Origin: Streptomyces spiramyceticus
GTDB lineage: Bacteria > Actinomycetota > Actinomycetes > Streptomycetales > Streptomycetaceae
Length of the DNA: 64,000 nt
Direction: 5' to 3'
Assembly (NCBI RefSeq): GCF_028807635.1
Contig: NZ_JARBAX010000001.1
Location: 2,321,001-2,385,000 of the forward strand
Within the stretch, counting starts at the first letter, position 1, and every line of letters begins with the position of its first letter. Shown here piece after piece: positions 1-64,000 of this stretch. The notes under the pieces were generated by a model. That model was given only the letters and a program-made list of their open reading frames with translations. It had not been told where the DNA came from and searched no databases. The position numbers and the translations under genes are program-made.

Positions 1-290
1 TCGATGCGTCCGAAGAGGAAGTCCTCGAATTCGTTGTTGAGCCGGTTGAGGTGAATTCCGGCGCGGAAGACCTGCGCGTCACGCTCGGCGAGCGCGCCGG
101 GCGTGCCGACCTGGCCGCGCTTGGCGGCGTCGTTCATGAGGAATTCCGCCTCGTGGATCTTCTCCTCCAGACGGCGGTACACCTGATCCAGATGATCCTG
201 TTCGACACCGATTTCGCGGGTCCGCGCCGACTCCTCGGAGGAGTCGGAAGCGGAATCCACGGAATCGACAGCGGCATCCTGCACGGCCAC
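1..290 (-). CDS. helD: HelD-type RNA polymerase-recycling helicase, 5' part only
   Basis: This is the N-terminal ~96 residues of a gene that runs off the left edge. The visible protein has an acidic, Ser-rich start and then a helical segment (VEQDHLDQVYRRLEEKI, FLMNDAAKRGQVGTPGALA, FEDFLFGRID). This is the N-terminal coiled coil and start of domain 1A seen in actinobacterial UvrD-like HelD proteins. Members of that family dissociate stalled RNA polymerase from DNA using ATP; the ATPase motifs lie outside the window. The GTG at 290 is chosen because a purine-rich AAGGGGG sits a few bases upstream. It lies just downstream of rsuA on the same strand, about 96 bases away. No rifampicin-associated element is visible upstream, so I call it HelD rather than the rifampicin-inducible HelR. 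Confidence 0.75.
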   Translation of the reverse strand, partial: MAVQDAAVDSVDSASDSSEESARTREIGVEQDHLDQVYRRLEEKIHEAEFLMNDAAKRGQVGTPGALAERDAQVFRAGIHLNRLNNEFEDFLFGRI

Positions 291-386
291 CGAGGCCCCC
301 TTCTGACGTGCTGCGGGCAGCCGTCAACCGTACGCGAAGGGGGACCCGGACCGCACCTGTACGGAACAGGGAATTGAGTGGATCTG

Positions 387-1139
387 TCAGGCTTCGACCT
401 CGACCAGGCGCTTTCCGTCGAACGTCCGGACCTCGAAGTGGTCGATCTCGTCGCGGTTCATGGCCGCGCCGCCGTGCACGTACAGCGGGTTCTTCGCGGT
501 CTTGTTCGTGCTGTCCGGGATGCCGTATCCCCACTTCGGGACGGCCCACGTGGTGACGGTCTCCTCCTTGCCGTCCTTCGCGACGGCGATGAGGCTGCAC
601 TTCAGCGGGCCCTTGACGTTCTTGAGCTCCAGGACGGTGTGGGTGCCCCAGCCCTTCTTCTCCATGCCGACGGTCGCACTGACCTTCGTGGTGGCGTCGG
701 TCGCGACGATCTTCTCCTCCATGTGGTTGAAGAAGGCGTCCTCGGCCGGGCTGGTCGGGTGGGGTCCCGCGACATTGCTGCCGCCGTCGCCGTCCGACGT
801 GGCCACGACCGCGATCGCAGGGCCGCCGACGACCAGTACGGCGGCTGCCGCCACCAGGTAGAACCCGCGCCGTCTGCTCTGCGCGCGCTTGGTGGCGACC
901 TCGTCGGTGAGGCGGTCGAGCAGCTGGGGAGTGGGCTCGGTCAGCCGCGCGGGCGGGCCCGGGTACTCGGCGAGGGCGGCCATCATCGGTTCCATGCCGG
1001 CGAAGTCGTCCAGCTGGGCGGCGCAGTACTGGCAGCCGGCCAGATGGGCTTCGAAGGCGGTGGCGTCCGCGTCGTCCAGAATGCCGAGCACATATGCGCC
1101 GACGGCATCATGCTCGGAGTGCCGGTCCTGCGTCGTCAT
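387..1139 (-). CDS. rsuA: Zinc-binding anti-sigma factor RsuA
   Basis: 250-aa single-pass membrane anti-sigma factor. The N-terminal cytoplasmic domain (residues 1-~85) carries the ZAS signature as HLAGCQYC (H-x3-C-x2-C). A transmembrane segment follows the basic stretch QSRRR at about residues 92-114. The remaining ~135 residues are predicted to be outside the cell and hold a compact unknown sensor-like domain. In this family the cytoplasmic domain sequesters the partner ECF sigma factor, and an external signal releases it. The ATG at 1139 overlaps the sigma-factor stop by ATGA, indicating translational coupling. Pairing and position match SigU/RsuA of S. coelicolor (recalled, SCO2954/SCO2953). 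Confidence 0.85.
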   Translation of the reverse strand: MTTQDRHSEHDAVGAYVLGILDDADATAFEAHLAGCQYCAAQLDDFAGMEPMMAALAEYPGPPARLTEPTPQLLDRLTDEVATKRAQSRRRGFYLVAAAAVLVVGGPAIAVVATSDGDGGSNVAGPHPTSPAEDAFFNHMEEKIVATDATTKVSATVGMEKKGWGTHTVLELKNVKGPLKCSLIAVAKDGKEETVTTWAVPKWGYGIPDSTNKTAKNPLYVHGGAAMNRDEIDHFEVRTFDGKRLVEVEA

Positions 1140-1723
1140 GCCGTCACCCCTCGTTCCTCAAGCGCGAGTTTCATGGAGCGCAGTGCGTAGAAGACCCGGG
1201 ACCTGACCGTCCCACTGGGTATGCCCAGCGCTTCGGCCGCCTCATTGACCGTACGCCCTCTGAAGTACGTCTCGACAAGTGCTTCCCGGTGAGCGGGAGT
1301 CAAATCGTCGAGCGCGTCAGAGAGCGTCATCAGCCACAACGCCTTGTCGATCTCGTCCTCCGCGGGCATGACCTCCAGCGGCGACGGATCGACCTCCTGC
1401 GGCCGGGACTGCCGGCTGCGATGGTTGTCGATGACGATGCGACGGGCGACCGTCACCAGCCAGGGGCGGACAGAGCCGGTGGCCCGATTGAGCTGACCGG
1501 CATTCTTCCAGGCACGGATGAGCGTCTCCTGTACGACGTCCTCGGCGCGTTGGCGGTCGCCGGCGACGAGGCGCAGTACGTAGGCCAGCAGAGGGCCGGC
1601 GTGTTCGCGGTAGAGCGCGCGCATCAACTCTTCGTCAGGAGCCTGTTTTACGGCGCGCGGTCCCCCCAAACGATGTCGAGCCCTGTGCTGACGGTCATCG
1701 GCCACGGCCGCATCCTCGCGCAC
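1136..1723 (-). CDS. sigU: ECF RNA polymerase sigma factor SigU
   Basis: ~195-aa ECF sigma factor with only regions 2 and 4. Region 2 begins at LMRALYREHAGPLLAYVLR and includes the core-binding DVVQETLIRAWKN and WLVTVARRIVIDNHR. Region 4 is LDDLTPAHREALVETYF followed by the helix-turn-helix NEAAEALGIPSGTVRSRV. The open frame extends to 1795, but the GTG at 1723 is preceded by a strong AGGAGG five bases upstream, so I prefer it; ATG 1765 and TTG 1795 lack a ribosome site. The stop overlaps the start of rsuA, the expected sigma-anti-sigma coupling. In S. coelicolor unrestrained SigU is reported to disturb differentiation and secretion (recalled). The target promoter cannot be read from this window. 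Confidence 0.85.
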   Translation of the reverse strand: MREDAAVADDRQHRARHRLGGPRAVKQAPDEELMRALYREHAGPLLAYVLRLVAGDRQRAEDVVQETLIRAWKNAGQLNRATGSVRPWLVTVARRIVIDNHRSRQSRPQEVDPSPLEVMPAEDEIDKALWLMTLSDALDDLTPAHREALVETYFRGRTVNEAAEALGIPSGTVRSRVFYALRSMKLALEERGVTA

Positions 1724-1826
1724 CCGAACCTCCTGGTCGAGACCCTGTGTGGCTCCCTCCTCCATCACTACGCAAGGACGGCCGGATCGACTCAACGCAA
1801 TCCGAAGAAGTTTTCCGGGCTTTCGT

Positions 1827-2384
1827 TCAGGCGCGTGACGCGACTGCGCGGCGCCGGTGGCGGGCGACCCTTTCCCGGTTGCCGCACACCTCGCTGGAGC
1901 ACCAGCGCCTGCGGCGCCCCCGGGACGTATCGAGGTACAGGCGACGGCAGTTGTCGCCCTCGCACTGGCGCAGGCCGGCGCGGGCGGCGGGGTCGGTCAG
2001 CAGGTCCACGGCGTCGCGGGCGACGGCGGCGAGCAGCGCCGCGCATCGGGGGGTGTCGCTGAGCGCCCTGACGAGGACGCCGTCCGCCGTACGTACGGCC
2101 CTGACGCCGGGCGGAGCGGTGGCGGCCAGGGCGTTGACGTACTCCAGGGCGCGGGGCGCGGGCCGCCCACCGAGCTCTGCGCGCACCAATTCGCCGACGT
2201 ACTCCCGCACTTCGACGAACCGGCGCACCCACCCGTCGTCGACAGCGTCGAGCGCCACGGTGCAGGGCACGAGCCCGGCGCCCACCAACCACTCCCGGAG
2301 CCGATCGGCGTCGTCGAGCTGCTCGGCGGGGTGCACTCCTGTCGCTACCAGATCCAGACAGACGCGTCCGGAGTCGTACCGCAT
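1827..2384 (-). CDS. CGNR zinc-finger / ABATE-domain putative regulator
   Basis: 185-aa protein. The first ~120 residues resemble the ABATE domain (start RYDSGRVCLDLVATG, then a helical region). The C-terminal ~45 residues are the CGNR zinc finger: LRQCEGDNCRRLYLDTSRG then RRWCSSEVCGNRERVARHR, which supplies four cysteines and the CGNR signature. Family members are presumed stress-responsive transcriptional regulators; targets are unknown. It is a lone gene between nnaR and sigU on the same strand, with 182 bases upstream and about 100 bases to the sigU start. The ATG at 2384 is the only reasonable start, with a weak AGGCGG upstream. Confidence 0.8.
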   Translation of the reverse strand: MRYDSGRVCLDLVATGVHPAEQLDDADRLREWLVGAGLVPCTVALDAVDDGWVRRFVEVREYVGELVRAELGGRPAPRALEYVNALAATAPPGVRAVRTADGVLVRALSDTPRCAALLAAVARDAVDLLTDPAARAGLRQCEGDNCRRLYLDTSRGRRRRWCSSEVCGNRERVARHRRRAVASRA

Positions 2385-2566
2385 GCGCGTGTCACCGCCT
2401 CGGGGTTACCGGTGGGTGTCGTCCCGTCCCCCCAGAGTGCCCGCCAACACGCCGGCCCGGAACCCCTCCCACCGCACGTGCGCCCCCCGGAGGCCTTCCG
2501 GGCTCCGCAGTTCGGGAAGGGGCGGGGCGAGGGAAACGGAACGCCCCCCGGTTCATGCCCCCCGGC

Positions 2567-3715
2567 TCACGCGTCCGCGTACTTCGTGTCTGCCGCCGGG
2601 TCCAGTGCCAGGCGGTAGCCGCGTTTGACCACCGTCTGGATGAGGTTGGGGGCGCCCAGGGCCGTGCGCAGGCGGGCCATTGCCGTTTCGACCGCGTGTT
2701 CGTCGCGGCCCGAGCCGGGCAGTGCGCGCAAGAGGTCCGCGCGGGAGACGACCCAGCCGGGGCGCCGCGCGAGCGTTCGCAGGAGGGACATTCCGGCGGG
2801 CGGCACGGGGCGTACCTCGCCGTCCAGGAGCACGGCGTGGCCGCGGATCTCGACGCTGCGGCCGGCGACCGGCAGCGTACGGGCGCGGCCCGGGAGCTCG
2901 CGGCAGATCAGCTGGACGAGCGGGCCGAGCCGGAAGCGGTCGGGCTGGACGGTGTCGATGCCCAGCGCCTGGAGGGGCAGGGCGGTGACCGGCCCTACGC
3001 ACGCCGCCAGTACGTCGTGGTTCAGCGCGGCCAGCAGCTCCGGGAGCATCCCGCGCTCCTCCGCCCGGGACAGCATCGACGCCGCCGCCGGGGCGCTGGT
3101 GAAGCTCACTGCTTCGAGGCCGCGGCCGACCGCAGCGTCGATGAGGCGGTCGAGCGGGGCTATGTCCTCGGGCGGCATCCAGCGGTAGACAGGCACGCCG
3201 ACGACCTCCGCGCCACCGGCCCGCAGCGCTTCGACGAAGCCGGGGAGTGGTTCGCCGTGCAGCTGGATCGCGATACGGCGGTCCGCGACGCCCTCCGCGA
3301 GGAGCCGGTCGAGGACTTCGGCCATGGATTCGGAGGACGGTGACCATTCCTCCGTGAGGCCCGCCGCGCGGATCGCGCCCTTGACCTTCGGGCCGCGGGC
3401 GAGGAGTTCGACGCCCTGGAGGCGGGCGAGGAGGTCCTCGCCGAGGCCCCAGCCGTCGGCCGCCTCCACCCACCCCCGGAAGCCGATCGCCGTGGTCGCG
3501 ATCACGACGTCGGGGGCCCGGTCGATGAGCTGCTTGGTGGTGGCGAGGAGTTCGCTGTCGTCGGCGAGCGGAACGATCCGCAGGGCCGGCGCGTGGAGTA
3601 CGGAGGCACCGCGCCGCGTCAGCAGCGTGCCCAGTTCGTCGGCACGCCGGGCCGCTGTGACACCGACGGTAAAGCCCTCGAGGGGGCCTTGCTGCTCTGC
3701 ATGCGTGGGGGACAT
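2567..3715 (-). CDS. nnaR: HemD-like transcriptional regulator NnaR (uroporphyrinogen-III synthase fold + winged helix)
   Basis: 382-aa two-domain protein. Residues ~10-260 match the uroporphyrinogen-III synthase (HemD) fold, starting GFTVGVTAARRADELGTLL and including SFTSAPAA and ACVGPVTALPLQALG. Residues ~285-375 are an OmpR/PhoB-type winged helix (MSLLRTLARRPGWVVSRADLL, HAVETAMARLRTALGAPNLI, TVVKRGYRLAL). In actinobacteria this fusion next to narK is the nitrate/nitrite-assimilation regulator NnaR, a GlnR partner (recalled). It is probably a regulator rather than the housekeeping heme enzyme. The frame opens at 3778, but that codon lies inside a 13-bp inverted repeat ending narK, so the true start is 3715 or 3751; I chose ATG 3715. 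Confidence 0.78.
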   Translation of the reverse strand: MSPTHAEQQGPLEGFTVGVTAARRADELGTLLTRRGASVLHAPALRIVPLADDSELLATTKQLIDRAPDVVIATTAIGFRGWVEAADGWGLGEDLLARLQGVELLARGPKVKGAIRAAGLTEEWSPSSESMAEVLDRLLAEGVADRRIAIQLHGEPLPGFVEALRAGGAEVVGVPVYRWMPPEDIAPLDRLIDAAVGRGLEAVSFTSAPAAASMLSRAEERGMLPELLAALNHDVLAACVGPVTALPLQALGIDTVQPDRFRLGPLVQLICRELPGRARTLPVAGRSVEIRGHAVLLDGEVRPVPPAGMSLLRTLARRPGWVVSRADLLRALPGSGRDEHAVETAMARLRTALGAPNLIQTVVKRGYRLALDPAADTKYADA

Positions 3716-3759
3716 GTCGTACCCGGCTCTCATACCGCTGTGCTGGTTCATGCGGATGG

Positions 3760-3791
3760 CCGAGCCTGTCACCAGCACGTGACAGGCTCGG
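3760..3791 (-). terminator. Stem-loop after narK
   Basis: Perfect 13-bp inverted repeat (CCGAGCCTGTCAC / GTGACAGGCTCGG) with a 6-base loop. It lies between the narK stop at 3830 and the nnaR start. It has no T-run, as is usual in Streptomyces. It also argues against translation of nnaR beginning at 3778. Confidence 0.65.
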
Positions 3792-3829
3792 TTCCCGAAT
3801 ATTTCCCCGCCGTTAACGGGGCTGGCGGA

Positions 3830-5161
3830 TCAGACCTCGGCATAGGCGGGCTGCGGCTTTGCCTGCACCGCGACCGGCCGGCGAAGGTATACCGCCCAGG
3901 TCAGCGTGAAGCACACAGCGTAGAAGGCGAGGAAGGAGGCGAAGGCCGCCGTGCCCGTCCCGGCGGTGAGGAAGGACTGCCGGAAGGCCAGGTTGATCGC
4001 GAGCCCGCCGAGCGCGCCGACCGCACCGATCAGGCCCATCGAGGCCCCGGAGAGCCGCCGCCCGTACGCCGCGGCCGCCTCGCCCGTCATGCCCTTGGCC
4101 AGCGCCTTCGCCTGGAAGATCGCGGGGATCATCTTGTACGTCGAACCGTTGCCGAGGCCGGTCAGGACGAAGAGGGCAATGAAGCCGGTCAGGAAGACCG
4201 GGAGCGACTCGGACACGGAGGCGTAGACGACGACCCCGGTCGCACCCGCCATCGCGGCGAAGTTCCACAGCGTGATGCGGGCGCCGCCGAAGCGGTCGGC
4301 GAGGGAGCCGCCGAGGGGGCGGATCAGGGAGCCGAGGAGCGGGCCGATGAAGGTGAGCGAGGCGGCCTGCAGCGGCGTACGACCGAACTGCGTCTGGAGG
4401 ACCAGGCCGAAGGCGAAGCTGTAGCCGATGAAGGAGCCGAAGGTCCCGACGTACAGGAAGGACATGATCCAGGTGTGCGGGTCGCGCACGGCGGCCTTCG
4501 CCGCCCCTGTGTCGTTGCGTACGGGCGCCAGGTTGTCCATCCACAGCACGGCGCAGACGGCCGCGACGATGATCAGGGGGATGTACGCGGCGAGCAGGAT
4601 GCGGGGGTGGGTCGCGCCTGCCGTGCCGATGACGAGCAGGCCGACGAGCTGCACCACGGGTACGCCGATGTTGCCGCCGCCCGCGTTGAGGCCCAGCGCC
4701 CAGCCCTTCTTACGGAGCGGGAAGAAGGAGTTGATGTTGGTCATGGAGGAGGCGAAGTTTCCGCCACCGACGCCGGTGAGGGCCGCGACCACCATGAAGG
4801 TGGTGTAGGAGGTGCCCGGTTCCATGACGGCGTACGCCGCACCCGTCGGCAGGAGCAGCATCAGCGCGCTGAAGACCGTCCAGTTCCGGCCGCCGAAGCG
4901 CGCTACGGCGAAGGTGTACGGGACCCGGACGAGGGCCCCGATCAGGGTGGCCGTCGCGATCAGGAAGAACTTCCCGGCCGGATCCACGCCGTACTCCGGG
5001 CCCATGAAGAGCACCATGACGGACCACAGGGTCCAGATGGAGAAGCCGATGTGCTCGGAAAATACGGAGAAGAACAGATTGCGCCGGGCAATCCGCTCCC
5101 CCGTTTCCTTCCAGAAGGTCTCGTCCTCGGGGTCCCACTGTTCGATCCACCGGCCTGCCAT
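3830..5161 (-). CDS. narK: NarK-family nitrate/nitrite transporter (MFS)
   Basis: 443-aa major facilitator with about 12 membrane segments. The two nitrate-family glycine-rich signatures are present: GVGGGNFASSMTNINSFFP near residues 140-158 and GLNAGGGNIGVPVVQL about twenty residues later. An MFS loop motif (RPLGGSLADRFGG) occurs in the second half. It moves nitrate and/or nitrite across the membrane, as an importer for assimilation or as nitrate/nitrite antiporter; the sequence does not decide which. ATG 5161 has GTGGAGG about seven bases upstream. The next gene in the same direction is the nitrogen regulator nnaR, a pairing also known in mycobacteria. A stem-loop separates the two. Confidence 0.88.
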   Translation of the reverse strand: MAGRWIEQWDPEDETFWKETGERIARRNLFFSVFSEHIGFSIWTLWSVMVLFMGPEYGVDPAGKFFLIATATLIGALVRVPYTFAVARFGGRNWTVFSALMLLLPTGAAYAVMEPGTSYTTFMVVAALTGVGGGNFASSMTNINSFFPLRKKGWALGLNAGGGNIGVPVVQLVGLLVIGTAGATHPRILLAAYIPLIIVAAVCAVLWMDNLAPVRNDTGAAKAAVRDPHTWIMSFLYVGTFGSFIGYSFAFGLVLQTQFGRTPLQAASLTFIGPLLGSLIRPLGGSLADRFGGARITLWNFAAMAGATGVVVYASVSESLPVFLTGFIALFVLTGLGNGSTYKMIPAIFQAKALAKGMTGEAAAAYGRRLSGASMGLIGAVGALGGLAINLAFRQSFLTAGTGTAAFASFLAFYAVCFTLTWAVYLRRPVAVQAKPQPAYAEV

Positions 5162-5266
5162 GACGCGCCTCCACGGGTATCGGGTCGTGGAAGCGACGCT
5201 AGGTACGGCGGATTTCAGTCCCGTGCCGTGAGGTGACCGGCGCGCAACCTTGCTCTCACCCGGCGG

Positions 5267-6493
5267 TCAGTGCTTGTGTGAGCGGCTTGACTTCCGGGGT
5301 GACCCATTGGGCCACAGGCGGGGCTTGCGCTGGGCTGCGACGTCTTCCAGCCAACCGACAGTGATGATCATCAGGCCGATGAGCGGCCAGACGACGATCA
5401 GCATCAGCGTGGTGTACGCGTCCTCGATGTAGCCAGAGTACGTGGGCCAGACGCCCGGGATCTCGAAGAGCAGGTCGATGACGGGGATGGTCGCCATGAT
5501 CAGCATGTTGTGCCAGAGGTAGATCGTCACCGCCCGGTTGTTCGCCAGCGTGATCACCGTGTCGAAGCCCTTCAGCTTCGGTGGCAGTTCCTTCCAGGAC
5601 GGCGAGTACTGGAGGAGGATCACACAGAAGCCGAACGACCAGCACGCCTGGGCGAGCGGGATGTCGTTGAGGTCCCAGCCGTCCGCGGTGAGATGGCCGG
5701 ATGCCCACCACAGGCCGAACGCCATGACCATCGCGGAAACTGACACCGATATGTAGCGCGGGACCTTCTGGAACAGGCCGTCGTTGTGGGCGAAGCCGAG
5801 CATCCAGCAGGAGGCGTACACCGCGAAGTCAGTGACGGCGTTGCCGGCCTCGCCGGGGATCGTCACCAGGCCGGTGCCGATGACCGCGGTGACACCGAGC
5901 GGCGCGAACAGGGCCACCCACGGGACCCTGCGGAACGCCCACAGCAGCAGCGGCGACGCGATGACGAACCACAGGTAGGCGCGGATGTACCAGAGGGGAC
6001 CGGCGGCCTGGACCGCCCAGGTGTCCTCCAGGAGGCCCGGCTTGTCACCGCTGTGCCAGGGGTACGGCGGTGCCCCGAGCGGGAAGACGTAGTTGGCGAG
6101 CTTGACGAACCACCACAGGCCTTCCTCCTTCAGCGGCTCCCAGCCGAAATAGAACATGATCGGCACGATGGTGAGCGAGAACGCCCACATGGGCGGCAGC
6201 AGCCGTCGGACACGGCCACGGATGACGCCCGCCGCCGGCCGCTTCAGGGAGCGCGCCATCAGCGACCCGGCCAGCGCGAACATCACGCCCATGGACGGGA
6301 AGAGCACGGTCAGCCAGGCCCAGCCGAAGATGTGGTAGACGACGACGCGGACGAGCGCGACGGCCCGCAGCACGTCGAGATACCGGTCGCGGCCGGGCGG
6401 TCCCGCAGTGGGCGCGGCGGACGGACGTGGCCCGGCCTGTGCCCGCGGCATCGGGGCGGTGGCGTCGATCGGGCCGGTGGTACCGAAGGTCAT
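5267..6493 (-). CDS. Membrane acyltransferase (acyltransferase-3 family), third gene of the mat operon
   Basis: 408-aa polytopic membrane protein with about ten hydrophobic segments. The acyltransferase-3 family opening GRDRYLDVLRAVALVRVVVYH contains the conserved Arg and His. Downstream features include FALAGSLMARSL, GPLWYIRAYLWF and IYLWHNMLIM. Members transfer acetyl or succinyl groups from a cytoplasmic donor to exported glycans. The start is ATG 6493, which overlaps the matB stop by ATGA; the frame stays open far upstream only as an accident of GC content. Coupling to the polymer synthase implies that the mat polymer is O-acylated or otherwise decorated. That is inference; the acyl group is unknown. 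Confidence 0.8.
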   Translation of the reverse strand: MTFGTTGPIDATAPMPRAQAGPRPSAAPTAGPPGRDRYLDVLRAVALVRVVVYHIFGWAWLTVLFPSMGVMFALAGSLMARSLKRPAAGVIRGRVRRLLPPMWAFSLTIVPIMFYFGWEPLKEEGLWWFVKLANYVFPLGAPPYPWHSGDKPGLLEDTWAVQAAGPLWYIRAYLWFVIASPLLLWAFRRVPWVALFAPLGVTAVIGTGLVTIPGEAGNAVTDFAVYASCWMLGFAHNDGLFQKVPRYISVSVSAMVMAFGLWWASGHLTADGWDLNDIPLAQACWSFGFCVILLQYSPSWKELPPKLKGFDTVITLANNRAVTIYLWHNMLIMATIPVIDLLFEIPGVWPTYSGYIEDAYTTLMLIVVWPLIGLMIITVGWLEDVAAQRKPRLWPNGSPRKSSRSHKH

Positions 6494-8685
6494 GCGACGG
6501 GCCTCTTCTCGTTGCTCCGCTGACGCTGCGCCGGGATGGAGCCGGGCGCCTCGACCACACCGGTGCGGCGCAGCTTCTGCCAGCGCAGCCGGCCACCGGT
6601 GAGTGCGGTGATCCAGGACTGGAGCAGCACGACGTACATCAGCTGCCGGTAGAGGATCTGCTGGAGGGGCAGCGAGATCAGGTGGGTCATCTTCTCCCGG
6701 TCGAGCCGGAAGGCGTACGCGGCGCAGACCGCCTGTATGGCGAGCACGCCGAGCCAGGCGACGACGGTCTTCTGGGTGGGGCCGAAGACCAGGCCGTACA
6801 GCAGGAATACGTCGATGAGCGGCGCCAGCAGCGGGAACAGCACCATGAAGAGGGAGACGAGCGGAAGGCCCACCCGGCCGAAGCGCCCGGAAGGGCCGCG
6901 TTCGATGACGGCGCGGCGGTGCTTCCAGATCGCCTGCATGGTGCCGTAGCTCCAGCGGTAGCGCTGGGACCACAGCTGCTGCACGCTCTCCGGTGCCTCG
7001 GTCCAGGCGCGGGCCTTCTCCGCGTACACGACGCGCCAGCCGTCGCGGTGCAGCGCCATGGTGACGTCGGTGTCCTCGGCGAGGGTGTCCTCGCTCATGC
7101 CGCCGAAGCGGTGCAGCGCGTCGGCGCGGAAGGCGCCGACCGCGCCGGGGATCGTCGGCATGCAGCCCAGCAGGTCGTACATGCGGCGGTCGAGGTTGAA
7201 GCCCATCACGTACTCGATGTGCTGCCACGCGCCGATGAGCGAATCGCGGTTGCCGACCTTGGCGTTGCCCGCGACGGCGCCGACGCGCGGGTCGCCGAAG
7301 GGCTGGACGAGCTCGCGGACGGTGGCCGGCTCGAAGACCGTGTCGCCGTCCATCATGACGACGATGTCGAAACGGGCGTGCGCGATGCCGTTGTTGAGGG
7401 CGGCGGGCTTGCCCGCGTTCTCCTGGCGTACGACGCGTACGTTCGGCAGGCGCATCGCCTCGACGATGTCCGCCGTGCCGTCCGTCGAGCCGTCGTCGAT
7501 GACGATGACCTCGATGGGGTGCTCGCTGGACATCAGGGAGTGCACCGTATTGGCGATGCACTCGCGTTCGTTGTACGCCGGGACGAGCACCGAGACGGGG
7601 CGGGTGACCGGCGGGCCCCAGCTGAACGTCCGCCTGCGCACCTTGCGGGCGTGCAGGACCGACAGCAGCAGCATCAGGCCGAAACGCAGCATGACGAGGA
7701 CGCCGATGGCGGCGAGGCCGACGACCAGGACGCTGGTGGTCTTCTCGGAGAACGCCACGGCGTAGACCCAGGCCTTGCCCTTCCACAGCTCGGGGCCTGT
7801 GACCTCGGTGTGGGCGGAGGGTGCGCCCAGGGCCTCGGTGAGGTTGTTGAACCGGTAGCCGCGCTCCTGCATCGAGGGCAGGAAGCGGTCGAGGGCCGCC
7901 ACGGTCTGCGAGCGGTCGCCGCCGGAGTCGTGCATCAGCACGATCGAGCCCTCGGTGCCCTTGGGGGTGGCTCTCTTGATGATCGCCTCGACGCCGGGGC
8001 GCTTCCAGTCCTCGGAGTCGGTGTTGTTGAACGCCGTGATGTAGCCGCGGCTGCCTATGTACTGCGTGACCGGCCAGGACTTGTTGTCGAGGGCGTCGGA
8101 GAACGAGGAGTACGGCGGGCGGAAGAGAGAGGTGCGGATACCGGCCGCGCCCGCGATCGCGAGCTGGTTCTGGGACAGCTCCCAGTCGATGCGGGACTTG
8201 GTCTGGAAGGAGAGATCGGGGTGATTGAAGGTGTGCAGCCCGACCTCGTGCCCTTCGTGCACCATCCGCTCGACCAGGTCCGGGTGGCGCGAGGCCATCG
8301 TGCCGGTGACGAAGAAGACGCCGTGCGCGTCGTACTGCTTGAGCTTGTCGAGAACCTTCGGCGTCCACAGGGGGTCGGGGCCGTCGTCGAAGGTCAGGAC
8401 GAGCCTGCGGTCGGGGATGCTCAGTGCCTTGGGGTCCTGCGCGCTACGCGCGTCAATGACCGGGCCGCCCTTGAGGATGCGCTCGGGGACCTGGTCGATG
8501 GGGGCCGGGGGGCGGACCCTGTGGTCGGCGAGGATCTCGCTGTGTACGTAGCCGCGCAGCATCAGCATGGCGAGCAGCGCCACCAGGAACAGCGAAGGCA
8601 GCAGATAGCGCATGGGTATACGGCGCCGAATGGTGCGTCGCCGTCTGCGGGTGGCGCGAGCGGTGCGCCTGCCGTGGGATGCCAT
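6490..8685 (-). CDS. matB: MatB-like bifunctional polysaccharide deacetylase / processive GT2 glycosyltransferase
   Basis: 731-aa membrane enzyme. A basic tail and a membrane segment (~25-45) lead to an extracytoplasmic NodB/CE4 deacetylase domain (~90-290). Its motifs are TFDDGPD (98-104), HTFNH with metal-binding His151/His155, and RPPY. A second membrane segment (~317-345) precedes a cytoplasmic GT2 domain with DDGSTD (397-402), a DGD motif, EDTDV and QRYRW (the QxxRW motif of processive synthases). Several C-terminal membrane helices follow. The layout combines PgaC-like poly-beta-1,6-N-acetylglucosamine synthesis with PgaB-like deacetylation in one chain. It matches Streptomyces MatB, required for hyphal aggregation (recalled). 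It starts six bases after the matA stop and overlaps the acyltransferase gene. Confidence 0.87.
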   Translation of the reverse strand: MASHGRRTARATRRRRRTIRRRIPMRYLLPSLFLVALLAMLMLRGYVHSEILADHRVRPPAPIDQVPERILKGGPVIDARSAQDPKALSIPDRRLVLTFDDGPDPLWTPKVLDKLKQYDAHGVFFVTGTMASRHPDLVERMVHEGHEVGLHTFNHPDLSFQTKSRIDWELSQNQLAIAGAAGIRTSLFRPPYSSFSDALDNKSWPVTQYIGSRGYITAFNNTDSEDWKRPGVEAIIKRATPKGTEGSIVLMHDSGGDRSQTVAALDRFLPSMQERGYRFNNLTEALGAPSAHTEVTGPELWKGKAWVYAVAFSEKTTSVLVVGLAAIGVLVMLRFGLMLLLSVLHARKVRRRTFSWGPPVTRPVSVLVPAYNERECIANTVHSLMSSEHPIEVIVIDDGSTDGTADIVEAMRLPNVRVVRQENAGKPAALNNGIAHARFDIVVMMDGDTVFEPATVRELVQPFGDPRVGAVAGNAKVGNRDSLIGAWQHIEYVMGFNLDRRMYDLLGCMPTIPGAVGAFRADALHRFGGMSEDTLAEDTDVTMALHRDGWRVVYAEKARAWTEAPESVQQLWSQRYRWSYGTMQAIWKHRRAVIERGPSGRFGRVGLPLVSLFMVLFPLLAPLIDVFLLYGLVFGPTQKTVVAWLGVLAIQAVCAAYAFRLDREKMTHLISLPLQQILYRQLMYVVLLQSWITALTGGRLRWQKLRRTGVVEAPGSIPAQRQRSNEKRPVA

Positions 8686-8691
8686 CTCTGA

Positions 8692-9654
8692 CTACGTGCC
8701 TTTCGCGGCAAATTCGCTGGTGGTGCCGCCCGAGCCGGCATCCGGGTCGGTGCCGGCACCGGGGTCGGTGCCTGGGTCGTTGCTGCCCGGGTCCGTGGGG
8801 TCGGTGCCCGTGCCGGGATCGGTGGCCGGGTCGGTGCCCGGGTCGGCGCCGGGGTCCGTGCCCGTGTCGGGATCGGTGCCGGTGTCCGGGTCGGTGCCGG
8901 GGTCGGTCGCCGGGTCCGTGCCCGCGTCGGGGTCCGGGTTCGTGTCGGGGTCGGTGTTGGCGTTCTGAGGCGGGCGGTTGCCGGCCGGGGCGCCGGTGCT
9001 CTCGGTGGCCGGTCGACCCGGCTCGGGGGCGACGGGGCGGCTGGTGCTCGACGTGCCGCCGGCCGCGGGCTGCGCGGTGGTGCTTGCCGATCCGGTGGGG
9101 GTCGCGCCCGGCGTCTGCCCGGGGGTGGCTCCCGGATCGAGGGGATCGTCGGGGGCGGGGGAGATCTCGACGGTGTCCGGATTCTTCTTGTCGTCGGCGA
9201 GACCGGGTATCTGGAGCCAGGGCGCGGTGGAGTTGCCACCGGCCAGGGCGACTATGAGCGTGATGGCGTAACAGGCGCAGGCGGTGGCGAGAACCCAGCC
9301 GACGCGGCGGAGCTTCTTGCTCCTGTTGCCGCTCTCGTCGACGAACACCGGCCCGTCGGAGCCCTCCTGGGGCTCCAGGACACCCGGCAGCTCCGACACC
9401 GGCCGGCCGAGGCCGTCGAACTGCACCGATTCGTCAAACTGCGCCGCGCGGTCCAACTGCACAGTGCCGTCGAACTGCACAGTGCCGTCAAACTGCGCCG
9501 CGCCGTCGAACTGCCCGATGCTGTCGAACTGCCTGGTGCCGTCGACCCGCACAGTGTCGAGCTGCACAGTGACGTCATTGAGATCTTCGGGATACCCGAA
9601 CCGGGCATCCGCATCCTCTCGCCAATTCTCCACAGTCGTACGCACATCCCCCAC
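8692..9654 (-). CDS. matA: MatA-like single-pass membrane protein with N-terminal hexapeptide and C-terminal Thr-Asp-Pro repeats
   Basis: ~320-aa protein of three parts. The N-terminal ~115 residues hold seven hexads of form QFDxxx. A single membrane anchor follows a basic patch (RSKKLRRVGW then VLATACACYAITLIVALAGG). The outer ~190 residues are Pro/Thr/Gly-rich and end in Asp-Pro repeats such as TDPGTDPDTGTDP. No enzymatic motif is seen. It is the first gene of the operon with matB and an acyltransferase, and its position fits MatA of the S. coelicolor mat locus (recalled), which acts with MatB in making surface polymer. The start is uncertain: the frame opens at 9747 with an Arg-rich stretch, and GTG codons at 9654, 9645 or 9633 are all plausible. 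Confidence 0.65.
   Translation of the reverse strand: MGDVRTTVENWREDADARFGYPEDLNDVTVQLDTVRVDGTRQFDSIGQFDGAAQFDGTVQFDGTVQLDRAAQFDESVQFDGLGRPVSELPGVLEPQEGSDGPVFVDESGNRSKKLRRVGWVLATACACYAITLIVALAGGNSTAPWLQIPGLADDKKNPDTVEISPAPDDPLDPGATPGQTPGATPTGSASTTAQPAAGGTSSTSRPVAPEPGRPATESTGAPAGNRPPQNANTDPDTNPDPDAGTDPATDPGTDPDTGTDPDTGTDPGADPGTDPATDPGTGTDPTDPGSNDPGTDPGAGTDPDAGSGGTTSEFAAKGT
8700..8970 (-). repeat. Asp-Pro-rich coding repeat in matA
   Basis: Degenerate 6-12 base repeats encode TDPD, TDPG and TDPAT units making up the extracellular tail of MatA. On the + strand they read as repeated GGGTCGGTGCC-like words. Such tails span the cell wall as extended rods. Confidence 0.75.
9406..9531 (-). repeat. 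18-bp tandem coding repeat: seven QFDxxx hexapeptides in matA
   Basis: Seven consecutive hexads each start Gln-Phe/Leu-Asp, for example QFDGTV and QLDRAA. Two adjacent copies are nearly identical at DNA level. They lie on the predicted cytoplasmic side of the MatA membrane anchor. Confidence 0.85.
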
Positions 9655-9793
9655 ACAGAAAGTGATTCGGGTGCGCACTGCGACTACTGGATACCTGCCG
9701 TCGGACCGGGCCCCCACCCACCCCGAGCGCCCCCTACCACACCGCACCCAGGCGATGAATGTAGCGCACGCCGATGACAGTAGGGCTGCCGAG

Positions 9794-10759
9794 TCAGGTG
9801 TTGTTGAGCATCAGTGACATATCGGCTTCGGGCAGCCAGCTCCCGGCAGGCATTTTCAGCCACTTGTGGCGCTTCAAGAGCTCATCAGTCACCCTATTTA
9901 GGACGTCAAGCCCCTTATGTCTGAGCCCTTTTCGCCACACAAGTGAGATGGGCGACAGCGGCACAGGGTCGACGACCGGCCGCAGTTCCATGCCCGGCAC
10001 CGCGATGAATTCGGTACTCGCCAGCACCGACCAGCGCCGCTTGCGGACCAGCCGTACGAACTCCTCCGCGCCCTCGATCTCCGGGAACGGCGCCGCCACC
10101 TCGATGCCCCGCCCCTCGAAAAGCCTGGCCGCCAGATCGGTCCACTCCGCCGTCGCCGGATTGCCCGCCCCGGCGTAGAGCGTCTCCCCCGCGAGCGCGT
10201 CCAGCGGCACCTCGTCCAGTGCGGCCAGCGGATGGTCGTCGGCGAGCAGCACCGCCATGCGCTCGAAGCGCACCGGCCGGTGCTCCAGCTGGTCGAGCAC
10301 CGCCGGGTCGAGCCCGGCGACCCGGCCCGACGAGACATCGAGCCTGCCGCCGACGATCGAGGCCGCGGCGCCCGTGAGCCCGCTGTGGAAGCGCCCGACG
10401 AACTCGATGTCGGGCGCGGCGGCCCGGGCCGCCTCCAGCACCCGGTAGCCGGTGCCGACCGGCGCCCCGACGTCCACCAGCAGCGGCCGCTCCTCGTGCG
10501 TCCATGCCGCGCCCAGTTCGTCGTACGCCGCCAGTACTCGTCGCGCGTACGGCAGGAGCCGCTCACCGTCCGCCGTCAGCGACACGCTGCGGGTGGACCG
10601 TACGAACAGCTCGGAGCCCAACTCCCGCTCCAGCCGTCGGATGTCACGGCTGAGCGCCTGCTGGGCCGTGAAGAGCCGGGCGGCGGCGCGGGTGAAGTGA
10701 AGGTCCTCGGCCACGGCCTCGAAGGCGCGCAGCAGCCGGGGTTCTATGTCATGGGGCAC
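9794..10759 (-). CDS. LysR-family transcriptional regulator
   Basis: 321-aa LysR-type regulator. The N-terminal winged helix (residues ~5-65) reads LLRAFEAVAEDLHFTRAAARL then QALSRDIRRLERELGSELF, typical of the family. The rest is the periplasmic-binding-like effector domain. The GTG at 10759 is used (V-P-H-D-I). It is divergent from an MFS transporter gene across 83 bases, so it probably controls that exporter and itself; the ligand is unknown. A partly symmetric ACGCA-TG-TGCGT lies 15 bases upstream of its start and could be the operator. Confidence 0.87.
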   Translation of the reverse strand: MPHDIEPRLLRAFEAVAEDLHFTRAAARLFTAQQALSRDIRRLERELGSELFVRSTRSVSLTADGERLLPYARRVLAAYDELGAAWTHEERPLLVDVGAPVGTGYRVLEAARAAAPDIEFVGRFHSGLTGAAASIVGGRLDVSSGRVAGLDPAVLDQLEHRPVRFERMAVLLADDHPLAALDEVPLDALAGETLYAGAGNPATAEWTDLAARLFEGRGIEVAAPFPEIEGAEEFVRLVRKRRWSVLASTEFIAVPGMELRPVVDPVPLSPISLVWRKGLRHKGLDVLNRVTDELLKRHKWLKMPAGSWLPEADMSLMLNNT

Positions 10760-10773
10760 GCCGTGAACCTACA

Positions 10774-10785
10774 ACGCATGTGCGT
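10774..10785. promoter_or_regulatory. Candidate LysR operator
   Basis: Dyad ACGCA-TG-TGCGT in the only intergenic space between the divergent LysR and MFS genes. The placement fits a LysR box, but the dyad is short and unproven. Confidence 0.3.
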
Positions 10786-10842
10786 GAATCGGCGCCCAGA
10801 AGGTGTTGGACCGCAGGTGGGACCCGCCCCGAGGGTTGATCC

Positions 10843-12171
10843 ATGCCCCCATACGAAGCCCCCTCCCCCATGCTGGCCGTTTCCGGCGACGTACTGATCG
10901 CCATGGACCGGCACCCTCCCCGGCAACGCCCCCCGCGCGAGCCGAAACGCCTCAGACCCGGGCGCCTCTCCCCGTACCGCCGCCTCTTCGCCACGCCCGG
11001 TGCCCGCGCCTTCACCGCGGGCAGCCTCGTCGCCCGCATCCCCATGGGCATGTTCAGCGTGAGCGCCGTCATGATGATCGCCGGATCGCGCGGTTCGTAC
11101 GCCCTCGCAGGCGCCGTCACCGCGACCGGCCTCGCCGCCACGGCCCTGGTGGGACCCTGGACGGCCAGGCTCGTCGACCGCCACGGCCAGGCCCGTGTCG
11201 CGGTGCCCGCCGCCGCCGTCGCCGTACTCGGATCGCTGGCCCTGCTGCTGTGCGTGCATTACGACGCCCCGGCCTGGACACTCTTCGCCGCGTACGCCGC
11301 CACCGCCACCACCCCCAACACGGGCGGCATGTCCCGCGCCCGCTGGTCCCATATCCACCAGGGCGACCGAGCGGCCCGGCACACCGCCAACTCCTTCGAA
11401 CAGGCCGCCGATGAGCTGTGCTTCATGCTCGGCCCGGTGGCCGCCGCCTTCCTCTGCTCGGCGCTCTTCCCCGAGGCCGGCACGCTGACCGGCGCGGTCC
11501 TCCTGATGACCGGCACGCTGATCTTCGCCGCCCAGCGCGGTACGGAACCACCCGTCTCCCCCCACTCCAGGGGCGTCCGCTCGCCCCTCCACCTGCCCGG
11601 CATACGCGCCCTGCTGACCGTCTTCCTCGCCACCGGCGCGGTCTTCGGCTCCATGGAGGTCGTCACCCTCGCCTACGCCGACGACCGGGGCCACGGCGCG
11701 GCGGCGGGCGCGGTGCTCGCTCTCCAGGCGGCGGGGTCGTGCGTCGCGGGCCTGCTGTACGGGTCCGCGCGCCCGGCGGCCGACGTGGGGCGCCGGCTGC
11801 TCGCCTGCGTATCGGCGATGACCGTCCTGATGTCGCTGCCGCTGCTGGCGGCCTTCACCGGCTCGCTGGCCGCTGTCGCCGCCGCCCTGCTGCTGGCGGG
11901 CGCCGCCACGGCCCCGACGTTGGTCACCGGCATGGCGCTGATCCAACACGTCGTCCCGCAGGCCCAGTTGAACGAGGGCATGACGCTGGCCGTCGCCGCA
12001 CTGCTGGGCGGAGTCGCGGCCGGCGCGGCGAGCGGCGGCTGGATCGTGGAGCACGCGGGCGCCGCGTCGGGCTACTTGGCCCCGGTGGCAGCCGCAGGCC
12101 TCGCCCTGCTGCTCTGCGCTACGCTGCACCGCCCCTGGAAGCGGGGGCGCACATTCCGCTCATTGTGTTGA
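10843..12171 (+). CDS. MFS transporter (putative drug/metabolite exporter)
   Basis: 442-aa membrane protein with 10-12 hydrophobic helices. The N-terminal ~55 residues are a hydrophilic Pro/Arg-rich tail, so translation could also begin internally at 10903 (MDRHPP). The first membrane half starts at FATPGARAFTAGSLVARIPMG, and an MFS loop motif variant LVDRHGQAR follows helix 2. This architecture resembles Streptomyces exporters that sit beside a dedicated regulator. ATG 10843 has GAGGG upstream. It is divergent from a LysR gene and is followed after 21 bases by a small-protein gene that may be cotranscribed. The substrate cannot be predicted. Confidence 0.8.
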   Translation: MPPYEAPSPMLAVSGDVLIAMDRHPPRQRPPREPKRLRPGRLSPYRRLFATPGARAFTAGSLVARIPMGMFSVSAVMMIAGSRGSYALAGAVTATGLAATALVGPWTARLVDRHGQARVAVPAAAVAVLGSLALLLCVHYDAPAWTLFAAYAATATTPNTGGMSRARWSHIHQGDRAARHTANSFEQAADELCFMLGPVAAAFLCSALFPEAGTLTGAVLLMTGTLIFAAQRGTEPPVSPHSRGVRSPLHLPGIRALLTVFLATGAVFGSMEVVTLAYADDRGHGAAAGAVLALQAAGSCVAGLLYGSARPAADVGRRLLACVSAMTVLMSLPLLAAFTGSLAAVAAALLLAGAATAPTLVTGMALIQHVVPQAQLNEGMTLAVAALLGGVAAGAASGGWIVEHAGAASGYLAPVAAAGLALLLCATLHRPWKRGRTFRSLC

Positions 12172-12192
12172 TTCCGTTCAGGGGAGGGCCTC

Positions 12193-12615
12193 ATGGCCGT
12201 AAAGAAGTCGACGATCCAGCAACAGGTCGCCGCGGCCATCGCGCAGGCCAATCCGGCCGACCGTCCGATCGTCACCATCCAGGCCATCGCAGGTCCGAGC
12301 CCGTGGCTGATGAGCATGCTGGGCCTGATCGGCCAGGCATTTCTCACCTACTACTTCGTCACCGCGACCGAGCAGGCCGTGGTCATCCACAAGGCGAGCC
12401 GGTGGAGCAACCGCCCGCAGGAGATCGTCTACGCGCTGCCCCCGGCCGAGGCGGGCCGCCTGGTCAGCGGCATACAGCGCAACACCGTCTGGAGCGTCTT
12501 CCAGCTCCAGCTGCCGAACGAGCCGAAGCCGACCCGGATGAACGTCCACCGCATATGGCGCGGCGAGATGGACCAGCTGCTCACCCTGCTGACCGGCGTA
12601 CAGCCCGCGGTCTGA
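12193..12615 (+). CDS. Conserved hypothetical protein, one hydrophobic segment
   Basis: 140-aa protein I do not recognise beyond being Streptomyces-like. Residues ~35-60 (SPWLMSMLGLIGQAFLTYYFVTATEQAVVIH) are hydrophobic and could be a membrane hairpin or the core of a PH-like fold. The second half (SRWSNRPQEIVYALPPAEAG, NTVWSVFQLQLPNE) looks beta-rich and soluble. An excellent GGGGAGGG lies six to eight bases before ATG 12193. It follows the MFS gene by 21 bases and is closed by a strong stem-loop that also faces tmRNA. Confidence 0.7.
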   Translation: MAVKKSTIQQQVAAAIAQANPADRPIVTIQAIAGPSPWLMSMLGLIGQAFLTYYFVTATEQAVVIHKASRWSNRPQEIVYALPPAEAGRLVSGIQRNTVWSVFQLQLPNEPKPTRMNVHRIWRGEMDQLLTLLTGVQPAV

Positions 12616-12624
12616 GACATGACT

Positions 12625-12656
12625 GAGGCCCCGCTGTCCTGGGACGGCGGGGCCTC
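12625..12656. terminator. Bidirectional stem-loop between the small protein gene and ssrA
   Basis: GAGGCCCCGC and GCGGGGCCTC form a perfect 10-bp stem. It lies ten bases after the small protein gene and about 20 bases beyond the tmRNA 3' end, so it can end both converging transcripts. Confidence 0.8.
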
Positions 12657-12674
12657 GGCCTCACATGGGAATTG

Positions 12675-13042
12675 TGGAGATGGCGGGAATCGAACCCGCG
12701 TCCAACGGTGCAGAACCAGGGCTTCTCCGAGTGCAGTCCGCTACGTTTTTCTCGGCCCCGGAGATCACACGGACAAGTCTCCGACGGGCTCAGTCACTGT
12801 TTGATTTCCCACCCGATCCCGTGACCGGACCGAGTGGTTTAGTTCCCTTGATGATGCCAGGATCCGGGTCGGGAACACCCCCGGGCTGACACTTCGCTAA
12901 GTCGCTACTTAGGCAGCGAGGGCGAAGGAATCGCGCTTGGAATCGGCGATTATTGGTTGCGACATATGGTTAACGAGATCATTGCCGCTTCCTCGACTCG
13001 CTTCCCCTGCCTCGACATCCGCTGTCGAAACCGATCATCCCC
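12675..13042 (-). ncRNA. ssrA: Transfer-messenger RNA (tmRNA, ssrA)
   Basis: ~368-nt tmRNA. The 5' end GGGGAUG pairs with 3' CAUCUCC (one G-U pair) to form the acceptor stem, and the 3' T-arm contains GGTTCGATTCC. The discriminator A is at 12675 and CCA is not encoded (the genome reads CAA). The tag reading frame lies at 12909-12947. It resumes at GCC after UAAUC and gives ADSKRDSFALAA followed by TAA, ending in the FALAA degradation signal used in actinobacteria. tmRNA with SmpB rescues stalled ribosomes and tags the nascent chain for proteolysis. The smpB gene lies about 110 bases upstream on the same strand. Confidence 0.95.
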
Positions 13043-13152
13043 ATGTTTATTTTTCAAGGTCGCACCCCACCAGCGGTGGAGTGCAGTCCCCATCGTACGT
13101 GACCAACGCACGACGGTGCCAGCGTATTCCTGCCGGGCCCGGCGGCCTGTCC

Positions 13153-13638
13153 TCAGACCTGCCCGCGTTCCCTGCGCTTCACGGCCGAGATGGCACGGTT
13201 CGTCTCCCGCAGATCCTGCTTCTCGCGGAGCGTCTGCCGCTTGTCGTACTCCTTCTTGCCCTTGGCCAGCGCGATCTCGATCTTGGCCCGGCCGTCCTTG
13301 AAGTACATCGCGAGCGGCACGATCGTGTGACCCGTCTCCTGGGTCTTGCTCGCCAGCTTGTCGATCTCCGCCCGATTCAGCAGGAGCTTGCGCTTGCGGC
13401 GCGCGGAGTGGTTGGTCCACGTCCCCTGGGTGTACTCGGGTACGTGGATGTTGTGCAGCCACGCCTCGCCCCCGTCGAGCTGTACGAAGCCGTCCACCAG
13501 CGAGGCGCGTCCCTGGCGCAGGGACTTCACCTCGGTGCCGGTCAGGACCATCCCGGCCTCGTAGGTGTCGATGATGAGGTAGTCGTGCCGCGCCTTCTTG
13601 TTCTGCGCGATCATCTTGCGCCCTTTTTCCTTAGCCAT
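13153..13638 (-). CDS. smpB: SsrA-binding protein SmpB
   Basis: 161-aa SmpB. It has the N-terminal [13 protein letters not shown], the OB-fold with [19 protein letters not shown], and [14 protein letters not shown]. The basic C-terminal tail begins [15 protein letters not shown] and is the segment that enters the decoding centre. It delivers tmRNA to stalled ribosomes. ATG 13638 gives the standard MAKEKGRK start. It is preceded by the S41 protease gene with 18 bases between and followed by ssrA, an arrangement conserved from ftsEX in Streptomyces and mycobacteria. Confidence 0.96.
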
Positions 13639-13656
13639 AGTGCGTTCATTTTCGCA

Positions 13657-14823
13657 CTACGACCCTCCCCCGAGGCCACTCAATACTGTCCGGGCCCGTT
13701 CCTCGGCCCGCTCGCTCACCGCGAGGTCCGGGCTGATGCCCCTGCCGTCGACATTTCGCCCCGCGGGAGTGCGGTAATGGCCGACAGTCAGCTCGGCAAC
13801 AGAACCGTCGGGAAGAACGCTCGGCATCTGGACCGAGCCCTTGCCGAAGGTCCGCGCACCCACAGTGACCGCACGGCCACGGTCCTGGAGCGCGCCGGTG
13901 ACAAGCTCGGCCGCGCTCATCGTGCCTCCGTCGACCAGCGCCACCACGGGCCTCTCGGTGTCGCCGCCCGGCTCGGCATACAGGGCGCGCTGCGAGCCGT
14001 GCACGTCGTACGTCGCCACCAGGCCGCCGTCGAGGAAGGCGGAAGCGGCGGTGACCGCCTCGGTCACCAGGCCGCCCCCGTTGCCGCGCAGATCCAGCAG
14101 GACGCCGTGATCCTTGGGTACGGCCCGTACCGCGTCGCGCACCTGCTCGCCGGAGCCCTTGGTGAAGGACGCCACCTTGATCAGCGTCGCACCGTCCGCA
14201 TGCCGCTGGACCGTGACGGCCTCGGTGGCGAGGCGGGCGCGGCGCAGCGTCTCGTGCCACTCCCGCCCGGCGCGCTCCAGGCCGAGTACGACGGATGTGC
14301 CGGCCTGCGCCGTGCCGTCGCCGCGCAGCAGCGCGACGACCTCGGTGACGGGGCGCTTCTCGACGCGGCGGCCGTCGATCGTACGGAGCCGGTCGCCCGC
14401 CCTGACGCCTTCGAGCTCGGCGGGGCCGCCGGGCTGGACCCTGGCCACCTCGATGCGTCCGTCGCGGGTGCGCTTGGCCCACAGCCCGACGCCGGTGTAC
14501 TCGCCGTCGAGTGCCTGCTGGAACTCCTCGTACTCGCCCTGGTCGTACACCGCCCCCCACCGGTCATCGCTGCGGCTGACGACCTCCTCGGCTGCCTCCT
14601 TGCCCGACTTGCCGTCGGCCATCGCCTCGACCGCGGCGGCGGTGACTTCGTCGCGGTGGGCGGTGACGGCGACCGAACTGGCCGAGAGGGAAGGCGTTTT
14701 CTCGTCGTCGAGCTGCCAGCAGTCGGTGGCGGCGGCGGTGACGAGGACGGTCGCGAAGACCAATGTCAGGGCCGCCCCGCGGCGTACACCGCGGGACTGA
14801 AGGCTGAGTTCCGAGCCCAACAT
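13657..14823 (-). CDS. S41-family C-terminal processing protease, exported
   Basis: 388-aa protease starting at ATG 14823 (MLGSELSLQSRGVRRGAA), with a hydrophobic export segment at ~15-35. A PDZ domain (~90-190, including GGPAELEGVRAGDRLRTIDG) presents C-terminal substrate tails. The catalytic core has LDLRGNGGG, then DGGTMSAAELVTG with the nucleophile Ser, and ARTFGKGSVQ with the general-base Lys. CtpA-type enzymes trim exported proteins. It lies between ftsX and smpB; a stem-loop separates it from ftsX, while smpB follows closely and is likely cotranscribed. The substrate is unknown. Confidence 0.9.
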   Translation of the reverse strand: MLGSELSLQSRGVRRGAALTLVFATVLVTAAATDCWQLDDEKTPSLSASSVAVTAHRDEVTAAAVEAMADGKSGKEAAEEVVSRSDDRWGAVYDQGEYEEFQQALDGEYTGVGLWAKRTRDGRIEVARVQPGGPAELEGVRAGDRLRTIDGRRVEKRPVTEVVALLRGDGTAQAGTSVVLGLERAGREWHETLRRARLATEAVTVQRHADGATLIKVASFTKGSGEQVRDAVRAVPKDHGVLLDLRGNGGGLVTEAVTAASAFLDGGLVATYDVHGSQRALYAEPGGDTERPVVALVDGGTMSAAELVTGALQDRGRAVTVGARTFGKGSVQMPSVLPDGSVAELTVGHYRTPAGRNVDGRGISPDLAVSERAEERARTVLSGLGGGS

Positions 14824-14847
14824 GGCGCTGAGTCTAGGACAAACAAA

Positions 14848-14881
14848 GGGCGCCGTACGGTTGGTTGACCGCACGGCGCCC
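14848..14881 (-). terminator. Stem-loop after ftsX
   Basis: GGGCGCCGT and ACGGCGCCC form a 9-bp stem with further partial pairing (CGG/CCG) inside. It lies ten bases beyond the ftsX stop and before the S41 gene. Confidence 0.75.
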
Positions 14882-14891
14882 AGGGCTCATG

Positions 14892-15809
14892 TCACACCTT
14901 GAGGTACTTGCGCAGCGCCACGAAGGCGGCGAGCGCGGGCATCAGCAGGCCGATCGCGATCACGAGCGGCAGCTTCGCGAGCACCGCGTCCCAGCCGATG
15001 AAGTTGACGAGGTTCAGCTTCTCGGACAGCGCCAGGCCGTGGTCGATCAGGAAATACCGGCCGACGAGCAGCATGACGCAGGCGAATCCGCCGCCGATCA
15101 GGCCCGCGAACGCGGCCTCCATGATGAACGGCATCTGGATGTAGAAGCTGGACGCACCGACGAGTCGCATGATGCCCGTCTCACGGCGCCGGCTGAACGC
15201 GGACACCCGCACGGTGTTGACGATCAGCATCAGTGCGATGACGAGCATCAGGGCCATCACGCAGAGCGCGGCCACGTTCATGCCGTTCATCAGGTTGAAG
15301 AGGTTGTCGAGGATGCCGCGTTGGTCCTGGACGGACTGCACGCCGTCCCGGCCCGCGAACGCGGTCGCGACCACCTTGTACTTCTCCGGGTCGTCGAGCT
15401 TGACGCGGAACGACTCCTGCATCTGGTCCGGGGTGATGGTGTCGGCCATCGAGGAGTCCCCGAACTGCTCCTTGTAGTGCTTGAACGCCTGGTCGGCGGA
15501 CTCGTACTCGACGCTCTTGACGATGTCCATCTTGTCGAGGTCGGCCTCGATCTGCTTCTTCTGCTCCGCGGTGACCGCTCCCTTGGAGCACTTGGCAATG
15601 GTCTCCGCGTCGTTCTTGTTGCAGAAGAAGATCGAGACGTTGACCTTGTCGTACCAGTAGCCCTTCATCGTGCTCACCTGCTCGCGCATGAGCAGCGCGC
15701 CTCCGAAGAGGGCGAGTGAGAGAGCGACGGAGATGACCACCGCGAAGGTCATGGTGAGATTCCGGCGGAGACCGACGCCGATCTCCGACAGGACGAACTG
15801 GGCGCGCAT
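14892..15809 (-). CDS. ftsX: Cell-division protein FtsX
   Basis: 305-aa permease-like partner of FtsE. It has a membrane helix at ~22-42, a large extracytoplasmic loop (~45-175) that includes two cysteines (FFCNKND, AKCSKG), and three more helices in the second half. In actinobacteria FtsEX controls peptidoglycan hydrolases at the septum and hyphal tip; the outer loop contacts a RipC-type hydrolase. GAAAGGA precedes ATG 15809, and ftsE ends nine bases upstream, so the pair is one operon. Confidence 0.95.
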   Translation of the reverse strand: MRAQFVLSEIGVGLRRNLTMTFAVVISVALSLALFGGALLMREQVSTMKGYWYDKVNVSIFFCNKNDAETIAKCSKGAVTAEQKKQIEADLDKMDIVKSVEYESADQAFKHYKEQFGDSSMADTITPDQMQESFRVKLDDPEKYKVVATAFAGRDGVQSVQDQRGILDNLFNLMNGMNVAALCVMALMLVIALMLIVNTVRVSAFSRRRETGIMRLVGASSFYIQMPFIMEAAFAGLIGGGFACVMLLVGRYFLIDHGLALSEKLNLVNFIGWDAVLAKLPLVIAIGLLMPALAAFVALRKYLKV

Positions 15810-15818
15810 GGCGTCCTT

Positions 15819-16508
15819 TCAGTGCTGGTAGCCGTAGACGCCGCGAGACTGGTCGCGCACGAGGCGGCCCTTCTCGAGTTCGATGACGCGCTTGCGCATC
15901 TGGTCGACGATCTGCTGGTCGTGGGTCGCCATCACCACAGTGGTGCCTGTGCGGTTGATGCGGTCCAGCAGCTTCATGATGCCTACGGAGGTCTGCGGGT
16001 CGAGATTTCCCGTCGGCTCGTCGGCGATCAGCAGCATCGGGCGGTTGACGAACGCCCTCGCGATCGCCACCCGCTGCTGCTCACCACCCGAGAGCTGGCC
16101 GGGCATCCGGTCCTCTTTGCCGCCGAGACCGACGAGATCGAGAACCTGGGGTACGGACTTGCGGATCTCTCCGCGCGACTTGCCGATGACTTCCTGCGCG
16201 AACGCGACGTTTTCCCCAACGGTCTTGTTGGGAAGAAGGCGGAAGTCCTGGAAGACGGTGCCGAGCTGGCGCCGCATCTGCGGCACCTTCCAGTTGGACA
16301 GGCGCGCGAGGTCCTTGCCGAGGACGTGCACCATGCCGTGGCTGGCGCGCTCCTCACGCAGCAGCAGCCGCAGGAAGGTTGACTTGCCGGAGCCGGAAGA
16401 GCCCACGAGGAAGACGAACTCGCCCTTCTCGACCTCCAGGGAGACATCCCTGAGGGCGGGGCGGTTCTGCTTCGGGTAGGTCTTGGAGACGTTGTCGAAT
16501 CGGATCAC
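15819..16508 (-). CDS. ftsE: Cell-division ATP-binding protein FtsE
   Basis: 229-aa ABC ATPase with Walker [11 protein letters not shown]-loop [11 protein letters not shown], signature [14 protein letters not shown], Walker [13 protein letters not shown] and H-loop ATHD. The GTG start at 16508 gives [12 protein letters not shown]. It powers signalling through FtsX to murein hydrolases rather than transport. It is the first gene of the ftsE-ftsX unit, divergent from the small zinc-ribbon gene over 257 bases in which I see no clear promoter. Confidence 0.96.
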
Positions 16509-16765
16509 GGGTGCACCACGGTCGCCGGGAGTAGGTGTGCGTGACCATACGCGACGTGGGCAGGCGTCCGCAGTCCGCGTCCTGAGATGGGCGATTTATC
16601 ACGGATCGGCGACCGGACTTGCACGTAACAGAACGGTCGTAACCCGGCGGGCCGCGCCGTGACGCGTGGGAGCTGGCACAGTGGAAGGGGGAACAGTCGC
16701 GTTTCCCTGAGCGTTGGGCGGAGAATAAGAGGTTGCGGCTCCGCCGCGCGGGAGGAGGAAAGCGC

Positions 16766-16957
16766 ATGACCTATGACCGACTGGTGTGCGCGAACTGCGC
16801 GGCCCCGGTGGCCGAGGGCCGTTGCCGTGTCTGCCGCGCCCACAGGGAGCGGCTCCAGCAGGAGGGCCCGCTGGGCGGGCTGAGTCCTGTGGTGCTGGTG
16901 GTACTCGTGGCGCTGCTGGTGGCCGCGGTGGCCCTGCTGGCGCACCAGACCGCGTAG
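16766..16957 (+). CDS. Small zinc-ribbon membrane protein
   Basis: 63-aa protein beginning MTYDRLVCANC. Four cysteines in two CxxC pairs (CANC, CRVC) form a likely zinc ribbon at residues 8-24. A single membrane helix (LSPVVLVVLVALLVAAVALLA) follows, with only a few residues after it. GGAGGAAAG six bases before ATG 16766 fixes the start. No function is assigned. It is divergent from ftsE and followed by a MITE-like element. The form is that of a tail-anchored protein exposing a metal-binding head to the cytoplasm. Confidence 0.72.
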   Translation: MTYDRLVCANCAAPVAEGRCRVCRAHRERLQQEGPLGGLSPVVLVVLVALLVAAVALLAHQTA

Positions 16958-17044
16958 CACGAGCAAGCACGGCGTACGGGCAAGCACGGCGTACTCGCGA
17001 GTACGGCCGCGCGGTACGACGGATTCCGCTGCCCGCGACCCGCC

Positions 17045-17270
17045 AGGGCGTGTCCGGCGGATCAGGCCGGCTTCAGGGTGCGGCGCCTTCTTGGCGCTGG
17101 TGAGCGGGGCCTGGTGCGTGCAGCTGCAAGGCGGAGGAGGGAGGCGACGCGATGGGGGTTCCCCCTGTTCGAGCGCAGTCGAGAACTCGGGGGAGTCGCC
17201 GACCGACAACAACGCCGCAGATGTGCGTGCCATGCCCCGCGGCCCAGGCATGATCCGCCGGACACGCCCT
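17045..17270. mobile_element. 226-bp MITE-like non-autonomous element with 20-bp perfect terminal inverted repeats
   Basis: The ends at 17045-17064 and 17251-17270 are exact inverted copies (AGGGCGTGTCCGG...GATCA). No coding potential for a transposase is present. The interior holds a second dyad around 17155-17195, GGGGGTTCCCCC followed by TCGAGCGCAGTCGAGAACTC. The element fills most of the 398-base gap between the zinc-ribbon gene and the LAETG protein gene. No clear target-site duplication is seen. Similar sequences are, from memory, scattered in Streptomyces genomes. Confidence 0.7.
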
Positions 17271-17300
17271 AGCCCCCTCTGAGGGCCTGTCAGGGCAAAG

Positions 17301-17340
17301 GGAAGGGCCCGGGGCGCTCAGCGCGCTCCGGGCCCTTCTC
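17301..17340 (-). terminator. Strong stem-loop after the LAETG protein gene
   Basis: GAAGGGCCCGG and CCGGGCCCTTC (17302-17312 / 17328-17338) form an 11-bp stem with extra inner pairing, sixteen bases beyond the stop of the minus-strand gene. Confidence 0.85.
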
Positions 17341-17355
17341 GTACGCCTAGCTGGA

Positions 17356-18213
17356 TCAGACGGCGGCGCGGCCGCCTGCGAGGCGGGGCAGCATGCGGAA
17401 GCCGATGCCACCAGCGATCATCGTCGCGGCGCCGACCAGCAGGAACGTGGTCTCGGCGGCGCCCGTCTCGGCGAGCTCCTCCTTGGCCTTGCCCTGCTCT
17501 ACCGGCTTGGAGCCGGCACTGTCGGTGTCGGTGTTGTCCTCGCACTCGGCGCCGTCGAGGTCGACGGTGCAGGTGCCGGTGTCACCGTCGGTGCCGCCGT
17601 CGGAGCCACCGGTCTCGGAGCCACCGTTGCCGTTGCCACCGTTGTCGGTGCCGCCGTTGCCACCGTTGCCGTTGCCACCGTTGTTGCCGTTGCCACCATT
17701 GTTGGTGCCACCGTTGTCGTCGCCCGGGTCGGTCGGGTCAGTCGGGTCGACCGGGTCCGTGGGATCCGTCGGGTCGACCGGGTCCGTCGGGTCGGTCGGG
17801 TCGACCGGATCCGTCGGGTCGGTCGGGTCAACGGGGTCCGTGGGGTCGGTCGGGTCGACCGGGTCCGTCGGGTCCGTGGGGTCGACCGGGTCCGTCGGGT
17901 CGACCGGGTCCGTCGGGTCCGTGGGGTCGAGCGGGTCGAGCGGGTCCGTCGGGTCGGCGGGGTCCGCCGGGTCGGCCGGGTCCGCAGGGTCGGCCGGGTC
18001 GGCCGGGTCCGCGGGATCGGCCGGGTCCGCCGGGTCGGCGGCTACGGCGATGTCGAGGCCCTCCTGGTCGACCTCGGCCTTGGCGCTGAGGCCGGCCACG
18101 TCGACACCGATACCGACGGCCGAGGCGGCGCCCGCGGCGGTCAGCGAAGCACCGGCGGCAATCACCGCACCGGCTGCTATACGCGCAACGCGGATCCGCG
18201 TCTTCTTGGTCAT
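17356..18213 (-). CDS. LAETG sortase-E-anchored surface protein with Asp-Pro repeat rod
   Basis: 285-aa exported protein. ATG 18213 ([17 protein letters not shown]) begins a signal peptide ending near AAGAASA. A short domain of ~30 residues precedes about 100 residues of uninterrupted DPA, DPT and DPV tripeptides. A Gly/Asn-rich linker ([14 protein letters not shown]) and a short acidic region with two cysteines follow. The C-terminus is a sorting signal: LAETG (17461-17475), hydrophobic helix, then Arg-containing tail. LAxTG is the class E sortase motif used by long chaplins, so the product is likely bound to peptidoglycan. The DP tract resembles wall-spanning stalks. No enzymatic domain is present; the small N-terminal domain would be the displayed part. 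Confidence 0.83.
17725..18045 (-). repeat. Tandem Asp-Pro coding repeat (9-bp units)
   Basis: About 100 residues of [D-P-A/T/V/L] units encoded by 9-bp near-identical repeats. ADP units are grouped toward the N-terminus and TDPTDPVDP nonads toward the C-terminus, suggesting two separate expansions. Such a tract is prone to length change by slippage. Confidence 0.9.
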
Positions 18214-18435
18214 CTGCTTGCTACCCCCAGTAGCTGAATTCGTCAGTGGAGCAGCGCAAGGGGCGGAAGCGGCTGGGGATTTGAACACTCCCCCCGATCA
18301 CACGCGCCCCAGGGATACGCATGCCGCGCGTCAGCTTTCCCAGTTTTAAAGGGAACGTCAAGGTCGTTGCGTACGCGATGTCCGAAATGACGTCAGTTGA
18401 CCGTCGTACGGGAATGCGACTGTGACACAAAAGGC

Positions 18436-18460
18436 AACTGCCGCCTCAAGGGCGGCAGTT
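18436..18460 (-). terminator. Terminator after prfB
   Basis: AACTGCCGCC and GGCGGCAGTT form a perfect 10-bp stem with a 5-base loop, followed in the minus-strand direction by GCCTTTTG. It lies 22 bases past the prfB stop. Confidence 0.85.
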
Positions 18461-18481
18461 ACTGTGTCGACAAAGCGAGTT

Positions 18482-19591
18482 TTACTTCGCCTGCTGCTTG
18501 CGCCAGCGAATTCCGGCTTCCAGGAAGCCGTCGATCTCACCGTCGAGAACAGCCTGCGGGTTGCCGACCTCGAAGTCCGTCCGCAGGTCCTTGACCATCT
18601 GGTACGGGTGCAGGACGTACGAACGCATCTGGTTGCCCCAGGAGTTGCCGCCGTCGCTCTTGCCGAGGGAGTCCATGAGCGCCTGTTCCTCCTGGCGGCG
18701 GCGCTCAAGGAGCTTCGCCTGGAGGACGTTCATGGCGCTCGCCTTGTTCTGGATCTGGGAGCGCTCGTTCTGGCAGGAGACGACGATGCCGGTCGGAACG
18801 TGCGTCAGACGGACTGCGGAGTCAGTCGTGTTGACGCCCTGGCCGCCGGGACCCGAAGCGCGGTAGACGTCCACGCGCAGCTCGGACTCGTCGATCTCGA
18901 TGTGGTCGGTCTGCTCGACGACCGGCAGCACCTCGACGCCCGCGAAGGACGTCTGGCGGCGGCCCTGGTTGTCGAAGGGCGAGATGCGGACCAGGCGGTG
19001 CGTGCCCTGCTCCACGGAGAGCGTTCCGTAGGCGTACGGCGCCTTGACGACGAAGGTGGTCGACTTGATGCCGGCCTCTTCCGCGTACGACGTCTCGTAG
19101 ACCTCGGTGGAGTAGCCGTGGCGCTCGGCCCAGCGGAGGTACATGCGCTGGAGGCGCTCGGCGAAGTCGGAGGCGTCGACGCCGCCGGCCTCGGCGCGGA
19201 TGTTGACCAGCGCCTCGCGCTCGTCGTACTCGCCGGACAGGAGCGTCCGTACTTCCATCTCGTCCAGTGCCTTGCGGACCGCGAGAAGCTCGGCCTCGGC
19301 CTCCACGAGGGTGTCGGCGTCGTCCTCGGCCTCGGCGAGCTCGAAGAGCACAGAGAGGTCGTCTATCCGGCTCCGGAGGGCTTCCGTCTTGCGGAGCTCG
19401 GCCTGGAGGTGGGACAGCTTGCTCGTGATCTTCTGCGCGGCCTCGGGGTCGTCCCACAGGGACGGGGCCGCGGCCTGCTCCTCGAGCACGGCGATATCGG
19501 CCCTCATACTGTCGAGGTCCAGGACGGCCTCGATCGACCCCATGGTCGAGGAGAGGGACTTGAGCTCTTCGGAAACATCGACGACTGCCAC
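18482..19591 (-). CDS. prfB: Peptide chain release factor 2
   Basis: 369-aa RF2. The peptidyl-hydrolysis motif is in [13 protein letters not shown], and the domain-2 region contains the stop-codon recognition segment ([17 protein letters not shown] onward). It ends UGA- and UAA-terminated translation. The GTG at 19591 gives the standard [13 protein letters not shown]; the frame stays open to 19660. Unlike many bacteria, there is no in-frame TGA or CTTTGA slip site near codon 25, so no autoregulatory frameshift. It lies downstream of pkaB in the same direction, with 121 bases between. Confidence 0.96.
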
Positions 19592-19712
19592 GGGTCCAGC
19601 GTAACGGCACGGCGGCCAAGCGTTCCCCTTCGGCCGGTACTGCGCCTCCCTCCGCCCCACTCCGCCCTTGTCCTGCGGGCTACGGCCCTGCTGCGGCTTG
19701 GGCTACGGCGGG

Positions 19713-20981
19713 CTATGGCTGGGCCGGGGACGACTGCCGCGTGTCCTGGGGGACGGTTTCCGGGGTGTCGTCCGTCACGGCCAGCCAGCCGCCGACGCCC
19801 AGAGCGGCGGTGATCACGACCGCCGCCCCGCCGAGCAGGATGCGGCGCCTACGCACCGTGTCCGACTTGTGGCGGGCCGAACCGGGACGGCGCTGGCCCG
19901 CCGCACGGGGGACGCGGGCCGTGCCCCGTGCGCCGCCGGCCAGCTCGTCGGGGGCCGGGACGCGCATGCTCGTGTGGGTGTCGCGGCTGGAGTCGAGGGC
20001 CGAGCCGGGCACGAGCGGGACGGCGCCGCGGCGGCGCGGTTCGTCGGGTCCTGCCGGCCGCTGGGAGGGGTCGTCGTACGCCGCGCCTGCCGGGTTTGCT
20101 GCGTATCCGTCCCCCTCCGCCTCCGAGTCCGGCTCATCCACGTCCAGCGGCGGCATTCCGGCGAGAAGGGGCAGCTGGTCGCGGAGGCGGGCGGAGAGCT
20201 CGGAGGCGCGCAGCCGGGACGCCGGAGCCTTCGCCAGGCACTGGACGATGAGCTGCCAGAGCTCTTCCGGGATGCCGGGGAGGGGGACGACTGTCTCGGT
20301 GACGTGGCGGCGCAGTACGGCGCCAGGGTGGCCGCCGCCGAAGGGAGTGAAGCCCGCCAGGAGTTCGTACAGGACGGTGGCCAGCGCGTAGATGTCGACG
20401 GCAGCACGGGGCGGCAGGCCCTCGACGATCTCGGGGGCGAGGTAGTCCGGCGTACCGATGATCTTTGTCGCGCGGGTGCGGCGCGGGGTGTCGATCAGCT
20501 TGGCCACGCCGAAGTCCGTCAGCAGCGCGGGGTGCGCGCCGCCGGGGCCGAGGGGGCCCTCCATGTCCAGGAGGATGTTCTCCGGCTTCACGTCGCGGTG
20601 GACGACGCCTGCCGCATGTGCGGCGGCGAGGCCGTCGGCGACGTCGGCGGCGATCGCGACGGCCGCCTCGGGCGCCAGGCGGCGCTCGCGGTCGAGCCGG
20701 GTGCGCAGGTCGGTGCCGCGTACGAGGTCCATGACCAGCGCGAGGTCGTTGCCGTCGACGACGAGGTCACTGACGGAGACGACCCGGGGGTGGTCCAGTC
20801 CGAGCAGCGCGGTGCGCTCCTGGACGAAGCGCCCGACGAGCTCCTGGTCGGACGCGAGGTCCTCACGCAGCAGCTTGATGGCGACGGGGCCCTCGGGTCC
20901 GTCACCCAGCCACACCGTGCCGGCACTGCCCCGTCCCAGGATCTGGTGGGCGGTGTACCGGCTGCCGATCTTCCGTGCCAA
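19713..20981 (-). CDS. pkaB: Ser/Thr protein kinase PkaB
   Basis: 422-aa eukaryotic-type kinase. Catalytic domain ~1-270: Gly loop LGRGSAGTVW, VAIKLLRED with the ATP lysine, HRDVKPENILL, LTDFGVAKL, and the APE region as DYLAPEIVEG. A Pro/acidic linker leads to a single membrane helix near residue 385 (RRILLGGAAVVITAALGVGGW) and a short outer tail with no PASTA domains. The start is TTG 20981 with GGGAG six bases upstream. It corresponds to PkaB of S. coelicolor (recalled). A stem-loop lies between pkaA and this gene, so the two are only partly coupled. Confidence 0.92.
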   Translation of the reverse strand: MARKIGSRYTAHQILGRGSAGTVWLGDGPEGPVAIKLLREDLASDQELVGRFVQERTALLGLDHPRVVSVSDLVVDGNDLALVMDLVRGTDLRTRLDRERRLAPEAAVAIAADVADGLAAAHAAGVVHRDVKPENILLDMEGPLGPGGAHPALLTDFGVAKLIDTPRRTRATKIIGTPDYLAPEIVEGLPPRAAVDIYALATVLYELLAGFTPFGGGHPGAVLRRHVTETVVPLPGIPEELWQLIVQCLAKAPASRLRASELSARLRDQLPLLAGMPPLDVDEPDSEAEGDGYAANPAGAAYDDPSQRPAGPDEPRRRGAVPLVPGSALDSSRDTHTSMRVPAPDELAGGARGTARVPRAAGQRRPGSARHKSDTVRRRRILLGGAAVVITAALGVGGWLAVTDDTPETVPQDTRQSSPAQP

Positions 20982-21074
20982 GACTGCTCCCTCAGCGGCG
21001 AGACGCCCTCTGACGATCGCCCTGAGGTTACGCGGGCGCCGGGGCGTCGCGTGCCCCGTATGGCGCCAATCCTT

Positions 21075-21107
21075 GACTTCTGGGGGCGAAATCCACCCCC
21101 AGAAGTC
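21075..21107 (-). terminator. Stem-loop between pkaA and pkaB
   Basis: Perfect 12-bp inverted repeat (GACTTCTGGGGG / CCCCCAGAAGTC) with a 9-base loop, twelve bases after the pkaA stop. It would terminate or attenuate read-through into pkaB. Confidence 0.8.
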
Positions 21108-21118
21108 GACAAATCAAC

Positions 21119-22762
21119 TCAGCCGGCAGTTCCGGTTCCCGGTCCGCCGAGTTCGCTCAGAAACTTCTCGACCTTGTCGTAGACGTCGCCGATCTGGGCG
21201 AAGAAGCCCTTCGTCGTACCGATCCACTCCTGGAGCGGGGACAGCTCCCAGATCAGCCAGGACGCCACGAACAGCAGGAGGAACGTGAACAGGCAGCCCT
21301 TCAGGCAGCCGAGGCCCGGGATCCGCATCGGGTTGGCGCTGCGACGGCGCGGCTCGCGGGGCTCGCGCGGCGGGCGCGGGGCCAGCTGAGCGGGCTGCTG
21401 CGGCGGCGCGTACCGCTGCTGCGGGGCCGGAGCCTGGGGCTGCTGGTACTGCGGCGGGGGCGGCGGGGCGTACCGCTGCGGAGGCTGCGGACGCTGTTGC
21501 TGCTGATGCTGCGGGGGGCGCTGCTGCTGTTGCGGCTGCTGATGCTGCTGCGGCTGGCGCTGGGGGCGGCGGCGCAGCGGGTCCTGGCTCGGGTCGAGGT
21601 ACTGGACCTGGGTCTGCTCGTTGCGGTCGCGGGCCGCGCGCAGCTGGCTCTGCCAGGGGTGCGGGTCCTCGGGGCCGGGGGCGCCCTGCGGTACCGGCGG
21701 CATGACTGCGGTCGGGTCGGCGGCACCCCCCTGGTGCGCGCCGGCCGACGGCATGACGCTGGTCGCGGCACTCGGGTCGTACGAGCCCGCGTTGCTCGGC
21801 AGCACCTGGGTCGGGTCGGCGGCACCCGGGGCGCCCGGGACCGGTGCGGGCGCCGGGTCGGGCGCGAGCAAAGCGCCGACGCCCATGGCCGCCTCGACCT
21901 GGGCGGCGGACGAGTGCACGCCGACGCCGGCCGAGACGGTGCGCAGGGCGCGGGCGAGGTTCTCGGCGCTGGGCCGCTCGTCCGGTTCCTTGCGCAGGCA
22001 GCGCTCTATGACCGTCCAGAGCGGCTCGGGGACGGTGGTGGGGCGGCGGGGCTCCTCGCTGAGGTGACGGTGGAGCACCTCCAGCGCCGTACCGCCCGCG
22101 AACGGGGGACGCCCGGTGACCAGCTCGTACAGCAGGATGCCCGCGCCGTAGATGTCGACGGCGGAGGTCTGCGGGCGCCCCTCGGCGGACTCCGGGGCGA
22201 CGTAGGCCGGCGTACCGACGAACTCGTGCGTACGGGTGAGGCCCGGGGAGTCCGCGAGGCGCGCGATGCCGAAGTCGGTGAGCATCGGGTGCATCTGGCC
22301 GTCGCGCTCGTCGAGCAGGACGTTCGCGGGCTTGAGGTCGCGGTGGACCACGCCGTCGGCGTGGCTGGCGGCGAGCGCGTCCGCGATCTGCGCGGTGAGG
22401 AGGGAGGCGGCGACCGGCGAGAACGGACCGTTGTCGCGGAGATAGCGGTGCAGGTCCGGGCCGTCGATCAGGTCCATCACAAGGGCGAGCAGGTCGCCCT
22501 CGACGACCAGGTCGCGGGTCCGCACGATGTTGGGGTGCGTCAGACGCAGCAGTACGGAGCGTTCGCGCAGGAAGCGCATCACCACGTCCGCGTCGTTCGC
22601 GAGCTCCTCCTTGAGGACCTTGATCGCGACGGTCTCGCCGGGCTGGCCGGCCACGGCCGCCTCGGCGCCTGCGGTCTCGCGCTGGCGGGCTCGCCAGACG
22701 GTGCCCGTGGCGCCGCGCCCGAGCGGCTCCTCGAGCAGGTATTTGCTGCCTACCGGCCGCAC
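21119..22762 (-). CDS. pkaA: Ser/Thr protein kinase PkaA with Pro/Gln-rich tether
   Basis: 547-aa kinase. Catalytic domain ~1-275: LGRGATGTVW, VAIKVLKEEL, HRDLKPANVLL, LTDFGIARL, AYVAPESAEG. Residues ~275-475 are a disordered linker rich in Pro and Gln, with runs of QQ and PQ. One hydrophobic helix (CLKGCLFTFLLLFVASWLIWEL) lies near residue 490, followed by a ~45-residue outer tail. GTG 22762 is the start. It matches PkaA of S. coelicolor (recalled). It is divergent from the FHA/FtsK-like gene over 463 bases; an FHA protein beside two kinases suggests a phospho-Thr signalling module. Confidence 0.92.
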   Translation of the reverse strand: MRPVGSKYLLEEPLGRGATGTVWRARQRETAGAEAAVAGQPGETVAIKVLKEELANDADVVMRFLRERSVLLRLTHPNIVRTRDLVVEGDLLALVMDLIDGPDLHRYLRDNGPFSPVAASLLTAQIADALAASHADGVVHRDLKPANVLLDERDGQMHPMLTDFGIARLADSPGLTRTHEFVGTPAYVAPESAEGRPQTSAVDIYGAGILLYELVTGRPPFAGGTALEVLHRHLSEEPRRPTTVPEPLWTVIERCLRKEPDERPSAENLARALRTVSAGVGVHSSAAQVEAAMGVGALLAPDPAPAPVPGAPGAADPTQVLPSNAGSYDPSAATSVMPSAGAHQGGAADPTAVMPPVPQGAPGPEDPHPWQSQLRAARDRNEQTQVQYLDPSQDPLRRRPQRQPQQHQQPQQQQRPPQHQQQQRPQPPQRYAPPPPPQYQQPQAPAPQQRYAPPQQPAQLAPRPPREPREPRRRSANPMRIPGLGCLKGCLFTFLLLFVASWLIWELSPLQEWIGTTKGFFAQIGDVYDKVEKFLSELGGPGTGTAG

Positions 22763-22951
22763 GTCATGCGCTCCCTGCTGCTCGTGGTGTACGCCGTTTC
22801 ATTGCGTTTCTGCTGCGTTCTACGGCGTTCTACGTCGTCCCGGGCGCTCGGGCCCGCATTCCGACCCACTGTAATGCCGCCCGAGTGCCACTGAACGGGG
22901 CACAGGCGGGTCGTGTTCGAGGGAAGACGCACGCATCGCATGGATGGTTGC

Positions 22952-22965
22952 CGAACATGCGTTCC
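22952..22965. promoter_or_regulatory. LexA-like (SOS) box
   Basis: CGAAC-ATGC-GTTCC matches the actinobacterial SOS box CGAAC-N4-GTTCG with one mismatch and contains the full dyad GAAC-N4-GTTC. It lies ~190 bases upstream of the pkaA start and ~260 upstream of the FHA gene start, so it could act on either. Confidence 0.45.
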
Positions 22966-23063
22966 GCACGTGTCGGCGGCGATGTCACCCTGCGATCCCA
23001 ACCTGGCACTTTTACGTCCACAGCCGACCAATCAAGATCACTTGGCGGTGGGCGCCGGGCGTG

Positions 23064-23086
23064 TTGTCAGTGGCAGGTGCGAGGAT
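23064..23086 (+). promoter_or_regulatory. PafBC/RecA-NDp-like promoter (imperfect -10)
   Basis: TTGTCAGTG, eight bases, then GAGGAT. The damage-response promoter consensus is TTGTCRGTG-N8-TANNNT, so only the first base of the -10 deviates. The predicted transcript would start near 23093, giving a ~133-base leader before the ATG at 23226. Confidence 0.45.
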
Positions 23087-23225
23087 GCCTGCAGCACGGG
23101 ACTGTGGAGTCGGGAGCTTCGCGTCACGTGCCGACCTGTACCGGACGACGCGTCCGTGCCGGGTGGGGGGAATCACAGGACGGCTCCCCTGCCGGGCACT
23201 TCGCGCAGAAGGGACCGCTGACGCG

Positions 23226-26200
23226 ATGCAGATCCGGCTGACCGTCCTCGCGCCGCGCAGCGGCCAGAGCACCCACGCCGTGCGTGACGTCCTCGTCACC
23301 GCGCCCGCCGGAACGGCGCTGGCCGCCGTGGCCTCGGGCCTGGCCACCGCGGTGTCCGGTCCCGGCTCGGGCCCCGAGACGACCGGCGCGGTGGTGGTCT
23401 ACGCGGGGCGGGAGCGGCTCGACGCGCAGCGCTGCGCGCTGGGTGAGCCGCCGCTGGTCGACGGGGCGGTGCTGTCGCTGCACGCGCCCGCGCCGGACGG
23501 CGAGGCCCCGACGGCCCTGACCGCCCTGACGGAGACCACGCCTGCCCAACTGCACGTGGTGGCGGGCCCCGACGCCGGAGGCATCCACCTCCTCCACGGC
23601 GGCCAGGTCCGCATCGGCCGCTCCACGGACGCGGACGTGCCGCTGGACGACCCGGACGTGTCCCGGCTGCACTGCGCGGTGACGCTGGCGGAGGACGGCC
23701 GGGTCTCGGTGGAGGACCTCGGCTCCACGAACGGCACCGCCCTGGACGGCAAGGAAGTTACCGCCCGCCCGGTACGCCTGACACCGGGCGCGCTGCTACG
23801 CGTAGGCGAATCCGCCCTGCGCCTGACCCCCGGAAACCCCCGCGCGACGCTCCCGACAACCCCGGACGGCGAGGGTCACCTCCGCGTAACCCGCACGCCG
23901 GACGAGACGACCGGAAGCACGACCGGCACAACCCCGGAGGGGCCGATCCCGGGCCCGCACCGCGCGGGCACAGTCCCGTACGGCCCGGCGACGGGTTCAC
24001 ACCACCCGAGTGCGGCGTCCGGCGCCGACGTGACTGCGCGGGGCACCGGCGCGGGCTCCGTGCGGGGCTCTTCGGCGCCCGGTGGGCGCCGTGTCTCCGG
24101 TCGCCCACCCGCGGCGGCCTCCCCTGCCCCGGCATCGCAGAGCACGGCAGCAGGCGACCGCCCCGGACCCGTCCCGCACGACGATCAGGGCCGGGCAATG
24201 CCCGCTGCGGGCGGCACCTACGGCGAGCACGGCGGGCCCGCTCCGACAGCGTCCCCAAGTGACGCGTACGGCCCCGGTGGCCGGCCCGGCGCCGCGAGCG
24301 CCGCGTACAGCCACGGACCGACAGCGCCGCATCACACCGGCGACCAGTCCGCGCCCGCCACCCACGGCGGCCCCGCCGGCCCGCAGGGCAGCGCCGGCTT
24401 CGGCGACGGCGCCCACGGCCCCGGCAACAGCCCGAATCGCCCGGCCCAAGGCGTCGCCCACGGCGGGCCCGTCCCCGCCGGGAGTGATGTCACGCACGCA
24501 CACGCCGCCTACGGCAGCGACGGTCGCCCCACGGCCGGTGCGCACCCCGGTGACGCCCCCGCCACCGGGCGCAGTCGCGAGGTGTACTCCGAGGCCCCCC
24601 GTCGACGGGGCGGCCGGGGTGGCATAGGGGCCTGGGCGCGGCGGCTTGCCGGGGGGCGGGCGGAGACCGTGGACGAGTACGCACCGGCCGAAGCCACTCC
24701 GGTCGGGATGCCGCCCGCCCACGGCGTCGCCGCCGTGCCGTCGGCCACCTCGACCACCGCCGCCCTGCCCGAGGCCTGGCCCGATCCGGCCTCGCTTCTG
24801 CTCACCGCACTCGGCCCCGGCCCCCGGCTGTGGGAGCGCGGCCCCGGGCACCCCGAGGCGCTCGTGCTCCGGCTCGGCACCGCCGACCGGGCCGCGCCCG
24901 ACGGCGGGCGCCCGCTGCCCGCCGTTCCGGTGACCGTAGGGCTGCGGGAAGTCGGCTCGCTGGGGCTCGCCGGGCCCCGCGCACGGCTGGCCGGGCTCGC
25001 CCGGTCCGCCGTGGCGCAACTCGCCGCGCTGCACTCCCCCACAGACCTCGAAATCGTGCTGATCAGTACGGACAGGTCAAGGGCCGTCGAAGAGCGCACC
25101 GCTGAGTGGGCCTGGCTCGGCTGGCTGCCTCATCTGCGGCCCGCCCACGGCCAGGACTGCCGGCTGCTCCTCGCGTACGACAAGGACCAGGCCGCCGCCC
25201 GCGTCGCCGAACTGGTGCGCCGCACCGACGAGGAACCGCAGGGGAGCGGCGCCGAAGGGCCGTACACCGTCGTCATCGTCGACGGCGACCCCGGCTCCAC
25301 CGCGCTGCGCGACGCCACCGCCCGGCTCGCCGCGACCGGCGCCGCGTCCGGTATCCACCTCGTCTGCCTGGCCGAGACGCCCGCCGCGTCCCCTCTGTCC
25401 CCTGTTGCCGAGACGTACGAAGCCGCCTGCGCGGTGTCGGCGCCGTTCCGCGAGTGCGGGGCCGCCGCGCTGCTCAGCGGCGATGTGGCCACCGCGCTGC
25501 GGCTGCTGCGTACGGCGGGCGGTCAGCCCGCGGGGCGCGGCACGCTGGGCGCGGTGGACGCGGTGTCCGCCGCCTGGGCGGAGCGTTTCGGGCGGGCGCT
25601 GGCCCCGCTGCGTGCGGACGGACCGCCGGCCGGACGCCCCGGCCGCGCCGCCGCGCTGCCCGCCTCCGCCCGGCTGCTGGACGAGCTGGGCCTGGCCAGG
25701 GCCACCCCGGCCTCCCTGATGGCGCGCTGGGCGGCCGCGGCCGACGACGGTCAGGCGCCCGGAGCCACGCGCGCGTGGGCGGTGCTCGGGGCGGGCCCGC
25801 GCGGACCGCTGTGTGTCGACCTGACCGCCGAGGGGCCGCATCTGCTGATCGAGGGCCCGGCCGGCAGCGGCCGCACCGAGCTGCTGCGTTCCGTCGCCGC
25901 GTCGCTGGCCGCCGCCGCCCGCCCGGACCGGCTCGGTCTCGTCCTCGTCGACGGCGCGGGCGGCGGACGCGGCGACGGCCTGCGCGCCTGCACCGAACTG
26001 CCACACGTGTCGACCCATCTGGTGGCGTCCGACCCCGTCCGGATGCGGGAGTTCGCCCAGGCCCTGGGCGCCGAGCTGAAGCGGCGCCACGAGCTGCTCG
26101 GCAGCCTCGGCTTCGCCGAATGGCACATGAACTGCGAGATCTCCGGCCGGCTGATCAACCAGCGACCGCCCAGCGCCGCCGAGCAGCGCGGCGACCTCGA

Positions 26201-26825
26201 CCCGGCCCCCAGCGGCACGCTGCGCCTGCGGACCACCACGGCCCGGGCCCAGCAGGCCCGCCCGGACACCGGCCCGTCCCCGCTCCCCCGTCTCGTCGTC
26301 CTCGTCGACGACCTCGACGCGCTGGTCGCGCCCGCCCTCGGCAGTACGGGCAGGCCTACGGCGGGTTCGGTCGTACGGGCCCTGGAAGCGGTGGCCAGGG
26401 ACGGCGAGCGGCTCGGCGTGCATCTGGTGGCCACATCCGCCAGGCCGGACCGTACGGCGGACACCGAGCTGGCCCGTGGGACGCGGCTGCGCGTGGCGCT
26501 GGACGCCCCGCCGTCCGCCCCCATACCCGACGAGCCTGCGGCGGGACGCGGCAGGCTGCGGCACGCGGACGGCTCCGCGACGCCGTTCCAGGGGGGCCGG
26601 GTCACCGGACGCATTCCCCGTACGGCGACTCTGCGGCCCACCGTCGTGCCCCTGGAGTGGGAGCGGATGGGCGATCCGCCGACCCGGCGCCCGGTGCGCG
26701 AGCTCGGCAACGGGCCGACGGACCTGGCTCTGCTGGCCAGCGCCCTGGACCGGGCGGCCCGCACGGTCAACGCGTCACCGTTGCCGCCTCTCGGCACCCC
26801 CGTCACACCTCGCCCTGAAGCCTGA
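23226..26825 (+). CDS. FHA domain protein with EccC/FtsK-like ATPase module, soluble
   Basis: 1199-aa protein. Residues 1-~90 are a small beta-rich domain like the N-terminus of EssC-type proteins. An FHA domain (~108-200: VRIGRSTDADVPL, SRLHC, GSTNGT) has the phospho-threonine-binding Arg, Ser-x-x-His and Asn residues. Residues ~205-490 are a disordered Gly/Pro/His linker. From ~515 the EccC/EssC pre-ATPase fold appears (PRLWERGPGHPEALVLRLG, WLGWLPHLRP), then a P-loop domain with Walker A GPAGSGRT (~877-884; the usual Lys is Arg) and Walker B LVVLVDDLDAL (~1024-1034). No membrane helices or WXG100 neighbours are seen, so this is not an ordinary type VII secretion motor. The start ATG 23226 has AAGGGA upstream. 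It is divergent from pkaA, whose phospho-targets it may bind. Confidence 0.82.
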   Translation: MQIRLTVLAPRSGQSTHAVRDVLVTAPAGTALAAVASGLATAVSGPGSGPETTGAVVVYAGRERLDAQRCALGEPPLVDGAVLSLHAPAPDGEAPTALTALTETTPAQLHVVAGPDAGGIHLLHGGQVRIGRSTDADVPLDDPDVSRLHCAVTLAEDGRVSVEDLGSTNGTALDGKEVTARPVRLTPGALLRVGESALRLTPGNPRATLPTTPDGEGHLRVTRTPDETTGSTTGTTPEGPIPGPHRAGTVPYGPATGSHHPSAASGADVTARGTGAGSVRGSSAPGGRRVSGRPPAAASPAPASQSTAAGDRPGPVPHDDQGRAMPAAGGTYGEHGGPAPTASPSDAYGPGGRPGAASAAYSHGPTAPHHTGDQSAPATHGGPAGPQGSAGFGDGAHGPGNSPNRPAQGVAHGGPVPAGSDVTHAHAAYGSDGRPTAGAHPGDAPATGRSREVYSEAPRRRGGRGGIGAWARRLAGGRAETVDEYAPAEATPVGMPPAHGVAAVPSATSTTAALPEAWPDPASLLLTALGPGPRLWERGPGHPEALVLRLGTADRAAPDGGRPLPAVPVTVGLREVGSLGLAGPRARLAGLARSAVAQLAALHSPTDLEIVLISTDRSRAVEERTAEWAWLGWLPHLRPAHGQDCRLLLAYDKDQAAARVAELVRRTDEEPQGSGAEGPYTVVIVDGDPGSTALRDATARLAATGAASGIHLVCLAETPAASPLSPVAETYEAACAVSAPFRECGAAALLSGDVATALRLLRTAGGQPAGRGTLGAVDAVSAAWAERFGRALAPLRADGPPAGRPGRAAALPASARLLDELGLARATPASLMARWAAAADDGQAPGATRAWAVLGAGPRGPLCVDLTAEGPHLLIEGPAGSGRTELLRSVAASLAAAARPDRLGLVLVDGAGGGRGDGLRACTELPHVSTHLVASDPVRMREFAQALGAELKRRHELLGSLGFAEWHMNCEISGRLINQRPPSAAEQRGDLDPAPSGTLRLRTTTARAQQARPDTGPSPLPRLVVLVDDLDALVAPALGSTGRPTAGSVVRALEAVARDGERLGVHLVATSARPDRTADTELARGTRLRVALDAPPSAPIPDEPAAGRGRLRHADGSATPFQGGRVTGRIPRTATLRPTVVPLEWERMGDPPTRRPVRELGNGPTDLALLASALDRAARTVNASPLPPLGTPVTPRPEA

Positions 26826-26928
26826 CTGGACGTCACGGGCCCATCACGATCACCCAGTTGACACTGATGGCACTATTGCGGGCTCCCGACCGCCGGGCGT
26901 AGACCTGACGCACGGGACAGCGAAACCG

Positions 26929-26966
26929 GCACCGGCGCCACCTTCGTCCGAAGGCTGCGCCGGTGC
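26929..26966. promoter_or_regulatory. Nested hairpin ahead of the ABC importer operon
   Basis: GCACCGGCGC and GCGCCGGTGC form an outer 10-bp stem, and CCTTCG-TC-CGAAGG forms a perfect inner stem. It lies 28 bases before the solute-binding protein start and ~100 bases after the FHA gene. It could terminate the upstream gene or act as a leader element. Confidence 0.55.
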
Positions 26967-26994
26967 GTACGCGCACGGGAGAGACGGGGCAGTG

Positions 26995-28392
26995 ATGCGC
27001 ACAACTCTTCGCACGCACAGGGCTCACAATCCGCACAGGGCTTACAGCAGCCGAAAGGCCCGAAGGGCCGCCCTGGCGGTGATCGCCGCGAGCACGCTCG
27101 CTCTCACCGCCTGCGGTGGCGACGGCGACAAAACGCCGGAGAACAACGGGGCGAACGCGACGGAGCCGGCTGCTTCCGTCAAGCTCCCCAGGCTGAACGG
27201 CGAGGAGGTCCAGGTCGCCGCGGTCTGGACGGGCCCCGAGCAGGAGAACTTCACCAAGGTCCTCGACGAGTTCGAGAAGCGCACCGGAGCCAAGGTCACC
27301 TTCGTCCCGGCGCAGGACCCGATCGTCAACTTCCTCGGTACGAAGATCGCGGGCGGATCGCCGCCCGACGTGGCGATGCTGCCGCAGGTCGGCGCGCTCC
27401 AGCAGGCCGTGGAGCGCAAGTGGGCCAAGCCGGTCGACGCCGCCACCCAGGGCCAGCTCGACAAGAACTACTCGCAGGGCTGGAAGGACATCGGCGCCGT
27501 CGACGGCAAGCAGTACGGCGTGTACTTCAAGGCCGCCAACAAGTCCTTGATCTGGTACAACGCCCAGGTCTTCGAAGACGCGGGCGCCGAGGAGCCGAAG
27601 ACCTGGAACGACTTCCTGGCCACGGCCGAGACGATCTCCGCCTCCGGTGTCACTCCCGTCTCGGTCGGCGGCGCGGACGGCTGGACCCTCACCGACTGGT
27701 TCGAGAACATCTATCTTTCCCAGGCCGGTCCGGAGAAGTACGACCAGCTGGCCCAGCACAAGATCAAGTGGACGGACCCGTCCGTGAAGGACGCGCTGAC
27801 CACGCTGGCCGAGCTGTTCGGCAAGAAGGAGCTCATCGCGGGTGGCCAGGAAGGCGCGCTCCAAACGGAGTTCCCCGCGTCCGTCACCCAGACGTTCGCC
27901 GACGAGCCGAAGGCCGCGATGGTCTTCGAGGGCGACTTCGTCTCGGTCAACATCGCGCAGACCAAGGCGAAGATCGGTACGGACGCCAAGGTGTTCCCGT
28001 TCCCGGCGGTGGGCGACGAGCCCCCCGTGGTGACGGGCGGCGACGCGGCCGTGGCGCTCAAGGACTCGAAGGGCGCCAAGGCGCTGCTGACCTTCCTGGC
28101 CTCCACCGACGCCGCGAAGATCTGGGCCGCGGAAGGGGGGTTCGTATCGCCGAACAAGTCGATGGACGTGGCGGCGTACCCCAATGACGTTCAGCGCGAC
28201 ATCGCGAAGGCGCTGATCGCGGCGGGCGACGACTTCCGCTTCGACATGTCGGACCAGGCGCCGCAGTCGTTCGGCGGTACGCCGGGCAAGGGCGAGTGGA
28301 AGGCGCTCCAGGACTTCCTGAAGAACCCGAAGGACATCGCGGGGACCCAGCAGCGGCTGGAGTCCGACGCGGCCAAGGCGTACAAGAGCTGA
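26995..28392 (+). CDS. ABC importer solute-binding lipoprotein (sugar type)
   Basis: 465-aa exported lipoprotein. The basic N-terminus and hydrophobic ALAVIAASTLALTACGG end at a lipobox LTAC. The mature part is a family-1 extracellular solute-binding protein (VAAVWTGPEQENFTKVLDEFEKRTG, GGSPPDVAMLPQVGALQQ, GGDAAVALKD). ATG 26995 follows a GAGACGGGG. It is the first gene of a three-gene operon with two permeases and no ATPase gene; in Streptomyces such carbohydrate importers typically share the multitask ATPase MsiK (established for other systems, inferred here). Substrate unknown; alpha-glucoside or oligosaccharide is a guess. Confidence 0.9.
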   Translation: MRTTLRTHRAHNPHRAYSSRKARRAALAVIAASTLALTACGGDGDKTPENNGANATEPAASVKLPRLNGEEVQVAAVWTGPEQENFTKVLDEFEKRTGAKVTFVPAQDPIVNFLGTKIAGGSPPDVAMLPQVGALQQAVERKWAKPVDAATQGQLDKNYSQGWKDIGAVDGKQYGVYFKAANKSLIWYNAQVFEDAGAEEPKTWNDFLATAETISASGVTPVSVGGADGWTLTDWFENIYLSQAGPEKYDQLAQHKIKWTDPSVKDALTTLAELFGKKELIAGGQEGALQTEFPASVTQTFADEPKAAMVFEGDFVSVNIAQTKAKIGTDAKVFPFPAVGDEPPVVTGGDAAVALKDSKGAKALLTFLASTDAAKIWAAEGGFVSPNKSMDVAAYPNDVQRDIAKALIAAGDDFRFDMSDQAPQSFGGTPGKGEWKALQDFLKNPKDIAGTQQRLESDAAKAYKS

Positions 28393-28404
28393 CGGGTTGA
28401 CGCG

Positions 28405-29760
28405 ATGACGTCAGCGACCGCGGGGGGCGCGGCGAAGGTGCCGCCGCCCCCCGACGCCAGCGGTACACGCAAGAGCGTGACAGGCACACGTAAATCCATA
28501 GCGGTCGGCTTCCTGCTGCCCGCACTGGTGCTGCTCGGCGCGCTCGTGGTCTACCCGATCGGGTACTCGGTCTACCGGAGCTTCTTCGACAAGTCGGGCG
28601 ACAGCTTCGCCGGCCTCGACAACTTCGTCGAGATCTTCACCGACGACACCATCCTGACGGCCGTCAAGAACAACGCGGTCTGGGTGGTCGTCGCCCCCAC
28701 CGTCTCGACCGCACTCGGCCTGATATTCGCCGTACTCACCGAACGCATCCGCTGGGGTACGGCCTTCAAGCTGCTGGTCTTCATGCCGATGGCGATCTCG
28801 ATGCTCGCCGCGGGCATCATCTTCCGCCTGGTGTACGAGCAGGATCCCGAGCGCGGCGTCGCGAACGCCGTCGCGGTGAGCGTCCATGACACCTTCTCCG
28901 AAGCGGCCGGCTTCACAAAGGCACGTCCCCTTCCGATTCATCCGCTGAAGGCGGGCGGCGGCGGGTCCTTCGTCACCAAGGAGACGGTCTCGGCGGGCGA
29001 TCCGGTGCTGCTGCCGCTGGTCGGCGTCCCGCCCGCCAAGATGCCGGGCGACGCGAAGAAGGCCGCGCCCGCCCCCACCGAGCCGGACAAGGTCACCGGC
29101 ACCGCCTGGCTCGACTTCACGAAGGGCGGCGGCGGCAAGCCCAACACCATCGACTCCACAGAGCTGGGCCTCAAGGGCATCAAGGTCGAGGCGGTCAAGG
29201 ACGGCAAGGTCGTCGACACGGCCAAGGCCGGCGCCGACGGTACGTTCACGCTCTCCGCGGAGGCCGACGGCGCCCAACTGCGCTTCCCCGCGTCGAACTT
29301 CAAGGAGCCGTACAACGGTGTCGACTGGCTCGGCCCGAGCCTCGTGACACCGGCCATCATCGGGAGTTACGTCTGGATGTGGGCGGGCTTCGCGATGGTG
29401 CTGATCGCGGCGGGGCTCGCGGGTCTGCCGCGCGAGCTGCTGGAGGCGGCCCGGGTCGACGGCGCGAACGAATGGCAGGTCTTCCGCCGCGTCACCGTGC
29501 CGCTGCTCGCGCCCGTACTGGCGGTGGTGCTGGTCACGCTGATGATCAATGTGCTGAAGATCTTCGACCTGGTGTTCATCATCGCCCCGGGCTCGTCTCA
29601 GGACGACGCGAATGTGCTGGCGCTCCAGCTCTACCGCTCGTCGTTCGGTACGGACGCCGACCCGGGCATCGGCAGCGCGATCGCCGTACTCCTGCTGCTG
29701 CTCGTCGTCCCGGTGATGCTCTTCAATATCCGGCGGATGCGACGGGAGGCCCGACGGTGA
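28405..29760 (+). CDS. ABC sugar permease 1 with inserted extracytoplasmic domain
   Basis: 451 aa, against about 300 for typical MalF-like permeases. The first helices (~32-58, 90-112, 121-143) are normal, with FMPMAISMLAAGIIFRLVYEQDP leading outside. An extra ~145 residues (~157-303) follow before the permease resumes at GVDWLGPSLVTPAIIGSYVWMW. The insert ends in a prealbumin/Cna-B-like beta module (GTAWLDF, LGLKGIKVEAVKDGK, AGADGTFTLS). The EAA loop that contacts the ATPase is intact (LPRELLEAARVDGAN, 341-355). The place of the insert is like the P2 loop of MalF, which touches the binding protein. The stop overlaps the next permease (GTGA). Confidence 0.9.
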   Translation: MTSATAGGAAKVPPPPDASGTRKSVTGTRKSIAVGFLLPALVLLGALVVYPIGYSVYRSFFDKSGDSFAGLDNFVEIFTDDTILTAVKNNAVWVVVAPTVSTALGLIFAVLTERIRWGTAFKLLVFMPMAISMLAAGIIFRLVYEQDPERGVANAVAVSVHDTFSEAAGFTKARPLPIHPLKAGGGGSFVTKETVSAGDPVLLPLVGVPPAKMPGDAKKAAPAPTEPDKVTGTAWLDFTKGGGGKPNTIDSTELGLKGIKVEAVKDGKVVDTAKAGADGTFTLSAEADGAQLRFPASNFKEPYNGVDWLGPSLVTPAIIGSYVWMWAGFAMVLIAAGLAGLPRELLEAARVDGANEWQVFRRVTVPLLAPVLAVVLVTLMINVLKIFDLVFIIAPGSSQDDANVLALQLYRSSFGTDADPGIGSAIAVLLLLLVVPVMLFNIRRMRREARR

Positions 29761-30659
29761 CCACCACGACCACTCCGACCACCACGGGCGCAGAAGCGGT
29801 CAAGGCCAAGCAGTCCCTCCCGGCGCGGATCGCTGCGCGCGCGGGCGGCGGTGCGGTGCGGGTCTTTCTCCTCGTGGTCGCGCTGTTCTGGCTGATGCCG
29901 ACGATCGGGCTGCTGGTCTCTTCGCTGCGCGATCCCACCGACATTGCCGAGTCGGGCTGGTGGGAGGTCTTCTCGGCCCCCTCCCAGCTCACCGTCGACA
30001 ACTACTCCAGCCTCCTCGACAACAACATCATCATCGACTCCCTGTTCAGCACGGTCATGATCACCGTTCCGGCGACCGTTCTGGTCGTGGTGATCGGCTC
30101 ACTCGCCGGATACGCCTTCGCCTGGATGGACTTCCCGGGCCGCGACTGGTGGTTCCTGGTCGTCGTCGGCCTGCTGGTGGTCCCGGTGCAGGTCGCCCTG
30201 GTCCCGGTGTCCGAACTCTTCGGCAAGATCGGCATTTTCGAGACCACCGCGGGCGTGGTGCTCTTCCACGTCGCCTTCGGCCTGCCCTTCGCGATCTTCC
30301 TGCTGCGCAACTTCTTCGCGGAGATCCCCCGGGAGCTCCTTGAAGCGGCGCGGCTCGACGGGGCGGGCGAGATCCGGCTGTTCACGCGTGTCGTGATGCC
30401 GCTCGGCGGCCCGGCCATCGCCTCGCTGGGCATCTTCCAGTTCCTCTGGGTCTGGAACGACATGCTGGTCGCGCTGATCTTCGCCGACTCGGCCAATCCG
30501 CCGATCACGGTGGCTCTTCAGCGGCAGGTGCGGCAGTTCGGCAACAACATCGACATCCTGGCGCCCGGCGCCTTCATCTCGATGGTGATCCCGCTCATCG
30601 TGTTCTTCGCGTTCCAACGGCAGTTCGTGTCCGGCGTGATGGCGGGCGCGGTGAAGTAG
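29757..30659 (+). CDS. ABC sugar permease 2 (MalG type)
   Basis: 300-aa permease with six helices. A Thr-rich tail precedes the first helix (RVFLLVVALFWLMPTIGLLVSSLR). The EAA motif reads IPRELLEAARLDGAGEIRLF, and the C-terminus FQRQFVSGVMAGAVK is the family ending. The start GTG 29757 overlaps the stop of permease 1, so the two are translationally coupled. It forms the heterodimeric channel of the importer and needs an ATPase encoded elsewhere. A strong stem-loop 15 bases after the stop ends the operon. Confidence 0.92.
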   Translation: MTTTTTPTTTGAEAVKAKQSLPARIAARAGGGAVRVFLLVVALFWLMPTIGLLVSSLRDPTDIAESGWWEVFSAPSQLTVDNYSSLLDNNIIIDSLFSTVMITVPATVLVVVIGSLAGYAFAWMDFPGRDWWFLVVVGLLVVPVQVALVPVSELFGKIGIFETTAGVVLFHVAFGLPFAIFLLRNFFAEIPRELLEAARLDGAGEIRLFTRVVMPLGGPAIASLGIFQFLWVWNDMLVALIFADSANPPITVALQRQVRQFGNNIDILAPGAFISMVIPLIVFFAFQRQFVSGVMAGAVK

Positions 30660-30673
30660 AGCACCCAGCACAT

Positions 30674-30707
30674 GCGGCGGTCCGGCGCCCCGTAGCCGGA
30701 CCGCCGC
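30674..30707 (+). terminator. Terminator of the ABC importer operon
   Basis: GCGGCGGTCCGGC and GCCGGACCGCCGC form a perfect 13-bp stem with an 8-base loop. Confidence 0.85.
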
Positions 30708-30805
30708 CGCGTGCTTCGAGTTCCCCCGTATGCCACGTCTGGCGTAACCAACCCGCTCGGTCGGCCGTTCCGGGGCCATCTGCCCGCGTCGACTCCAGGA
30801 GTCCC

Positions 30806-33046
30806 GTGCCCCGGTTCAGCGTCATCGTGCCCGCGTACAAGGTGCAGGCTTACCTCGAAGAGTGCATGGATTCGGTGCTGGCACAGCGTTACGACGACCT
30901 CGAACTGATCGCGGTGGACGACTGCTCGCCAGACGCCTGCGGCGCGCTCATCGACGAGTTCGCCGCCCGCGACCGGCGGGTCTTCCCCGTACACCTGCGG
31001 GAAAACACCGGTCCGGGGCCCGCGCGCAACGCGGGAGTCACGAAGGCGACCGGCGACTACCTGATCTTCCTCGACGGCGACGACACCCTGGTTCCCGGCG
31101 CGCTCCAGGCCATCGCCGACCGTCTCAAGGAGACGGGCTGTCCGGACGTCCTGGTGTACGACTTCGCCCGTACGCACTGGTCGGGCGAGGCCGTGCGCAA
31201 TGAGCTCGCCGACCGGCTCAGCGAGCGGGGCCCCGCCTCCTTCGAACTCGCCGACCGGCCGGGCCTGCTGGAGATCCTCCCGGCGGCTTGGAACAAGGCG
31301 TACCACCGCGAGTTCGTGGAGAGCGAGGGCCTCGCCTTCCCGCCCGGCCGCCACGAGGGCACACCCTGGACCTACCCGGCGCTGATGGCCGCCGCCTCGA
31401 TCGCCGTCCTCGACGAGGTCTGTGTGCACCACAGGCAGCGGCGCCTGGGCAAAGCCCCCGCCGCGAACGGCCGGGGGCACTTCGACATCTTCGGCCAGTA
31501 CGACCGGGTCTTCGGCTTCATCGACTCCCGCCCCGAACTGGCCCGCTGGCGCCCGGTGATCTTCCGGCGGATGGCTGACCACTTCACCACGCCGGACACT
31601 TCCCGCCGCCGGCTCCCGGCGGGCAGCCACGCGGAGTTCTTCCGCCGGGCGCGTGCCCATTACCGCCGCTACCGCACCCCCGGCGCCGCCCCTCGTCCCG
31701 GCGCACGCCTGCGGCACGCGATGGTGCGGCTCGGCAGCCACCGCACGTACCTCACGCTACGGACCGCCCGCCGCCTGTACTCCACGCTGCGGCGCGGGTC
31801 CCGTGCCGTCCGCCGCGTCATGCGCGCCGCCGCCCTGCGCCTCCACTACCGCGTCCAGCTGCGCCTGCCGCTGCGCCCGGGGCAGGCCGTCTTCTCCGCG
31901 TACGGGCACGGCGGTTACGCCTGCAATCCGGCCGCGATCGAGGAGCAGGTGCGCGAACTCGCCCCGCACATCCGGACCTTCTGGATCGCCGATCCCCAGC
32001 ACCACCACACCGTCCCCACGGGCACCCGCCGCCTCAGGCCCGGCACGTTCGCCCACCGGACGGCGCTCGCCCGCGCCAAGTACTTGGTGAACAACACCGG
32101 CTTCGACCCGTGCCTGACCAAGCGCCCCGGCCAGGTCCTCCTCCAGACCCAGCACGGCACCCCGCTCAAGTCGATGGGCCTCGACCTCCAGGACCACCCG
32201 GCGGCCGCCCGCTCCACGGAGTTCGCCCGCCTCCTCGACGACGTCGACAAGTGGGACTACTGCCTCTCCGCCAACCGCCACTCCTCCACGGTCTGGGAGC
32301 GGGCGTACCCGTCGGGATACACCACGCTCGAATACGGCCATCCGCGCAACGACATCTTCCAGCGCGCCACCGCCGCCGATGTCGCGCGCCTGCGCGAGAC
32401 GCTCTCCGTCCCCAAGGACAGCACCTGCGTCCTGTACGCCCCGACCCACCGCGACTACAGCCGCACGCAGCGCCTCTCGCTCGATCTCGAACGGATCTCC
32501 CGCGAACTCGGCCCCCGTTTCGTCATCCTGACCCGTGCCCACCACTCCTACAACGCCCCGCTGTCCCGCCCGAGTTCCGCCCGCACGTCCCGGATCGTCG
32601 ACGTCACCGACCACCACTCGATCGAGACCCTCTGCCTGGCCGCCGACGCACTCATCACCGACTACTCGTCCCTGATGTTCGACTACGCCGTCCTCGACCG
32701 CCCGATCGTCATCCACACCGACGACTGGGACGCCTACGACGCGGCCCGCGGCACCTACTTCGACCTGCGCGAATTCCCGCCGGGCGCGATCGCCCGCACC
32801 GAGGACGAGCTGATCGACATCTTCGCCGGCGACCACTGGCGCGGCTCCCGCTCCGCCCAGTTGCGGACCGCGTTCCGGGCGCGCTTCTGCGCGTACGACG
32901 ACGGCCGGGCGGCCGAGCGCGTCGTGCGCCATGTGTTCCTCAACGAAACCTCCGGGCTGCCGCCCGTCATCCCGCTGGAGGACCGCAGTCCGGCTCCCCG
33001 GGCCGCGCCGCTGCAGAGCGAAATGAACGCCGTAGTCCTGACATAG
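30806..33046 (+). CDS. GT2 glycosyltransferase fused to CDP-glycerol:glycerophosphate glycerophosphotransferase
   Basis: 746-aa two-domain enzyme. Residues 1-~230 are a GT-A family 2 transferase (FSVIVPAYKVQAYLEECMDS, VDDCSPD, FLDGDDTLVPGA). A basic connector (~270-350) precedes a TagF/TagB-like domain (~360-730): TQHGTPLKSMGLDL, YGHPRNDIF, YAPTHRDYSR, RAHHSYN, DVTDHHSIETLCLAADALITDYSSLMFDYAVLDRP. The C-terminal half transfers polyol phosphate units from a CDP-activated donor, as in teichoic-acid synthesis; the N-terminal half would add a sugar. Together they fit a wall teichoic acid or other glycopolymer. Start GTG 30806 (V-P-R-F). A membrane glycosyltransferase gene follows after 19 bases. 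Confidence 0.88.
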   Translation: MPRFSVIVPAYKVQAYLEECMDSVLAQRYDDLELIAVDDCSPDACGALIDEFAARDRRVFPVHLRENTGPGPARNAGVTKATGDYLIFLDGDDTLVPGALQAIADRLKETGCPDVLVYDFARTHWSGEAVRNELADRLSERGPASFELADRPGLLEILPAAWNKAYHREFVESEGLAFPPGRHEGTPWTYPALMAAASIAVLDEVCVHHRQRRLGKAPAANGRGHFDIFGQYDRVFGFIDSRPELARWRPVIFRRMADHFTTPDTSRRRLPAGSHAEFFRRARAHYRRYRTPGAAPRPGARLRHAMVRLGSHRTYLTLRTARRLYSTLRRGSRAVRRVMRAAALRLHYRVQLRLPLRPGQAVFSAYGHGGYACNPAAIEEQVRELAPHIRTFWIADPQHHHTVPTGTRRLRPGTFAHRTALARAKYLVNNTGFDPCLTKRPGQVLLQTQHGTPLKSMGLDLQDHPAAARSTEFARLLDDVDKWDYCLSANRHSSTVWERAYPSGYTTLEYGHPRNDIFQRATAADVARLRETLSVPKDSTCVLYAPTHRDYSRTQRLSLDLERISRELGPRFVILTRAHHSYNAPLSRPSSARTSRIVDVTDHHSIETLCLAADALITDYSSLMFDYAVLDRPIVIHTDDWDAYDAARGTYFDLREFPPGAIARTEDELIDIFAGDHWRGSRSAQLRTAFRARFCAYDDGRAAERVVRHVFLNETSGLPPVIPLEDRSPAPRAAPLQSEMNAVVLT

Positions 33047-33065
33047 CTGATTAAAGTTCGCGTTG

Positions 33066-34280
33066 ATGACGACGCAGAAAGTCGCGGCCCGCACCTCGAA
33101 CACCGTCCCAGCCGCGCGCGCCCTCGGCGTCGTCTGGCTCACCACCCGCCTCGGCATGTTCGCCCTGCTCGTGCTGCCCTCCGGCGACCTCCTCGACGCG
33201 CCGGACATCGGCGGCGAGGTGTACCGGATCTACTACGGCTGGTACGAGCAGCTCACCCGGGGCGGCTTCCCGTTCGACGACGTCATGTGGCAGTACCCGC
33301 CAGGCGCCGGACTGGTGATCCTCACGCCCGCCGCCCTCCCGTGGCTGACCTACTTCCAGGCGTTCGTCGCCCTCACCCTCGCCGCCGACGCACTCGTCGC
33401 CCGGGCGCTCGCACGGGCCGGCGCCGCCGGCTACGGGCGCAGCGCCGCCGGCGCGTGGATGTGGGTGTGCGCGCTGCCGCTGCTCCTCCACCTCCCGCTC
33501 GTCCGGTACGACGTCCAGGCCACCGCCATCGCCGTACTGGCCCTCCTGGCGCTCCACCGCCGCCCGGTCCTCGGCGGTACGCTCGCCGGGCTCGGTGCGA
33601 TGGTGAAGGTGTGGCCGGTGCTCACGCTGCTCGGCGCTCCCCGGGGACGTACGACCAGGGAGGCATGCGCGGCGGCCGCCGCCAGTGCGGCGGTGCTGCT
33701 CGCCGTGCTCACCCTCGCCTTCTCGCACACCCTGGACTTTCTGCGGCAGCAGGGCGGCAGGGGTGTGCAGATCGAGTCGATGGCCGGGACGGTGCTCTCG
33801 CTCGCCCGCCTGGCGGGATGGTCCGGCAGGGTCGAATACCGGTACGGCTCCATGGAGTTCACCGGCCCGTATGTCTCGGCGCTCGTCCACGCATCGCTGT
33901 TCTTCACCGCCGCCGCCTTCTGCTGGCTGCTGCTGTGGCGGGTCAGGGCCCGCCGCTGGACGACCGCGACTCCCTTCGACGCCACGCTGACCGCCGTACT
34001 CCTGTTCACCGTGACCAGCCGGGTGATCAGCCCCCAGTACCTGATCTGGCTGCTGGGGCTGGCCGCCGTCTGCCTCACCTCGCGCGCCACCACCCAGCGC
34101 CCGGTCGCGGCACTGCTGCTGCCCGCGGCCGCCATCAGCGCGCTCGCATATCCGGTGCTGTACGGGGATGTCGTCGTGGGCACGCCGCTGGGCTGCGCGA
34201 TCATGGTCGTACGCAACGGTCTGCTGCTCGGCGCGGCCCTGCTGGCCTGCCGCAGGCTCTGGACGGCTTCCGGAGCGTGA
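33066..34280 (+). CDS. Polytopic GT87-type (DUF2029) glycosyltransferase
   Basis: 404-aa membrane protein with about ten helices. Its GT-C features are an acidic outer loop after helix 1 (LLDAPDIGGEVYRIYYGWYEQL) and the MWQYPPGAGL motif. The central region LHRRPVLGGTLAGLGAMVKVWP is typical of DUF2029/GT87 enzymes, which use polyprenyl-phosphate sugars, often mannose, on the outside of the membrane. ATG 33066 is preferred over the adjacent TTG 33063. It follows the teichoic-type transferase gene closely, suggesting a shared role in cell-wall glycan assembly. The acceptor is unknown. Confidence 0.82.
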   Translation: MTTQKVAARTSNTVPAARALGVVWLTTRLGMFALLVLPSGDLLDAPDIGGEVYRIYYGWYEQLTRGGFPFDDVMWQYPPGAGLVILTPAALPWLTYFQAFVALTLAADALVARALARAGAAGYGRSAAGAWMWVCALPLLLHLPLVRYDVQATAIAVLALLALHRRPVLGGTLAGLGAMVKVWPVLTLLGAPRGRTTREACAAAAASAAVLLAVLTLAFSHTLDFLRQQGGRGVQIESMAGTVLSLARLAGWSGRVEYRYGSMEFTGPYVSALVHASLFFTAAAFCWLLLWRVRARRWTTATPFDATLTAVLLFTVTSRVISPQYLIWLLGLAAVCLTSRATTQRPVAALLLPAAAISALAYPVLYGDVVVGTPLGCAIMVVRNGLLLGAALLACRRLWTASGA

Positions 34281-34296
34281 ACAAGGGCGTAAAACA

Positions 34297-34333
34297 GGGG
34301 CGCCCGGCACCGAAACCCGGTGCCGGGCGCCCC
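34297..34333. terminator. Bidirectional terminator between the GT87 and gdh genes
   Basis: GGGGCGCCCGGCACC and GGTGCCGGGCGCCCC form a perfect 15-bp stem with a 7-base loop, between convergent genes. Confidence 0.9.
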
Positions 34334-34335
34334 CT

Positions 34336-34380
34336 TCTACGTACCGCTGCTCTACGTACCGTTCCTCGACGTACCGCTGA
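34336..34380. repeat. Three 15-bp tandem repeats
   Basis: Units TCTACGTACCGCTGC, TCTACGTACCGTTCC and TCGACGTACCGCTGA lie back to back, three bases before the gdh stop. The shared core is ACGTACCG. Confidence 0.85.
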
Positions 34381-34383
34381 GGA

Positions 34384-37300
34384 TCAGACGCGCGTACGCA
34401 ACATCGTCCGCATCGTCCGCATCGCCACCGACAGGTTCGCCAGGTCGAACGCGTCCGAGCCCTGGATCTCCTCCAGCGTGGTCCGCGCGCGGCCCAGGAT
34501 CGCCGCGTTCTTCTCCTCCCACGCCTTGAAGCGCTGCTCCGGCGTCGAGGTCCCGTTGCCGACGGACAGCACGTCCTGCGTCAGGCCGGCGTGCGCCGCG
34601 TACAGGTCCTCGCGGATGGAGGCACGGGCCATGGACTGCCAGCGGTCGGCCCGCGGCAGTTCGATGATCCGGTCCATCAGCTGCGTGATGGAGAGACGGT
34701 CGGCGAGGTCGTAGTACACCTCGGCGACATCCATCGGAGCCTTGTCGGTCCGCTCCGCTATCGCGACGATGTCGAGCGTCGGGAAGGCCGACGAGAACCC
34801 GGCGACCCGCAGCGCGAGTTCCTCCGGAACACCCGCCTCCGTCAGCTCGTCCAGGATGCTCTGGTACCACTCCAGGTCCGCGCCGCGCAGCAGCTTCGGC
34901 AGCTCGTCCCAGACCCGTTCCACACCCTGGCTGAAGAAGGCGATGGTCTCGCCGAGCTCCAGCGGCTGCGGCCGGTTGCCCAGCAGCCAGCGCGTGCCGC
35001 GCTCGACGAGGCGGCGCGAGTGCAGCCGGATCCGGGTCTGGACGTCGGCCGGGACCTTGTTGTCGAGCGCCTCGACGGCGTCCCAGACCTGGCTGAGCCC
35101 GAAGATCTCGCGGGCCGCGAACTGCGCCCGTACGATCTCCTCGATCGCCGCCCCGGTCTCCTCCCGCAGACGGTGCAGGAAGGTCGAACCACCGGTGTTC
35201 ACGGTGTCGTTGACCAGCACGGTCGTGACGATCTCACGGCGCAGCGCATGCGCGTCGATCTGCTCGCCGAACTTCTCGCGCAGCGCCTGGGGGAAGTACG
35301 CGTGCAGCAGGCTCCGCAGGTGCGGGTCGTCCGGCAGGCTCGTCTTGATCAGCTCGTCCGCCACCGTGATCTTGGTGTAGGCGAGCAGGACGGCGAGCTC
35401 GGGCTGGCTCATGCCCCGGCCGGTGCTCAGCAGCTCGCGGATCTGGCGGTCGGCGGGCAGGAATTCGAGAGCGCGGTTCAGGTGGCCGTCGCGCTCCAGC
35501 TTGCGCATGAAGCGCTGGTGCGCGTGGAGCAGCGAGGGCGACTGGGTGACGGCGTTGGCCAGGGCCACGTTCTGCGCGTAGTTGTTGCGCAGCACCAGCA
35601 TGCCGACCTCGTCGGTCATCGTGGCGAGCAGCTGGTTGCGCTGCTTGACGGTCATGTCGCCGTCGGCCACGAGCGCGTTGAGCAGGATCTTGATGTTCAC
35701 CTCGTGGTCGGAGGTGTCCACACCGGCGCTGTTGTCGATGGCGTCGGTGTTACACCTTCCTCCTGAACCACGGGGGCCGCCTTCACCGCCGGCGCCGCGG
35801 CGCGCGAACTCGATGCGGCCGAGCTGGGTCGCGCCCAGGTTGCCGCCCTCGCCGACGACCTTGACCCGCAGGTCCTCGCCGTTGACGCGGATCGCGTCGT
35901 TGGCCTTGTCGCCGACGTCGGCGTTCGACTCGACCGTCGACTTGACGTACGTACCGATGCCGCCGTTCCACAGCAGATCCACCGGCGCCTTGAGGATCGC
36001 CTTCATCAGATCGGCCGGGGTCATCTTGGTGATGCCCCGCTCGATGCCGAGAGCCTCGCGCATGTGCGCGTTGACCGGGATCGACTTGGCGGTGCGCGGG
36101 TGGATGCCGCCACCTGCGGACAGCAGCGTCTTGTTGTAGTCGGCCCAGGACGAGCGCGGCAGGTCGAAGAGGCGGCGCCGCTCGGCGTACGAGACGGCGG
36201 CGTCCGGCGTCGGGTCGATGAAGATGTGCCGGTGGTCGAAGGCGGCGACGAGGCGGATGTGCTCGGAGAGCAGCATGCCGTTGCCGAAGACGTCGCCGGA
36301 CATGTCGCCGACGCCGACGACCGTGAAGTCCTCGGTCTGGGTGTCGTGGCCGAGCTCGCGGAAGTGCCGCTTGACGGACTCCCAGGCGCCGCGGGCCGTG
36401 ATGCCCATGCCCTTGTGGTCGTAGCCGACGGAACCGCCGGACGCGAAGGCGTCGCCGAGCCAGAAGTTGTAGGCGATCGCGATTTCGTTGGCGATGTCGG
36501 AGAAGGTCGCGGTGCCCTTGTCGGCGGCGACGACGAGGTACGTGTCGTCCTCGTCGTGCCGTACGACCTCCCTCGGCGGCACGACCTCGCCCGCCACCAT
36601 GTTGTCGGTGATGTCGAGCAGCGCCGAGATGAAGGTCTTGTACGAGGCGATGCCCTCGGCCATCCACGCGTCACGGTCGACGGACGGGTCCGGGAGGTTC
36701 TTCGCGACGAAGCCGCCCTTGGCACCGACCGGCACGATGACGGTGTTCTTCACCATCTGCGCCTTGACCAGGCCGAGCACCTCCGTACGGAAGTCCTCAC
36801 GCCGGTCGGACCAGCGCAGACCACCGCGGGCGACCTTGCCGAAGCGCAGGTGGACGCCTTCGACGCGCGGCGAGTAGACCCAGATCTCGTACGCCGGGCG
36901 GGGCGCGGGGAGGTCGGGGATGGCCTGCGGGTCGAACTTCATCGAGATGTAGCCGTGCGGCTCGCCGTTGTCCGCGGTCTGGAAGAAGCTGGTGCGCAGC
37001 GTCGCCTTGATGACGGTCAGGAAGGACCGCAGGATGCGGTCCTCGTCGAGCGAGGCGACCTGGTCGAGCGCCCCGTCGAGCTCCTCCAGGAGCCCGTCGG
37101 TCAGCTCGGTACCGGCCCGCTGCCGCTCCGGCGACATCCGCGCCTCGAAGAGGCTCACCAGCAGCCGAGTGGTGTGGACGTTGTTGCGGAGGGTGTCCTC
37201 CATGTAGTCCTGGCTGAAGGTCGAACCGGCCTGGCGCAGGTACTTGGCGTACGCGCGCAGCACCATCGCCTGCCGCCAGTCCAGACCGGCGCTCAGGACA

Positions 37301-39372
37301 AGGGCGTTGAAGCCGTCGTTCTCGGCCTGCCCGGTCCACACCGCGGCGAAGGCGTCCTGGAAACGGTCACGCGCGTCGTCGGCCAGGTAGCCGCCGTTGC
37401 TGCTCGGCTTGGGCATGCGCAGCCCGAAGTCGTAGATCCACGCGTGTGTACGGTCCGCGCAGCGCAGCTCGTACGGGCGCTCGTCGACGACCTCGACGCC
37501 GAGGCGCTGGAGGACGGGCAGGACGGCGGAGAGGGAGACCTGCTCGCCGATCCGGTAGATCTTGAAGCGGCGCTCGTTGGGTCCGGCGCCGACCGGCTCG
37601 TACAGCGAGAGCGCGAAGTCCTTGCGGCCCTTCGTCAGGTGCTCCAGGTGGACCAGGTCGGCGACGGCGGCACGCGGCGAGTGGTCGGCCTTGTAGCCCT
37701 CGGGGAAGGCGTGACCGTATCTGCGCAGCAGCTCGGCGGCGCGCTCCTCGCCGCACTCGGCGTTCAGCGCCTCGGCGAAACCGTCGGCCCAGGAGCGGGC
37801 GGCCTCGACCAGGCGGGCCTCGATGCGCTCGGTGTCGGCGTCGGTGAGGTGGGGCAGCTCGGTGCCGGGCGGGACGCGGACGACGAAGTGCAGGCGGGAG
37901 AGGACCGACTCGGTGTTCCAGGCGGTGAAGTCGACGCTGATGCCGCCGAGCTCCTCCTTCAGGATGTCGATCAGGCGCAGCCGGACGCCGGTGGTGTAGC
38001 GGTCGCGGGGCAGGTAGACGATGGCGGAGTAGTAGCGGCCGTACTCGTCCTGTCGCAGGTACAGCCGCAGGCGACGCCGTTCCTGGAGGTAGAGCACGCT
38101 CGTCACGATGGACGTCAGCTGGTCGACGGGGGTCTGGAAGAGCTCGTCGCGCGGGTACGTCTCCAGGATCTGGAGCAGGTCGCGGCCGTCGTGGCTGTTG
38201 GGCGAGAAGCCCGCGCTGTCGAGAACCTCGGCGACCTTGCGGCGGATGACGGGGACGCGGCGTACGGACTCGGTGTACGCGGCCGAGGAGAAGAGTCCGA
38301 GGAAGCGCCGCTCGCCGATGACATTGCCGTCGGCGTCGAACCTTTTCACGCCGACGTAGTCGAGGTAGCTCGGCCGGTGCACGGTCGAGCGGCTGTTGGC
38401 CTTCGTCAGTACGAGCAGCTTGTGCTCGCGGGCCTTGGCGCGGGCGTCGGCGGGCAGCCGGCTGAAGGACGGCGAGACGGGGTGGGCGTGCGCGTCGTCG
38501 CCGCTGTGGTGCGGGTCGGAGCGGAGGATGCCGAGGCCGGTGCCGGGGACTGCGGCGAGCGCGTCGCCGTTGACCAGGTCGTACTCGCGGTAGCCGAGGA
38601 AGGTGAAGTGGTCGGCGGACAGCCAGCGCAGCAGCTCGCGGGCTTCGTCGACCTCCTGGTCGCGCAGGTCGTCGGCGGTGGGCTCGCTCGGCAGCTCGTC
38701 GCCGATGCGCAGCGCGGCGTCGCGCATCTTCTCCCAGTCCTCGACGGCCTCGCGGACGTCGGACAGGACGCGGAGCAGATCGGCGGTGATCTGCTTGAGG
38801 TCGGAGCGGTCGGTCTCGCGGTCGAACTCGACGTGAATCCAGGATTCGATGAACGCGTCGTGCGGCAGCTTCTTCTTGCCTGCCGCAGAGCCCGCCTTTT
38901 CGGCGGTGAGGACCTCGATCAGCTTGCCGGTGACATCGCGTCGTACGACGACCTGCGGGTGGATCACGACGTGGATGCCGCGGCCCTGGCGGGACAGCTC
39001 ATTGGTGACGGAGTCGACCAGGAACGGCATGTCGTCGGTGACGACCTCGACGACGGAGTGGCTGCAGGTCCAGCCGTTCTCCTCGACCGTCGGCGTGTGG
39101 ACGCGCACATTCGCCGTGCCCTGGGGGCGGTTTTCCGCCAGACGGTAGTGCGAGAGGGCCGCGCCGAACACGTCGACCGGGTCGCGGTCTGCCAGGTCTT
39201 CGGGTGCCGTGTGCAGGTAGTAGCGCTGGAGGTACGCGAGGGTCGTGTCCCTGTCGGGAGCCCCTGCCCTCGTGGACCCAGTCGAAGGTTGCCCCCCGGC
39301 CGGGCTGTGCTCAGCTACCCGGGCCGCCCGTGCGAGCAGCTCGGCCTTGGCTTCGTCCAGCTTGGTCTGCAT
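34384..39372 (-). CDS. gdh: NAD-dependent glutamate dehydrogenase, 180-kDa class
   Basis: 1662-aa enzyme of the large NAD-GDH class first known from Streptomyces. It oxidises glutamate to 2-oxoglutarate plus ammonium. The long N-terminal part has ACT-like regulatory domains (MPFLVDSVTNELSRQG, HVEFDRE). The catalytic domain has RGGLRWSDRREDFRTEVLGL and VPVGAKGGF with the active-site Lys, then GVGDMSGDVFGNGML and VNAHMREALGIERG. Start ATG 39372 (MQTKLDEAKAELL) has AGAGGA upstream. An unusual Gly/Arg-rich stretch replaces the short loop before NTDAIDNSAGVDTSDHE. It is alone on the minus strand, closed by a 15-bp stem terminator. Confidence 0.95.
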   Translation of the reverse strand: MQTKLDEAKAELLARAARVAEHSPAGGQPSTGSTRAGAPDRDTTLAYLQRYYLHTAPEDLADRDPVDVFGAALSHYRLAENRPQGTANVRVHTPTVEENGWTCSHSVVEVVTDDMPFLVDSVTNELSRQGRGIHVVIHPQVVVRRDVTGKLIEVLTAEKAGSAAGKKKLPHDAFIESWIHVEFDRETDRSDLKQITADLLRVLSDVREAVEDWEKMRDAALRIGDELPSEPTADDLRDQEVDEARELLRWLSADHFTFLGYREYDLVNGDALAAVPGTGLGILRSDPHHSGDDAHAHPVSPSFSRLPADARAKAREHKLLVLTKANSRSTVHRPSYLDYVGVKRFDADGNVIGERRFLGLFSSAAYTESVRRVPVIRRKVAEVLDSAGFSPNSHDGRDLLQILETYPRDELFQTPVDQLTSIVTSVLYLQERRRLRLYLRQDEYGRYYSAIVYLPRDRYTTGVRLRLIDILKEELGGISVDFTAWNTESVLSRLHFVVRVPPGTELPHLTDADTERIEARLVEAARSWADGFAEALNAECGEERAAELLRRYGHAFPEGYKADHSPRAAVADLVHLEHLTKGRKDFALSLYEPVGAGPNERRFKIYRIGEQVSLSAVLPVLQRLGVEVVDERPYELRCADRTHAWIYDFGLRMPKPSSNGGYLADDARDRFQDAFAAVWTGQAENDGFNALVLSAGLDWRQAMVLRAYAKYLRQAGSTFSQDYMEDTLRNNVHTTRLLVSLFEARMSPERQRAGTELTDGLLEELDGALDQVASLDEDRILRSFLTVIKATLRTSFFQTADNGEPHGYISMKFDPQAIPDLPAPRPAYEIWVYSPRVEGVHLRFGKVARGGLRWSDRREDFRTEVLGLVKAQMVKNTVIVPVGAKGGFVAKNLPDPSVDRDAWMAEGIASYKTFISALLDITDNMVAGEVVPPREVVRHDEDDTYLVVAADKGTATFSDIANEIAIAYNFWLGDAFASGGSVGYDHKGMGITARGAWESVKRHFRELGHDTQTEDFTVVGVGDMSGDVFGNGMLLSEHIRLVAAFDHRHIFIDPTPDAAVSYAERRRLFDLPRSSWADYNKTLLSAGGGIHPRTAKSIPVNAHMREALGIERGITKMTPADLMKAILKAPVDLLWNGGIGTYVKSTVESNADVGDKANDAIRVNGEDLRVKVVGEGGNLGATQLGRIEFARRGAGGEGGPRGSGGRCNTDAIDNSAGVDTSDHEVNIKILLNALVADGDMTVKQRNQLLATMTDEVGMLVLRNNYAQNVALANAVTQSPSLLHAHQRFMRKLERDGHLNRALEFLPADRQIRELLSTGRGMSQPELAVLLAYTKITVADELIKTSLPDDPHLRSLLHAYFPQALREKFGEQIDAHALRREIVTTVLVNDTVNTGGSTFLHRLREETGAAIEEIVRAQFAAREIFGLSQVWDAVEALDNKVPADVQTRIRLHSRRLVERGTRWLLGNRPQPLELGETIAFFSQGVERVWDELPKLLRGADLEWYQSILDELTEAGVPEELALRVAGFSSAFPTLDIVAIAERTDKAPMDVAEVYYDLADRLSITQLMDRIIELPRADRWQSMARASIREDLYAAHAGLTQDVLSVGNGTSTPEQRFKAWEEKNAAILGRARTTLEEIQGSDAFDLANLSVAMRTMRTMLRTRV

Positions 39373-39865
39373 GTCCTCTGGCTCCTGTCGCGCGCCGTTG
39401 CGTGACGTAGGTGGTGAAGAAGGTGGCACAGCGCCACGACGCGGGGTGTCCGGTCGATGTCGACGTTATGCCGCGATGAGAGATACCCGTGACGTTTTTG
39501 GCCATATTGGCTATTTTTGGCATCAGGTCAGGGTTTCGGGGATCAGCGACCGCCCGGGCACGGTGGTGCTCCGGGCGCATGGCGGGGGCTTCACTGCCCC
39601 CGAGGCCTATCGCGCTGATCACGGGACCAGGCTATCGCCCCGTACCGGGGGGCCGTCATGTCCGGATGGTGTACAAAACCAGCCGCGAAGTTTGACAGTC
39701 TGGACAGCGACGAGCGCGGTAAGCGTGAGAACCGGCGAGGCAGCCGCTCCGCAACGGCCCGGCGCCCACCGAAACCGCCCGTCAATCCGGCCGCGCGTGC
39801 TTGGCAAACCCGCGACGCGGATGCACGTTGACCGGGACAGTAAAGGCCGAGAGGAGCAAGTAGCC
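39373..39865. other. 493-base divergent intergenic region between gdh and the DJ-1 gene
   Basis: No protein-coding frame is credible. It contains the AT-richer patch at 39490-39525 with three TTGGC words, and the GAGAGGAG ribosome site of the DJ-1 gene at its right end. I see no clear -35/-10 pair. Confidence 0.6.
39498..39521. promoter_or_regulatory. Triple TTGGC repeat, candidate operator upstream of gdh
   Basis: TTGGC occurs at 39498, 39507 and 39517, spaced 9 and 10 bases apart, within TTTTTGGCCATATTGGC and TATTTTTGGC. The near-helical phasing places all three on one DNA face, ~125-150 bases upstream of the gdh start. Confidence 0.4.
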
Positions 39866-40432
39866 ATGGTGGCGAAGATCCTGATCGTGACCGGCGACGC
39901 GGCAGAGTCGCTGGAGGTCCTCTACCCGTACCAACGTCTGCGCGAGGAGGGGTACGAGGTCCATATCGCGGCCCCGACCCGCAAGACGCTCCAGTTCGTG
40001 GTCCACGACTTCGAGCCCGGCTTCGACACGTACACGGAAAAGCCCGGCTACACCTTGCCGGCCGACGTCGCCTTCTCGGAAGTCGACGCGGGCGAGTACG
40101 CCGCACTGGTGATCCCCGGCGGACGCGCCCCCGAGTACCTGCGCAACGACGGAGAGCTCCGCAAGATCCTCAAGGCCTTCTTCGACTCGGACAAGCCGGT
40201 GGCCCAGATCTGCCACGGCCCACTGCTGACGGCAGCCATCGACGGCCTGGTGGGTCGGCGGGTCACGGCGTACCCGGCCCTGGAACTCGACATGCAGGCC
40301 GCCGGGGCGACCTTCCACGACGCGGAGGCAGTGGTCGACGGCACCCTGGTATCAGCCCGAGCCTGGCCGGACCACCCAGCCTGGATGCGCGAATTCCTCA
40401 AAGTGCTTCGAACGAAGGCACCGGTGACCTGA
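39866..40432 (+). CDS. DJ-1/PfpI family protein (glyoxalase/deglycase/protease-like)
   Basis: 188-aa single-domain protein of the type-1 glutamine amidotransferase-like fold. The nucleophile elbow is QICHGPLLTAA, with the reactive Cys followed by His, and the conserved acidic site is in VIPGGRAPEYLR. Length and motifs match PfpI-like enzymes, which are variously reported as proteases, glyoxalase III or stress chaperones; activity is not predictable. ATG 39866 has GAGGAG nine bases upstream. It is divergent from gdh. Confidence 0.88.
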   Translation: MVAKILIVTGDAAESLEVLYPYQRLREEGYEVHIAAPTRKTLQFVVHDFEPGFDTYTEKPGYTLPADVAFSEVDAGEYAALVIPGGRAPEYLRNDGELRKILKAFFDSDKPVAQICHGPLLTAAIDGLVGRRVTAYPALELDMQAAGATFHDAEAVVDGTLVSARAWPDHPAWMREFLKVLRTKAPVT

Positions 40433-40614
40433 GGCGGCTTGGGGATCAGGCCAGGGGGCTTGGGGACCAGGGCCGCGGGACGGGAAGGGGCGAGAAGGGG
40501 CGGGGTGGGGAAAATGTCCGCCGCGCCCCGACCCGCGCACAACGCCCTCGCCGGTCAGCAGCCGGCGAACGCACCCGTCGACAGCCCTCTCACCCCACTC
40601 ACCCCGTAAGCCAC

Positions 40615-41277
40615 TCATCCCGTAAGCCACTCAGCCGCAACCACCGCTTCCTCCAGCGTGTCGACCACCGGTACGCCCGCCTGCTCCAGGCTGGCCCTGC
40701 TGTGCGAACCCCCGGTGTAAAGCACCGCCCGCGCTCCGACATGCGCCGCCGCCACCGCGTCGTCGACCGCGTCACCGATCACGACCACCCGATCCGAGGC
40801 GACGCCGCCCAGCGCCGCGACATGGCGGGTCATGTGCGCGGCCTTGCTGCCGCCGGAAGGGCCGGTCCGGCCGTCGATGCGTATGAAGTGCCGCTCGATT
40901 CCGTAGCCGCGCACCACCGGGAGCAGCTGCTCATGCCCGTACATGCTCAGCAACGACTGACTGCGGCCCCGGGACTGCCACTCCAGCAGCAGCTCCTCCA
41001 CGCCTTCGGCGAGCGCGCACGCCACCCGTCGTTCCGTGTAGTGCCGGTGGAAGGCCTCGTCCATGACGACCCACTCCGCATCGGTCGGCAACCGCCCCAT
41101 GAGCCGCTCGTAGAAGCGCGGTATGGGCACGCAGTACAGCTCCTGGTAGCGCGCGAGCGTTATCGGCTCAAGGCCGATCTCCGCGAACGCGGCGTTCGTC
41201 GCGCCGATGACCGCACTGATGTCGTCGAGCAGCGTGCCGTTCCAGTCCCAGACCAGATGCGTCGTGTGCTTCACCAT
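40615..41277 (-). CDS. HAD-superfamily hydrolase (phosphoglycolate phosphatase-like)
   Basis: 220-aa HAD phosphatase. Motif I is VWDWNGTLLDD, where the second catalytic Asp is replaced by Asn (DWNGT rather than DxDGT), as in a recognised subgroup. An alpha-helical C1 cap lies at ~15-80. Motif II is SLLSMYG, the motif III Lys is in GGSKAAHM, and motif IV is VVVIGDAVDDAVAA. It acts on a small phosphorylated metabolite, unidentified. It is convergent with the DJ-1 gene over 182 bases and divergent from nothing; the next gene on the same strand lies 73 bases upstream. Confidence 0.85.
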   Translation of the reverse strand: MVKHTTHLVWDWNGTLLDDISAVIGATNAAFAEIGLEPITLARYQELYCVPIPRFYERLMGRLPTDAEWVVMDEAFHRHYTERRVACALAEGVEELLLEWQSRGRSQSLLSMYGHEQLLPVVRGYGIERHFIRIDGRTGPSGGSKAAHMTRHVAALGGVASDRVVVIGDAVDDAVAAAHVGARAVLYTGGSHSRASLEQAGVPVVDTLEEAVVAAEWLTG

Positions 41278-41350
41278 GCAAAGACGGTACCCATCCGCTC
41301 TGACAACCCAGTCCGCCCAGCCTGCTCAGCCGCTCAGCCCGCCCCGGCCT

Positions 41351-41857
41351 TCAGCCGATCAGGTTCGGGATCTCCTGCACGCCGAACCACAGCAGCTCGT
41401 GGTCCTCCGCCCCGTCCACCGTGAACTGCGCGTCGTCGTCCCCGTGGTCCGCCGCCCCCAGCGCCGCGGCCGCCGCCGTCACATCGGCCTCCGCGTCGTC
41501 CGCGTCGACATGCACCGCCGCCGCCTTCTTCAGCGGTACGGCGTCCGCGATCCGCACCTCGCCGATCCCGGCGGCATCGAGCCCGCGGTCCGGGTCGGCG
41601 ACGGCCTGCCCGTCCGCCACGTCGACGGCGACGACGACCCGGCGCCGCGCGGCCCCGGGGTCCCCTGCCAGCAGCCGCAGCGACGCTGCCGCGGCCCGGT
41701 TGAGTGCCGCGTACTCCAGCTCCTCTATGTCGTCCGAGACGTACCACTCGCGCAGACCCGGCGTAACGGCGTATGCGGTCAGCGGGCCGGGGCCGAGCTC
41801 GCCCGCTTTGTGCGCCTCAGCGAGACCAGGAAGGGTCAGGGGTACGTAGACGCGCAT
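41351..41857 (-). CDS. Conserved actinobacterial protein of unknown function (DUF6912-like)
   Basis: 168-aa protein starting MRVYVPLTLPGLAEAHKAGELG at ATG 41857; the frame is open to 41932 but the upstream residues look non-coding. The family is common in Streptomyces and I recall it only as a DUF. It has a central stretch of valines (RRRVVVAVDVADG), a very Ala/Asp-rich C-terminal third, and ends WFGVQEIPNLIG. No membrane segment, signal peptide or catalytic motif is seen. It precedes the HAD gene in the same direction. Confidence 0.72.
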   Translation of the reverse strand: MRVYVPLTLPGLAEAHKAGELGPGPLTAYAVTPGLREWYVSDDIEELEYAALNRAAAASLRLLAGDPGAARRRVVVAVDVADGQAVADPDRGLDAAGIGEVRIADAVPLKKAAAVHVDADDAEADVTAAAAALGAADHGDDDAQFTVDGAEDHELLWFGVQEIPNLIG

Positions 41858-42135
41858 CGCAAGCCGCTTTCGTAGTCGGAAGACGGACTCAAGGATACGT
41901 ACGGAGTCCCCCATCGGGGTGGTGGTCCCCACCCCGCGCGACGTCCACCTGAAGGGGGCGCGCGACGCCTCACGCCGCCCCTGGTGGACCCCAGGTCACC
42001 CTGATAGGTGAATTCACCGGCCGCCACCCAGAGCGGCCACTGCGTCTTGCCGCCGCCCACCCGCCCCCGTAAAAGATCAGCAGCAGAAGTTACTGCCCGG
42101 TATCAACGCCGGGCACGCAGAGCGGGGGCAGCAGG

Positions 42136-42669
42136 ATGAGCAAGGACAGGACCAGGCCGCAGGGACGCCGGGACCAGCGCAGGCCGGGCACACCCACAGC
42201 AAGGGCCGCAGCCGCAGCCGCACCCACAGGCACCGGAGCAGGCGCTGGAGCAGGCACTGGCACCCGAACGCGCACAGCACCCGCAGCCGCAGCCGCACTA
42301 CGGCAGCGCCACCACCGCCCCACGCCGCACGAACAGTTCGCGGAGCGCCTGCTTGCCGTGCTCAGTGGCCGCCGCCCCGTGCACTGGATGCTCGGGCACA
42401 CCATCGGTGAGGCGTACGAGCAGCTGGTCCAGCTCGCCCCCCGAACTCCGCTGAGGACCCGGGGCACGCTCCCCGTCGTACGCCGCTGCGGCGGCTTCCA
42501 CCCCCGCCCCGGCGTGGTCGAGGCCTTCGCGAGCATCGCGGCCGGCGAGCAGGTGCGGGCGATGGCGTTCCGGCTGGAGCGCGGCCAGGACCTGCGCTGG
42601 CGATGCGCCGCAGTCGAAATCGGCGGCACCCCGTCGGGCACGACCGACGCGACCCGAGCCAGGGCATAG
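42136..42669 (+). CDS. Rv3235-family protein
   Basis: 177-aa protein. The N-terminal ~55 residues are low complexity (Ala/Gly/Thr/Arg, GAGAGAGTGTRTRT), and the C-terminal ~115 are folded: HEQFAERLLAVLSGRRPVHWMLGHTIGEAYEQL and RRCGGFHPRPGVVEAFASI. This matches the Rv3235-like family found next to secA in actinobacteria. Function unknown; the synteny hints at a link with secretion. The start ATG 42136 follows GGGGCAGCAGG. It is convergent with secA across a strong stem-loop. Confidence 0.78.
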   Translation: MSKDRTRPQGRRDQRRPGTPTARAAAAAAPTGTGAGAGAGTGTRTRTAPAAAAALRQRHHRPTPHEQFAERLLAVLSGRRPVHWMLGHTIGEAYEQLVQLAPRTPLRTRGTLPVVRRCGGFHPRPGVVEAFASIAAGEQVRAMAFRLERGQDLRWRCAAVEIGGTPSGTTDATRARA

Positions 42670-42673
42670 ACAC

Positions 42674-42713
42674 GGCCGGGGCCGGACACCACTCAAGGTG
42701 CCCGGCCCCGGCC
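42674..42713. terminator. Bidirectional terminator between the Rv3235-like gene and secA
   Basis: GGCCGGGGCCGG and CCGGCCCCGGCC form a 12-bp stem, with CACC/GGTG pairing further inside. Confidence 0.85.
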
Positions 42714-42790
42714 GGCAAATGCCCGTCGCACAGACAGACCTGCAAGACCACCGACCGGTAAGGCCGCAGACCTGCCAGGACGGCTGCGCG

Positions 42791-45625
42791 CTACTTCTTG
42801 CGGCGGCGGCTGCCACCCTTCTGCGCCTTGCGCCGCTCGGCGCGAGTCATCCCGTCCGACGCGGACCGCGCAGGCCCGTCACCGTTCTCGAAGTCGCCCT
42901 CGACGACACCGCCCTCGCCGTCCACCGTGGGAGCGGAGAAGTGCAGCCGGTCGGGCCGCTGCGGAGCGTCGAGCCCCTTCGCCCGGATCTCCGGACGGGC
43001 CGCACCGGCCGGCACCGCGTCTTCCTTGGCGAGCGACGGCTTCGCGGCCCCGGCCCGATCGGCCACAGCCTGCACCGGAACTTCCTCGACCTGCTGCTCG
43101 ACCTGGACCTCCAGGTTGAACAGGTAGCCGACGGACTCTTCCTTGATGCCGTCCATCATGGCGTTGAACATGTCGAAGCCCTCGCGCTGGTACTCGACCA
43201 GCGGGTCCTTCTGGGCCATCGCACGCAGGCCGATGCCCTCCTGGAGATAGTCCATCTCGTAGAGGTGCTCACGCCACTTGCGGTCCAGGACGGACAGCAC
43301 CACGCGCCGCTCCAGCTCCCGCATGATCTCGGGGCCGAGCTGCGTCTCGCGCTCCGCGTACTGATCGTGGATGTCGTCCTTGATGGACTCGGCGATGAAC
43401 TCGGCGGTGATCCCCGCACGGTCACCCGCCGCGTCCTCCAGCTCCTCGATCGTGACCTTCACCGGGTAGAGCTGCTTGAACGCGCCCCACAGCCGGTCGA
43501 GGTCCCACTCCTCGGCGAAGCCCTCGACGGTCTCCGCCTGGATGTACGCGTCGATGGTGTCGTCCATGAAGTGACGCACCTGCTCGTGCAGGTCCTCGCC
43601 CTCGAGCACCCGGCGCCGCTCGCCGTAGATGACCTCGCGCTGCCGGTTGAGCACCTCGTCGTACTTCAGGACGTTCTTGCGCGTCTCGAAGTTCTGCTGC
43701 TCGACCTGCGACTGGGCGGACGCGATCGCCCGCGTCACCATCTTGTTCTCGATCGGTACGTCGTCCGGCACATTCGCCATCGACATCACACGCTCGACCA
43801 TCGCGGCCTTGAACAGGCGCATCAGGTCGTCGCCCAGCGACAGGTAGAAGCGGGACTCGCCCGGGTCGCCCTGACGGCCGGAACGACCGCGCAGCTGGTT
43901 GTCGATACGCCGCGACTCGTGCCGCTCCGTACCCAGCACGTAGAGCCCGCCGAGCGCCTTGACCTCTTCGAACTCCGCCTTGACCGCCAGCTCGGCCTTC
44001 TCCAGCGCGGCGGGCAGCGCAGCCGCCCACTCCTCGATGTGCTCCTCCGGGTCGAGGCCGCGCTGGCGCAGCTCCGCCTCGGCGAGGTCGTCCGGGTTGC
44101 CGCCGAGCTTGATGTCCGTACCGCGGCCGGCCATGTTCGTGGCGACGGTGACGGCGCCCTTGCGGCCGGCCTGGGCGACGATCGATGCCTCACGGTCGTG
44201 CTGCTTGGCGTTGAGGACCTCGTGCTGGACACCGCGCTTGGAGAGCTGCTGCGAGAGGTACTCGGACTTCTCGACCGAGGTGGTGCCGACCAGGATCGGC
44301 TGCCCCTTCTCGTGCTTCTCCGCGATGTCGTCGACGACCGCGGCGAACTTGGCGACCTCGGTGCGGTAGATCAGGTCCGACTGGTCGGCGCGGACCATCG
44401 GCCGGTTCGTCGGGATCGGCACGACGCCCAGCTTGTAGATCTGGTGGAACTCGGCGGCCTCGGTCATGGCCGTACCGGTCATGCCGGAGAGCTTGCCGTA
44501 GAGGCGGAAGAAGTTCTGCAGGGTGATCGTGGCGAGGGTCTGGTTCTCGTCCTTGATGTCCACCCCTTCCTTCGCCTCGATCGCCTGGTGCATGCCCTCG
44601 TTGTAGCGGCGGCCGGCGAGGATACGGCCGGTGTGCTCGTCGACGATCATGACTTCGCCGTCGATGACGACGTAGTCCTTGTCCTTCTTGAACAGTTCCT
44701 TGGCCTTGATGGCGTTGTTCAGGTACCCGACGAGCGGCGTGTTGACCGACTCGTAGAGATTGTCGATGCCCAGCCAGTCCTCGACCTTGGCGACACCGGG
44801 CTCGTGGATGGCGACGGTGCGCTTCTTCTCGTCGACCTCGTAGTCGCCGGTCTCCTCGATGCCCTTGAGCTGGTTGCCCGGCTCGCCCTTCTTGAGGCGG
44901 GTGACCAACTTGGCGAAGTCGCCGTACCACTTGGTGGCCTGGTCGGCCGGGCCGGAAATGATCAGCGGCGTACGGGCCTCGTCGACCAGGATCGAGTCGA
45001 CCTCGTCGACAATGGCGAAGTTGTGGCCGCGCTGGACAAGCTCGTCCTGGGACCACGCCATGTTGTCGCGCAGGTAGTCGAAGCCGAATTCGTTGTTCGT
45101 GCCGTACGTGATGTCGCAGTTGTACATCTCACGGCGCTGAGCGGGCGACATGTTGGCGAGAATGCAGCCGACCTCGAGGCCGAGGAATTTGTGCACCCGG
45201 CCCATCATTTCGGAGTCTCGCTCGGCCAGGTAGTCGTTCACCGTGATCAGGTGGACGCCCTTGCCTGACAGCGCGTTCAGATAGGCGGGGAGCGTACCGA
45301 CGAGGGTCTTGCCCTCACCGGTCTTCATCTCGGCGACATAACCGAGATGGAGGGCGGCGCCACCCATCATCTGGACGTCGTAATGGCGCTGACCGAGAAC
45401 ACGCTTGGCGGCCTCGCGAACGGTCGCGAATGCCTCGGGGAGCAGGTCGTCCAGGCTCTCGCCGTCGGCGTACCGCTCCTTGTACTCATCGGTGAGCGCC
45501 CGCAACTCGGCGTCGGAGAGGTTGATGAAGTCCTCTTCGATGGAGTTGACCTGGTCCGCGATGCGGTGCAGTTTGCGCAGGATCTTGCCTTCGCCTGCAC
45601 GCATGAGCTTGTTGAAGACGGACAC
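42791..45625 (-). CDS. secA: Preprotein translocase ATPase SecA
   Basis: 944-aa motor of the Sec pathway. Start GTG 45625 gives [19 protein letters not shown] with AAGGAGA upstream; the frame is open to 45928. Nucleotide-binding domain 1 has [11 protein letters not shown] and [19 protein letters not shown]. The preprotein-crosslinking domain, NBD2 ([37 protein letters not shown]) and helical scaffold follow. The C-terminus is a basic tail ([14 protein letters not shown]) without the CxCxSGKKYKxCC zinc motif, as is usual in actinobacteria. It is the housekeeping SecA and no second copy is in the window. Confidence 0.97.
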
Positions 45626-45866
45626 TGAGGCTGGTCTCCTTGCCGGTCGGGCCTGTGCACTGGGTCGTGTATGGACGCTGGCGCGGGCACGGCAGGTGGG
45701 CCCCACCGCAACGGCCATCGTAAGCGAGGACCCCGCCGCGCCGGGAGGTCCGCCGGTATGAAGGCCCACTGTCACCCGCAATGAGAACGGACAGGGAGCC
45801 CGGAAGGTGCCGGGCCATCCCGAAAAGGTCTGGCGCCCACGACCCCGCCGAGCCGAGAATCGGCCG

Positions 45867-46451
45867 ATGGATCCCGTATTCCTCACCACCGAGCGTCTGC
45901 TGCTGCGCCCCTTCGAGCCGGCCGACACCGACGCCGTCTTCCTGGCCTGCCAGGACTCCGAGATCCAGCGCTGGACTACGATCCCCTCGCCGTACGAACT
46001 CGATCACGCCGACATGTTCGTCGCCCACATCGTGCCTGACGGCTGGCGTGACGACACCGGCTACAACTTCGCGGTGCTCACCCGCAGCGGCGGGGAGCTC
46101 GTGGCGGCGATGTCCGCGATCCGGCGCGGCGAGGGCAGAGCGGAGATCGGCTTCTGGGCGGCGAAGCCGCACCGCGGCCGCGGCTACGTCACGGAGGCGG
46201 CGGGGGCCGTCGCCCACTGGGCCTTCACCACGGCGGGCGTGGAACGCCTGGAGTGGCGGGCCGAGGTCGGCAACAGCGCGTCGCGCGCGGTGGCCGAGAA
46301 GACCGGTTTCGTCATCGAGGGCACGCAGCGCTCCGGCATCCTGAACAAGGGCGTCCGCCGCGACAGCTGGACCGGCGCACTGCTGCCGTCCGACCTCGGA
46401 CTGCCCGCCACACATCAGTACCAGCCCGGCGAACCTGCCGACCGGACCTGA
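45867..46451 (+). CDS. GNAT family N-acetyltransferase (RimJ/RimL-like)
   Basis: 194-aa acetyltransferase beginning [25 protein letters not shown], typical of the RimJ/RimL group. Motif A for acetyl-CoA is [20 protein letters not shown], and motif B is [17 protein letters not shown]. It moves an acetyl group to an amino group on a protein N-terminus or small molecule; substrate unknown. The frame opens at 45807, but the family start is ATG 45867. It is divergent from secA over 241 bases and 50 bases ahead of the glycosylase gene. Confidence 0.88.
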
Positions 46452-46472
46452 ATCCCGGCAGCTCAGGGCCTG

Positions 46473-46495
46473 TTGTCAGTGGCGGCACTTAGGCT
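46473..46495 (+). promoter_or_regulatory. PafBC (RecA-NDp) DNA-damage promoter, leaderless
   Basis: TTGTCAGTG, eight bases, then TAGGCT exactly fits TTGTCRGTG-N8-TANNNT. The -10 ends six bases before ATG 46502, so transcription should begin at or next to the start codon and give a leaderless mRNA. Confidence 0.8.
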
Positions 46496-46501
46496 GCGGA
46501 C

Positions 46502-47674
46502 ATGACCAGTCTGCTGCCGCCAACGACCTCCCTGTCCGCCGACGAAGCACGCAGGATCGCCCTGCGGGCCCAGGGATTCCTGGGCGCCCCGGACCGGCGG
46601 GGCGGGGTGCGCGGCGTGCTGCGGCACCTGGGCGCGGTGCAGCTCGACACCATTTCCGTACTGGCCCGCTCGCACGAGCTGATCCCGTACGCCCGCCTCG
46701 GCGCCGTAGGCCGCAAAACGGTGGACGATGCCTACTGGACGGACAGCCACGCCTTCGAATACTGGTCGCACGCCGCCTGCATCCTGCCCATCGAGGAGTG
46801 GCCGCACTTCGCCTTCCGCCGCCGCGCCTACCGCGACCGCCCGCACTGGCACCACGACCTCCCGGACGGCGCGTACGACGCGGTGATCAAGCAGCTGCGC
46901 GCCGAAGGCCCGCTGACCGCGACCGAGTTGGGCGGCGCGAAGAACGGCGGGGAGTGGTGGGACTGGTCGGTGTCGAAGGTGGCCGTCGAGCGGGCGCTGA
47001 TGTACGGCGAGGTGGTCTGCACCCAGCGGCGCAGCTGGAAGCGGGTCTACGACCTCGCCGAACGCGCGGTGCCCGATGCTGTCTATCACGACGAGCTGGA
47101 CGACACCGAGTGCCTGCGCCGCCTGGTCCGGCTGGCCGGGCAGTCCCTCGGCGTCGGCACCCGCGCCGACATCGCGGACTACCACCGCCTCAAGGGCGAG
47201 CAGGTCGACGCCGTGATCGCCGACTCGGGGCTGGTCCCGGTCGAGGTGGAGGGCTGGGCCAAGACGGCGTGGGCCGATCCCAATGCGCTGGCGGCCGCAC
47301 CCCGCGGCCGTCACCGCACGACCCTGCTGTCGCCCTTCGACTCGCTCATCTGGGACCGCCCCCGCGCGGAGCGGATCTTCGGCTTCACGCACCGCCTGGA
47401 GGCCTACGTCCCCAAACCGAAGCGGATACACGGGTACTTCGCGATGCCGCTGCTGGCGGGCGGGCGGCTGCTGGGCCGCGTCGACCCGGCGCGCGAGGGC
47501 AAGACTCTGGTGGCTCGCCAGGTCTCGCTGGAGAACCGGAAGGCGGTCCTGCCGATGGCGCAGGCACTGGTCGAAGCGGCGGAGTGGGTCGGCTGCAGCA
47601 ACGTACGGCTGGAGCGTGTCGACGCCCCGGAGCTGCGCGAGCCGCTGACGGCCGAACTGGCCCGCCTCGGCTGA
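46502..47674 (+). CDS. YcaQ/AlkZ-like winged-helix DNA glycosylase
   Basis: 390-aa protein of the HTH_42/YcaQ family. It opens LSADEARRIALRAQGF and continues VLRHLGAVQLDTISVLARSHEL, which contains the QxD segment that serves as catalytic centre in YcaQ/AlkZ. Tandem winged-helix modules fill the remainder (ESLGVGTRADIADYHRL-type segment; LLSPFDSLIWDRPRAERIFGF). YcaQ proteins unhook interstrand crosslinks, and AlkZ of S. sahachiroi removes azinomycin adducts (recalled). No ribosome site is present because the -10 lies directly upstream; the gene appears leaderless. A PafBC-type promoter agrees with a repair role. Confidence 0.86.
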   Translation: MTSLLPPTTSLSADEARRIALRAQGFLGAPDRRGGVRGVLRHLGAVQLDTISVLARSHELIPYARLGAVGRKTVDDAYWTDSHAFEYWSHAACILPIEEWPHFAFRRRAYRDRPHWHHDLPDGAYDAVIKQLRAEGPLTATELGGAKNGGEWWDWSVSKVAVERALMYGEVVCTQRRSWKRVYDLAERAVPDAVYHDELDDTECLRRLVRLAGQSLGVGTRADIADYHRLKGEQVDAVIADSGLVPVEVEGWAKTAWADPNALAAAPRGRHRTTLLSPFDSLIWDRPRAERIFGFTHRLEAYVPKPKRIHGYFAMPLLAGGRLLGRVDPAREGKTLVARQVSLENRKAVLPMAQALVEAAEWVGCSNVRLERVDAPELREPLTAELARLG

Positions 47675-47707
47675 GCCACCTCACCCGACCCGCTTGCCCG
47701 GCCCGCC

Positions 47708-48469
47708 TCATCTGATTTCGAGGATCTTCTCCCGCATCGCGTAGACCACGGCTTCCATCCTGGAGTGCAGCTGCAGCTTCTCCAGGATGTTCCGGACGTG
47801 GTTCTTCACGGTGTTCTCGGAGATGAACAATTCCTTGGCGATGTCACGGTTGTTCATCCCGGTCGCGACCAGCTTGAGGACCTCCAGCTCGCGCTCGGTC
47901 AAGCGCGGCGCGGGGACGAGTCTGCGCTCGTCGGTGCGCTGGATCATCGACTTGAACTCGGTGAGGAGCTTGGACGCCATCGACGGGCTGATCTGCGATT
48001 GGCCGTCCGCCACGGCCCGGATCGCGGTGGCCACCTCGTCGGTCGAAATCTCCTTGAGGAGATATCCCGTGGCGCCGGCCTTGATCGCGTCGTAGAGATC
48101 CGCTTCCTCGTCGCTGATCGTCAGCATGATGATCTTCGCGCTGGGGGCGACTTCCTTGATCGAGGTGCATGCCTCGATGCCACCGCGCTTGGGCATCCGT
48201 ACGTCCATCAGCACGATGTCGGGCAGCAGGTCGGCCGCCTTGTCCACCGCCTCTGCCCCGTCACCGGCTTCCCCGACGACCTGGATGTCCTCTTCCTGCG
48301 CGAGAACGATTTCAAGCCCCCGGCGGAAAAGCGCGTGATCGTCGACGACGAGGACCCGGATGGGCTCCTTGCGCGACCCGCCATTGTCCGTGCCGATACC
48401 GGCAACGCCGACACAGTCGGCGTCTTCCCCGTCGGTCTCGTCGTGCACCGGCCCGAAGCTGTCCGCCAT
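47708..48469 (-). CDS. NarL/LuxR-family response regulator
   Basis: 253-aa regulator. An acidic N-terminal extension (~35 residues) precedes the receiver domain ([20 protein letters not shown]; phospho-acceptor Asp in [16 protein letters not shown]; Lys in [11 protein letters not shown]). A LuxR helix-turn-helix follows ([36 protein letters not shown]). The start ATG 48469 has a near-ideal GGGGAGGAA. No histidine kinase gene is adjacent, so it is an orphan in this window. It is convergent with the glycosylase and downstream of hpf. Targets unknown. Confidence 0.9.
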
Positions 48470-48600
48470 CGTTCCTCCCCCTGAAGGCCGTGGCCCTAAA
48501 TTCATGAGCTGTGCCAACCCCAGTCCGTAGAGCACCGATTGGCCTGCGACGCCATGATTTCATGCCCCGACGGCAGAGCGGTGATCCTCTGGTCGCACGA

Positions 48601-48639
48601 TGGTGCCCCTGGGGGCGCACAGGCGCTCCAGGGGCACCA
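48601..48639 (-). terminator. Stem-loop after hpf
   Basis: TGGTGCCCCTGG and CCAGGGGCACCA form a perfect 12-bp stem, 52 bases past the hpf stop and upstream of the response-regulator gene. Confidence 0.75.
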
Positions 48640-48690
48640 CGACAAGTGGTACGGCGCGCTGGCCACGTTTGTTCAGCGCGTCCGGCGGGA

Positions 48691-49380
48691 TCACCCGCCG
48701 AGTGCACCGCCCGCGCCGCCCACCTCTGACTCGGCGAGGGGGTCGGTCGTCAGGTGGATGACACCGTAGTCGTAAGCGTGCCGCCGGTAGACGACACTGG
48801 GCTCCTTCGTCTCGGCGTCGACGAAGAGGTAGAAGTCGTGCCCGACGAGCTCCATCTCGTAGAGCGCCTGGTCGAGCGACATCGGTGCTGCGACGTGTGT
48901 CTTCTCGCGCACCACCAGCGGTCCCTCGCCCTGCACTTCGAGCGAGCCGATCCTGGTGGTGGGGATGGTTGCGGGCGCCTCCTCGGCGACGAGCTGGCCG
49001 TTCCCGTTGAGGGGTGCCGCGCCCGGCACCGTCGCACCGACCGCGGCGGCCGGCAGTCGGCCGTTGCCACGGCGGGTGTGGCGCTTGTCGTGCTGCTTGC
49101 GCATCCGCGCCTCCAGCTTGCCCGTAGCCAGGTCCAGCGCTGCGTACGGGTCACCGGCCGACGCCTCGGCCCGGATCACCGGGCCACGGGAGTGAAGCGT
49201 GATCTCCACACGGTCGGAACGGTCGGCCTGCCGCGGGTTGGGCTCCTTGGACACCTCGACGTCCAGGCTGATCACCTTGCCGTCGATCTTCTGGATCTTT
49301 TCCAGGTTCAGCTTCTCGGCCACGTGCTTGCGGAACCTCTCGGGCACCTCGGTCTTGCGGCCCTTGACGACGATGTCCAC
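48691..49380 (-). CDS. hpf: Long-form ribosome hibernation-promoting factor HPF
   Basis: 229-aa long HPF. The N-terminal domain (VDIVVKGRKTEVPERFRKHVAEKL... EITLHSRGPVIRAEASAGDPYAALDLATGKLEARMRK) sits in the decoding channel. A ~60-residue flexible linker follows. The C-terminal domain (PMSLDQALYEMELVGHDFYLFVDAETK, SVVYRRHAYDYGVIHL) dimerises to form 100S ribosomes in resting cells. Start GTG 49380 has CGGAG seven bases upstream. The leader contains a small frame and two hairpins, described separately. Confidence 0.93.
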   Translation of the reverse strand: MDIVVKGRKTEVPERFRKHVAEKLNLEKIQKIDGKVISLDVEVSKEPNPRQADRSDRVEITLHSRGPVIRAEASAGDPYAALDLATGKLEARMRKQHDKRHTRRGNGRLPAAAVGATVPGAAPLNGNGQLVAEEAPATIPTTRIGSLEVQGEGPLVVREKTHVAAPMSLDQALYEMELVGHDFYLFVDAETKEPSVVYRRHAYDYGVIHLTTDPLAESEVGGAGGALGG

Positions 49381-49409
49381 GCAGAACTCCGTTCCCGGAT
49401 CACTCCGCT

Positions 49410-49481
49410 TCAGCGGCGGAGCATCTCCCTCTTGCACCAGGTTCCGGTGAGCACCGGAACCTCGGACTTGGCGACTTTCAC
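49410..49481 (-). CDS. Possible 23-codon leader ORF upstream of hpf
   Basis: GTG 49481 lies directly in a GGAGGAGGAGGTG ribosome site, the strongest on this strand for several kb. It opens a frame of 23 codons (VKVAKSEVPV... KREMLRR) ending in TGA 30 bases before the hpf GTG. A 10-bp perfect dyad is in the middle of it. It may be a translated leader that governs hpf, or a fortuitous frame in the untranslated region. Confidence 0.4.
   Translation of the reverse strand: MKVAKSEVPVLTGTWCKREMLRR
49440..49461 (-). promoter_or_regulatory. Hairpin in the hpf leader
   Basis: GGTTCCGGTG and CACCGGAACC form a perfect 10-bp inverted repeat with a 2-base loop. A second short stem (CTCCGC/GCGGAG) lies near 49403-49421, around the leader-ORF stop. 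Confidence 0.6.
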
Positions 49482-49695
49482 CTCCTCCTCCCCAGTCGAC
49501 AAGATCCCCACCCCATCGACTTCGGGCTGAAGGGAAAAGCCCGAAGCACAGCCGTCCAATAAGTGAGGCACAGGGTCTGCCTTTCCTCACAACCGAACAT
49601 AGCTCGCCCGGACGCTTGTCGGCACCCGCTACCGCCACGTACCTCCGTTCAGGTGCTTTTCCCGTCTTACCACCAGCAACGATCCAAGTTCCAGG

Positions 49696-50433
49696 TCAGT
49701 TCCGGTTTATTTCGAACGCCGGCGAAGGCGCCGCGACAACAGCCGCGCTCAGCTGTCCGAATCCGCGAAACAGCTGTTCGTCGGTGGCACGCAGTGCACG
49801 AGATGCCTCTACGAGCGAAGCGCCCGTCGTCATGAGATCGTCCACCAGCACCACTCTGCCGCCCTCCAGCAACCGACGACCGCCGGCCGCGACCTCCAGA
49901 GCCCCGGCCAGATTCGCCAGCCGCTCACGGGCACCCAGGCCCGACTGGTCGACCACCGCACGCCGCTGCCGCAGCACGGCGAGCACCCGCGCGGGAACCC
50001 CGGCCCGGCGCAGCTCCCCCGAAGCGGCGAGCGCGATACGACGCCCGGCATCGTGCCCACGTGCCCTTACTGCCCGCCTGGCGGACGGTACGGGCACGAG
50101 CAGCAGCGGCTGCGACAACTGCACGGGCTGAGCGCCCGAGGCCGCCACAGAGCCCCTGATGGCCCCCGCCAGGGCTGTACCGAGCGCCCCGGCGAGCCCC
50201 AGTGCGCCCCGCTCCTTGTGTGCGAGCAGCACGGCCCGTACGGCGTCCTCGTACGGCGCGGCGGCATGGACCACCGGCAGCCCCGGCGGCTCGGGACACG
50301 GCCGCACCCGGCGCGGCCCCACCCCGTACAACGCCTGCCCGCAGTCAGTGCACAAAGCCGTGCGCCTCCTGCCGCAGCCACCGCACGCCACCGGCAGCAC
50401 CAGACCGGCGAATTCCCTCCACCACCCCCGCAT
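49696..50433 (-). CDS. comF: ComF-family phosphoribosyltransferase-like protein
   Basis: 245-aa ComF-like protein. The N-terminal double zinc-binding knuckle is CGGCGRRRTALCTDCG. The C-terminal type-I phosphoribosyltransferase fold has the PRPP loop VVLVDDLMTTGASL and an upstream RGHDAGRRIALA segment. ComF in naturally competent bacteria aids DNA uptake; in Streptomyces the role is unknown. ATG 50433. It lies between lpqB and hpf in the same direction, 57 bases after lpqB, and could be read from the mtrA-mtrB-lpqB unit. Confidence 0.9.
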   Translation of the reverse strand: MRGWWREFAGLVLPVACGGCGRRRTALCTDCGQALYGVGPRRVRPCPEPPGLPVVHAAAPYEDAVRAVLLAHKERGALGLAGALGTALAGAIRGSVAASGAQPVQLSQPLLLVPVPSARRAVRARGHDAGRRIALAASGELRRAGVPARVLAVLRQRRAVVDQSGLGARERLANLAGALEVAAGGRRLLEGGRVVLVDDLMTTGASLVEASRALRATDEQLFRGFGQLSAAVVAAPSPAFEINRN

Positions 50434-50490
50434 GGCATCTACTCTGCCAAGCCGGGCACGCCCCAGCCACCCCTGTGGAAAACTCCCCCG

Positions 50491-52374
50491 CTAGCCCGGA
50501 TAGACCGGCGAAGAGCCCTTACTCGCGACAGTTTTCCAATTGGCACCGGGTGGCAGCCTCACAATGCCGTCCTCCAGCGAATGCGCCAGCAGCGGCAGCC
50601 GGTCGTCGTCCGCCGACGCGACCGTCGTGACCCGGTTCGCGCCCGGCACCGACTGGGCGTCCGACGTCGAACCGTCCGTCTGCAGATAGCGCAGCTGCTG
50701 TACGCCGCCGGACTCGCGCCCGACCACCACAAGACGGCTTCGGCCGGCCCAGGACACGGCCGTCACTTCTTCCATCTGCGGGGCGATGGGCCGCAGATCG
50801 ACGACGGACACCTCCGGACTGTCGTCGGGACCGTGCCGCTCGATGCGGCCGAGCTTCAGGGTCGTCCGGCCGTCCTCGGTCACCAGCAGCGCGATCCGTA
50901 CGCCGTCCGCCGACACCTTCAGGGCTTCGATCCGCGCGCCGTCGAGGCCGTCGACGACCCTGACCTCCTCGGGATCGCCCTCGCCGCCCGCCAGCCTCAG
51001 CAGCCGGGGCTGACGGGGGTCCCGGTCGGCCACCCACAGGTCGCCCCTGCCGTCCCAGCTCGGCGCCGAAAGCCGGTCCTCCTCCAGCTTGGCACCACTG
51101 GTCAGCACCGGCTTCTCCGGCTCACTGTCCGACACGATGGACGCCACATACAGTGACCTCGCGTCCTTCGAGACGCCCGCCGCCCGCCGCTCGTCGCGCG
51201 CCACACCGACCGTGCCGAGCAGCCGCTCGCCGCCGCCGAGCGGTCCGGGCACAGGCTCGGCCTCGTCCTCGCTGCCGGTGTTCTCGGCGCTTCCCACCAT
51301 CCGTACGAGACGGTGCTTCGTGTCGAGGAAGTACTGGTAGTCGGGGCTCCCCGAAGCACGTTCCGGAGCGAAGTCCTCAGCCTGATCCCCGCCGAGCACG
51401 CACAGCGTCGAGTTGTCCGACCGCTGCAGTTCGACCTGCCCGACCCGGTACGACGTCAGGTCTCGCAAGGTGAAGAGCAGTTGGGCCGCCATCTCCCTGC
51501 ACCGCTTCTGACCGACGTTGGACGCCTTGCCGTTGAGCGGCACCTTGAGCGCATTGCGGTCGTCGAACACCAGCGACTTGGTGCCTTCCTTCAGCTTCAA
51601 CGCCGTCCCCGTGGGGAAGCTCGAACCGACCACCGGTTTCAGCCAGTTGGTCGGACCGCTCAGCAGCGCCTCGACCGTCTGCGTCACCGGGTCCATCTGC
51701 GTCTGCGGGTCCATGCGCTTGCGCACATAGACGGGGTCGGCGACCAGCCACGGGTGGGCGCCGGTCCGCTCCGACGACGTACCGGAAGCGAAGTAGTACT
51801 TGTTGACCCGGGTATAGATGCGCTCGAAGTCCGACTCGCCGAGCACCAGGCCGGGCGGCAGGCCGTCGATCCGCCACTCCTGCCCGTCAGGGCCGTTCTG
51901 CCTGCTGAGATGGATCGTCTCGCGGTACGCCTGCTTGACCGGCTGGTAAGCGCGCTGCTCGTTCACCTCGGCGATCTTCGTGCCGGTCAGCGCGTACGTG
52001 TACGCCCCGCCCTCCCGGTCATTGGAACGGTCGGCCTGGGGCACAGGACCGTTGTCCAGCACAGTGACCTGGCGCGGGTCCCACTTCTGGGAAACCTTCT
52101 TCGTCAGGTACTTACGGGCCGTGGCGAATTCGGGGTCGTCACCCGTCATCGCCTCCAGGAAACCCTCGACGATCTCGTTGGGCTGCGCCCCGTCCCGCGG
52201 CGCCATCCCGTACACCCGCACCTGCGAGTCACCGCGCGGAGACGCGTCCACGGCCTCCACGTCACCGTTGTCGGGCATGGATGCACAGCCCGCCAGCAGC
52301 AGACTGCTGCACCCCAGCAGCACAGGAGTCCGGCGCAGGCGCCGCCGTCGACCGCGACGTAGCTCAGCGCCCAC
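50491..52374 (-). CDS. lpqB: Lipoprotein LpqB
   Basis: 627-aa lipoprotein. An Arg-rich start and the hydrophobic VLLGCSSLLLAGCAS end at lipobox LAGC. A Sporulation/GerMN-type domain lies at ~200-340 and a beta-propeller-like C-terminal half follows (SAPSWDGRGDLWVADRD, LKVSADGVRIALLVTEDG). LpqB acts with the MtrB sensor at the membrane in mycobacteria. GTG 52374 overlaps the end of mtrB by eleven bases, so translation is coupled. It is the third member of the conserved mtrA-mtrB-lpqB unit. Confidence 0.93.
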   Translation of the reverse strand: MGAELRRGRRRRLRRTPVLLGCSSLLLAGCASMPDNGDVEAVDASPRGDSQVRVYGMAPRDGAQPNEIVEGFLEAMTGDDPEFATARKYLTKKVSQKWDPRQVTVLDNGPVPQADRSNDREGGAYTYALTGTKIAEVNEQRAYQPVKQAYRETIHLSRQNGPDGQEWRIDGLPPGLVLGESDFERIYTRVNKYYFASGTSSERTGAHPWLVADPVYVRKRMDPQTQMDPVTQTVEALLSGPTNWLKPVVGSSFPTGTALKLKEGTKSLVFDDRNALKVPLNGKASNVGQKRCREMAAQLLFTLRDLTSYRVGQVELQRSDNSTLCVLGGDQAEDFAPERASGSPDYQYFLDTKHRLVRMVGSAENTGSEDEAEPVPGPLGGGERLLGTVGVARDERRAAGVSKDARSLYVASIVSDSEPEKPVLTSGAKLEEDRLSAPSWDGRGDLWVADRDPRQPRLLRLAGGEGDPEEVRVVDGLDGARIEALKVSADGVRIALLVTEDGRTTLKLGRIERHGPDDSPEVSVVDLRPIAPQMEEVTAVSWAGRSRLVVVGRESGGVQQLRYLQTDGSTSDAQSVPGANRVTTVASADDDRLPLLAHSLEDGIVRLPPGANWKTVASKGSSPVYPG

Positions 52375-54409
52375 GAGTGATGTCCTTCCGCTCCGGATCC
52401 TGCGAAACCTGCGTTGCATGCACTGCCTGAGTGGCGTGCGCTGCGTGCGCCGGCCCGTCGCTGTCGCCCGCAGGACGCGCGACCACCCGGGCCCCGCTCC
52501 CCGGCAGCGCCGTCGGATCCGCCGCTGCTCGTGGCGCCGCCCGCGGCGCTACCGGCAGCGGCGACCGGTCGACCCGGGGCTGGGAAGGCACCGTGGCGAG
52601 GCGATTCGCACCGCTGCCCGGCCTTTCGGCGCCGACCGCCTCGTCCGCAGCGGCACGCTCCCGCCTGCGCCGCGAGTCCTCGGGCTCCAGCGGAATCGGA
52701 GAGCCGCGCAGCGACTCGTCCGCCGTACGCGGCAGGGTCAGCCTGAACTGCGAGCCGCCGCCCGGCTCGCCCCACGCCTGCAGCCAGCCGCCGTGCAGCC
52801 GCGCGTCCTCGACGGCGATCGACAGGCCCAGGCCAGTACCGCCGGTGGTACGCGCACGTGCCGGATCGGCCCGCCAGAATCGGTTGAACACCCGGGTCGC
52901 CTCCCCCGGCTTCAGGCCCACGCCGTAGTCGCGCACCGCGACGGCGACGGCCCCGCCGGCCGTGGCCAGCCGGACCACGACGTCCCGCCCCTCGCCGTGC
53001 TCGACGGCATTGACGACGAGGTTGCGCAGTACGCGCTCCACTCGCCGGGCGTCGGCCTCGGCGACGACGGGCTGCTCGTCGCCCGCCACCCGTATCCGGG
53101 TCCCCTTGCGCTCCGCCAGCGGCTCGGCGCCCTCGATGACCCGGCGTACGACCTCACGCAGATCTATCGGCTCGGCCTCCAGGGCCGCCGCCCCCGCGTC
53201 GAAGCGGCTGATCTCGAGGAGATCGGCGAGCAGCGATTCGAAGCGGTCGAGCTGGCCGGCGAGCAGCTCCGCGGAACGCGCGGTCACCGGGTCGAAGTCA
53301 CTGCGTGCCTCATGGATGACATCGGCGGCCATCCGTACCGTTGTCAACGGTGTGCGCAGCTCGTGCGACACGTCCGAGACGAAGCGCCGCTGCAGCCGGG
53401 ACAGCTCCTCCAGCTGCTGGATCTTGACCTGGAGGTTCTGCGCCATCTTGTTGAAGGCCTCGCCGAGCCTGGCGATGTCGTCCTCGCCCGTGACCTTCAT
53501 GCGTTCCTGGAGGCGCCCGGCGGACAGTCGCTCGGCGACACCCGCGGCCATCCTTACGGGCGTGACGACCTGCCGCACCACCAGCCAGGCGATGCCTCCG
53601 AACAGGACGACGACGAAGACTCCCGCGGTGGCGAGCGTGGTCTTGACGAGGGTGAGCGACTCCTCCTCCTGCGTCAGCGGGAAGAGGTAGTAGAGCTGGT
53701 ACGGCTGGCCGCTGTTGTCGTTCAGCTGCTTGCCGATGACGAGCCCGGGCTCGGGTTCCTGCGCGTCGGTGTACTTGATCTGGACAAAGGCCTTGTACGC
53801 CTTGCCCGTGCCTTCGTCGATCGAGTCCCGCAGCTTCTGGGGCACACTAGCGCTCTGATTCACGCCACCGGACGCACGCGGACCACGATTGCTCGCGCTC
53901 TCGTCGTCCGAGTTCGCACTCAGTGCCACCACGTGGAACGCCTGTCGCCCGCCGCTGGCGAGCTGCTCGACCAGGTCGGTCCTCCAGTTGGTGGAGTTCC
54001 GCGCGGCGGCCCTCGCCTCCGCGCTGCCGCTGCCACCCGTTCCCGCGACGGTACGGGCCTTCTCCTCCGCCACGTCGAACCCGCCGGCCGCCTGGCTCTG
54101 GGCCGCCTCCTGCTTCGCGTCGAGGAGGCCGTTGCGTACCTGCCACATGACGACGAAGCCGAGCAGCAGCACCACTCCGAGCGACATCAGCAGGGAGCCG
54201 ACGACCACGCGCAGCTGGATGTTCCGCCGCCACAGCCGCATGGACGGCAGCAGCGGTGTGCGCACCCAGCGCGCGAAAAGCCGCAGCGCAAGGCTGCCCT
54301 GCAGGAAGCGCCGGATCCTGGACGCGGACGTCCTTCGCTGATGACCGGCAGCCCGCTCCGTACGGACTCCCGGCTCCCCGGGCATCGGAGCAGCGCTGCT
54401 TCGGGTCAT
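52364..54409 (-). CDS. mtrB: Sensor histidine kinase MtrB
   Basis: 681-aa two-pass kinase. The membrane helices are at ~70-95 (LRVVVGSLLMSLGVVLLLGFVVMWQV) and ~245-265, flanking a ~150-residue outer sensor region. A HAMP domain follows, then the phospho-acceptor His in FVSDVSHELRTPLTTVR. The ATPase has N box NLVVNAVEHGEG, RDYGVGL and TGGTGLGLSIAVEDA. A ~110-residue Pro/Arg-rich cytoplasmic tail extends past the kinase core. ATG 54409 starts one base after the mtrA stop. MtrAB controls cell-wall and developmental genes in actinobacteria. Confidence 0.95.
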   Translation of the reverse strand: MTRSSAAPMPGEPGVRTERAAGHQRRTSASRIRRFLQGSLALRLFARWVRTPLLPSMRLWRRNIQLRVVVGSLLMSLGVVLLLGFVVMWQVRNGLLDAKQEAAQSQAAGGFDVAEEKARTVAGTGGSGSAEARAAARNSTNWRTDLVEQLASGGRQAFHVVALSANSDDESASNRGPRASGGVNQSASVPQKLRDSIDEGTGKAYKAFVQIKYTDAQEPEPGLVIGKQLNDNSGQPYQLYYLFPLTQEEESLTLVKTTLATAGVFVVVLFGGIAWLVVRQVVTPVRMAAGVAERLSAGRLQERMKVTGEDDIARLGEAFNKMAQNLQVKIQQLEELSRLQRRFVSDVSHELRTPLTTVRMAADVIHEARSDFDPVTARSAELLAGQLDRFESLLADLLEISRFDAGAAALEAEPIDLREVVRRVIEGAEPLAERKGTRIRVAGDEQPVVAEADARRVERVLRNLVVNAVEHGEGRDVVVRLATAGGAVAVAVRDYGVGLKPGEATRVFNRFWRADPARARTTGGTGLGLSIAVEDARLHGGWLQAWGEPGGGSQFRLTLPRTADESLRGSPIPLEPEDSRRRRERAAADEAVGAERPGSGANRLATVPSQPRVDRSPLPVAPRAAPRAAADPTALPGSGARVVARPAGDSDGPAHAAHATQAVHATQVSQDPERKDITRGR

Positions 54410-54410
54410 G

Positions 54411-55100
54411 TCAGCTCGGTCCGGCCTTGTAGCCGACACCACGGACGGTCACTACGATCTCCGGCCTCTCGGGGTCCTTCTCGACCTTCGAGCGCAGCCG
54501 CTGGACATGGACATTGACCAGCCTGGTGTCCGCGGCATGGCGATAACCCCACACCTGCTCCAGCAGCACCTCGCGGGTGAACACCTGCCACGGCTTGCGG
54601 GCGAGCGCGACCAGCAGGTCGAACTCCAGCGGGGTCAGCGCGATCGACTGCCCGTCGCGCTTCACGGAATGACCGGCCACATCAATGACCAGGTCCCCGA
54701 TTGCCAGCTGTTCCGGCGCCGGCTCCTCCGACCTCCTCAGTCGCGCCCTGATACGGGCAACGAGCTCCTTGGGCTTGAACGGCTTGACGATGTAGTCGTC
54801 GGCACCCGACTCCAGCCCGACCACCACATCAACGGTGTCGCTCTTGGCGGTGAGCATGACGATCGGCACCCCGGACTCGGCCCGGATCAGCCGGCACACT
54901 TCGATGCCGTCCCGTCCGGGCAGCATGAGATCCAGCAGCACCAGGTCAGGCTTGGCCTCCCTGAATGCCGCAAGTGCCTTGTCGCCATCCGCTACGAACG
55001 ACGGCTCAAAACCTTCACCACGCAGCACAATCCCGAGCATCTCGGCGAGTGCGGTGTCGTCGTCGACGACAAGGACGCGTCCTTTCATAATCGACATCAT
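54411..55100 (-). CDS. mtrA: Response regulator MtrA
   Basis: 229-aa OmpR-family regulator. Receiver domain: KGRVLVVDDDTALAEMLG, phosphorylated Asp in LVLLDLMLPGRDG, and FKPKELVARIRA. DNA-binding domain: LTPLEFDLLVALARKPWQVFTREVLLEQVWGY and RLVNVHVQRLRSKVEKD. Near-identical to S. coelicolor MtrA as I recall it, a master regulator of development and antibiotic genes. The start is ATG 55100 (M-M-S-I-M-K), though internal ATG 55088 has a better-spaced GGGA. Only four bases separate it from mtnA upstream. Confidence 0.96.
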   Translation of the reverse strand: MMSIMKGRVLVVDDDTALAEMLGIVLRGEGFEPSFVADGDKALAAFREAKPDLVLLDLMLPGRDGIEVCRLIRAESGVPIVMLTAKSDTVDVVVGLESGADDYIVKPFKPKELVARIRARLRRSEEPAPEQLAIGDLVIDVAGHSVKRDGQSIALTPLEFDLLVALARKPWQVFTREVLLEQVWGYRHAADTRLVNVHVQRLRSKVEKDPERPEIVVTVRGVGYKAGPS

Positions 55101-55104
55101 CCCA

Positions 55105-56259
55105 TTAGCTAATCGTTACCTGGCGTGACCTGGCACACAGCTCCGCCAGTCCGGCCCCCGTGACCGGGGAAATCGCACCCTGCTCCGTGACGATCGCGGT
55201 CACCAGTTCTGGTGGCGTGACGTCGAAGGCGGGGTTGTACGCCTGCGTTCCCAGCGGCGCAACCGGGATTCCGGCCACGCCCCCGGCTTCCGCGCCGGCC
55301 GCAGGGATCTGCGGCAGGGTGAACTCTGTCACCTCCTGCCCGGACCTCTGCTCCACCTCGATGGACGCCCCGTCCGGCGTATCGGGATCCACGGTGGTCA
55401 CGGGTGCTACGACGATGAACGGCACGTGGTGGTACTTGGCCAGCACGGCGAGCGGATAACTCCCCACCTTGTTCGCCACGGAACCGTCAGCGGCGATGCG
55501 GTCAGCCCCGATGAGTACGGCGTCCACCTCGCCGGCGGCGAACAGCGAGCCAGCCGCATTGTCGGTCAGCAGCGTGTACGCCATGCCGCTCCTGGCCGCC
55601 TCGTACGCCGTGAGCCGGGCCCCCTGCAGCAGCGGGCGCGTCTCGTCGACCCACAGCCGCCGCAGCCTGCCCGCCCGGTGCGCCGCCAGCGCCACTGCGA
55701 ACGCCGTGCCCTCGCCCCCGGAGACGAGCCGCCCCGAATTGCAGTGGGTCAGGATGCGCAGCCCGCCTCCGGGCACCAGCTCTTCCACGAGAGCCAGCCC
55801 GTGCTCCGCCATCAGCCCGCTGGCCTCGGCGTCCGCGCGGTGCAGCTCCCGCGCAGCGGCCAGCGCCGACGCCGCCGCCTGATCGCCGCCTTCGCCCTTT
55901 TCGAGGGCCGCCCGGTACGCCCCTGCCGCGCACCGCACTCCGTACCCGAGGTTGACCGCGGTGGGCCGCGCCCGCTCCAGCAGCCCCGCGGCCTCGTCCA
56001 CGTCGTATCCACGCGCGGCGGCGAGCGCCACACCGTAGGCACCGGCAATACCGAGGAGCGGTGCGCCACGGACGGCGAGCGTCCGGATCGCCTCCACGAG
56101 GGCAGGCACATCCGTACAGACCAGCTCGACCTCCTCGGCGGGCAGCCGGGTCTGGTCGAGCAGCACCAGCACGGGCCCCTCCGGCGGCTCCTCCCAGCGC
56201 AGCGTAGGAATGGCGGGCGGCTCGGCGCCCGCCGGGGATTGCGCGTCCAGATCAGCCAT
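55105..56259 (-). CDS. mtnA: S-methyl-5-thioribose-1-phosphate isomerase MtnA
   Basis: 384-aa isomerase of the methionine salvage pathway, converting methylthioribose-1-phosphate to methylthioribulose-1-phosphate. Family motifs are AVRGAPLLGIAGAYGVALAA, THCNSGRL with the catalytic Cys, and GADRIAADGSVANKVGSY with the catalytic Asp in VLIGADRI. ATG 56259 (MADLDAQSPAG) is preferred; the frame is open to 56400. It ends four bases before mtrA on the same strand, so mtrA may be cotranscribed with a metabolic gene. It is divergent from the GDPD-membrane-like gene over 140 bases. Confidence 0.93.
   Translation of the reverse strand: MADLDAQSPAGAEPPAIPTLRWEEPPEGPVLVLLDQTRLPAEEVELVCTDVPALVEAIRTLAVRGAPLLGIAGAYGVALAAARGYDVDEAAGLLERARPTAVNLGYGVRCAAGAYRAALEKGEGGDQAAASALAAARELHRADAEASGLMAEHGLALVEELVPGGGLRILTHCNSGRLVSGGEGTAFAVALAAHRAGRLRRLWVDETRPLLQGARLTAYEAARSGMAYTLLTDNAAGSLFAAGEVDAVLIGADRIAADGSVANKVGSYPLAVLAKYHHVPFIVVAPVTTVDPDTPDGASIEVEQRSGQEVTEFTLPQIPAAGAEAGGVAGIPVAPLGTQAYNPAFDVTPPELVTAIVTEQGAISPVTGAGLAELCARSRQVTIS
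55114..55130 (-). promoter_or_regulatory. Candidate MtrA-binding direct repeat in the end of mtnA
   Basis: On the minus strand the sequence reads GGTCACG-CCAG-GTAACG, two half-sites of the GTAAC/GTCAC type ten bases apart, 14 bases upstream of the mtrA ATG. MtrA sites are described as tandem GTAAC-like repeats (recalled). Confidence 0.35.
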
Positions 56260-56399
56260 TCGTCCAGTCTGCCCGTTGAGGCACCGACAATTGAAGGTGC
56301 GAAGGAGATACGGGGCCAGGCCCGCCGCCAGGGTCCCCATGACACGATGGCTGCCGAACTGCCGCCGCGACCGCGGACGGGCACCGTGAAGGAGCGACA

Positions 56400-57623
56400 A
56401 TGAACGACTCTCCGGGCTGGGCGTCGCCCGGATCTGCCCCCTCCGACGGCCAGAAGCCGGGCGTGCCCCGGCCTGCCGAGCCGGCCGATCAGAACGACGG
56501 CGCGTCGAAGTGGTCGAAGGCGCAGCCTCCCGCAGGCCAGTGGTCGCCGCCCAGCGCCCCCGGCACGGGCCCCAGGCCTCCGCAGCAGCCCGGACCCGCC
56601 TGGGGCACAGGCCGCGGTCAGGGAGGCGGCTGGGGCGGTCCTCCCCCGGCGGCCAAGCCCGGCGTGATCCCGCTCCGCCCGCTCGGTGTCGGCGAGATCC
56701 TCGACGGAGCGGTGTCGACCCTGCGCGCCCACTGGCGCACGGTCCTCGGCATCACGGTCACCGTCGCGGTGATCACTCAGGTCTGCGACATCCTGATTCA
56801 GCGATACCTGCTCCCCGAGCCGGTCCGGGTCGACCCGAACGCCACCCCCTCGGAAGCCCTGAACCAGTCCGTCGACGCGATGCAGAGCACAATGGTCAGC
56901 GCGTCTCCCGGCTTGGTGATAACGCTGATCGGCACGCTGTTCACCACGGCCGTGCTCACCATCGTCATCAGCCGGTCGGTCCTCGGCCGCCCTGTGACGC
57001 TCTCCGACGCCTGGCGTGAGTCCAAGCCTCAGCTGCCGCGGCTGCTGGGCCTGACCCTGCTGCTGCCGCTCATGGCAATCGCCATCATGACCGTCGGCAT
57101 CCTGCCCGGCGCCCTGCTCGGGTCCGCCGCAGGCGTCGGTCTCTCCCTGCTGGGCGGCATCGCGGCCTTCGTGGTCGTCCTCTGGCTGATGATCAGGTTC
57201 AGCCTCGCCTCCCCCGCACTGATGCTGGAGAGGCAGAGCATCATGAAGTCCCTGAGCCGCTCGGCCAAGCTGGTCAGCGGCACCTGGTGGCGCATCTTCG
57301 GCATCCTGCTGCTCACGATGCTGCTGACCTTCATCGTGTCGATGATCATCGCCGTGCCATTCGGTCTCATCGCCTACGCCGCGGACGACGGCCTCGGCCA
57401 GCTCTTCTCCGGGGAGACTCCGGAATTCGGCTGGCCCTTCCTGATCATCACCGGAATCGGCGCCGTGATCGCCACTTCGATCACCTACCCGATCAGCGCC
57501 GGAGTGACCGTCCTGCTCTACGTCGACCAGCGCATCCGCCGCGAGGCTCTCGACCTCGAACTGGCCCGCGCCGCAGGCGTCCCCGGCTACGGCCTGCCCG
57601 CCGACGACACCCCCGGGAGCTGA
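56400..57623 (+). CDS. Membrane protein with glycerophosphodiesterase-type membrane domain
   Basis: 407-aa protein. A ~95-residue Pro/Gly-rich cytoplasmic tail leads to six or so hydrophobic helices. The region RPLGVGEILDGAVSTLRAHWRTVLGI begins the domain, and RFSLASPALMLERQSIMKSLSRSAKLVSGTWWRIFGI is the characteristic segment of the GDPD membrane-domain family. The soluble phosphodiesterase domain is absent. ATG 56400 follows AAGGAG at ideal spacing. It is the first of five tightly linked plus-strand genes. Function unknown; it may be a membrane partner of the MoxR/DUF58 system. Confidence 0.82.
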   Translation: MNDSPGWASPGSAPSDGQKPGVPRPAEPADQNDGASKWSKAQPPAGQWSPPSAPGTGPRPPQQPGPAWGTGRGQGGGWGGPPPAAKPGVIPLRPLGVGEILDGAVSTLRAHWRTVLGITVTVAVITQVCDILIQRYLLPEPVRVDPNATPSEALNQSVDAMQSTMVSASPGLVITLIGTLFTTAVLTIVISRSVLGRPVTLSDAWRESKPQLPRLLGLTLLLPLMAIAIMTVGILPGALLGSAAGVGLSLLGGIAAFVVVLWLMIRFSLASPALMLERQSIMKSLSRSAKLVSGTWWRIFGILLLTMLLTFIVSMIIAVPFGLIAYAADDGLGQLFSGETPEFGWPFLIITGIGAVIATSITYPISAGVTVLLYVDQRIRREALDLELARAAGVPGYGLPADDTPGS

Positions 57624-57627
57624 TGCG

Positions 57628-58317
57628 GTGTCCACAGCGGGGGGCACGACAGCAACGAGCCTGCGGGTTCGCACAGCTGATGACGTACCGGTGGACACTC
57701 CACGCGTCCCCGCCCGCGAGGCGGCGGAGCGCGAACTGTCCAAGCCGATGTACCACGAGAACGACCCGAGCTTCCTCGAGCGCGCCATCGACCGCTTCTG
57801 GGAATGGGTCAACGACCTGTTCGACGCGGCCTCCGGCGCGTCACCCGGGGGCGCTGTCGGGCTCGTCGTCATCGTGCTGCTTGTCGTGCTCCTCGCCGCC
57901 GGCCTGTGGTTGCGGCTCGGCACCCCGCAACGCACGCCGTCGCCCGAAGGCCACCTCTTCGACGACGGCCCGCGCAGCGCGGCCGAACACCGTGCGGCCG
58001 CCGAGACGCACGCCGCCGCACACCGCTGGAACCAGGCCGTCCAAGAGCAGATGCGCGCCGTCGTGCGCTCCCTGGAAGAGCGCGCCCTCCTCGATCCACG
58101 CCCCGGCCGCACTGCCGACGAGGCCGCCGCGGAAGCAGGGCACACCCTCCCCGTCCACGCCGACCGACTTCGCGCCGCCGCCCGGGAGTTCGACGACGTC
58201 ACATACGGCGGCCGCACCGCCGACGAGCCGGCGTACCAACGCTTGAGCGAACTGGACGACGACCTCGAACGCACCAAGCCCCTGCTCAGCGGCGCATCCC
58301 AGGGAGCTGCCGAATGA
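57628..58317 (+). CDS. DUF4129 domain membrane protein
   Basis: 229-aa protein. GTG 57628 lies four bases after the preceding stop, with GGGAG upstream. One membrane helix (AVGLVVIVLLVVLLAAGLWL, ~72-92) follows an amphipathic stretch (LERAIDRFWEWVNDLF). The C-terminal ~100 residues are the DUF4129 domain (AAAHRWNQAVQEQMRAVVRSLEERALLDPRPGRTADE). The family regularly accompanies MoxR-DUF58 operons and sometimes transglutaminase-like proteins. The stop overlaps the next start (ATGA). Confidence 0.87.
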   Translation: MSTAGGTTATSLRVRTADDVPVDTPRVPAREAAERELSKPMYHENDPSFLERAIDRFWEWVNDLFDAASGASPGGAVGLVVIVLLVVLLAAGLWLRLGTPQRTPSPEGHLFDDGPRSAAEHRAAAETHAAAHRWNQAVQEQMRAVVRSLEERALLDPRPGRTADEAAAEAGHTLPVHADRLRAAAREFDDVTYGGRTADEPAYQRLSELDDDLERTKPLLSGASQGAAE

Positions 58318-59498
58318 GCGCGGCTCCCCCTCTGTCCACCTCGGACGCCCGCACCACTCGTGAAGTGTGGAAGCGCACCCGCGGACCGCTGATCGGGCTG
58401 GCTCTCATCCTGGTGGCCGGCATCGTCATGGCGGCCGTACGCTCCGGCGACCAGCACGGCCGCCTGGACCCCCGATCCGCGGACCCCTACGGCAGCCGCG
58501 CCGTCGCCCAACTCCTGGACGCACAAGGCGTCTCCACTCGCGTCGCCACCACCCTCGACGACGCCACGAAGGCAGTGGCCCCGGACACCACTCTTCTGGT
58601 GGCCAACCCCGACTTGCTGACGCCCCGACAGCAGAGGCAACTCCGCACCGCGGCCGACGAATCCGGCTCCCGCACCGTCCTCCTCTCCCCCGGCCCGCCC
58701 TCCGCCTCCACCTTGGCCCCCGGCGTACGAGCCGCTGCGCGCAAACCCGTATCCGCACGCTCCCCCCAGTGCTCCCTGCCGGCCGCCGTCCGCGCCGGTG
58801 ACGCCGACACAGGCGGATTTCGCTACACCACCAACCTCCCCGGCAGCGACGCCTGTTACCTCAGTCACAGTCTCCCCACGCTGCTCCGCGTCCCCAGCCG
58901 GGACAACGGCGACACCGTCCTGCTGGGCGCACCCGACATCCTCTACAACAATCGCCTCGACAAGCAGGGCAACGCCTCGCTTGCCCTCCAACTCCTCGGC
59001 TCCCGGCCTCATCTCGTCTGGTACCTCCCCTCGCTCCGTGACGTCGCGGCAACCGACGGCGGCGACCGCAGCTTCGTCGACCTGGTGCCTCCCGGCTGGA
59101 TCTGGGGAACCCTCCAACTCGCCTTCGCCGCCGTGCTCGCCGCGATCTGGCGTGCTCGCAGGCTGGGCCCCCTCGTCACCGAACAGCTCCCCGTAGCCGT
59201 CCGCGCCTCCGAAACCACCGAAGGCCGCGCCCGGCTCTACCGCAGGGCCGGCGCACGTGACAGAGCCGCCTCGGCCCTGCGCGCGGCAACCCGCGCCCAA
59301 CTCGCCTCCCTTCTCGGCGTACCCGCCTCCCGGGCCCACGCCGCCGACGCCCTTCTCCCTGCTGTCTCCGCCCATCTGCCGATGACCGCCAGGGATCTCC
59401 CGTCCCTGCTCTTCGGCACCGCACCTTCCGACGACGCCGGCCTGATCCGCCTAGCAGACGAACTCGACGCCCTCGAAAGAGAGGTACGCGCTTCATGA
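58314..59498 (+). CDS. DUF4350 domain membrane protein
   Basis: 394-aa protein with two membrane helices (~24-41 and ~262-278). The outer DUF4350 domain between them (SADPYGSRAVAQLLDAQGV, TTLLVANPDLLTPRQQRQL) resembles a GATase/ThuA-like Rossmann fold. Three cysteines occur in the outer part. The cytoplasmic tail (RASETTEGRARLYRRAGARDRAASAL) is basic and helical. It overlaps both neighbours by ATGA, so it is made in step with DUF4129 and MoxR proteins. Role unknown; presumed scaffold of the envelope-stress type MoxR complex. Confidence 0.86.
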   Translation: MSAAPPLSTSDARTTREVWKRTRGPLIGLALILVAGIVMAAVRSGDQHGRLDPRSADPYGSRAVAQLLDAQGVSTRVATTLDDATKAVAPDTTLLVANPDLLTPRQQRQLRTAADESGSRTVLLSPGPPSASTLAPGVRAAARKPVSARSPQCSLPAAVRAGDADTGGFRYTTNLPGSDACYLSHSLPTLLRVPSRDNGDTVLLGAPDILYNNRLDKQGNASLALQLLGSRPHLVWYLPSLRDVAATDGGDRSFVDLVPPGWIWGTLQLAFAAVLAAIWRARRLGPLVTEQLPVAVRASETTEGRARLYRRAGARDRAASALRAATRAQLASLLGVPASRAHAADALLPAVSAHLPMTARDLPSLLFGTAPSDDAGLIRLADELDALEREVRAS

Positions 59499-60469
59499 GC
59501 GCCCAGCCCGCAGAGAACCCAGACAGCGCCCGCGCCTCACTCGAAGCCCTGCGCACCGAGATCGCCAAGGCCGTGGTCGGCCAGGATCCCGCTGTCACCG
59601 GACTCGTCGTAGCTCTCCTCTGCCGCGGCCATGTGCTGCTCGAAGGTGTCCCCGGCGTGGCCAAGACCCTCCTCGTCCGCGCACTCGCGGCCTCCCTCGA
59701 ACTGGACACGAAACGCATCCAGTTCACCCCGGATCTCATGCCGAGCGACGTCACCGGTTCGCTGGTCTACGACGCTCGGACAGCGGAGTTCTCCTTCCAG
59801 CCCGGCCCGGTCTTCACCAACCTGCTGCTCGCTGACGAAATCAACCGCACTCCTCCCAAGACCCAGGCATCTCTCCTGGAAGCAATGGAGGAACGTCAGG
59901 TCACGGTCGACGGCACTCCCCGCGCCCTGCCCGACCCCTTCCTCGTGGCGGCAACCCAGAACCCCGTCGAGTACGAGGGCACTTATCCGCTCCCCGAGGC
60001 GCAGTTGGACCGTTTCCTCCTCAAGATCACGGTCCCGCTGCCGTCCCGCGAAGACGAGATCGGCGTACTGACCCGCCATGCGGAAGGCTTCAACCCTCGT
60101 GACCTGCACGCAGCCGGCCTGCGCCCCGCCGCGAGCCGCGCCGACCTGGAAGCGGCCCGCGCCGCCGTTTCCAAGACCGCGGTCTCCGCAGAGATCACCG
60201 GCTATGTCGTCGATATCTGTCGTGCCACCCGTGAATCCCCCTCACTCACCCTCGGCGTCTCCCCTCGCGGAGCCACCGCTCTGCTCTCCACCGCCCGCGC
60301 CTGGGCCTGGCTCACCGGCAGGGACTACGTCATCCCCGACGATGTGAAGGCCCTGGCCCTTCCCACACTGCGCCACCGCATCCAGCTCAGGCCCGAGGCC
60401 GAGATGGAAGGAGTCACCGCCGACTCCGTCATCACCGCGATCCTCGCCCACGTCCCAGTCCCCCGATGA
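59495..60469 (+). CDS. MoxR-family AAA+ ATPase
   Basis: 324-aa AAA+ protein with Walker A EGVPGVAKT, Walker B LLLADEINR, sensor 1 ATQNPVEYEGTYPLPEAQLDRF and a C-terminal lid (SPRGATALLSTARAWA). MoxR ATPases work as chaperones that activate partner proteins carrying von Willebrand A or DUF58 domains; the DUF58 partner is the next gene, four bases on. ATG 59495 overlaps the DUF4350 stop. Confidence 0.94.
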   Translation: MSAQPAENPDSARASLEALRTEIAKAVVGQDPAVTGLVVALLCRGHVLLEGVPGVAKTLLVRALAASLELDTKRIQFTPDLMPSDVTGSLVYDARTAEFSFQPGPVFTNLLLADEINRTPPKTQASLLEAMEERQVTVDGTPRALPDPFLVAATQNPVEYEGTYPLPEAQLDRFLLKITVPLPSREDEIGVLTRHAEGFNPRDLHAAGLRPAASRADLEAARAAVSKTAVSAEITGYVVDICRATRESPSLTLGVSPRGATALLSTARAWAWLTGRDYVIPDDVKALALPTLRHRIQLRPEAEMEGVTADSVITAILAHVPVPR

Positions 60470-60473
60470 GGCG

Positions 60474-61790
60474 ATGACCGTGGCCCTCACCGGACGAACC
60501 GCTCTCCTCGCGGCCCTTGGCGCGATCCCCATCGGCATCCTGGCGCCGAACTGGTCCGGAGTCCTCGCCCTGAACGCTCCCCTCACACTCGCAATTCTGT
60601 GCGACTACGCCATGGCAGCACCAGTGCAAAAGCTCCGTTTCACTCGAACTGGTGATACGTCAGTTCGACTGGGTGACGGCGCCGAGATCACGTTGACCAT
60701 CACCAACCCCTCGCGCCGCCACCTCCGCGCCCAGGTCCGGGACGCATGGCCGCCGAGCAGCTGGCCGACCGGCAGCGAGCAGGCCGCGTCACGCCACAAG
60801 CTGACGATCCCGGCCGGAGAACGCCGCCGCCTCACCACGCTCCTCCGCCCAACCCGCCGCGGCGACCGCCATGCCGAACGCATCACCATTCGCTCGTACG
60901 GTCCCCTCGGGCTCGCCGCTCGTCAGGGCAGCCATAGGGTCCCCTGGACAGTCCGCGTGCTGCCTCCCTTCGGAAGCCGCAAGCACCTGCCGTCCAAACT
61001 GGCCCGCCTTCGAGAGCTCGACGGCCGAACCAGCGTGCTGACCCGCGGCGAGGGCACCGAGTTCGACAGCCTCCGCGACTACATTCCCGGCGATGACACC
61101 CGCTCCATCGACTGGCGTGCCACCGCGCGGCAGAACACCGTCGCGGTGCGCACCTGGCGCCCCGAACGCGACCGCCACATCTTGCTGGTCCTCGACACGG
61201 GCCGCACCTCGGCGGGCCGTGTGGGAGACGTGCCGCGCCTTGACGCCTCCATGGACGCCGTCCTCCTCCTCGCAGCGCTGGCTTCGCGCGCCGGCGACCG
61301 AGTGGACCTACTCGCCTACGATCGCCGAATCCGCGCCCAGGTCCAAGGCCGCACCGCAGGCGACGTTCTTCCCGCGCTGGTCAACGCGCTGGCACCACTG
61401 GAGCCAACGCTGGTCGAAACCGACGCCCGCGGCCTCAGCGCCGCGGCGCTCAAGAACGCTCCGCGCCGCTCCCTCATCGTCCTGCTCACGAGCTTGGAAG
61501 CCGCTCCCGTCGAAGAGGGCATTCTCCCGGTCCTCCCGCAGCTCACGCAGCGCCACACGGTCCTCGTGGCCTCTGTTGCAGACCCCCGAATCAAGGAGAT
61601 GGCAACGGCCCGCGGCACAGTGGACGCGGTGTACGAAGCCGCCGCCGCCACCCAGGCCCAGGAACAGCGCCGCCGTACGGCAGAAAAGCTCACCCGTCAC
61701 GGAGTCACCGTCGTTGACGCCACCCCGGACGACTTGGCCCCCGCTCTGGCCGACGCCTATCTCGCACTGAAAGCCGCAGGCCGCCTCTAG
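60474..61790 (+). CDS. DUF58 domain protein (vWA-like partner of MoxR)
   Basis: 438-aa protein. Two hydrophobic stretches near the N-terminus (~10-45) form a membrane hairpin. A beta-rich domain (~55-165) precedes the DUF58 signature LRDYIPGDDTRSIDWRATAR. The vWA-like region begins LLVLDTGRTS, where the MIDAS-type DxSxS is degenerate as DTGRTS. It is the final gene of the five-gene operon and convergent with the rRNA operon; two stem-loops lie just beyond it. Confidence 0.9.
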   Translation: MTVALTGRTALLAALGAIPIGILAPNWSGVLALNAPLTLAILCDYAMAAPVQKLRFTRTGDTSVRLGDGAEITLTITNPSRRHLRAQVRDAWPPSSWPTGSEQAASRHKLTIPAGERRRLTTLLRPTRRGDRHAERITIRSYGPLGLAARQGSHRVPWTVRVLPPFGSRKHLPSKLARLRELDGRTSVLTRGEGTEFDSLRDYIPGDDTRSIDWRATARQNTVAVRTWRPERDRHILLVLDTGRTSAGRVGDVPRLDASMDAVLLLAALASRAGDRVDLLAYDRRIRAQVQGRTAGDVLPALVNALAPLEPTLVETDARGLSAAALKNAPRRSLIVLLTSLEAAPVEEGILPVLPQLTQRHTVLVASVADPRIKEMATARGTVDAVYEAAAATQAQEQRRRTAEKLTRHGVTVVDATPDDLAPALADAYLALKAAGRL

Positions 61791-61813
61791 AAAAGATCGC
61801 TCGAGACAGAGCG

Positions 61814-61871
61814 CAGGGGCCGAAAGCCCCCTTGAACGCAGAAAAGCCCCGCACCATAAAGGTGCGGGGCT
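61814..61871. terminator. Double stem-loop between the DUF58 gene and the rRNA operon
   Basis: The first stem is GGGGC/GCCCC at 61816-61830. The second is AGCCCCGCACC / GGTGCGGGGCT at 61845-61871, an 11-bp stem with a 5-base loop, followed by TTTT when read on the minus strand. The second is a canonical intrinsic terminator for the rRNA operon and may also stop the plus-strand operon. Confidence 0.9.
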
Positions 61872-61886
61872 CCCCCACAATGATTG

Positions 61887-62003
61887 TTCGGCGGCGTCCT
61901 ACTCTCCCACAGGGTCCCCCCTGCAGTACCATCGGCGCTGAAAGGCTTAGCTTCCGGGTTCGGAATGTAACCGGGCGTTTCCCTAACGCTATGACCACCG
62001 AAA
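61887..62003 (-). rRNA. 5S ribosomal RNA
   Basis: 117-nt 5S rRNA, minus strand. It begins TTTCGGTGGTCATAGCG, includes the conserved loop with CCCGGTTACATTCCGAACCCG, and ends GAGTAGGACGCCGCCGAA. The termini pair (TTCGGTGG with CCGCCGAA). It lies ~75 bases after the 23S gene. Confidence 0.96.
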
Positions 62004-62078
62004 CACTATGAAGTTAAACAAACCGGTGCCGTCACAGTTCGTTACTTCAGAACTAACACAGTGGACGCGAGCAACTGA

Positions 62079-64000
<1,922 letters not shown>

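Follow-up and report, generated by a model that had tools for sequence, protein, structure and literature searches.

The window, a stretch of 64,000 nucleotides from the Streptomyces spiramyceticus genome, carries two Ser/Thr kinase genes, pkaA and pkaB, and divergent from them a gene for a protein with a forkhead-associated (FHA) domain and an ATPase module of EccC type. The features of the locus are as follows:

19713–20981, − strand: PkaB, Ser/Thr kinase with one membrane helix (aa 381–399) and a conserved DTHTSMRVP before the helix (Pfam, hydropathy, alignment)
21119–22762, − strand: PkaA, Ser/Thr kinase with one membrane helix, aa 486–504 (Pfam, hydropathy)
21698–21811, − strand: PkaA linker array, three T-x-V-(L/M)-P motifs (Thr 318, 334 and 351), candidate FHA docking sites (motif counts)
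22924–22952, − strand: sigma-E-type promoter motif GGCAAC-N17-CGTCTT, directed toward pkaA (consensus scan; sigma-E table of PMC6767563)
23226–26825, + strand: FHA/pseudo-EccC protein, 1199 aa, SCO2975 orthologue (frame, Pfam, TIGRFAM, motif synteny)
23226–23510, + strand: N-terminal domain, aa 1–95 (AF2 model, conservation)
23607–23807, + strand: FHA domain, Pfam match aa 128–194, with conserved GR, SRxH and STNG (Pfam, alignments, fold match)
23841–24770, + strand: low-complexity linker, aa ~206–515, weakly conserved (alignment)
24774–25616, + strand: EccC-type DUF domain, aa 517–797 (EccC5 DUF structure match)
25641–26822, + strand: FtsK/EccC ATPase module, aa 806–1199 (Pfam FtsK_SpoIIIE, fold match)
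25854–25877, + strand: degenerate Walker A GPAGSGRT, Arg for Lys (alignments)
26292–26312, + strand: degenerate Walker B LVVLVDD, Asp for Glu (alignments)
26712–26747, + strand: C-terminal GPTDLALLASAL segment (conservation)

Architecture of the FHA protein

The reading frame and coordinates of the FHA gene are correct, and its product begins with a short N-terminal domain, followed by an intact FHA domain (Pfam, 2e-17), a low-complexity linker, an EccC-type DUF and a single FtsK/EccC ATPase module (Pfam FtsK_SpoIIIE, aa 861–1074, 8e-18). An earlier, sequence-only reading of this DNA had given the same coordinates, an intact FHA, a disordered linker and an EccC/EssC pre-ATPase region, all of which are borne out by the frame, Pfam and the structure match; its estimate of ~280 residues for the linker is corrected to about 310. 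The linker is much shorter in orthologues from another family (f3), with about 85 residues in L126. Translation starts at the ATG at 23226, where all 23 aligned rows read MQIRL and four more distant orthologues have MQLR at the N-terminus. The mechanical frame opens earlier, at 22944.

Membrane helices were called by simple hydropathy only (19-residue window, threshold 1.8). None is predicted in the FHA protein, which peaks at 1.68, in agreement with the sequence-only reading, and a single stretch above 1.8 is found in each of PkaA and PkaB. Across 120 rows (the protein and 119 listed homologues), eight barely reach the threshold, at 1.80–1.81, and five of ten distant orthologues reach 1.82–1.91, the maxima lying within folded cores.

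An AF2 model of the 215 N-terminal residues has a mean pLDDT of 78.7. The predicted strand order of aa 1–95 is beta-beta-alpha-beta-beta-beta, which by our own reading only may be ubiquitin-like; structure searches with the model return FHA domains only, and this part is barely probed by them. The FHA fold matches those of DgcB, GarA and OdhI. The pocket residues GR, SRxH and STNG are invariant in the 120 rows and in the 23-row alignment, and are present in nine of ten distant orthologues, the tenth (L171) having STNG only. Sequence and fold are those expected of a phospho-threonine reader, an assignment well supported by these alignments.

Catalytic state and EccC/EssC ancestry

Walker A has Arg at the catalytic Lys position, and Walker B reads Asp-Asp, in 120/120 rows (the protein and 119 close homologues; the alignment holds the best 120 of 3695 proteins, the query included), so that both motifs are conserved as they had been described from the sequence. 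In a set of 91 rows that includes another family, the Lys position is Arg in 81, Val in 9 and Lys in one (L072), and Walker B reads DD in 82, DN in 8 and DG in one, and never Asp-Glu. All nine f3 proteins have Val at the Lys position. Four more distant orthologues were read for Walker A only, the Walker B readings being those of the 91-row set; three of them (L169, L170 and L173) have Ile or Val, and the fourth (L171) has GPAASALL in the Walker A region. Since Arg, Val or Ile is found in distant rows too, the loss of catalytic residues in the family is old and general. The intact Walker A and B of an FtsK/SpoIIIE DNA translocase are lacking in this family, and the ATPase module looks dead, that is, a pseudo-ATPase. 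A motor cycle is unlikely and a scaffold fits better, while Arg in place of Lys may still permit nucleotide binding. The ‘P-loop machine’ proposed from the sequence is not upheld, the Lys being replaced by Arg or Val in 90/91 rows and the Walker B Glu occurring in 0/91.

The same reading had counted one P-loop module, which holds for the FtsK/EccC part. The pre-ATPase region matches the EccC5 DUF structure, which we take to be a P-loop-type fold, so that on this view the protein has two degenerate modules instead of one. Near the C-terminus, the PTDL..LL of the conserved segment is retained in the distant orthologues shown, L171 excepted; it thus outlives the Walker motifs, which suggests a binding role.

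By sequence and tree, the nearest known proteins are EssC and EccC (TIGR03928, TIGR03924; structures 4nh0, 8rin and 4lya), with which the DUF plus ATPase architecture and fold are shared, including a DUF ahead of ATPase 1. The profile search suggested in the sequence-only reading gave the FHA and FtsK_SpoIIIE matches reported above and only a partial match to EccCa (TIGR03924, 151.9 bits, the cut-off being 509.15); the EssC model (TIGR03928) also scored below its cut-off (76.5 of 778.4 bits). EccC and EssC have transmembrane helices on the N-terminal side and multiple FtsK-like modules, the first with Lys and Glu, whereas the FHA protein has no predicted helix (1.68 against 1.8), a single FtsK_SpoIIIE stretch with both residues replaced, no WXG100 neighbour, and linkage to Ser/Thr kinases. 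The absence of WXG100 genes from the locus, already remarked on from the sequence, was confirmed: the two genome matches over the cut-off are both at C1:5.097 Mb, and the window lies at 2.321–2.385 Mb. A Pfam scan of 18 adjacent frames (12937–39429), several of them matchless and some probably not genes, detected no EccB, EccD or MycP.

Two canonical EccC genes occur elsewhere in the genome. Three non-orthologous relatives of 1594, 1640 and 1692 residues each have a membrane helix and an intact Walker A (GTTGAGKS), match both the EccCa and EccCb models, and in two of the three cases adjoin a WXG100 gene. The membrane EssC-like protein of L151 has no Pfam FHA match at 0.001. In a midpoint-rooted tree of 22 rows (L171 and L136 being long rows), 16 orthologues are separated from six EssC-like and EccC rows with a support of 99/97. 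Homologues with helices and WXG100 neighbours, which according to the sequence-only reading would make the protein an ordinary type VII remnant, do exist, but all three lie outside the orthologous clade and retain Walker A. The FHA protein is best read, from these comparisons, as an EssC-like motor minus the anchor, the later ATPases and catalysis. That it is an isolated remnant was rejected, as the protein search returned at least 3695 proteins at E ≤ 0.001 among the 7988 candidates scored. Plasmid sequences gave 24 records with partial matches, none covering more than 80 percent of the query.

Kinase linkage, promoter motif and the PkaA linker array

At the best 80 of 511 loci (78 titled Streptomyces, one Streptantibioticus and one ‘Actinobacteria bacterium’), divergent pkaA followed by pkaB is found in 75; three lack the flank (L042, L044 and L075), and L049 and L076 have a different Ser/Thr kinase in the place of PkaA. 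A downstream SBP transporter gene is present at 79 of these 80 loci, and since it is also kept, general conservation of gene order could explain the kinase linkage inside Streptomyces alone. In the nine f3 loci tested, the SBP gene gave no match at 1e-8 and the kinases are kept, so the kinase linkage persists while the other flank changes. Farther out on the kinase side are genes for a peptide release factor (presumably prfB), an ABC ATPase and FtsX.

A sample of 60 genomes of the order (45 of the genus and 15 others) gave matches at 1e-50 in 54 (45/45 and 9/15, respectively), and four of the six non-genus genomes below this threshold have a linked orthologue. The orthologue is thus found in 13 of 15 order genomes beyond the genus, adjoined by a divergent kinase in all 13; PkaB is visible at ten of these loci, the contig ending first at the other three. 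No linked orthologue was seen in the fragmented genomes G027 (covered by the order-wide search only) and G029 (checked at one contig end). Among 56 genomes of the class outside the genus there were two matches at 1e-20, both EssC-like, although this threshold might miss orthologues as divergent as that of G002 and says little on absence beyond the order. The pkaA–pkaB–FHA synteny, named as a check in the sequence-only reading, holds at this scale, and the sequences indicate that kinase-linked FHA/pseudo-EccC proteins are a conserved family, not a remnant.

The motif GGCAAC-N17-CGTCTT faces pkaA in 68/86 intergenic regions (shuffle mean 0). It was found in 0/86 in the direction of the FHA gene, and conserved sigma-E control of that gene was rejected; none of the nine f3 loci has the motif. 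With a motif that faces pkaA only and is lacking in all nine f3 loci, co-regulation of the two genes by sigma-E is unproved. The pkaA promoter motif itself points to envelope stress. In PMC6767563, sco2974 (pkaA) and sco2975 are both in the sigma-E target table, where SCO2975 is entered merely as a ‘hypothetical protein’, and the pkaA promoter is one of 21 target promoters for which conservation in 9 or more of 19 genomes is predicted. The S. coelicolor motif published there for sco2974 occurs exactly in 3/392 genomes, each of which has the FHA gene opposite pkaA. Two of these genomes also have the published sco2975 motif in the intergenic region, on the strand of the FHA gene, and the family can thereby be equated with SCO2975. 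Of the kinases, PkaA came up as a partner of PkaI in a two-hybrid screen tied to sporulation (PMC4416010), and PkaB is described as tail-anchored in the membrane (PMC3087755).

In the PkaA linker, T-x-x-(L/M/I/V/F)-P motifs, most of them of the form T-x-V-(L/M)-P, occur in two to five copies in 74/74 scored orthologues (three copies in 44, four in 25, two in 3 and five in 2), the mean after shuffling being 0.17. The scored set represents Streptomyces and close kin (73 of the 80 loci, plus L136), leaving out the other kinases of L049 and L076, which have no array, L073 (N run), L095 (frame break) and the three loci without flank. The array is also found in 9/9 f3 loci, eight with three motifs and one with a single motif, and TVVLP or TRVLP is kept at four further distant loci. 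Among 26 kinases scored in the genome, PkaA has three motifs, five others have one and 20 others none (of 31 genome matches, 30 had loci listed; 20 of these were scored, six more by a looser motif, and four left out). DNA coding for DPTxV(L/M)P, a pattern narrower than the motif counted in PkaA, occurs twice in the 7.08 Mb of this genome, both times inside pkaA, and a generic proteome-wide phospho-motif was rejected.

The specificity of FHA domains follows the residue at +3, and phospho-Thr sites with a hydrophobic +3 residue suit them. We propose that the array comprises phosphorylated FHA docking sites; at the level of sequence, this proposed array has good support. The earlier suggestion that the FHA reads the output of PkaA and PkaB gains from the conserved linkage, the FHA pocket and these candidate sites in PkaA itself.

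A putative phospho-threonine-dependent adaptor

From the composition, the kinase linkage, the catalytic loss, the motif array and the pkaA promoter motif, all read from the sequence, we infer with a probability of about 0.5 that the FHA protein derives from a retired type VII secretion motor and works as a phospho-threonine-dependent adaptor. PkaA would autophosphorylate, or PkaB would phosphorylate, Thr residues of the T-x-x-hydrophobic-Pro motifs in the cytoplasmic linker of PkaA. The FHA domain would bind these phospho-Thr residues, with Leu or Met at +3 setting the specificity, and the protein would thereby be brought to the membrane. No longer able to hydrolyse ATP, the DUF and ATPase modules would serve as a scaffold, perhaps oligomeric, whose physiological role may be to hold an envelope or cell-division client, or to regulate the kinases.

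Bacterial FHA proteins can bind several partners, and the FHA may read other phosphoproteins, for instance of the envelope or division machinery, with the array serving other readers and the linkage reflecting co-inherited gene order. The FHA gene is indeed kept beside an array-less kinase in L049 and L076, but retention of the kinase linkage over three families, in contrast to the downstream gene, and an array peculiar to PkaA among the scored kinases make this explanation rather improbable. It is somewhat harder to believe in a real motor cycle, gated by phospho-dependent FHA binding, in which the protein would bind nucleotide and turn it over slowly. The ATPase fold is retained, Arg and Asp-Asp show no drift over the 120 close rows and one orthologue (L072) has Lys; against this stand the residues at the Lys position in f3, L169, L170 and L173, the altered motif of L171, and a Walker B of DD, DN or DG throughout the 91 rows.

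Least probable of all, in our judgement, is that the protein is an accessory subunit of a canonical type VII system of the genome, an inactive member docked in an EccC hexamer. The clear EccC/EssC ancestry and the presence of canonical EccC genes would suit such a role, which accords poorly with linkage to kinases in each of the three order families sampled, a locus devoid of nearby WXG100 genes and a protein for which no membrane helix is predicted.

The adaptor reading has partial precedents. The FHA of the present protein is fused to a large pseudo-ATPase, in contrast to GarA and OdhI, which are small self-inhibited metabolic regulators; the body of FhaA is not known to be EccC-derived. In mycobacteria, the phosphorylated juxtamembrane region of the membrane kinase PknB binds FhaA (Rv0020c), according to PMC12077195, and by analogy this is a precedent for the proposed docking on PkaA, although the motif array in the kinase linker is a feature of PkaA. 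The kinase PknQ of Mycobacterium ulcerans interacts with the FHA protein MupFHA, which the same plasmid encodes, but the abstract of PMC4238996 mentions no ATPase part and places the partner site in the kinase activation loop. In the open-licence literature, no description of the FHA plus pseudo-EccC composition was found, ‘hypothetical protein’ being the most that is given, as the sequence-only reading had anticipated.

We know of no readers for most Streptomyces Ser/Thr kinases. Under the adaptor reading, PkaA and the FHA protein would form one specific kinase–reader pair for which docking residues are predicted and a tie to the sigma-E envelope-stress response is plausible, and a secretion ATPase would have been turned into a non-catalytic signalling part. 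More tentatively, and with the odds somewhat against it, a type VII motor may have been taken out of service near the root of the Streptomyces order, losing its membrane anchor and catalytic residues, and may now act as the phospho-threonine-recruited scaffold of an envelope-stress kinase pair; it would then be a bacterial pseudo-ATPase within eukaryotic-type kinase signalling.

The FHA gene in other genomes

Among 91 aligned sequences of the FHA / pseudo-EccC protein family, the sole case of a Walker A Lys is that of Streptantibioticus ferralitis (locus L072). Three genomes share the promoter motif of S. coelicolor pkaA; in one of them (locus L142, genome G170) the frame of the orthologue is broken between the DUF and ATPase modules, at about 2690–2740, and in the remaining two (loci L143 and L144) the orthologue is a single open frame.

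Divergent kinases with other tails

Two loci (L049 and L076) pair the FHA gene with a divergent kinase whose tail differs from that of PkaA. One of these kinases carries WD40-like repeats, as judged by eye, and the other has a different tail; the T-x-x-hydrophobic-Pro motif array is absent from both.

PkaB

In another family of the order (f3), the PkaB proteins of six loci (L126–L129, L132 and L134) have a big additional C-terminal part beyond the membrane helix, with a total length of 716–719 aa. A conserved stretch lies on the other side of this helix:

19713–20981, minus strand: pkaB, encoding the stretch DTHTSMRVPxPDEL on the N-terminal side of the membrane helix

This stretch is partly retained in PkaB of family f3, as EDTHLNLMRP, and may be a second site for docking or regulation.
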